Origin: Candidatus Aminicenantota bacterium
Lineage (GTDB): Bacteria > Acidobacteriota > Aminicenantia > JAMOAD01
Assembly: GCA_027061995.1 (NCBI GenBank)
Contig: JAMOUT010000082.1
Location: 1 to 29,608 of the forward strand
DNA: 29,608 nt
Reading direction: 5' to 3'
Shown: one piece after another, positions 1 through 29,608 of the stretch
Layout: every line of letters starts with the position of its first letter
Numbering within the stretch: position 1 is the stretch's first letter
Made by a program: the position numbers and the translations under genes
The notes under the pieces: model-generated
Told to the model about the DNA's origin: nothing
The model's database searches: none
Seen by the model: only the letters and a program-made list of their open reading frames with translations

Positions 1-1
1 A

Positions 2-1009
2 TATTTAGTTAATGACCAACGGATATTTTGGAGCGGGCTTGAGATGACCTTCGGGGTTGAAGCCGTTATAAAAATAGATATAGAAAAACAGATTTCAAGT
101 CACTCCTTTTTCGTAGAATCAGAATATTATTTAAACCAACCTTACGGAAAAAATATTTTAACCGACCAAGAGAGAAAACAATATATTAAAACATTTAAAA
201 TTCCCACATTTGAAATATCAAAGCTTGAAATAGGATATAAAAATAATAATATTTCCATATCAATCGGAAAAAAGCCAACACCCTTCGGCAGAATAAATTA
301 TCCTATGTTTTTAAATAATTATAGATTCGGCTCCCCCTTTATAAGAGGTGAAGCGATTTTATTAAGAGAGACAGGTGTTTTTTTTAATTGGAAACCATTT
401 ATATTTTCCATAGATCTTGCCATTGTTAATGGGGAAGAGAACAGAGATACAAACTCTTTTAAAGCGGGAATAGCAAGATTCGGCTTTGATTTTAATTTTT
501 TTAAACTCGGAGTTTCCGTAAAAGCTCATGATGGAATAGGTTCGGAACAGCAAAAGAATTATAAAAATCATCTCGGGGCTGATTTTCTTTTAAAAATCGG
601 GCATTTTTATCTTTCCGGAGAAGCTATCTATGATCAATACGGGTTTCATAGGGAATTTAATGAAGATGAGATATTTTGGGATAAAAGTTATTATTACAGA
701 GATATTTTTTATAAATATAAAACCCCGATAGAGGGAAGAGGGGGATATCTGAATTTCAGGTTTGAAAACAGGGGCAATATAATAAATCTTTCTTACGGAG
801 AATATTATCCGCAGAAAATAGGGAATATTTATCATGACCAAAATATAAAAAGATTTATTCTTAAAATCAGAAAAAATTTGACAAAAAATCTTTCCATGAT
901 AATAACGGGAATCAAAGAAAATGAAAGAGAATACAAAGAACCGTGGAGAAACGGGGAAAGAGGTTATGCTTTTATGGTAGGGTTTGAATTCAAAGCTTTG
1001 TTAAAATAG
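2..1009 (+). CDS. Outer-membrane beta-barrel protein, 5' end missing
   Basis: The reading frame stays open from the first base through the ATG at 44 to the TAG at 1007-1009. The codons before 44 read YLVNDQRIFWSGLE, which continues naturally into the protein. No ribosome binding site precedes ATG 44, so this is the C-terminal part (about 335 residues) of a longer gene whose start lies off the window. The visible protein is almost entirely alternating polar and aromatic/hydrophobic strands separated by short loops, with a porin-like stretch around GKKPTPFGRINYP and a C-terminal FMVGFEFKALLK strand. This is typical of an outer-membrane barrel. I cannot assign a substrate or family. It ends 3 bases from the stop of the convergent 80-residue gene, so there is no room for a separate terminator. 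Confidence 0.7.
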   Translation, partial: YLVNDQRIFWSGLEMTFGVEAVIKIDIEKQISSHSFFVESEYYLNQPYGKNILTDQERKQYIKTFKIPTFEISKLEIGYKNNNISISIGKKPTPFGRINYPMFLNNYRFGSPFIRGEAILLRETGVFFNWKPFIFSIDLAIVNGEENRDTNSFKAGIARFGFDFNFFKLGVSVKAHDGIGSEQQKNYKNHLGADFLLKIGHFYLSGEAIYDQYGFHREFNEDEIFWDKSYYYRDIFYKYKTPIEGRGGYLNFRFENRGNIINLSYGEYYPQKIGNIYHDQNIKRFILKIRKNLTKNLSMIITGIKENEREYKEPWRNGERGYAFMVGFEFKALLK

Positions 1010-1012
1010 AGT

Positions 1013-1255
1013 TCAATCCGTTTCCAAAAACCATTTACAGTATATATCATCATAATAAAGTTTGAAAATTTTACCTTCGGTTGTTTTGATTTTAAAAACA
1101 TTATAAATTATTGCGCTGTTTTTTTCAGATAATTTACAGGATTCAATTATCCTCTTTACACTGTAATCATCCCCTTGATAATTAAAGCTTACAGGTTTTT
1201 CATCCCCTTTATAACCCGAATATGCTTTAACTTCTATCTCTTTAAATTTTCTCAA
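1013..1255 (-). CDS. Small conserved hypothetical protein, TTG start, coupled to the ABC permease
   Basis: An 80-residue soluble protein that closes the ABC exporter operon. The frame has no ATG. The likely start is the TTG at 1255-1253, which lies inside the end of the upstream permease gene (14-base overlap, different frame), and an in-frame stop sits only five codons upstream of it. No good Shine-Dalgarno is present, so translation probably depends on ribosomes finishing the permease. The pattern KAYSGYKGDEKPVSFNYQG, then a short helix, then a strand pair ending KWFLE, resembles from memory a family of small proteins found in many bacteria (DUF6504-like). That link is not verified. Its function is unknown, and operon membership may be incidental. 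Confidence 0.6.
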   Translation of the reverse strand: MRKFKEIEVKAYSGYKGDEKPVSFNYQGDDYSVKRIIESCKLSEKNSAIIYNVFKIKTTEGKIFKLYYDDIYCKWFLETD

Positions 1256-2336
1256 TGTTAAAGAATTTTATTGAGAGCAGAGCAAATACTATTGTAAACC
1301 CTATCAAAATGAATAGATTGGGGATTATCGAAGAAAACGGATTTTTGTAAAACAAAAGTTTATCTGTTGCAGCCATAGCCCAGCCTGTGGGTAAAACCAT
1401 GGCTATCTTTTTCATAAAATCGGGAACTATCTCTATGGGCCACCAGCAACCTCCGAGTGCTGCAAGAAGGTTTGCCAAAAGAACCGCAACCCCTGTGACA
1501 GCCTCCGCTTTTTTCAGGACAGAGCCCATATATATACTCAGGGCAGCTACAAATGTAGAAAAAACTATCAAAACAAAAAGCATGTTTAAAAGGGGAATCA
1601 TTCCGAAAGAGACTGAAAAAAGGAGTGAGGAGGTTATAATTATCATAATAATAACTATAAAAGCGACAAACATATTGGTTAAAAACAAACCGAACCACAT
1701 CCCCTTTCTCCCCAAAGGGGTAATAACAAATCTCTCAAGCATCCCCCTCTCTCGAAGTTTAACAAAATTCGTTCCTCCGAAAATCAGAAGATTAAATAAA
1801 AGAAAGGTTATTATTGTAGCGGGCATTTGATGAATGACTCCCGAAGGGATATAACTTGCCCTTCCCGCCCATTCGGTTTTTATTGATAATATTTTATCAG
1901 GTTTCTCGATTCCGAGATATCTCTTAATCAAAAATTTATAAATCGCCCTGTATAAAGATATCTTTACCTGTATTGCATAACTGTTTAATTTTGAACCTTT
2001 TATCTTAAATTTTAAAACCACCTTTTTTCTGCTTTTAACTTTATCTGAAAAATCTGAAGGAATAATAAGCTCTCTTGAAACCTTTTTTCCTTTTTTATCG
2101 AATTTCAAGGATAATTTCTCTTTTTTCAGATTATTAATAAGCTCTTTTGAGAACTCCCCTTTATCAAGATTTTTAATATAAACAACGGTTTTTTCCTCTT
2201 TCCCCCCGCTATCATTTCCAAGACCCGAAAAAATAAAAACAAAGAAAACAGGAAGAACAATCGCCCAAAAATAAAAAGATTTATCTTTCAAGACCAATTT
2301 AAGTTCTGTTAAACCGAATTTTATTATCCCTCTCAT
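1242..2336 (-). CDS. ABC-2 type exporter permease (second permease)
   Basis: A 364-residue membrane subunit of an ABC-2 exporter. One transmembrane helix lies near residues 20-40, followed by a large extracytoplasmic domain of about 125 residues. A C-terminal block of five or six helices begins near VIHQMPATIITFLLFNLLIF and includes the conserved ABC-2 segment after KLRERGMLERFVITPLGRK. The start codon overlaps the stop of the upstream permease by 4 bases. Two dissimilar ABC-2 permeases with one ATPase suggest a heterodimeric exporter of the YbhFSR/linearmycin-export type. The cargo (drug, lipid or peptide) cannot be read from the sequence. It lies downstream of the ATPase promoter at 4512-4540. 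Confidence 0.88.
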   Translation of the reverse strand: MRGIIKFGLTELKLVLKDKSFYFWAIVLPVFFVFIFSGLGNDSGGKEEKTVVYIKNLDKGEFSKELINNLKKEKLSLKFDKKGKKVSRELIIPSDFSDKVKSRKKVVLKFKIKGSKLNSYAIQVKISLYRAIYKFLIKRYLGIEKPDKILSIKTEWAGRASYIPSGVIHQMPATIITFLLFNLLIFGGTNFVKLRERGMLERFVITPLGRKGMWFGLFLTNMFVAFIVIIMIIITSSLLFSVSFGMIPLLNMLFVLIVFSTFVAALSIYMGSVLKKAEAVTGVAVLLANLLAALGGCWWPIEIVPDFMKKIAMVLPTGWAMAATDKLLFYKNPFSSIIPNLFILIGFTIVFALLSIKFFNIEKI

Positions 2337-3571
2337 TTTACCACCTTTTTAAGAGCCCTGATATTCAGAAGATAGGATAGAATAAATAAACCTATCGCTA
2401 TAAAAGAGGTGCTTATTATCAGATGATAAAATTTATCCATTCTTTGCAAGACAAGAGAAATCACGGATTCGGTTATATAATACAGGGGAGATACAACCGA
2501 AAATTTTCTTATTGAAGCCGGCAAAACACTTACGGGAATAAGAGAGCCTCCGAGCATCGCAAACAAAAACACGAAAATCATCCCTATATTATGAACCTGT
2601 CTTTCATTGTTTGAAAGCCCCATAATCACAGCGGAAAGAAGAGATAAAATTATTGCCGAAAGAAATAGTGTGATTAAAAGCCAAAAGATTGAGTCCGTTG
2701 TTATATGAAAAAGCAATCTTCCCGTTATTGCAAGGACAAACTCTATTGTAAACATAAATAAAACCACACTTAAAATTCTTGCAAAATAATACTCCGATTT
2801 TTTTAATTCGGATAAAAACAGCCTTTTTATTATAAAACCATTTCTCTCTTTTACCATATCATTTAACACAGCGTTTGATATGAAAAACAGAAAAAAGAAA
2901 GCCATCCCCGTAAAATAAAAAACAGCCATGGGGATTTTCTTTTCTTCCTCTTTTACATCCTTAATCTCTATCTTTTGCTCTTCAAACAGGGGAATTATCT
3001 TTTTTATTTTATCCCCTATTTTATCGTAAAGAGTTGTAAAAGTCATATTATCCATCTTCTCTTTTTTTTCTATCGCTGTTCTTATAATCGTTATTTCATC
3101 TTTAAATATGGTCAAAAGATAGTTTGTCCCGTCTTTAATAATGTTTAATCCTGTTTCGGCAATCATGGGATAAATCATTTCAGTGGGATTTTTTATCAAT
3201 TTTATCTCTGTTTTTCTCATCTCCAAAATATTTTTTGAAAAATTTTTCGGTATAATCATTACTCCCGAAACTTTTCTTCCGTTTATAAGTTTCATTGCTT
3301 CGGGCTCTTTAACAACAAATGCTTTTATCTTATCTTTTGCATTCTCATTGGAAAAAGCATTAACAAAAAAATCGGAGATAACTCCCCCTTTGTCATTGTT
3401 GACAATTGCAAGTTTCAACGGGGCAAAACCCGAACCGCCCGAACCTCCTCCGAAAGCCATCCACATTATGAGGGTAATAATTACGGGAGTGAATACATAC
3501 AATAATATAAGGATAGGTTTATTCCATCTCCTTTTATAATCGGAAACAGCGAGTTTTAATATTTTCCTCAT
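2333..3571 (-). CDS. ABC-2 type exporter permease (first permease)
   Basis: A 412-residue permease with the same plan as its neighbour: an N-terminal helix (residues about 20-42), an extracytoplasmic domain to about residue 215, then a six-helix block with VLNDMVKERNGFIIKRLFLS before the second helix group. A glycine-rich GGGSGGSG follows the first helix. Its ATG shares one base with the ATPase stop codon (TAATG arrangement), and its own stop overlaps the next permease start by 4 bases. The three genes are therefore translationally coupled and probably made in fixed ratio. The two permeases are related in layout but clearly different in sequence, which favours a heterodimer. Confidence 0.88.
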   Translation of the reverse strand: MRKILKLAVSDYKRRWNKPILILLYVFTPVIITLIMWMAFGGGSGGSGFAPLKLAIVNNDKGGVISDFFVNAFSNENAKDKIKAFVVKEPEAMKLINGRKVSGVMIIPKNFSKNILEMRKTEIKLIKNPTEMIYPMIAETGLNIIKDGTNYLLTIFKDEITIIRTAIEKKEKMDNMTFTTLYDKIGDKIKKIIPLFEEQKIEIKDVKEEEKKIPMAVFYFTGMAFFFLFFISNAVLNDMVKERNGFIIKRLFLSELKKSEYYFARILSVVLFMFTIEFVLAITGRLLFHITTDSIFWLLITLFLSAIILSLLSAVIMGLSNNERQVHNIGMIFVFLFAMLGGSLIPVSVLPASIRKFSVVSPLYYITESVISLVLQRMDKFYHLIISTSFIAIGLFILSYLLNIRALKKVVK

Positions 3572-4494
3572 TACTCTCTTAATTCCTTCCCCGTTAATTT
3601 AAGAAAAAGGGTTTCAAGATTAGGTCTCTTTATATCCATTGTATTGATAATAACATTATTTTTCATAAAAAGCTCAACCACTTCTGGGATAATATCCTCT
3701 TTTTCAACATCTATTAAAATAGTCTCTTTTGAAAAATTAAGAATTTTTACCCCTATGTTATTAAGAATATTCCTTATCGCATCTTCAGCAAATTCTCCGG
3801 AAAATTCAACCTCTGTTTCTTCACCGAGTTGAGAGATAAGCTCCTCTATTGTTCCCCGGGCTTTTATCTCCCCCTCATCCATAATGGCTATTCTATCGCA
3901 TAACTCCTCCGCTTCTTCAAGCTGATGGGTAGTGTATATTATGGACATCTCTTCATTAACGAATTTTTTCAAAATCTCCCTTATATTAACCCTTGCCTGA
4001 ACATCTATCCCTACCGTAGGTTCATCAAGAAAAAGAACTTCGGGTCTGTGAACAATCCCTATCGCAATATTAAGCCTCCTTTTCATCCCGCCTGAAAATT
4101 CCGATACTTTTGCCTTTTCTTTTGATTCAAGGTCCATAAGATTCAAAAGATAGGATGCTCTTTCCGATGCTTGTTTGGAGTCCATCCCGTATAGGGCTCC
4201 CCACAGAGTAAGATTATCGCGAGCGGTCAACTCCTCGTAAAAAGCTGTTTCCTGAGGAACGACCCCTATCTTTTTTCTCCACCAAGAGATATTATTGAAG
4301 ATATTTTTATCTTCATAATAAGCTGCTCCCGAATCAGGTTCAATAAGTGTAGTCAGTATTGAAATAGCGGTTGTTTTTCCCGCTCCGTTTGGTCCGAGAA
4401 GACCGAAGATCTCCCCTTTTTTCACATCGAAAGAGATTCCTTTTAAAGCTTTGATATCTTTGTAAGATTTTTTAATGTTTTCAATTTTTAGCAT
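3571..4494 (-). CDS. ABC transporter ATP-binding protein of an ABC-2 exporter
   Basis: A 307-residue nucleotide-binding subunit on the cytoplasmic face that powers the two permeases downstream. All motifs are present: Walker A GPNGAGKT at residues 34-41, Q-loop Gln81, signature FSGGM at 133-137, Walker B VLFLDEP at 153-159 with Glu158, and H-loop His190. The C-terminal extension of about 100 residues, ending in a NLETLFLKLTGKEL motif, is typical of DrrA/CcmA-type exporters. The start is supported by AGAGG six bases upstream. A near-consensus promoter (4512-4540) places the transcript start almost at this ribosome binding site. The operon is ATPase, permease, permease, small protein. Confidence 0.95.
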   Translation of the reverse strand: MLKIENIKKSYKDIKALKGISFDVKKGEIFGLLGPNGAGKTTAISILTTLIEPDSGAAYYEDKNIFNNISWWRKKIGVVPQETAFYEELTARDNLTLWGALYGMDSKQASERASYLLNLMDLESKEKAKVSEFSGGMKRRLNIAIGIVHRPEVLFLDEPTVGIDVQARVNIREILKKFVNEEMSIIYTTHQLEEAEELCDRIAIMDEGEIKARGTIEELISQLGEETEVEFSGEFAEDAIRNILNNIGVKILNFSKETILIDVEKEDIIPEVVELFMKNNVIINTMDIKRPNLETLFLKLTGKELRE

Positions 4495-4511
4495 TTTTTA
4501 CCTCTAATAGA

Positions 4512-4540
4512 ATTCTAACAAGACAAAATAATACTGTCAA
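4512..4540 (-). promoter_or_regulatory. Sigma-70 promoter of the ABC exporter operon
   Basis: On the minus strand TTGACA (4540-4535) is followed by exactly 17 bases and TAGAAT (4517-4512). The predicted transcript starts near 4505, at the AGAGG ribosome binding site of the ATPase gene, giving a leader of about a dozen bases. Confidence 0.75.
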
Positions 4541-4644
4541 GAAAATAACTAATTTGTTCAAACATCCTCCTTCATAATTCTCTTGGTTAATAATAATTAA
4601 TATACGAAAATTATCCTTTTTTGTTCCCTGTTTATTTTTTTATC

Positions 4645-4673
4645 TTGAATAAATCGGTCTCTTCTGATAAATT
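4645..4673 (+). promoter_or_regulatory. Possible promoter of the alpha-2-macroglobulin gene
   Basis: TTGAAT (4645-4650), a 17-base spacer and TAAATT (4668-4673) lie just before the AGGAGG at 4681-4686. The -10 is embedded in CTGATAAATT, a context also seen at 10749-10777. The AT-rich background makes chance matches likely, so the call is tentative. Confidence 0.4.
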
Positions 4674-4691
4674 TAAAAAGAGGAGGTTAAA

Positions 4692-7600
4692 ATGAGGAAA
4701 AAATATATATTTATCTATCTTATTTTTATATTAATATCTATTATTTCATTTGTTCAAGGAGAAAACCTTGATATTATAAAAGTAAGCCCCCAAGGGGAGC
4801 TTAAATCAATAAAAGGGGTTGAAATTACAATTGTTTTCTCCGATGATATGAAGATTTTGGGAAAGAAGAGAGATATAGGGAGATTTATGGAGATAAAACC
4901 CGAAATTAAAGGGAGTTTAAGATGGAGGGGAAACTCCATTATTGTATTCAGACCGGATGACAGATTCAAATATTCCACCGAATATACCGTAATAATTAAA
5001 AAAGGATTAAAATCAATAAACGGAAAAGTTTTGGAAAAAAATTATATTTTCAAATTCAAAACTCCCACACCCGTTGTTACGGGGATAAAGCAAACAAAAT
5101 ACCGGGAATATTTAGACGGAAATTATGATTTTTATAAAAACAGAATAGAATATGATTTTAATACAGCAATAAAAACCGATAAACCCATTATACTTAAATT
5201 CAATCAGAATATTAACAGCACTCTGAATCTTAATAAAATAGAGATATATGATAAAAAAACCTTAACTCTTGTAAAAACATTAAAAAGATTCTCCCGTTCA
5301 GATGAGATATCCATCCGCTTTGTCAAACCTCTGAAAAAAGAGACGGAATATTTTATCAGAATAAAAAAAGGATTTGTTTCAAGAGAGGGAAACCTAAGAA
5401 CAAGAAGAGATATAATCATAAATTTTAAAACAGAGGATAAGTTTAAATATACTGGGAAAAAAGAACTGTCCTTTTTCATGGAAAACAGAAGAATCGGATT
5501 ATATTTTAATAAACATATTGAAAAAGATTACAAATGTTTACCTGAAAATAAAATAAAAATATATGAAGTATCGGATAAACAGAAAACGGAGATAACGGAT
5601 TTTAAACAAGAGTGTAGTTATGAGACTATTTATATTGATTTGAAATCGGTTAAAGAGAAAGGGGTTTATCTTATAAAAATCCCTAAAATTTTTTCCGATT
5701 CAAAAGGGGAAACACTCGGAGAAAATGTATGGATAAAGGTGAATGGTTGCGGATGGATACCTCGCGTTAATTTTAAAAATATTAAAGAGGGAAAATTAAA
5801 TATCGATATAAAAGGGATTTCAAAAATAGAATTTAAAATCATTAAGATTAATGACCCTGTTAAATTTTCCTCCTTAGGGTTTTTAAAAGAAAAAGGGAAT
5901 ATAAAAGCTGTTAAAACGGTGAAATTTTCTTTTAAAGAGTTTGGAAAGTATAGTCCTATTATCATAGATTTCATTAAACTGTTTGAAACAACAAAAGGGG
6001 TATATATAATAAAAATAGAAAACATAAAATTAAATAATAGTTGTAAAATCAGTGAAAAGATAATAGAAAGAATAAAAAAAGGGTGGAGATATTTTGTGAA
6101 TCCGACGAATATATATTCGTCAGCTTTGAGTTTAAAAGGGGGAACCTATATTTTCGGTAATAACAGGAAAAACAACAACCCTTTGCCCGGAATGAGTTTT
6201 TATATGTTTTCAAATAAAAAACTTTATTTTAAAGTCCGAACAGGAAAAGAGGGATCATCCTTTACCCCTAAAAAAATTATGATAAACAGATGGTATTATA
6301 GAAATACCGATCTGTTTCTACTTGAAAAGGGGGATGATGTCTCTCTATCTTTGGCAAAAAAAGGATGGGTATCGGGAAGAGGTAATCTAAACGAAACAAA
6401 TATGGTCTGTGAACTTTTTACTGACAGAGATCATTATCTTCCGGGAGAAACAGTTCATATGGGAGGGGTGCTTAAAAAATCATGGAGAAATGATTTTATT
6501 AAATTAAAAAATAATAAAGCCGAGTTAATCATCAAAAACCCCGAGTATAAAACAATTAAAAAAATTCAACTTACCCTTGATGAATTCGGAGGATTTTCTT
6601 ATGATTATAAATCGGATAAATTCGGTAAAAAAGGGCGATATTATTGGACAATTAAAAAAGGGGGATGGGAAAGTTATTCCCGTTCGGTTAAAATAGATTT
6701 TTTCAAACCCAATATAATTGAGATTTCGGTAAAACCTGAAAAACGGGAGATAGTCGCTAATGAAAAAAACAGATTTTTCGTCCGAGGGAGTTATCTTTCC
6801 GGTGCACCCATGGCAAAAGATAAAATTGTTTTTAATACTCATATTTCTTCATCAGGTTATTTTTTCAAAGAAAGATTAAAATCCGAGTATAAAAAATATG
6901 GTTTTAACTCCCCCTACCTGAATAAAAGATTAAAAAAGAGAGTTAAATATCTTGATAAACAGGGCAAAACAACCTTTTTAATATCTCTTGAAAAAGAAAA
7001 AATTCACTCCCTTTCAACAGTCAGAGTTGAAACAATAGGGATAACAAAAGACGGCAAGGAATTCAGTGTCAGGAATTCATTCAACTATATCCCCTCGAAT
7101 GCCGTAGTAGGTATAAAAGTCCCCTATTTTGTCAGAACGGGAAAAGAGTTTAATATAAAATTCGTAGCATTAAACAGTAAAGGGAAAGAGACAAATGCCA
7201 ATGTTGAGTTATTGATAGAGAGAAGATGGTGGAACCGTGAGAAATATAGGACGGAAACAGAAACAATTTTAAAGAATTCTTTTATCATAAAGGGAAAAGT
7301 AATTAAAAAATTCAAGTTTAATAAGCCTGGTTCTTATAAAATCAGAGTTTTTGCGAAAGATGAAAGAGGTTATCAGACAATAACCGAAGCATCATTTTTC
7401 GCATGGAATATGAATTACAGTTTTTCGGAAGGAAGACAAAACAGACTCACGATAAAAACGGATAAGAAAAAATATAATATCGGGGATACCGCAAAATTAT
7501 TCATATCCTCCCCCAGAATCGGAAAAGGGATTATATATGTTTTTACCGAAAAATTAGAGGAAAAACATATTATTAATCTCGGTAAAACAACCGAATTTTC

Positions 7601-10154
7601 TTTAAAAATAAGGGAAAGATTTTTTCCTTCGATAGGTTTTTTAATTATAACTCATTATAGGGATAAAAAAGGGGAAAGGGTGACAAAGGCGGCTTACACA
7701 AGGATAGATGTTGATAATCCTAACAAAAAGATTCATATTGATATATCATCGCTTAATGAATTATCCCCCGCCAAAAATTATAAAATTAAAATTAAAACAA
7801 AAAATTCCCGAAACATGGGGGTTAAAACCGAAATTTTTGTTTTTGCTGTTGACGAAGGGGTTTTATCTCTGAGCGGTTATCAAACTCCCGATATTTTTAA
7901 AACACTCTTCGCTCCCAAAACATTCCCATTCACTTTTTTTGATACTTATTCAAAAAAGGATATGTTTTTCCCCTACTCTGATATAAGAAGAATGATGCCC
8001 GGAGTAAGATATAAAAAGGGGGCTGCTTTACCCGAAAAACTTAAAATAACAAATGAATCCGTTGTCGTCCTATCTGAAACACCGGCACCCGCCCCGAAAA
8101 AAAGCCTTCAATCCGTCAGACTCAGAAATCTGTTTAAAACAACTTTGTTTTTCAAAAAAATCGAAACAGATAAAAACGGTGAGGCAATAGTAAACTTTAA
8201 AACGACTGATCTTCTTTCAACATACAGATTAATAGCGGTAGCATACAATAAAGATTTATTCGGCTCCGCCGATAAAAAATTTAAAGTCACAAAAAAACTT
8301 TTAATGAAAGAATCTTATCCCGAATTTTTGAGAATCGGAGATAAAACGAAAGCTGGAATAATGCTTACAAACAGAACCAATAAAACCTTGACTGTGAATG
8401 TGTATATGAAAACGGATGATAAGATAAAGATAGAAGGTGAAAAAGGAAAAACCGTATCAATAGAGCCCATGAACACGGAAACCGTTTATTTTCAAACCAT
8501 AGCGGTAAAAGAGGGGGAAAGTTCGGTAAAATTTTATGCACTGTCGGGAAAACTTAAAGACGGACTTGAGAAAAAGGTTGAAGTGAAAAAGAGGGTTGTC
8601 AGGGAGAGTTTTCTTGATTTTGCTTCGGGGAAAAATATTGAAAAAAGATATGAGCTTATAAATGTAAAACAACCGAAACTATCATTGATATTTTCATCGT
8701 CAATAATAGATTCCTCCTTTAATATAGCAAAAAAACTCATAATATATCCCTATGAATGTTTGGAACAAAGAACATCAAAGATACTCCCCTTTCTTATGAT
8801 AGATAAGGAGCTTTTTAAATACGGAGAATTCAAATTCAATGAAAAGCAGGTAAAAAACAGGATAAAAAAGTATCTTAAAAAACTTAATTCATTTAAAAAC
8901 AGTGACGGAGGGGTGGGATATTATGAGAAATCAAAATCTTCCCCCTATCTTTCGGCATATGTTTTATATGCGTTAAAACTTATTAAAGATAAGGGATACG
9001 GAACAAATGATAGAATTGTAAAAGATTTATTACACTATTTGGAGTGGCACGGGAAAAATAACTCTTTCACCCTTTATGTAAAAACCCTTTGGGGTGAGGA
9101 TGTATCACAAGAGATAAAAAACAGTTTTAATAATCTTGAAAATCTCTCCTCACTTTCAAAAGCATTCTTGCTTAAAGCGATATCCCGCACAAAAACAGAG
9201 GAACAACAACGGATGATGGGGAAAATAGTGAAAGATTTTGAAAAACATATCTTTGTGGAAGCTGATTTTGCATATTTTAAAAAACCTCAACAATTCGATG
9301 GATTCGAGTATCCTTTTTATTCAAACAGATATTTAACGGCGGTTGTGCTGAGTTCGATTCTTGAAGCAAAGGGGAATTATGTTTTTGCGGATAAGATGGT
9401 AAGATATCTCGTGGAAAAGAAAAATAATCCCTGGTGGTGGTTTTCAACTCATACTAATGTATGGATTATAGAAGCGATAAATCAATTCGTAAAAAATGTG
9501 GAAAAAGGTTATAAAAAGAGTGTTGATATAAGAATAGAGGAGAATGGAAAAAACATATTTGCAAAAATAATGAGATTCATTCATCCGAAACAAAAGTTTT
9601 TAAAAACAATAAAAACAAAAGATAAAAACAGAATTATAAAATTAAAAGCGCACTCGGAAGGGCTTTTTTATCTTAGTTCGGAGCTTAATCAGGCGGCTGA
9701 TATATCAATCCCCGCAGATAACGGGATAAAGATAGAGAGAAAGATATACAATGAAAATGGGGAAACAATAAAGGAGTTGGAAAGAGGGAAAATTTATCAG
9801 GTGGTGGTAATAGTTAAAACCATAGAGCCGATGGATTTTGTAGTGATAGATGAGCCATTGATAGCGGGAACTATGGTATTAAGAGGGGATATTATAACAA
9901 CAAGAAAATTATTTGATTTTAGAAAAGATAAAAAAAGAAGATATTGGTCATGGTGGTGGGGAATAAAAAGGAAAGAGTATGGAAAAGACAGAATAGTGTT
10001 TTATACATACAGAATAGCCGGAACTATGGAGATAAGCTATCATATAAAAGCGACATTCTCGGGAAGATACACCCTTTTACCCACAGCCGCTTTTTCGATG
10101 TATCATCCGCAGTTTAACGGAAGGGAAAAAGTGATGAAGATTGTTGTCAACTGA
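4692..10154 (+). CDS. Bacterial alpha-2-macroglobulin with CLEQ thioester site
   Basis: A secreted 1820-residue protease-trapping protein. An N-terminal signal peptide (MRKK, a hydrophobic run, then a likely cut after VQG near residue 23) has no lipobox cysteine, unlike the lipoprotein YfhM of E. coli. Two Ig-like Big_5-type domains follow (about 28-125 and 160-250). The MG2-type A2M_N domain has TDRDHYLPGETV from residue 577. A variable, Pro/Ala-containing bait-like stretch lies near 1090-1145, and the A2M core follows it. The thioester motif CLEQ is at 1356-1359 within YPYECLEQRTS, so covalent capture of attacking proteases is plausible. The C-terminal domain carries the usual TLLPTAAFSMYHP region. 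It starts at ATG 4692 after AGGAGG. Many family members are paired with penicillin-binding protein PbpC; no pbpC is present here. Confidence 0.92.
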   Translation: MRKKYIFIYLIFILISIISFVQGENLDIIKVSPQGELKSIKGVEITIVFSDDMKILGKKRDIGRFMEIKPEIKGSLRWRGNSIIVFRPDDRFKYSTEYTVIIKKGLKSINGKVLEKNYIFKFKTPTPVVTGIKQTKYREYLDGNYDFYKNRIEYDFNTAIKTDKPIILKFNQNINSTLNLNKIEIYDKKTLTLVKTLKRFSRSDEISIRFVKPLKKETEYFIRIKKGFVSREGNLRTRRDIIINFKTEDKFKYTGKKELSFFMENRRIGLYFNKHIEKDYKCLPENKIKIYEVSDKQKTEITDFKQECSYETIYIDLKSVKEKGVYLIKIPKIFSDSKGETLGENVWIKVNGCGWIPRVNFKNIKEGKLNIDIKGISKIEFKIIKINDPVKFSSLGFLKEKGNIKAVKTVKFSFKEFGKYSPIIIDFIKLFETTKGVYIIKIENIKLNNSCKISEKIIERIKKGWRYFVNPTNIYSSALSLKGGTYIFGNNRKNNNPLPGMSFYMFSNKKLYFKVRTGKEGSSFTPKKIMINRWYYRNTDLFLLEKGDDVSLSLAKKGWVSGRGNLNETNMVCELFTDRDHYLPGETVHMGGVLKKSWRNDFIKLKNNKAELIIKNPEYKTIKKIQLTLDEFGGFSYDYKSDKFGKKGRYYWTIKKGGWESYSRSVKIDFFKPNIIEISVKPEKREIVANEKNRFFVRGSYLSGAPMAKDKIVFNTHISSSGYFFKERLKSEYKKYGFNSPYLNKRLKKRVKYLDKQGKTTFLISLEKEKIHSLSTVRVETIGITKDGKEFSVRNSFNYIPSNAVVGIKVPYFVRTGKEFNIKFVALNSKGKETNANVELLIERRWWNREKYRTETETILKNSFIIKGKVIKKFKFNKPGSYKIRVFAKDERGYQTITEASFFAWNMNYSFSEGRQNRLTIKTDKKKYNIGDTAKLFISSPRIGKGIIYVFTEKLEEKHIINLGKTTEFSLKIRERFFPSIGFLIITHYRDKKGERVTKAAYTRIDVDNPNKKIHIDISSLNELSPAKNYKIKIKTKNSRNMGVKTEIFVFAVDEGVLSLSGYQTPDIFKTLFAPKTFPFTFFDTYSKKDMFFPYSDIRRMMPGVRYKKGAALPEKLKITNESVVVLSETPAPAPKKSLQSVRLRNLFKTTLFFKKIETDKNGEAIVNFKTTDLLSTYRLIAVAYNKDLFGSADKKFKVTKKLLMKESYPEFLRIGDKTKAGIMLTNRTNKTLTVNVYMKTDDKIKIEGEKGKTVSIEPMNTETVYFQTIAVKEGESSVKFYALSGKLKDGLEKKVEVKKRVVRESFLDFASGKNIEKRYELINVKQPKLSLIFSSSIIDSSFNIAKKLIIYPYECLEQRTSKILPFLMIDKELFKYGEFKFNEKQVKNRIKKYLKKLNSFKNSDGGVGYYEKSKSSPYLSAYVLYALKLIKDKGYGTNDRIVKDLLHYLEWHGKNNSFTLYVKTLWGEDVSQEIKNSFNNLENLSSLSKAFLLKAISRTKTEEQQRMMGKIVKDFEKHIFVEADFAYFKKPQQFDGFEYPFYSNRYLTAVVLSSILEAKGNYVFADKMVRYLVEKKNNPWWWFSTHTNVWIIEAINQFVKNVEKGYKKSVDIRIEENGKNIFAKIMRFIHPKQKFLKTIKTKDKNRIIKLKAHSEGLFYLSSELNQAADISIPADNGIKIERKIYNENGETIKELERGKIYQVVVIVKTIEPMDFVVIDEPLIAGTMVLRGDIITTRKLFDFRKDKKRRYWSWWWGIKRKEYGKDRIVFYTYRIAGTMEISYHIKATFSGRYTLLPTAAFSMYHPQFNGREKVMKIVVN

Positions 10155-10190
10155 GAATCGAAAAATATCAAAACAAACAGAATAAGTGTA

Positions 10191-10213
10191 GAGCCGTAGG
10201 ATTCCTACGGCTC
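10191..10213 (+). terminator. Perfect hairpin after the alpha-2-macroglobulin gene
   Basis: GAGCCGTAGG, a three-base ATT loop and CCTACGGCTC form a perfect 10-base-pair stem 36 bases after the stop. It is followed by an AT-rich tract rather than a clean T run. A terminator or mRNA-stabilising hairpin is likely. A diverged copy of the 35-base unit (10188-10222) lies at 14301-14335. The rest of the gap to 10361 is AT-rich with nothing recognisable. Confidence 0.6.
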
Positions 10214-10361
10214 ATGATTAACTATTTTATTAATTATTTAAATACTGTGAAAACAATAATCAAATTAACGAAAAATATGAAAAAAAATTATCCCGTTAAA
10301 TTTACTTGTTTTATTGTTTTTTACTCTTTAATAAAGATTGATTCTATTGTTTAAGTTAAAA

Positions 10362-10715
10362 TTAACCGATATATTTTGAATCATCAAAAGCAAGAATAGG
10401 GAAAAAGATAAAACCGAGAAGGAGTAAACCGATTGCAAAACCGGTATCTTTCCCGAAGTTTTTCGCAAAATCAATAAGAACAATAATCCCTATTATTATA
10501 TTAATTAAAGGGATAAACATAAGCAAAAGCCACCATCCCGGTCTTTTTGCAATTTTTATCATTATGTAAACATTGTAAATCGGGATTATTGCCGCCCATC
10601 CGGGTTGTCCCGCTTTTTCAAAAATTTTCCAGAAAACGAAAGTGTAAAAAACGATAATAACCAACCAAACAATAAAAAAAGTTCCTCCGAAAATTGCCAA
10701 ACCAGAGTCATTCAT
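10362..10715 (-). CDS. Small integral membrane protein, DUF5684-like
   Basis: A 117-residue protein with about four transmembrane segments: the N-terminal FFIVWLVIIVFYTFVFW run, a helix after YNVYIMIKIAKRPGWW, a third ending in IIVLIDFAKNFGKDTGF, and a last one before ILAFDDSKYIG. The GQPGWAAIIPIYNVY and RPGWW motifs match what I recall of the DUF5684 family. The start is ATG 10715, not the upstream ATG at 10739, because AAGGAGG at 10727-10721 sits just before it. The function is unknown; relatives are sometimes fused to or found beside signal peptidase-like proteins. It appears monocistronic, with a possible promoter at 10749-10777. Confidence 0.8.
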   Translation of the reverse strand: MNDSGLAIFGGTFFIVWLVIIVFYTFVFWKIFEKAGQPGWAAIIPIYNVYIMIKIAKRPGWWLLLMFIPLINIIIGIIVLIDFAKNFGKDTGFAIGLLLLGFIFFPILAFDDSKYIG

Positions 10716-10748
10716 TTTTGCCTCCTTGTTAAGTGTCAAAGATAATAG

Positions 10749-10777
10749 AATTTATCAGTTAGTTTCCTAAAAGTCAA
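10749..10777 (-). promoter_or_regulatory. Promoter of the DUF5684-like gene
   Basis: On the minus strand TTGACT (10777-10772), 17 bases, then TAAATT (10754-10749) in the context CTGATAAATT. The predicted start is about 27 bases before the ATG. The remaining gap to 10947 holds only a weak AT hairpin at 10909-10929 (stem GATTATT), possibly ending the DUF2891 transcript. Confidence 0.5.
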
Positions 10778-10947
10778 TAGCTTTTACTCTGAATATGGAA
10801 TAAATAAAGAATTGGAAAAAAGAATAAATCAAATGCGCTTGTTTATACTTTATAGCCAGCCTCACAAAAAGATATTCTTATTACTTTCGGGTATGGTAAA
10901 AACAGTTTGATTATTAAAACCAAATAATCCCTTTTAATAATAAATTC

Positions 10948-12036
10948 TTATAAACCGGATAAAGCAAAGATAGCAAAAGAAGCTAACCAATGCTCTCCTC
11001 CGTATTGTCCGCTCATTATATATTTAAGAGTGGCATCCAAATGAGTTTTGATAGCTTTATCAATAATCGGGATTAAACTGTTTCGGGGGGGAAGGGATTT
11101 TTTTATCCCTATCAAACACCATGCTCTGCTAAGGTTTAATCCGTCAAGATGAACTATCTTAGGGTCACTTCTATCTTTAACGATAGCGGGTTTTAAAAGG
11201 GGGGAATTTTTAAAATTCGGGAGAAAATCATTAAACCATTTTAAAAATTTCTGTTTATTTAATACTCTTCTCATAAGATCAGCTTCCGTCAGACAGGGGG
11301 AAAAAAAGTCCTCCCCTCCGGGTTCCCAAGAAGCGGGACAATTTTTGTCATTAAGATAAAAATATTCGGCTTTTTTAATTATAAGAGATTCAAGTTTTTT
11401 GTTTCCCGTTGTTCGAGCATAATCAAGCCCGAAAGACAGTGCAAAAGCTGTATTAGGGTGAACGCCCGTTCTAATCGGATATGTTAATTTCGGTAAAAAA
11501 TCCATATATCTTTCAACCATTTTATCTTCAAGGGGTTTTAAATTTTCCGCCCATCTTTTACCAATGGGAGATTTCCATGTTCTTAGTTCTTCCGAAAGTT
11601 TTAAAAGCCATGCCCACCCGTAAGTTCTTTCAAATGATTTTCTGTTTTTCTGATTAAGATAATCAACCTCTTTTAAAAGGTTCTCTTTTGAAAGATTTTT
11701 ATTAAGAGCTTTTATAATCTCATCTTTATTATCCATATTAGGAAAAAGTTTTAATAATTTAACAAGCATCCAGTGTCCGTGAACAGAGGAATGCCAATCA
11801 AAACATCCGTAAAAGGAGGGGTGCATCTGCTTGGGAGAAAGTATATCCTCTTTACCGTTCATAACATGGGAAGGTTTGTTAGGATACTCTTTTCCTATAC
11901 ATTTTAAGGGGAGTTTTGAAAAATTCAAAGCAATATCCTTTGTTAATTTATAATCTTTTCCCGAACTTGAGTTTTTCGCAAATACAAAACTAAGAGCAAT
12001 AAAAAAAAGTAAAATAAAAACGCTTGATTTTTTCAT
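10948..12036 (-). CDS. Secreted DUF2891 family protein
   Basis: A 362-residue protein with a clear signal peptide (MKKSSVF, a hydrophobic core, cut near FVFA-K21). The family hallmark HPSFYGCFDWHSSVHGHWM is at residues 72-90. Further conserved patches include YGWAWLLKLSEEL, GVHPNTAFALSF, the cysteine/acid-rich CPASWEPGGEDFFSPCLTEA and GGEHWLASFA near the C-terminus. The alternating helices suggest an (alpha/alpha) toroid, as in many carbohydrate-active or terpenoid-type folds, but no activity is established for the family. The start is set by GGAGGA seven bases upstream. It is divergent from the S9 peptidase across about 150 bases, and both products are exported, so a shared extracytoplasmic role is possible but unproven. 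Confidence 0.85.
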   Translation of the reverse strand: MKKSSVFILLFFIALSFVFAKNSSSGKDYKLTKDIALNFSKLPLKCIGKEYPNKPSHVMNGKEDILSPKQMHPSFYGCFDWHSSVHGHWMLVKLLKLFPNMDNKDEIIKALNKNLSKENLLKEVDYLNQKNRKSFERTYGWAWLLKLSEELRTWKSPIGKRWAENLKPLEDKMVERYMDFLPKLTYPIRTGVHPNTAFALSFGLDYARTTGNKKLESLIIKKAEYFYLNDKNCPASWEPGGEDFFSPCLTEADLMRRVLNKQKFLKWFNDFLPNFKNSPLLKPAIVKDRSDPKIVHLDGLNLSRAWCLIGIKKSLPPRNSLIPIIDKAIKTHLDATLKYIMSGQYGGEHWLASFAIFALSGL

Positions 12037-12054
12037 TTTTTCCTCCGTTTTTTG

Positions 12055-12083
12055 ATTTTATCAGAAAGACAAATAGCATACAA
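12055..12083 (-). promoter_or_regulatory. Possible promoter of the DUF2891 gene
   Basis: On the minus strand TTGTAT (12083-12078), 17 bases, then TAAAAT (12060-12055) within CTGATAAAAT. It lies immediately before the ribosome binding site, giving a very short leader similar to that predicted at 4645-4673. Confidence 0.45.
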
Positions 12084-12133
12084 GTTAAGTTTCTATCTTT
12101 CTTATTTGATATTTTAGGGATAAATCATCAAGC

Positions 12134-12162
12134 TTGCAAAAACTTCTGTTTTTTGTTTAAAT
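12134..12162 (+). promoter_or_regulatory. Possible promoter of the S9 peptidase gene
   Basis: TTGCAA (12134-12139), 17 bases, TTAAAT (12157-12162), placed 26 bases before the ATG at 12189. The -10 is weak and the region is AT-rich. Confidence 0.35.
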
Positions 12163-12188
12163 TTAAGATTAAAATAATGGAGGATAGA

Positions 12189-14240
12189 ATGAAAAAAAGA
12201 GGATTAATTATCTTTTTAATTATCGGTTTAATGCTTATAGTTCCTTTATACTCAAAAAATTATAACAGGAAAAGAGCCATAACTTACAGTGATCTTGCCA
12301 AAGTAAAATGGATTGGCGGACCGGTATTGTCAAATGATAATAATTATCTTGCTTATACCGTAAAAGAATTAAATAAAGAGAAGAATTCTTCATCATCTTA
12401 TATCGGTATATTTGACCTTACAAAAGGTAAAAATATTAAGATGACAAATGGTGAGCACTCGGATTTTTCCCCCTCTTTTTCTCCCGATTCAAAATATATC
12501 TATTTTTTATCAGCGAGAAGCGGAAAAGTAGCATTATGGAGAATCTCTTTATCGGGGGGAGAAGCGGAAAAATATCTTGAGATTCCCACGGATATAACAG
12601 GGTATAAGATATCTCCCGACGGACAACGCATAGCTTTTACAGCTTTTGCATCTCCGAGAACAAGAACATATCAAGGACAAGTTGAGTTTTGGAAACAGGA
12701 TAAAAAAAGAAAGACAACAGCTTATGTTTCGGACAGACTGATGTATAGAGTTTGGAATTATTGGAGAAAAGGGAAATATTCAACTCTGTTTATCTATAAT
12801 TCAACAACAAAAAATATAAAACAACTGACTTCAGGTTATTATGATACTCCCCCTGTTGACCTTGGTTCTCCCAATGATCTTGAATTTTCAAAAGACGGAA
12901 AATATCTCTATTTTGTTATGAACAGGGAAAAGAATGTCGCTTCATCAACAAATAATGATATTTTCAGAATCTCAATTTACGGTGGGAATATGGTAAAAAT
13001 AACAGGTAATCCCGCAAATGACAATTTCCCTCTTCTTTCCGGAACGGGAAATCTGATGGCTTACAGAGCAATGAAAAGAGCGGGTTTTGAGGCTGATAAA
13101 TACGATATAATGATAAAAAACCTCAGAACCGGAAAACTTGAGAATCTTACCGAGAATTTTGATAGAACCGTTAATACGATAAGATGGTCTCCGAATAACA
13201 AAGAGATATATTTCTCAATTACAAAAGAGGGATATCATCCGATATATAAAGTCAGAATTGATACAGGTGAAAAATTTCCTGTTCTGAAGAAAAAATACAT
13301 CAAAAATTTTGTTATTAGCAAAGATGGTAAATTCATCTTTTATACCATGGAAAAGATTAATAAACCCGGAGAATTGTATGTTTACAACACCGAATCAAAA
13401 AAAGAGATTCAACTTACAAATCTCAACGGAGAACTTTTATCAAAACTTGAGATGAATCCTCTTGAAGAGTATTGGTTTGAAGGGGCGGGAGGAGACTCCG
13501 TTCATCTTTTCCTTTTAAAACCACCCTTTTTTAACAAGAGGAAAAAATACCCTGTGATAGAATTGATTCACGGTGGTCCGCAAGGTTTTTGGGGAGATGA
13601 TTTTCATCCCCGCTGGAATGCTCAGATGTTTGCCGCGAGAGGATATGTTGTTATTATGATTAATTTTCACGGTTCAAAAGGATACGGACAGAAATTTACC
13701 GATGCGGTCAGCAAGGATTGGGGAGGAAAACCTTATCTTGATATTATAAAAGGAACATATTATGCAATGAATAAATTCAAGTTTATAAATCCCGCAAAAA
13801 TCGGAGCTGCCGGAGCATCTTACGGTGGTTATATGATAGATTGGATAGAGGGACATGAGCATCCTTTTGTTGTCCTTGCTTCACATGCGGGAGTTTATGA
13901 TTTGGTAAGCGAATACGGAGCTACGGAGGAGTTATGGTTTCCCGAATGGGAATATGCGGGAACTCCGTGGACAAATCCTAAGATGTATAAAAAACATTCC
14001 CCCTCCTCTTTTGTTATGAATTTTAAAACCCCCTGCCTTGTAACAGCCGGAGAAAGGGATTACAGAGTTCCTTATACACAATCTTTACAATTTTTCACAG
14101 CTCTTCAAAAAATGGGTGTTCCTTCAAAACTTATTGTTTTTCCCGATGAATGCCATTTTATTCAAAAACCTAATAATGCTGAATATTGGTGGAATTCCGT
14201 TCTTGATTGGTTTGATAGATATTTGAAAAGGAGAAGATAA
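12189..14240 (+). CDS. Secreted S9 family peptidase (prolyl oligopeptidase/acylaminoacyl peptidase type)
   Basis: A 683-residue serine peptidase that should cleave short peptides outside the cytoplasm. A signal peptide (MKKRG then a hydrophobic core ending near VPLYSK) leads into a beta-propeller of WD40/TolB-like blades (about 30-430; for example FSPSFSPDSKYIYFLS). The alpha/beta-hydrolase domain starts near KYPVIELIHGGPQG. The triad is readable: Ser544 in GASYGGY, Asp624 in ERDYRVP and His656 in DECHF. I chose ATG 12189 because GGAGG precedes it; the frame is open back to 12024 but the extra residues overlap the divergent gene and lack a ribosome binding site. An S9C-like dipeptidyl or acylaminoacyl peptidase is most likely, consistent with a peptide-using organism. 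Confidence 0.93.
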   Translation: MKKRGLIIFLIIGLMLIVPLYSKNYNRKRAITYSDLAKVKWIGGPVLSNDNNYLAYTVKELNKEKNSSSSYIGIFDLTKGKNIKMTNGEHSDFSPSFSPDSKYIYFLSARSGKVALWRISLSGGEAEKYLEIPTDITGYKISPDGQRIAFTAFASPRTRTYQGQVEFWKQDKKRKTTAYVSDRLMYRVWNYWRKGKYSTLFIYNSTTKNIKQLTSGYYDTPPVDLGSPNDLEFSKDGKYLYFVMNREKNVASSTNNDIFRISIYGGNMVKITGNPANDNFPLLSGTGNLMAYRAMKRAGFEADKYDIMIKNLRTGKLENLTENFDRTVNTIRWSPNNKEIYFSITKEGYHPIYKVRIDTGEKFPVLKKKYIKNFVISKDGKFIFYTMEKINKPGELYVYNTESKKEIQLTNLNGELLSKLEMNPLEEYWFEGAGGDSVHLFLLKPPFFNKRKKYPVIELIHGGPQGFWGDDFHPRWNAQMFAARGYVVIMINFHGSKGYGQKFTDAVSKDWGGKPYLDIIKGTYYAMNKFKFINPAKIGAAGASYGGYMIDWIEGHEHPFVVLASHAGVYDLVSEYGATEELWFPEWEYAGTPWTNPKMYKKHSPSSFVMNFKTPCLVTAGERDYRVPYTQSLQFFTALQKMGVPSKLIVFPDECHFIQKPNNAEYWWNSVLDWFDRYLKRRR

Positions 14241-14303
14241 AATATCTAATATATCATCCTTGATTTAACTTATTATAAAAAAATCGGGAAATTCAGGAGC
14301 ATA

Positions 14304-14326
14304 GAGTCGTTCGATTTATTTGACTC
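14304..14326 (+). terminator. Degenerate hairpin after the S9 peptidase gene
   Basis: GAGTC and GACTC pair across a 13-base loop. The 35-base unit 14301-14335 matches 10188-10222 at about 25 of 35 positions. An outer pairing of TCGG..AATT with AATT..CCGA (about 14284-14341) may extend the structure. It probably acts as a transcript end, but the stem is short. Confidence 0.4.
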
Positions 14327-14362
14327 ATAATTAAATTCCGAACTTTAATGTAATTTTATCTA

Positions 14363-14391
14363 TTGTATATTTAAGTTTTTTTTAATAGAAT
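14363..14391 (+). promoter_or_regulatory. Promoter of the SLC12-type transporter gene
   Basis: TTGTAT (14363-14368), 17 bases and TAGAAT (14386-14391). The predicted start is close to an AGAGA ribosome binding site, with the ATG at 14411. Confidence 0.5.
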
Positions 14392-14410
14392 AAAGTTCTA
14401 AGAGAAAAAG

Positions 14411-16606
14411 ATGGAAAACAATCATAAGAGATTCGGAACTTTTGACGGTGTTTTTACCCCCACAATACTAACAATCATAGGGGTCATACTGTATCTTCGT
14501 CTCGGTTGGGTAGTGGGGAATACCGGTCTTATAGGTGCTTTACTTATAATAGTGCTCGCCCATTTTGCAACTCTTACTACAGGTCTTGCGATGGCATCAA
14601 TGACAACCAATGTAAAAATAGGAGACGGTGGTTTTTATTCGATAATATCCCGCTCATTGGGACTTGAAGTGGGAGGAGCGATAGGAATCTCTTTGTATAT
14701 CTCTCAAACATTATCAATAGCCCTCTATATAATAGGTTTCACGGAAGTTTGGACAAATCTTTATCCTCATCATGATGCTAAGATAGTATCAAGCATCATT
14801 CTGATACTGATACTTATTCTTTCAATAACAAGCGCTAAAATAGCCATGAAATTCCAATATATTATTATGTTTATAATCGCCATGTCAATTATCTCTTTTT
14901 TTATGGGGGGGATTAAAGAATCCCATCATATAATTTTATGGAATACAAATTCACAGATCCCTTTTTGGGAAGTTTTTGCGGTGTTTTTCCCGGCTGTAAC
15001 AGGTATAAGTGCGGGAGCTGCAATGTCGGGAGAGCTGAAAAACCCTAAAAAGAATATACCGGTGGGGATGCTTTTGGCAATCGGTATGGGGTTTTTCATA
15101 TATGTGGCAGTTGCACTTTGGCTTTCATCCCATGCAACGGTTTCCCAATTGGTTACCGATAACCTTATAATGGAGAAAATTGCCCGTTGGAAATGGGCGA
15201 TTATTGCGGGAATCATGGGGGCTACCCTATCCTCGGCTCTCGGGAGTCTTCTCGGAGCACCAAGGATTCTGATGGCTCTCGGACAGGATAGGATTATCCC
15301 TTTTTACAAACTATGGAGAAAAAGAAGTAAGCACGGGGAACCGAGATACTCTCTTATATTAACCGCCCTTATTGTTGAGGTGAGTATCATTTTATGGGAC
15401 CTTAATTCAATAGCTCCTCTCCTGACAATGTTTTTTCTTATAACTTACAGTATGATTAATATAGCTGTTTTCATAGAAAAAACAGTAGGGGTCGTATCTT
15501 TCAGACCAAGCATAAAAATTCCTTCCATTATCCCTTTATTGGGTGGTATATGGTGTGTTATTACAATGTTTTTAATAAATACAACCTTTGCCATCTCCTC
15601 TTTTGTAATAATAATAATATTCTATTTTATTCAAATGAAAAGGGAGTTGGATACACCCTGGGGCGATATAAGAAGTGCCATGTTTACGGCAATCTCCGAA
15701 TGGTCTTTAAAAACATCGGCAAGACTTCCCAAAACATCAAAAAGCTGGAAACCTAATTTGATGATACCCATAGAAGAGCCTGAAAAATGGGATTTACTTA
15801 TAGGTTTTATAAAGGACATAGTATTCCCTAAAGGAACACTGAGACTCTTTTCAATAAAGGAAAATAAAAATTGGATAGAGGAAAAGATAGAGTCTATCAT
15901 TAAGTTGTTTTTTCACAAAAGCGGAGGGGAAAATCTTCAGATGGAAGATAGTGCCATTGAAAGATTAAAGAAGAATCTTGATAAACTTGCCGATATGATA
16001 AAAAAAGAGGGGATATTTACGACAACGATGATTATTGAAGCAACGGATTTGATAGAGGGGGTATATACTGTTTCTCAAGTTATGAAAGGGATGTTTTTCC
16101 CACCCAATATTATGTTTCTGAAAATGAGCAATGATCAAACGAAAAATATGAATCTTGAAAAACTTATCGCCATTAGTATAAAAGTGAAATTAGGGTTGGT
16201 TATTCTCGGACTTTGTAAAGAGAAGATGTTCGGAGAAAAGAAAACAATTAATTTATGGATAAGGGATAAAAGCCCCAATCAAAATCTTGCAACTCTTCTC
16301 TCTTTGGAATTATTCAGAGCATGGGGGAAATTAAGATTGATAAGGGTAACCGAAAAAACGGAAAATTTTGATAAAGAATATGAAAATTTGCAGGAAATTG
16401 TAGAAGAACAGCGCCTGCCGGCTAAATCCGAGCTGATGGTTTTACAGGGGGATTTTTGGGAAATACTCTCCTCGGCGCCTACTGCCGACATAAATATATT
16501 CGGAATATCTGAAAGAATGAGAATTGATAAGATGCAAAAAATCATTCAACTGATAAAAACATCCTGTTTATTTACAAAAGGGCTTGGGGATGAAAATGTC
16601 GAATAA
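14411..16606 (+). CDS. SLC12-type cation-chloride cotransporter homologue (APC superfamily)
   Basis: A 731-residue inner-membrane transporter. It begins with the cation-chloride-cotransporter signature FGTFDGVFTPTILTIIGVI followed by LYLRLGWVVGN, rather than a generic amino-acid permease start. About 12 transmembrane segments span residues 20-430, including the conserved GISAGAAMSGELKNPKKNIP block. A soluble C-terminal domain of about 300 residues (430-731) has alternating strands and helices, as in SLC12 proteins. Bacterial members are poorly characterised; K+, Na+, Cl- or amino-acid transport are all possible, so the substrate is inferred. The stop lies 2 bases from the stop of the convergent rel gene. 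Confidence 0.82.
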   Translation: MENNHKRFGTFDGVFTPTILTIIGVILYLRLGWVVGNTGLIGALLIIVLAHFATLTTGLAMASMTTNVKIGDGGFYSIISRSLGLEVGGAIGISLYISQTLSIALYIIGFTEVWTNLYPHHDAKIVSSIILILILILSITSAKIAMKFQYIIMFIIAMSIISFFMGGIKESHHIILWNTNSQIPFWEVFAVFFPAVTGISAGAAMSGELKNPKKNIPVGMLLAIGMGFFIYVAVALWLSSHATVSQLVTDNLIMEKIARWKWAIIAGIMGATLSSALGSLLGAPRILMALGQDRIIPFYKLWRKRSKHGEPRYSLILTALIVEVSIILWDLNSIAPLLTMFFLITYSMINIAVFIEKTVGVVSFRPSIKIPSIIPLLGGIWCVITMFLINTTFAISSFVIIIIFYFIQMKRELDTPWGDIRSAMFTAISEWSLKTSARLPKTSKSWKPNLMIPIEEPEKWDLLIGFIKDIVFPKGTLRLFSIKENKNWIEEKIESIIKLFFHKSGGENLQMEDSAIERLKKNLDKLADMIKKEGIFTTTMIIEATDLIEGVYTVSQVMKGMFFPPNIMFLKMSNDQTKNMNLEKLIAISIKVKLGLVILGLCKEKMFGEKKTINLWIRDKSPNQNLATLLSLELFRAWGKLRLIRVTEKTENFDKEYENLQEIVEEQRLPAKSELMVLQGDFWEILSSAPTADINIFGISERMRIDKMQKIIQLIKTSCLFTKGLGDENVE

Positions 16607-16608
16607 AA

Positions 16609-18651
16609 CTATTTTATAATCTCTATTCCGTAAATAAAATTTTTCCGCTTTATCTTCTCTTTGATTTTATTAAATATTGATATGTTTTTAATTGAAATAT
16701 CAGCAAGAACAATTCCATTTCCCGTTTTTGAGCTCTCTTTTTTAATCAGCTCGATTGCAAAATCAAGAGGCTCCGTTAATTCTATTAAAGCCGCCGCTAT
16801 TTTCTGATAATCCTCACCTATTATTTTTATCTTCAATGTTTGCAAAGAGTTATCCATAACCCATTTTGCTTTTCTTATTCTATCCTTTTCAAAATATCCC
16901 CTTTTGTAATACAGACAATTTTTAGAGTGAATTTTTAATCCCGAACTTTTTGTCATATATCCGATTATCTCCTCTCCCTTTATGGGTTTGCAACATTTGG
17001 CAAGAACAAAATCAATATTATCCGCTCCGTCTATAATAATAGCGGGAGATTTTGTCATCCGACTTTTTTTCTTTTCCTTTTTCTGTTGAATATCTTTTTT
17101 TGATGTTAAAGGATAGAGTTTTTTAAAAAGGGGAAGGTTACATTTTATTGATTTGCAACCGAGTGCAAAGAATAGGTCGTCATTTGTTTTATATCCGATT
17201 TTGTTCAAGTTTCTTCTGAAATCGGTTTCATTATCAAAACCCTCGAACCTGTTTTTATAATTACGGATACTCTTTTCCCATATCTTTTTACCCTCATTAA
17301 TAAATATCTGTTTATCGTTTTTTCTAAACCATTCTCTTATCTTTGTTTTCGCCTTACTTGTTTTAACGATTTTTAGCCAATCTCTTGATGGTTTGGCTTT
17401 ATTGTTTGTTATTACTTCGACAATATCTCCCGATTTCAACTCTTTTTTCATACTTGAAAACCTGTTATTTATTTTTCCTCCGATAGTATGGTTCCCTACT
17501 TCCGAATGAACCGCATAGGCGAAATCAAGGATTGTCGCACCTTCAGGTAAAGATATAATATCCCCTTTCGGAGTTAAAACACTTATGTAATCTTTCTTTA
17601 TTTCCGATTGGATATTTTCTAATATTTCAAAGGGATTTTCAAAAATCTCATCATTTTGTAAAAATTCCCTTAATCTTTTTAACCATGCTTTTGAATTTTT
17701 ATCCCCCTCTTTATAGCTCCAATGAGCCGCGGCTCCGAATTCAGCTTCCTTATGCATCTCCTCCGTTCTAATTTGAACCTCAAACCGCTCTCCTGTTTTT
17801 GTTACAATGGTCGTTTGAAGTGATCTGTATCCGTTTGGTTTAGGATGGACAATCCAATCCCTAAATCTCCCGTCAATCGGATACCACCGGCTATGAATCA
17901 AACCCAGCGAATGATAGCAGCTTTCTATGGAATCCGTTATAACTCTGATTGCCATAATATCATAGATATTGTTGAAATCAACCCCTTTATTCTTAATTTT
18001 TCTATATATACTATAATTCCTTTTAACTCTCTTTTGAAATTTCGCCTTTATCTTATTCCTATTAAGAAGTTTTTTCAGATAATCACTCATCTCTTCAAGT
18101 TTTTCCTTATATTGTTCCCTTTTTTCAGCCATTATATTTTCAATCCGTGCATATTCTTTTTTAAAGAGATTCCTGAATGAAACATCCTCCATCTCAGTGT
18201 AAATTTTGCTTATCCCCAATCTATGAGCAATCGTTGAATAAAAATATAAAACCTCTTCCGACAATTTTTTTATTTCGGGAGAGTTGGATAGTTCAGCCTC
18301 TTTCAGTGTTTCGAGTCTCTCTATCAATTTTATTATTATTGTTTTATAATCGTCGGATAATTCAAGAAAATTATCCCTTATCTCTTTTATCCTTTTTTCT
18401 TTATCGGAAAAACTTACTTTGCTTATTCTTTGCAACAATTCTATCTTTTCGAACAACTCTTTGTTGAAACTGTTTTTTATAATCTCTCTCTTTTGTTCAT
18501 CCTCAATATCAGCCCTTATGAAAAAAGAGATTGTAGCCGATTGTTCATCAAGATTCAGGTCAATTGTTTTTTTATAAAGATTGATTGAAAAAGCCAAATC
18601 TTTATCAGAATAAATTTTTTCACCTATCTTTTTAAGACTATCGATATTCAT
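16609..18651 (-). CDS. rel: RelA/SpoT homologue, (p)ppGpp synthetase with degenerate hydrolase domain
   Basis: A 680-residue long RSH protein. The HD hydrolase region (about 20-160) is degenerate: the usual LLHDVVED is replaced by SFFIRADIEDE (42-52), so the HD pair is missing and hydrolysis is unlikely. The synthetase domain (about 205-315) retains YDIMAIRVI with Asp231, Glu291 in FEVQIRT and AAAHW. Its RxKD/ExDD position reads R262-F-R-D265, like bifunctional enzymes, and Gln279 replaces the usual His in YxSLHTT. The TGS domain is 355-415, the Cys-Cys zinc-finger-like region is around 553-554 and the ACT domain is 604-678. It is last in the nadC-nadB-rel operon, 10 bases after nadB, with only a weak ribosome binding site. 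Confidence 0.88.
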   Translation of the reverse strand: MNIDSLKKIGEKIYSDKDLAFSINLYKKTIDLNLDEQSATISFFIRADIEDEQKREIIKNSFNKELFEKIELLQRISKVSFSDKEKRIKEIRDNFLELSDDYKTIIIKLIERLETLKEAELSNSPEIKKLSEEVLYFYSTIAHRLGISKIYTEMEDVSFRNLFKKEYARIENIMAEKREQYKEKLEEMSDYLKKLLNRNKIKAKFQKRVKRNYSIYRKIKNKGVDFNNIYDIMAIRVITDSIESCYHSLGLIHSRWYPIDGRFRDWIVHPKPNGYRSLQTTIVTKTGERFEVQIRTEEMHKEAEFGAAAHWSYKEGDKNSKAWLKRLREFLQNDEIFENPFEILENIQSEIKKDYISVLTPKGDIISLPEGATILDFAYAVHSEVGNHTIGGKINNRFSSMKKELKSGDIVEVITNNKAKPSRDWLKIVKTSKAKTKIREWFRKNDKQIFINEGKKIWEKSIRNYKNRFEGFDNETDFRRNLNKIGYKTNDDLFFALGCKSIKCNLPLFKKLYPLTSKKDIQQKKEKKKSRMTKSPAIIIDGADNIDFVLAKCCKPIKGEEIIGYMTKSSGLKIHSKNCLYYKRGYFEKDRIRKAKWVMDNSLQTLKIKIIGEDYQKIAAALIELTEPLDFAIELIKKESSKTGNGIVLADISIKNISIFNKIKEKIKRKNFIYGIEIIK

Positions 18652-18661
18652 ACTTTATGTT

Positions 18662-20227
18662 TTAATCTTCGGGAAGAATATAATGCGCTCCTCTGCTAAC
18701 GGGATTTGTAAGTGCCGCCCTTATTACTATAAGTGCTGTCTGGACACTGTTTCTCAAACCGATTATTGAGTCTTCCACTCTTGCCCCTTTATAAAATTTC
18801 TCTATTCTATGTTTAAGATATTCAAGGTCTGATTTCGCCCTTATAAGTCTTTTTCTTGTTCTTATAATTCCGGCATAATTCCACATGGTTGATCTTATCA
18901 GGTTCCAATCCTGAACGATTAAAGCGGGGTCTATTTTTTCAGCGGGTTTCGGATACTTCCAATCGGGAATCTCATCGAAAGGTAGCTTGGCATTTAATAC
19001 TTCCGGAGTTTCCAAAATATCTTTTGCCGATAGGTATCCCCACGAAAGACCTTCAAGAAGAGACATTGAAGCTAACCTGTTTGCCCCGTGAAGACCCGTG
19101 CATGAAACTTCGCCGATGGCATAAAGTCTTTTGAGGGTTGATCTACCTTTCCCGTCAACTTTAACCCCGCCGCATGAATAATGGGCGGCGGGAACAACGG
19201 GGATCGGCTCTTTTGTTATATCCACCCCATTTATTTTACATGTTTCATAAATATGAGGAAACCTTTCTTTAACATCCATCTTTATTTTGGAAAGATCAAG
19301 TAAAACATAATCATCATTGTTTTTTATCATCTCTTCATAGATGGCTCTTGAAACAACATCTCTCGGAGCGAGCTCTTTTTTCTTTGAGTAATCCTCCATA
19401 AAAGCTCTCCCCTTTTTATTAATAAGAATCGCTCCCTCTCCTCTGACAGCTTCGGAGATTAAAAATCTATCGGCATCACGGTGATAAAATGCGGTAGGGT
19501 GAAATTGGATATACTCCATGTTGATTAATTGTGCTCCGGCTCTATCGGCCATAGCATAACCATCTCCCCTTGCAACAGGTGGGTTGGTTGTATGCAGGAA
19601 TATTCTTCCTAAACCTCCCGAAGCTAAAATAACAGCTTTGGCAAAAATTTTTTCAACTCTCTTCCTTTTCCTGTGAAAAACATATGCTCCCAAAACCTCG
19701 GGTTCCTTATATATTCTCAACGGATTTTCAGAATGGTGATGAGTTGTTATAAGATCAATAGCCGTTCTACAAGTTAACATTTTTACGCTTTTCTGTTTTT
19801 TCACTCCGGCGACTAGTGCTTGTTCAATGGCTTTCCCCGATTCATCTTTTGCAAAAAGTATTCTTCTTCGGGAATGATTCGCCTCTTTTGTATAGAGAAT
19901 CTCCCCTGTTTCATCTTTTGTGAAAGGGACATCTATTTTATCGATTAAAAATTCCTTAACGAGAAAAACTCCCTTTTTAGTAATAATATCTATTGCATCG
20001 GGATTTGAGATTCCGTCTCCCGCTGTCATAATATCTTTTTTAAGAGCTTCGGGATCATCCGTGTGCCCTCTGCCGACTATTCCCCCTTGAGCATAAAGGG
20101 TGTTTGATTCTTCCGAATTTTCCTCTTTTGTGATTAAGGTTGTTTTAATATTATTTTCACCAAGATAATAGGCGGCCGTAAGGCCGGCTATGCCAGAACC
20201 TATTATCAAAACATCGGTTTCTATCAT
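18662..20227 (-). CDS. nadB: L-aspartate oxidase
   Basis: A 521-residue FAD enzyme that oxidises L-aspartate to iminoaspartate, the first step of de novo NAD synthesis. The dinucleotide-binding GSGIAG is at residues 10-15, followed by SNTLYAQGGIVG near 41-52. The active-site region includes FHPTAFYHRDADRFLISEAV and the FAD-loop HYSCGGVKVDGKGRS, with GANRLASMSLLEGLSWG close to the C-terminal helical domain. This combination separates NadB from succinate dehydrogenase flavoprotein. GGGAGG precedes the ATG. It lies 10 bases after nadC and 10 before rel. No quinolinate synthase gene (nadA) is in the window, so that step must be encoded elsewhere. Confidence 0.95.
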   Translation of the reverse strand: MIETDVLIIGSGIAGLTAAYYLGENNIKTTLITKEENSEESNTLYAQGGIVGRGHTDDPEALKKDIMTAGDGISNPDAIDIITKKGVFLVKEFLIDKIDVPFTKDETGEILYTKEANHSRRRILFAKDESGKAIEQALVAGVKKQKSVKMLTCRTAIDLITTHHHSENPLRIYKEPEVLGAYVFHRKRKRVEKIFAKAVILASGGLGRIFLHTTNPPVARGDGYAMADRAGAQLINMEYIQFHPTAFYHRDADRFLISEAVRGEGAILINKKGRAFMEDYSKKKELAPRDVVSRAIYEEMIKNNDDYVLLDLSKIKMDVKERFPHIYETCKINGVDITKEPIPVVPAAHYSCGGVKVDGKGRSTLKRLYAIGEVSCTGLHGANRLASMSLLEGLSWGYLSAKDILETPEVLNAKLPFDEIPDWKYPKPAEKIDPALIVQDWNLIRSTMWNYAGIIRTRKRLIRAKSDLEYLKHRIEKFYKGARVEDSIIGLRNSVQTALIVIRAALTNPVSRGAHYILPED

Positions 20228-20237
20228 TTAAGCCTCC

Positions 20238-21071
20238 CTATTTCAATACCAATAATGAAAAATCGGAGTTTGTAAAAGAATGAGTTAGCGCCCCCGATGA
20301 TACGAAGCCAACCCCTGTTTCAGCGATTTTTTCTATATTATCTTCGGTTACCCCTCCCGAAACTTCAAGCTCGATTTTATGGTTGTTGATTTTCACGGCT
20401 TCCTTTATTTCCGGTATTGAAAAATTATCAAGCATTATTCTTTGAACCGGAAGATTAAGAGCTTCTTTAAACTCTTTCAGATTTTTAACCTCTATTTCAA
20501 TAAATACATCAGAATCTTTTTCTCTGATTTTCATAACAGCCTCTTTCAAAGAATTAAAATGGATAAGATGGTTTTCCTTGAGCATTGCCATCTCTTTCAG
20601 ATTAAACCTGTGATTAACTCCGCCTCCGGTTTTAACCGCATATTTTTCAAGTTTTCTCATGCAGGGGGTGGTTTTTCTCGTATCAAGGACTCTGACTTTT
20701 CCTTTTGCTTTTTTTACCAATTTGTCCGTTTTCGTGGCAATACCCGAGAGATGTCCGAGAAAATTCATCGCTGTTCTCTCCCCTTTAAGGATAGAGCTTA
20801 TATCTCCTTCCAATTCTAAAATAATATCTCCTTTTCTGAAATTTTCTCCGTCTTTCAAATTTTCTTTTACCGAAAGAGTTGAATCAACTATTTTAAAAAC
20901 CTGTTTAAAAAGCTCTGTTCCGCATAATATGCCATCGGATTTTGCTTTAACCACGGCTTTTGCGGGAATAAAAGAATCGAAAAGAGAGTTTGTTGTAATA
21001 TCTTCTTTAACTTTATCCTCTTCAAGAGCTTTAATAATAATATTATTTATATTTTCGTCTATATTTAACAT
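20238..21071 (-). CDS. nadC: Nicotinate-nucleotide pyrophosphorylase (quinolinate phosphoribosyltransferase)
   Basis: A 277-residue enzyme converting quinolinate and PRPP to nicotinate mononucleotide. Signatures: GERTAMNFLGHLSGIAT at 97-113, DTRKTTPCMRKLEKYAV at 130-146, GGGVNHRFNL at 149-158 and KENH at 165-168, with a C-terminal EVSGGVTEDNI and VGFVSSGALTHS. Full length for the family. It is first in the nadC-nadB-rel operon. The ATG directly abuts AAGGAG with no spacer, and the best promoter candidate (21081-21109) would start the RNA only about 3 bases upstream, so translation may be leaderless. No alternative ATG, GTG or TTG start is apparent nearby. Confidence 0.95.
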   Translation of the reverse strand: MLNIDENINNIIIKALEEDKVKEDITTNSLFDSFIPAKAVVKAKSDGILCGTELFKQVFKIVDSTLSVKENLKDGENFRKGDIILELEGDISSILKGERTAMNFLGHLSGIATKTDKLVKKAKGKVRVLDTRKTTPCMRKLEKYAVKTGGGVNHRFNLKEMAMLKENHLIHFNSLKEAVMKIREKDSDVFIEIEVKNLKEFKEALNLPVQRIMLDNFSIPEIKEAVKINNHKIELEVSGGVTEDNIEKIAETGVGFVSSGALTHSFTNSDFSLLVLK

Positions 21072-21080
21072 CTCCTTATT

Positions 21081-21109
21081 ATTTTATGATATTTTTATAA
21101 AAAGGTAAA
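21081..21109 (-). promoter_or_regulatory. Possible promoter of the nadC-nadB-rel operon
   Basis: On the minus strand TTTACC (21109-21104), 17 bases, then TAAAAT (21086-21081). The -35 is the left half of an inverted repeat GGTAA-AGTGG-TTACC (21104-21118), which could be an operator, but I recognise no known NAD regulator site. Confidence 0.4.
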
Positions 21110-21143
21110 GTGGTTACCCTATTCTCGTGCAAATCCATTCATA

Positions 21144-21172
21144 TTGCTCAAAAATTTTGTTTGTATTATAAT
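21144..21172 (+). promoter_or_regulatory. Promoter of the buk-glnA-dus run
   Basis: TTGCTC (21144-21149), a 17-base spacer and a perfect TATAAT (21167-21172). The predicted start is just before AAGGAGG (21184-21190) and the ATG at 21196. Divergent from the nadC promoter. Confidence 0.65.
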
Positions 21173-21195
21173 TATAAATCATTAAGGAGGTTTGA

Positions 21196-22263
21196 ATGTA
21201 TCATTTATTGGTTATAAATCCGGGATCAACATCCACAAAATTGGCTGTTTTTGAAGATGAAAAGCTATTATTTAAAGAAACCATTAGACACAGTGTTGAA
21301 GAATTAGCTGGTTTTAAGTCGATTTCAGAACAAAAAGATTATAGAAAAAAAGCCGTTCTTGATTGTCTTGAAAAAAATGGTTTTGATATAAAAAAACTTT
21401 CCGCCGTAGTGGGAAGAGGTGGACTTTTAAAACCTCTTAAAAGCGGAACATATCGGGTAAACAGTAAAATGCTTGAGGATTTAAAGCAAGCGAAGAGAGG
21501 AGAGCATGCATCGAATCTCGGAGGGCTCATAGCTTATGAGATTGCAACCCCTCTTAATATTCCATCTTTTATTGTTGACCCCGTAGCAGTGGATGAATAC
21601 GAACCTGTTGCATATTATTCGGGATTAAAGGGGATGGAGAGAGAATCTCTCTCCCATGCACTCAATACAAAAGCGGTTGCAAAAAGATATGCAAAAGAGA
21701 TTAATAATAGTTATGATAATCTTTATCTTGTTATAGCTCATCTCGGGAGCGGTATATCTGTTTCCGCTCATAAAAACGGTAGAATGGTTGATGTAACTAA
21801 TTCAAAAGAGGAGGGAGCTTTTTCCCCCGAACGCTCGGGGACAATCCCTTGTGTTAAACTTGCCAAACTTTGTTTTAGCGGAAAATACGATTTAAAACAG
21901 GTTGTTAATATGATTTTCAGAGAGGGGGGGCTATATTCTTATCTTAAAACAAAGGATTTTGCCGAAATCATGGAAAAGGTTAATAGCGGAGACAAATATG
22001 CAAAAGAGGTTGTTGATGCAATGATTTATCAAATCGCAAAAGAGATAGGTGCGATGGCTACCGTATTGGAGGGAAAAGTTGATGCAATAATTATTACGGG
22101 TGGAATGGCATATTCCGATTATCTTATAGACGAACTTAAAAAAAGAATCGGTTTTATCTCTTCAATAATAAAAATATATCCCGGAGAAGATGAGCTTCAA
22201 GCTTTAAATGAAGGGGCTTTAAGAGTGCTAAAGGGGGAGGAAGAGGAGGTTGCATATGAATAA
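21196..22263 (+). CDS. buk: Butyrate kinase family acyl kinase
   Basis: A 355-residue ASKHA-fold kinase. It interconverts butyrate (or a branched-chain acid) plus ATP with the acyl phosphate, usually the ATP-yielding last step of fermentation. Visible motifs: NPGSTSTK at 8-15, VVGRGGLLKPL, FIVDPVAVDE, and phosphate-binding AHLGSGISVSAHKNGRMVD. The length fits Buk rather than acetate kinase (about 400). The ATG follows AAGGAGG. No phosphotransbutyrylase or 2-oxoacid oxidoreductase is adjacent, so isobutyrate or isovalerate as the true substrate cannot be excluded. The stop overlaps the start of glnA by 8 bases. Confidence 0.9.
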   Translation: MYHLLVINPGSTSTKLAVFEDEKLLFKETIRHSVEELAGFKSISEQKDYRKKAVLDCLEKNGFDIKKLSAVVGRGGLLKPLKSGTYRVNSKMLEDLKQAKRGEHASNLGGLIAYEIATPLNIPSFIVDPVAVDEYEPVAYYSGLKGMERESLSHALNTKAVAKRYAKEINNSYDNLYLVIAHLGSGISVSAHKNGRMVDVTNSKEEGAFSPERSGTIPCVKLAKLCFSGKYDLKQVVNMIFREGGLYSYLKTKDFAEIMEKVNSGDKYAKEVVDAMIYQIAKEIGAMATVLEGKVDAIIITGGMAYSDYLIDELKKRIGFISSIIKIYPGEDELQALNEGALRVLKGEEEEVAYE

Positions 22264-23614
22264 TTTTGAGAGATTAAGCACGCTGATTAAAAAAGAGGAT
22301 ATTAAAAATATCGCTCTTTTTTCAATTACTGTTAAGGGGAAAATACATATGCTTACACTTCCTTCCAAAATGTTTTCTAAGGATATCATTGAAAACGGAG
22401 TGGGGTTTGATGCTTCTTCTTATGGTTTTTCCCCTGCGGAAAACAGTGATATGGTTTTAATGCCCGATCTAAATAATTATTTTATAGATCCTTTCAGAGA
22501 AACAAAAACCATAAACTTCCTGACAACCGTTCATCATGCGGATAAAGACAGAACAAGATATGAAGGGGATCCGAGATATATAGCTGAAAAAGCGGAAAAA
22601 ATTCTGAAAAAACATAAGATAGCCGAATACTCTTTATGGGGACCCGAATATGAATTTTTTATTTTTAATGATATTAATTTTAGTGCGGAGGACGGTAATT
22701 CTTATATAGAGATTGATTCTCTTGAACATTCCGAATTTAAATCATATCATATTGCGCCACCTCGGGACACCTATTATTGGTTTAGAGATGAAGTTGTCTC
22801 GACTATGGAATCTCTTGGGATTGAAGTCAAATATCATCACCATGAGGTGGGAATATGGGGGCAACAGGAGATTGAAACAAAATTTGAAACTTTATTGAAA
22901 GCCGCTGATAATGCGGTTATTATCAAATATATAATAAAAAATTTGGCGGAATTAAATGGATTAAAGATAACCTTTATGCCCAAACCACTTAGAAGTCAAG
23001 CGGGAAATGGTTGGCATGTTCATCAATTTTTAATGAAAGGGGAAAAAAACGCTTTTTACCAAAAAGGGAAATACGGAAATCTTAATGATGCGGGGTTGTA
23101 TTATATAGGGGGTATCCTTAATCATATCAATTCTTTAATAGCGATAACAAACCCTTCCACAAACTCTTTTAAAAGACTTGTTTCGGGATTTGAGGCTCCT
23201 ACGGGGATTAATTTCGGTGTGGGAAACAGAAATTCGGCAATAAGAATCCCCGGTTATGTTAATAATCCCCTTTTTACGAGAATCGAATTCAGAACATCAG
23301 ATGCAACCGCCAATCCTTATCTTTCTTTATCAGCCATGTTAATGGCCGGAATAGACGGAATAATAAACAGGATTAATCCGATTAAAAAAGGTTACGGACC
23401 CGCCGAGCCGAGTGTTAGAAAAAAATTCAAAGAGATAGAAACCGACCCTTTTAAAGTTTTGGAAAATCTGAAAAAAGATAATGATTATCTTTTAAGAGAT
23501 GATGTTTTTGAGAAAGCCCTTATTGAAAAGTTCTTAAAAGAGAAATATTCGGAATATATAAAGTTGAGCTCATACCCGAATCCTATAGAATTTAGCTATT
23601 ATTTTGACCTATGA
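22256..23614 (+). CDS. glnA: Glutamine synthetase, type I, divergent
   Basis: A 452-residue enzyme making glutamine from glutamate, ammonia and ATP. The start is ATG 22256, with GGAGG seven bases upstream; a TTG two codons earlier is in frame but too close to the ribosome binding site. Active-site blocks are present: GVGFDASSYGF near 48-58 (usual FDGSS), GPEYEFFIF at 129-137, FMPKP then GNGWHVHQ at 251-257 (Trp253 where Met is common), GFEAP at 311-315, NRNSAIRIPG and RIEFRTSDATANPYL. The region where adenylylated enzymes carry NLYDLP instead reads KKGYGPAEPSVRKKF, so control by adenylylation is unlikely. It is co-translated with buk (8-base overlap) and the next gene (ATGA overlap). Confidence 0.9.
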   Translation: MNNFERLSTLIKKEDIKNIALFSITVKGKIHMLTLPSKMFSKDIIENGVGFDASSYGFSPAENSDMVLMPDLNNYFIDPFRETKTINFLTTVHHADKDRTRYEGDPRYIAEKAEKILKKHKIAEYSLWGPEYEFFIFNDINFSAEDGNSYIEIDSLEHSEFKSYHIAPPRDTYYWFRDEVVSTMESLGIEVKYHHHEVGIWGQQEIETKFETLLKAADNAVIIKYIIKNLAELNGLKITFMPKPLRSQAGNGWHVHQFLMKGEKNAFYQKGKYGNLNDAGLYYIGGILNHINSLIAITNPSTNSFKRLVSGFEAPTGINFGVGNRNSAIRIPGYVNNPLFTRIEFRTSDATANPYLSLSAMLMAGIDGIINRINPIKKGYGPAEPSVRKKFKEIETDPFKVLENLKKDNDYLLRDDVFEKALIEKFLKEKYSEYIKLSSYPNPIEFSYYFDL

Positions 23615-24165
23615 AGAAAAAACATCTGTTTTTAACTCTTGTTTTTTTAATATATGCTGTTTATCTTGTCTTTTTGGTTTTTTTCCCGTCACGCTACATA
23701 AGTGTTTATCAGGAGATGAAACTAACTCAAAATATCGGTTATTTTTTAAATCATATCCCCTATTTAAAACCTATTGCTTTAAAATTAACAAATATTTCTG
23801 TCTTAATAGCGGTGTTCTTCTTTATATCCGGTTATTTGTATAAAAAACGGGAACCGAGTTTTTTTATTATATTTATTGTAGTATCCATTTTATTATATCT
23901 ATTCCTTTTGAAAATAAATTATATGTTCTCCTTATCATATAAAACAAAAGAGCTTCTTTCTGTTTACCTTACAATATTCTCTTTTCTGCTGTTTTCTCAG
24001 GATAAAAACGAACCTATAAAAATCATTCCATTGTTTTTTATATTTGTTTCCTTTTTCAGTTGTTTTTTTATGAATAATATAACCCTATCCGGGGTTCTAT
24101 TAAGTTTTATCATAGGTTTCCTGTTCGGGAAAATCACTCTAAAAATCGGAAAAATCATTTTTTAA
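23611..24165 (+). CDS. Hypothetical polytopic membrane protein
   Basis: A 184-residue protein with about six predicted transmembrane segments: near residues 5-25, 60-80, 85-103, 113-127, 133-152 and 157-173. Short charged loops separate them and the C-terminus is basic. The ATG overlaps the glnA stop (ATGA), so it is translated with glutamine synthetase. I recognise no family motif. An ammonium transporter can be excluded by size and lack of motifs; a VanZ-like arrangement was considered but is not supported. Position between glnA and dus may reflect operon packing rather than function. Confidence 0.75.
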   Translation: MKKKHLFLTLVFLIYAVYLVFLVFFPSRYISVYQEMKLTQNIGYFLNHIPYLKPIALKLTNISVLIAVFFFISGYLYKKREPSFFIIFIVVSILLYLFLLKINYMFSLSYKTKELLSVYLTIFSFLLFSQDKNEPIKIIPLFFIFVSFFSCFFMNNITLSGVLLSFIIGFLFGKITLKIGKIIF

Positions 24166-24176
24166 GAAAGTGGAAA

Positions 24177-25109
24177 GTGAATGAAAAAATAACAATAGGA
24201 AAATTAGAATTACCTTACCCTGTTTTCCCCGCTCCTATGGCGGGTCTGACGGATCCCCCTTTTCGTAAGTTAATTGATGAAATCGGATATATCGGGGCTG
24301 TTTTTACGGAGATGATTTCAATCGAAGGATTAATCAGAAAAAACAAGCAGACTCTTAACATGGTAAAGGATTTTTCTTCTGAATTCCCGAGGTTTATTCA
24401 ATTGTTCGGCTCCAACTCTGATTCTTTTGTAGAAGCAGTCAAAATAATAGGGGGGGAAACCGAATTTCAGGGAATTGATATAAACATGGGATGTCCGGTT
24501 AAAAAAATAATAAAAAAAGGGGCGGGATCATACCTTTTGACTCAACCCGATAAAATTAAAATCATTATAGAAAAGATAAAAAAAATATCGGACTTACCTT
24601 TAACAATAAAAATAAGGATAGGTTTTAATAAAATAAATATCCTTGAAATTGCAAAGATTATAGAAGGAAGCGGAGCTGATGGTTTGATTGTCCATTTCAG
24701 GTTAAGAAAACAAAAATTTTCAGGGGAACCCCTTTGGGAATACGGAGAAAAAATACGGGAGATGATTAATATTCCTCTTATTGGTAACGGGGATATAAAA
24801 GATGTTGTAACGGCGGAAAAAAGGTTGAAACAAACGGACGGTATAATGATAGGAAGGGCAATGCTTTCAAATCCCTCGATTTTCAGAGAGATTGCGAAAA
24901 AGGATAAAATAGAGGATAAACAGATTATCAAAAGATTTATTGAATTGATGGAGGAATTTTATCCGAAAGATATGCTCTCACCGAGAATCAAAGCTTTTGC
25001 CCGTTATTTTTTGAAAGGAAAGGATTTTCCGAAAGAGCTGAAAAAAGAGGTATTTCATTGTAAGGAGTATTTGGTGATTAAGGAAAAATTACTTGAGTAT
25101 TTTATGTGA
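24177..25109 (+). CDS. dus: tRNA-dihydrouridine synthase
   Basis: A 310-residue FMN enzyme reducing uridines in the tRNA D-loop. The TIM barrel opens with PVFPAPMAGLTDPPFRKL (FMN-binding), then GIDINMGCPVKKI with catalytic Cys106, LTIKIRIG, a VHFRLRKQKFSG block corresponding to the family HxRxR...SG segment, and PLIGNGDI followed by GIMIGRAMLSNP for phosphate binding. DusB is the closest subgroup by length and motifs. The start is GTG 24177; the ATG four bases later is out of frame. A weak GGAAA lies before it, and it is 11 bases after the membrane protein gene, so read-through from the operon is expected. Confidence 0.92.
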   Translation: MNEKITIGKLELPYPVFPAPMAGLTDPPFRKLIDEIGYIGAVFTEMISIEGLIRKNKQTLNMVKDFSSEFPRFIQLFGSNSDSFVEAVKIIGGETEFQGIDINMGCPVKKIIKKGAGSYLLTQPDKIKIIIEKIKKISDLPLTIKIRIGFNKINILEIAKIIEGSGADGLIVHFRLRKQKFSGEPLWEYGEKIREMINIPLIGNGDIKDVVTAEKRLKQTDGIMIGRAMLSNPSIFREIAKKDKIEDKQIIKRFIELMEEFYPKDMLSPRIKAFARYFLKGKDFPKELKKEVFHCKEYLVIKEKLLEYFM

Positions 25110-25133
25110 GTATTTTTGACGAATATAGGAATA

Positions 25134-25162
25134 TTGACCGGATATTTTTTTTAATCTATAAT
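25134..25162 (+). promoter_or_regulatory. Sigma-70 promoter of the lipoprotein gene
   Basis: TTGACC (25134-25139), 17 bases and a perfect TATAAT (25157-25162), about 28 bases before the ATG at 25191. It shows that the lipoprotein gene is independent of dus. Confidence 0.75.
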
Positions 25163-25190
25163 TTCAGATAATAATTACAAGGAGGATGGA

Positions 25191-25874
25191 ATGAAGAAAA
25201 TATTATCCATTATCGTGGTAATGATGGTTTCCCTGTTTTTTTACTCTTGCGGAAGTAAAAAAGAAAGTCCGGTTCAAAAAGATGAGGTAAAACAGGAACA
25301 AAAAACTGAAAACAAAACGGTTGAGGAGAAGCAGGAGCAAAAAACAGAGAACAAAACGCTGGAAGAAAACCCCCTTGCAGCCATGCAAAAATTTGCTGAA
25401 AATGTAAAAAAGGCTTCCGAAAAACAGCAGGGTGGTGAAATCAAAATTATGAGCGAAGAGGATTTTACAAAGATGCTTCCGAAAGTTTCAGGGTGGAAGC
25501 TTGATAAAAAACCCTATTATTCAAAAGATTCAATGGGTTCTCTCGTTACATCGGAATTGAAAGCGACTTATGTTAAGGGAGATAAAAGAGTTAAAGTGGA
25601 ATTTAAGGATGTAGGAAGCATGTCTTCTCTTATTACCCCTTTGAAAATGGCTTTATCCATGGCTTTTGGTCATGAAGATAGCAATGGATATGAAAGGGTT
25701 TTTGAATACAAAGGGGAAAAAGGTATGGAAAAATATAATAAAACCTATAAAAAAGGGGAAATAACACTGCTTGTAAAATCAAGATATATCATTGAGATTA
25801 AATCAAATAGAGGGGTTGAAATTGATGAGTTAAAAACCTTTCTTAAAAGTATTGATTTGGGAAAATTAAAATAA
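25191..25874 (+). CDS. Putative lipoprotein with a Lys/Glu/Gln repeat linker
   Basis: A 227-residue exported protein. MKKI, a hydrophobic run and FYSC put the lipidated cysteine at residue 20; Phe at -3 is not the classic lipobox residue. Next is a tandem repeat, QEQKTENKTVEEK then QEQKTENKTLEEN, a flexible charged spacer. A globular C-terminal domain (about 80-227) has KMLPKVSGWKLDKKPYYS, strands around KRVKVEFKDVGS, and a closing KSRYIIEIKSNRG plus helix LKTFLKSIDLGKL. I recall similar domains in bacterial proteins of unknown function but cannot name the family. ATG 25191 follows AAGGAGG; an earlier ATG at 25187 hits a stop at once. Single-gene transcript, probably periplasm-facing. Confidence 0.8.
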   Translation: MKKILSIIVVMMVSLFFYSCGSKKESPVQKDEVKQEQKTENKTVEEKQEQKTENKTLEENPLAAMQKFAENVKKASEKQQGGEIKIMSEEDFTKMLPKVSGWKLDKKPYYSKDSMGSLVTSELKATYVKGDKRVKVEFKDVGSMSSLITPLKMALSMAFGHEDSNGYERVFEYKGEKGMEKYNKTYKKGEITLLVKSRYIIEIKSNRGVEIDELKTFLKSIDLGKLK

Positions 25875-25911
25875 ATTAATATAAATTCTAATTCTTCTCT
25901 TTTATGAAAGT

Positions 25912-25932
25912 TGAGATATGAAAAGTATCTCA
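25912..25932 (+). terminator. Weak hairpin after the lipoprotein gene
   Basis: TGAGATA and TATCTCA form a 7-base-pair stem with a 7-base loop, 38 bases after the stop. The stem is AT-rich and the following sequence only moderately T-rich, so termination is uncertain. Confidence 0.3.
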
Positions 25933-26196
25933 TTAGTTGACAATAATAGAATTATATTGATTGACAATAAAATTATTCTTAAGGAGCATTTTAATAAAAA
26001 AATTGATGTTTTATATAAAAGCGTTTTAATATAATCAATCTTAACTTAAAAAGGATGTCTTATATTCTAATAAAAGCAAAGTTTATATTGTCTTTATAAG
26101 AAGCGATATGTAGGGTTTAAGGATGAGATTATTATAAAAGCACAAAACTTTAAGATTCTTTTAAAAGGAGGTTTTTTATAAAAAAATAAAGAACTC
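25933..26196. other. Gap with orphan ribosome binding sites, possible gene remnant
   Basis: No gene fits the 391 bases between the lipoprotein and tetR genes. It holds a 10-base direct repeat TTGACAATAA (25937-25946 and 25961-25970), an AAGGAG at 25981-25986 and an AAGGAGG at 26165-26171. Six bases after the last lies ATAAAAAAATAA, as if an ATG AAA AAA start had decayed. A 14-codon frame (26055-26099, MSYILIKAKFILSL) exists but its GG lies directly against the ATG. I see no tRNA, CRISPR or clear RNA fold. Confidence 0.35.
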
Positions 26197-26225
26197 TTGA
26201 CAATTAATTAATAATATTTTATTAT
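26197..26225 (+). promoter_or_regulatory. Sigma-70 promoter of the tetR-tolC efflux operon
   Basis: TTGACA (26197-26202), 17 bases and TATTAT (26220-26225). The first operator palindrome begins at the last base of the -10, so repressor bound there would block polymerase. Confidence 0.8.
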
Positions 26226-26255
26226 TAACCATTCGGTTAAACTAATTGGTTAGTT
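26225..26255. promoter_or_regulatory. Twin TetR-type operators
   Basis: Two palindromes sit side by side: TTAACC-ATTC-GGTTAA (26225-26240) and AACTAA-TTGG-TTAGTT (26240-26255), sharing one base, with centres 15 bases apart. Their form is typical of TetR-family autoregulatory sites, and they cover the region from the -10 to the ribosome binding site of tetR. Confidence 0.7.
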
Positions 26256-26265
26256 AGGAGGGGTT

Positions 26266-26868
26266 ATGAGTAAAGAAAAAATTTTAACCGCCGCAAAAGA
26301 GGAATTTGCGGAATTCGGATTGTCAGGAGCAAGGGTAAGCAGAATTGCGGAAAAAGCCGGTATAAATAAAGCTATGCTGTTTTATTATTTTTCATCAAAA
26401 GAAAATCTGTATAAAAGTGTTTTAAGGCAAACTATTCTCGGGTTGATGTCTCAAATAAAAAAAATTTTAACACCCGATCTTAAAGCATCCGAGTTTTTTG
26501 AAAAAATGCCTGAAATATATATAAATTATTTTTCAAAAAACAAAGATTTTATAAAAATAATGGGAAGAGAACTTATTAATGACGGTAAACATTATAAAGC
26601 CATTATCAGGGAAACCCTTGAAGAGGATGGAAGATTAACCCCTTCGGGGATAAAAGAACTTATAAATAAATGGATAAAAAACGGGGAGATTAAAGAGGAA
26701 AGTCAATTCAATATGATGATGAACATAGTTTCCCTCTCCCTTTTCTCTTTTATAGGAAAACCGATAGCGGAAAATATTTTGGATATAAATATTAAAGAGG
26801 ATGAAATATTTTATAAAAACAGAATAGAAAGTATCTCGAATCTATTAAAGAGAGGGATGTTAAAATGA
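26266..26868 (+). CDS. TetR/AcrR family repressor of the efflux operon
   Basis: A 200-residue regulator. The N-terminal DNA-binding domain is textbook TetR: ILTAAKEEFAEFGLSGARVS leads into the helix-turn-helix at about 24-43, with AGINKAMLFYYFSSKENLYK. The ligand-binding C-terminal half (about 60-200) is helical and not informative about the inducer. It starts at ATG 26266 after GGAGGGG and ends in a 4-base ATGA overlap with tolC. Position immediately after twin palindromes and before an efflux channel gene indicates that it represses its own operon and is released by a toxic or membrane-active ligand. The ligand is unknown. Confidence 0.9.
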   Translation: MSKEKILTAAKEEFAEFGLSGARVSRIAEKAGINKAMLFYYFSSKENLYKSVLRQTILGLMSQIKKILTPDLKASEFFEKMPEIYINYFSKNKDFIKIMGRELINDGKHYKAIIRETLEEDGRLTPSGIKELINKWIKNGEIKEESQFNMMMNIVSLSLFSFIGKPIAENILDINIKEDEIFYKNRIESISNLLKRGMLK

Positions 26869-28169
26869 AAAAAAGATTAACAACTATCATAATTGTTTTC
26901 CTTATCTCAATATCAGTGTATGCAAGAATATCTTTAAAAGAGGCTGTTAAAAAAGGGATAGAAAAAAGTTATGCTGTTTCAAATGAAAAGATTGAGAAAA
27001 GGATTGCGGAAACAGAGAAAAAGATAGGTGAAATCGATAGATTGTTTAATATCGGTTTTAATGGTCTTTATCTTTATAAATCAGAGCAAGCGGAATTAAA
27101 TATGCCGGATATTAAACTATCCCCTACCATGACTATTCCCGGAATTCACATGCTGGCAGGGACAAAAGATATCTTTGATTTTAATCTGTCTGTAAAACAA
27201 CCTTTATATACGGGAGGGATTTTATCAAACATAATAAAACTAAGTGATATAAAAGGTTTGCAGCAGGAAAATCAAAGGAAATTAATTGAAAACCGACTTG
27301 AGATTGCTATAAAAAACAGTTTTTTAAATTATAAAATCCTACTATTACAAGAAAGATACCTTGGTCTGGTAAAGAAAGATATTGAAAATCACCTGAACAA
27401 ACTTAATGATTATTTTAAAGAGAATCTAATACAAAGAAGTGATATTCTTGAGACGGAGCTAAAAGTAGAAGAGATTAAAATGAATATTATGGATATAAAA
27501 GATAAGATCTCGGACTCAAAGATAGAGTTTGAAAATTTAACGGGGATATCTCCTGAAGATATTAACGGAAAATACGGCGAAAATATTCTTAATTTTAAAG
27601 AGTCCGTTAATTATCTTAAAAAAAATCATACTATGATAAAAACATTTGACAATAGTATTAAGACAATTGTCATTAAGAAAAAAATGGATAAAGGGAGATA
27701 TCTTCCTCAGATCGGAGCTTTCGGAGAGCTTCACTATGGAAAGCCCGGGATAAATTTTTTCAAAAACAGTTGGTCACTTTATTTTCAAGGGGGAATCAGT
27801 ATAAGTTTTAAACTTTTCGATTGGGGTAAACTTAAAAAAACAAATAAAATATCGGATTATTCCATGGAAAAGATAAAAAATAAAAAAAATGAATTTATTG
27901 AAGAAACAGAAAAAAAATTAAAAAAACTTTATTTACTAAAAAAGATTTTGAAACAAAAACTTAGTTTAGCGGATAAACTTTTAAAGATTTCGATTGATAA
28001 CTCCAGATTAAAAGAAAAGAGATTCAGAGAAAAACAGGAAGATAATATGGAATATATATCTTCCATAATTAAAAAAGAGCTTTATAATATTCTAAAAGAG
28101 CAACTGTTAATAAAGATAGAGATGGTAAATATAAATATAAACGGATTAATTAATAGGAGTCAACTATAA
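26865..28169 (+). CDS. TolC-family outer membrane efflux protein, last residues altered by IS110 insertion
   Basis: A 434-residue outer-membrane channel subunit for a tripartite efflux pump. A signal peptide (MKKRLTTI, cut near VYA-R22) is followed by ISLKEAVKKGIEKS, the usual first helix of the outer membrane efflux fold. Two long coiled-coil helical hairpins (about 120-225 and 310-425) flank strand regions such as KQPLYTGGILSN and FKLFDWGKLKK. Heptad-like Lys/Glu/Leu content is high. The final residues SQL and the TAA stop come from the insertion element. Without it the gene would end NRR-stop, so the channel should still work. The pump and adaptor genes are expected downstream, beginning at 29588. 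Confidence 0.88.
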   Translation: MKKRLTTIIIVFLISISVYARISLKEAVKKGIEKSYAVSNEKIEKRIAETEKKIGEIDRLFNIGFNGLYLYKSEQAELNMPDIKLSPTMTIPGIHMLAGTKDIFDFNLSVKQPLYTGGILSNIIKLSDIKGLQQENQRKLIENRLEIAIKNSFLNYKILLLQERYLGLVKKDIENHLNKLNDYFKENLIQRSDILETELKVEEIKMNIMDIKDKISDSKIEFENLTGISPEDINGKYGENILNFKESVNYLKKNHTMIKTFDNSIKTIVIKKKMDKGRYLPQIGAFGELHYGKPGINFFKNSWSLYFQGGISISFKLFDWGKLKKTNKISDYSMEKIKNKKNEFIEETEKKLKKLYLLKKILKQKLSLADKLLKISIDNSRLKEKRFREKQEDNMEYISSIIKKELYNILKEQLLIKIEMVNININGLINRSQL

Positions 28170-29360
28170 AGAATTATGAAAAGAGGAGATGAATTTTTGA
28201 TTATTAGAAAGCAAGGCAAAGAGGATTCTAACGAGTTTATTACAAAGAGCAATAATAGCTTTTCTATGATGCATTCCTTGGGACTTTTTTTTCTGATAAT
28301 AGTTTTTAAAATAATCATTAGAGCGAATAAGACTGTTAGCCATAAGGTAAAGATATCTTCTCAGAGATTTAGAGCCTTTTTTACTAATTCTCCCTTTTTT
28401 GAGGGAATTACCGGATTGTTTCACGGCGGGGTCAATACCTGCAAAAGCAGCGAGTTTTCTTTTGTTTTCGAATCTATTGATGTTTTTGATTTCGACCAGG
28501 AAATGAGCGGAAGTAATATCACTTATCCCTTTAATAGATTTCATGATATCCATATCATTTTTTTTAAGTTTTTCCATTTGATTGAGAAATATTTTAGTGA
28601 TTTTTCTGATTTGAAGATTAAGGAATTTCAACCTTTGCACATCAAGTTTAACAACAAATTCATAGTTTTCGGAATAAAGAGCAATAGAGTTTTTAGCCAA
28701 TTCAATAAATTTATCATAAGTAAGTTTTGGTTTTCGCCCTCTTTTGCAGAGATTATCAAAGAGGGCTTTGATTTTAATTTCGGGAGCATTAATAATAGAG
28801 TGAGCGGAAGGGAATCGTTCGAGGATGGAGAGGATAAAATCGGTAAAGATATTATAGTTAGTTGTGAGCTCGGGAAAAAGGAGAACGATATGATTTTTAA
28901 GCTGAGTTTTGGTTTTTGCGATTTGCTTCGAGAGTTCTTCTCTTGTTCTTGCAAGAGCAAGAATATCATCAGTTATACTGGGGACAAGGCTATGAATGTT
29001 CTCAATGTTTTTAAAGGCATACTTGGCTATAATAAGAGCATCAATTTTATCTGTTTTGGTTTTTCTGAGAGAAAAAGATTGAATGAATTTTTTAATAAGA
29101 AGAGGGTTAATGAGTGCAATAGTGTATTTGTTTAAAGAAAGAAATGATAGGAGGTTGAGATGATAGTTGCCTGTGGATTCAAGAGCGATAAAAGAGTCGG
29201 GATAAGTTTTGAGAATTTTGTTAAAGAAATTAAAACCATCGGTATTCATGTTAAGATTACCTTCATTGATAAGTTTCATGGAATCATCAAGGATAGCATA
29301 ATTAAACTTATCTTTGGAAATATCAATACCGATGAAAAAGTTAAAAGAATTGGTTTTCAT
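28164..29360 (-). CDS. tnp: IS110-family transposase (DEDD and Ser recombinase)
   Basis: A 398-residue recombinase. The N-terminal RuvC-like DEDD domain is intact: Asp13 in GIDISKDKF, Glu61 in ALESTGNYH, Asp104 and Asp107 in KTDKIDA. A coiled-coil stretch covers about 120-265. The C-terminal Transposase_20 domain has the helix-hairpin-helix GISDITSAHFLVEI (279-291), FAGIDPAVKQSGNS with candidate catalytic Ser316, and KKGSKSLRRYLYLMA. The ATG at 29360 is preceded by AAGGAG. No frameshift or missing residue is seen, so the enzyme looks functional. It lies antisense to the efflux operon; long open frames on the opposite strand (28176-29135 and 29160-29579) are shadows. Confidence 0.95.
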   Translation of the reverse strand: MKTNSFNFFIGIDISKDKFNYAILDDSMKLINEGNLNMNTDGFNFFNKILKTYPDSFIALESTGNYHLNLLSFLSLNKYTIALINPLLIKKFIQSFSLRKTKTDKIDALIIAKYAFKNIENIHSLVPSITDDILALARTREELSKQIAKTKTQLKNHIVLLFPELTTNYNIFTDFILSILERFPSAHSIINAPEIKIKALFDNLCKRGRKPKLTYDKFIELAKNSIALYSENYEFVVKLDVQRLKFLNLQIRKITKIFLNQMEKLKKNDMDIMKSIKGISDITSAHFLVEIKNINRFENKRKLAAFAGIDPAVKQSGNSLKKGRISKKGSKSLRRYLYLMANSLIRSNDYFKNYYQKKKSQGMHHRKAIIALCNKLVRILFALLSNNQKFISSFHNSL

Positions 29361-29388
29361 GAGAAACTCCTTTTAATTTTATTTTTGT

Positions 29389-29514
29389 GTCCCAAACTCA
29401 ATCTCCCGTTTAACCGTGACTTTGGAGTCAAATCAACTAATAGGAATTTTTGGGACGGGGGACAGACTCCTATCGAAGCTTTTATGCTTATTAAAAATGC
29501 AGTCCTCTGTCCCC
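29389..29514 (-). ncRNA. Predicted IS110 bridge RNA core (target and donor loops)
   Basis: On the transposase strand two large stem-loops sit one base apart. The first (29514-29458) has an 8-pair GGGGACAG/CTGTCCCC stem. The second (29456-29389) has an 8-pair GTCCCAAA/TTTGGGAC stem. The first loop carries GCAUUUUU on its 5' side and AUAGGAG on its 3' side, fitting the reconstructed target. The second carries UAGUUGAUU and GGGAG, fitting the element's own ends. This is the target-loop then donor-loop order known from IS621. Exact RNA ends are not determined; the RNA is probably longer on both sides. Confidence 0.7.
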
Positions 29515-29587
29515 TGTTTTTTTTTGTCATAATGCTATATTTTATCATTATAAAATATAAATATCATATTTATTCGTAGGAGGTAGA

Positions 29588-29608
29588 ATGAAAAAAATCG
29601 TATTGATT
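29588..29608 (+). CDS. Start of the next efflux-operon gene, cut by the window end
   Basis: Seven codons, MKKIVLI, follow TAGGAGG with a five-base spacer. By analogy with tetR-tolC-adaptor-pump operons it is probably a periplasmic adaptor (HlyD/RND membrane-fusion protein), but too little is present to tell. The IS110 element now separates it from the tetR-tolC promoter, so its expression may be reduced unless the element reads outward. Confidence 0.55.

Follow-up and report, generated by a model that had tools for sequence, protein, structure and literature searches.

Both the IS110 element type and its RNA mechanism have been described (PMC11208160, PMC11208158, PMC11187229). The closest described systems, IS621 and ISCro4 (PMC11208160, PMC11208158), share with the element reported here the recombinase domains, an RNA with two loops at the left end, a left guide identical in sense to its target, a right guide complementary to it, and a CT core shared by the pairings. 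The seekRNAs of IS1111 and IS110 elements (PMC11187229) are likewise non-coding RNAs that direct insertion through short matches to both target strands; those of the IS110 type lie upstream, as here, whereas the IS1111 seekRNAs lie downstream and carry their guides in the other order (PMC11187229). With respect to the target, the nearest relative is IS900 of Mycobacterium avium subsp. paratuberculosis, whose target CATGNNNNNNTCTCCTT consists of a start codon followed by CT-CCT, i.e. a Shine-Dalgarno sequence (PMC8141618). The title of Doran et al. 1997 (cited in PMC8141618) states that IS900 targets translation initiation signals. IS900 also has an antisense frame (hed) over its transposase (PMC8141618). 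It differs in its actinobacterial host, and its likeness to our element lies in the target type and, with less certainty, in the antisense frame.

In a stretch of 29,608 nucleotides from a Candidatus Aminicenantota bacterium (hereafter the window), we found what is very probably an IS110-group insertion sequence with a left-end bridge RNA whose target guides read a translation start (Table 1). In contrast to IS621, its guides spell a Shine-Dalgarno sequence and a start codon, and its close family has a stop-free antisense frame. The target of IS621 is formed by REP-type repeats.

Table 1. Features of the window element, its RNA and its insertion site.
Feature	Positions	Strand	Remarks
Whole IS110 element, 1423 bp	28160..29582	minus	left-end core CT through the base preceding the right-end core CT
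IS110 transposase/recombinase, 398 aa	28164..29360	minus	Pfam DEDD_Tnp_IS110 and Transposase_20
Left-end core CT	29581..29582	minus	CCTACG next within the element
Right-end core CT	28158..28159	minus	ATAGTTGA precedes; includes TTGACT, -35-like, 28158-28163
Bridge RNA core: target-binding and donor-binding loops	29389..29514	minus	fold, covariation, model R1
Target-loop stem, 5' arm	29506..29514	minus	GGGGACAGA; pairs with 29458-29466 (9 bp); fold and covariation
Target-loop stem, 3' arm	29458..29466	minus	TCTGTCCCC; fold and covariation
Donor-loop stem, 5' arm	29449..29456	minus	GTCCCAAA; pairs with 29389-29396 (8 bp); fold and covariation
Donor-loop stem, 3' arm	29389..29396	minus	TTTGGGAC; fold and covariation
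Left target guide CAUUUUUAAU	29490..29499	minus	follows CATTCTACCT; CAU = start codon complement
Right target guide AUAGGAG	29467..29473	minus	pairs with CTCCTAT; Shine-Dalgarno sequence
Left donor guide UAGUUGAUU	29431..29439	minus	follows TAGTTGACT of the right end
Right donor guide GGGAG	29403..29407	minus	pairs with left-end CTCCT, one wobble
Antisense open frame, 319 codons, hed-like	28176..29135	plus	depletion of stop codons throughout the close family
TolC-like outer membrane efflux gene	26865..28169	plus	Pfam OEP; stop codon overlapped the interrupted Shine-Dalgarno sequence
Rebuilt Shine-Dalgarno sequence and start codon of the HlyD-like gene downstream (AGGAGGTAGAATG)	29578..29590	plus	

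The recombinase has the domain layout of the IS110 family, with a DEDD RuvC-like N-terminal domain and a C-terminal Transposase_20 domain containing a serine, and a profile search matched it to IS621 (8wt6) and ISCro4 (9t56). Residues D13, E61, D104, D107 and S316, the presumed catalytic residues, are invariant among eight homologues (alignment A1). The dinucleotide core CT is present at both junctions, and the left-end and right-end motifs are conserved across seven homologous elements. The metagenome-assembled genome of the window contains one full-length copy. A stretch of right-end sequence (TTTTCATAATTCTTTATAGTTGACT, about 25 identical bases) is also present at L111 (G000:C54:42139-42151), where a transposase is not visible; this is probably a relic of an older copy. 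When the element ends are joined, TTGACT of the right end and a TAT-rich hexamer of the left end are separated by about 17 bases, so that such a circle may contain a promoter driving the RNA; the window has a poor -10 match. The next contig (L003, C86) overlaps positions 29510-29608 of the window with its first 99 bases, showing small differences, which suggests that strains vary or that the assembly breaks at the left end of the element.

Two adjacent stem-loops had been predicted on the transposase strand from the window sequence, each with an 8-bp stem. Both were recovered, the second with 8 bp and the first with 9 bp. The two-loop fold (z = -3.4) was better than all of 200 dinucleotide shuffles. 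The original prediction had staked itself on stems that are conserved in homologous elements, and in an alignment of seven distinct homologous RNAs (A3) compensatory changes on both sides were found for 8 of 28 pairs, a number equalled in none of 500 shuffles. In this alignment, 92% of the cells of the 28-pair structure can pair and sliding the partners destroys the fit, although the structure was drawn by hand with the aligned sequences in view, which gives it an advantage over the slid controls. A search of Rfam returned no matching family for the window RNA. Our own model R1 scored it with 145.8 bits, the window being among the sequences used to build the model, and did not detect the RNAs of distant elements from Bacillota, so that the guides of the latter were read from matches without a structural model. 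Among homologues the donor loop is conserved and the guide segments of the target loop are variable, as has been described for the bridge RNAs of IS110 elements (PMC11208160). Judged by homology and covariation, the window RNA is a bridge RNA. One transposase copy (L046, G465:C16, about 1445-1510) has a left end that abuts a gene and lacks the entire bridge RNA; it may have suffered a deletion, be misassembled or depend on another copy.

According to our proposal, the first loop would provide the target guides, its 5' side repeating the left target in sense orientation and its 3' side being complementary to the right target, whereas the second would provide the donor guides, directed at the joined ends of the element itself. 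The right target guide is a Shine-Dalgarno sequence and the left one carries CAU, the complement of AUG. With guides reading a translation start in this way, recombination at the CT core (AG on the gene strand) would place the element inside AGG-AG-G in front of a start codon, and the transposase would run antisense to the gene. Since the left end starts with CT-CCTAC, the interrupted gene regains an AGGAG. The RNA is inferred to be transcribed and to serve the recombinase as a bound guide.

The CT cores, the left target CATTCTAC (29590-29583) and the right target CCTATTAA (28157-28150) had been read correctly, as had all guide positions except that of CAUUUU, which lies at 29499-29494 and had been placed one base off. 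The right target guide, predicted to be complementary to CTCCTAT, matches perfectly over seven bases. The predicted left match CAUUUU is present with its wobble but weak: six matches or wobbles are followed by three mismatches beside the core, and the guide scores lower on its own target than those of L041 and L044 do on theirs. The guide may thus have drifted since insertion, or mismatches may be tolerated more readily than in IS621. The proposed matches of the donor guides to the joined element ends (UAGUUGAUU/TAGTTGACT and GGGAG/CTCCT) hold and are largely conserved in relatives, with GUUGAUU of the left donor guide kept in 7/7 homologues. An alternative donor register that had been considered, GGAGTCAA at 29424-29431, was rejected; it forms part of the hairpin at the tip of the donor loop and differs among homologues.

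On the gene strand, the joined flanks read AATAGG-AG-GTAGAATG, in which a TolC-like gene ends with its stop codon and an HlyD-like gene, preceded by a Shine-Dalgarno sequence, begins. The remainder of the latter is located on contig C86, and its name was taken from the translation and the neighbouring genes rather than from a family search. In a relative (G003, locus L107), the homologous TolC gene (53%), with the end ...AGGAGGTAATATG, runs uninterrupted into CAGGAGGTAATATGAAAAAA, a junction that represents the precise empty site of the window insertion. The motif AGGAG-N4..7-ATG occurs 11 times in the 29.6 kb of the window, counting both strands, and 7/7 insertions of elements with the Shine-Dalgarno guide type are found at this motif, which is far beyond chance. 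In each of the seven, the start codon is on the left flank and CT-CCT on the right. Insertions were found before genes for a TctC-like receptor (L010), an exonuclease III-like protein (L041), a purine-nucleoside phosphorylase-like protein (L104) and a BNR-repeat-like protein (L105), as well as before a gene in G063 (L011) and an ATG in G497 (L044), all names having been assigned by reading translations.

The close family comprises homologues from a Deferribacteraceae metagenome-assembled genome (L010, 66% identity) and from the phylum of the window (L041, 55%; L011, 41%), with further members from the phylum of L010 (G459, G463, G465 and G497). Within it we found three guide programmes with three matching targets. 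The Shine-Dalgarno programme is represented by the window, L010, L011, L041 and L044, in which the left guide starts with CAU and the right guide ends with AGGAG; their insertions are located at [CAT-N5..7]-CT-CCT in 5/5 cases. The distance from CAT to the core differs among elements, so that bulges have to be assumed in some pairings. The guides of G459 are CAGUGGGAA and UAUUUAG, and eight of its nine copies are inserted at CAGTGAGAA or CAGTGGCAA-CT, the ninth at a related site. These nine copies (L043, L047 and L049-L055) belong to one genome, and eight are located at the end of a palindromic repeat of the type TTAGTTCTCAC TTTTTC AGTGAGAACTAATTA, a REP-like target with different guides. For G463, with the guide UUCAAAGGUCU, the left ends follow TTCAAAAGT-CT and TTCAAAGCT-CT, and the right guide CUAGUUGAG (L048) showed no match to its own right flank. 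At positions 1173-1290 of L048 there are tandem left ends, the second inside the target loop of the first copy. That guide segments co-vary with their own insertion sites was the other point on which the prediction had been made to depend. When guides were permuted among targets, the left guides reached the observed fit 34 times in 5040, the right guides (three of which are identical) 144 times and both together 14 times.

The same co-variation is seen in a wider IS110 set that includes distant elements from Bacillota plasmids and phage contigs, whose transposases are about 30% identical and which behave alike. Here, the fit of own guides was reached by swapped guides in 2 of 20000 trials on the left (20 elements) and in none of 20000 on the right (17 elements), kinship being uncorrected; most swaps were between Shine-Dalgarno targets, which makes this a demanding control. 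In total, 20 of 22 boundary-resolved insertions are located at a Shine-Dalgarno/start-codon junction, the exceptions being G459 and G463. This is no estimate of frequency, since some elements were chosen for their visible context and six loci with unresolved boundaries (L012, L013, L038, L083, L097 and L098) were left out. A scan of open reading frame starts for Shine-Dalgarno contexts near distant elements (12/20 versus 50/224 control windows) proved too permissive, and reconstructed junctions were used instead. Viral contigs carrying the right-end motif were mostly chance matches; one of them, L060, contains the terminal part of a related transposase.

Could the structure be a protein-binding or regulatory one of the left end that matches its targets by chance? 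The individual matches are short (6-9 bases), but the permutation tests in the close and wide sets speak against chance, as does a conserved donor loop next to target-loop guides that differ from element to element; we consider this explanation the most improbable of all. Hardly more credible is a survival effect acting on a real bridge RNA, in which insertions within genes were lost and those directly in front of genes remained. Intergenic insertions are generally better tolerated, and the copies were sampled from living genomes. Such an effect would have to account for 7/7 insertions at precisely one dinucleotide of AGGAG(G), at a distance of 4-7 bases from ATG, for the presence of the motif in the guides themselves, and for sister elements with other guides at other, matching sequences.

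A third scenario concerns the window copy only and is compatible with guides that read the translation start: the family works, and this copy is dead or drifted. The three near-core mismatches in the left guide, the single full-length copy and the right-end relic elsewhere in the genome point in this direction, and its left guide may have drifted. Against it stand the intact 398-aa transposase with conserved catalytic residues, the intact ends and the intact RNA fold, and we regard a defective copy as possible but rather doubtful.

In the window, L010, L041 and L044, an antisense frame of about 320 codons opens close to the right end, within the element. Of the Leu and TCN-Ser codons, those that create antisense stops (TTA, CTA and TCA) make up 3-5% in six of the seven close relatives. 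In the genes of other IS110 elements their share is 13-54%, and nine host genes from the window give about 24-45%. The stop-creating codons account for 17/393 codons versus 209/860 for other A-ending codons (odds ratio 0.14, p = 8e-21, with codons treated as independent). The depletion is lost in G463, whose element does not target Shine-Dalgarno sites. Conservation of the encoded amino acids is no higher than in other antisense frames, so that a protein function is not supported, and no Pfam match was found for the frame. Alternatively, the frame may keep ribosomes moving through the insertion. Elements from Bacillota at Shine-Dalgarno sites lack the depletion, which suggests that the antisense frame is not needed for this targeting.

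The original prediction of a working bridge RNA with an undescribed target is thus borne out by covariation as far as the bridge RNA is concerned. The target is recognisable as a Shine-Dalgarno/start-codon signal and, since IS900 has the same target type, "undescribed" holds only for the exact string. Insertion aimed at translation starts is known mainly from IS900, and an earlier link to a guide RNA was not found: our literature search retrieved no paper combining IS900 and bridge RNA, which is weak evidence as few subscription papers and no preprints were covered, and neither IS900 nor Shine-Dalgarno is mentioned in the main bridge RNA paper (PMC11208160).

Taking the wider set into account, we see about even chances that a broad IS110 clade, spanning several bacterial phyla and phages, has bridge RNAs whose programme is the universal translation-start signal. 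Its members would enter almost any gene leader and rebuild its Shine-Dalgarno sequence, and one subfamily would keep a stop-free antisense frame that gives a product dependent on host expression or lets ribosomes follow the transcript across the element, softening polarity. The three guide programmes represent natural reprogramming, in which the same recombinase type and donor ends are combined with three unrelated target guides and three matching targets, and they may be useful parts for building programmable bridge recombinases. For some IS110 elements, and for IS900 first, guides that spell the signal would provide a testable RNA explanation of their exact insertion at translation starts.
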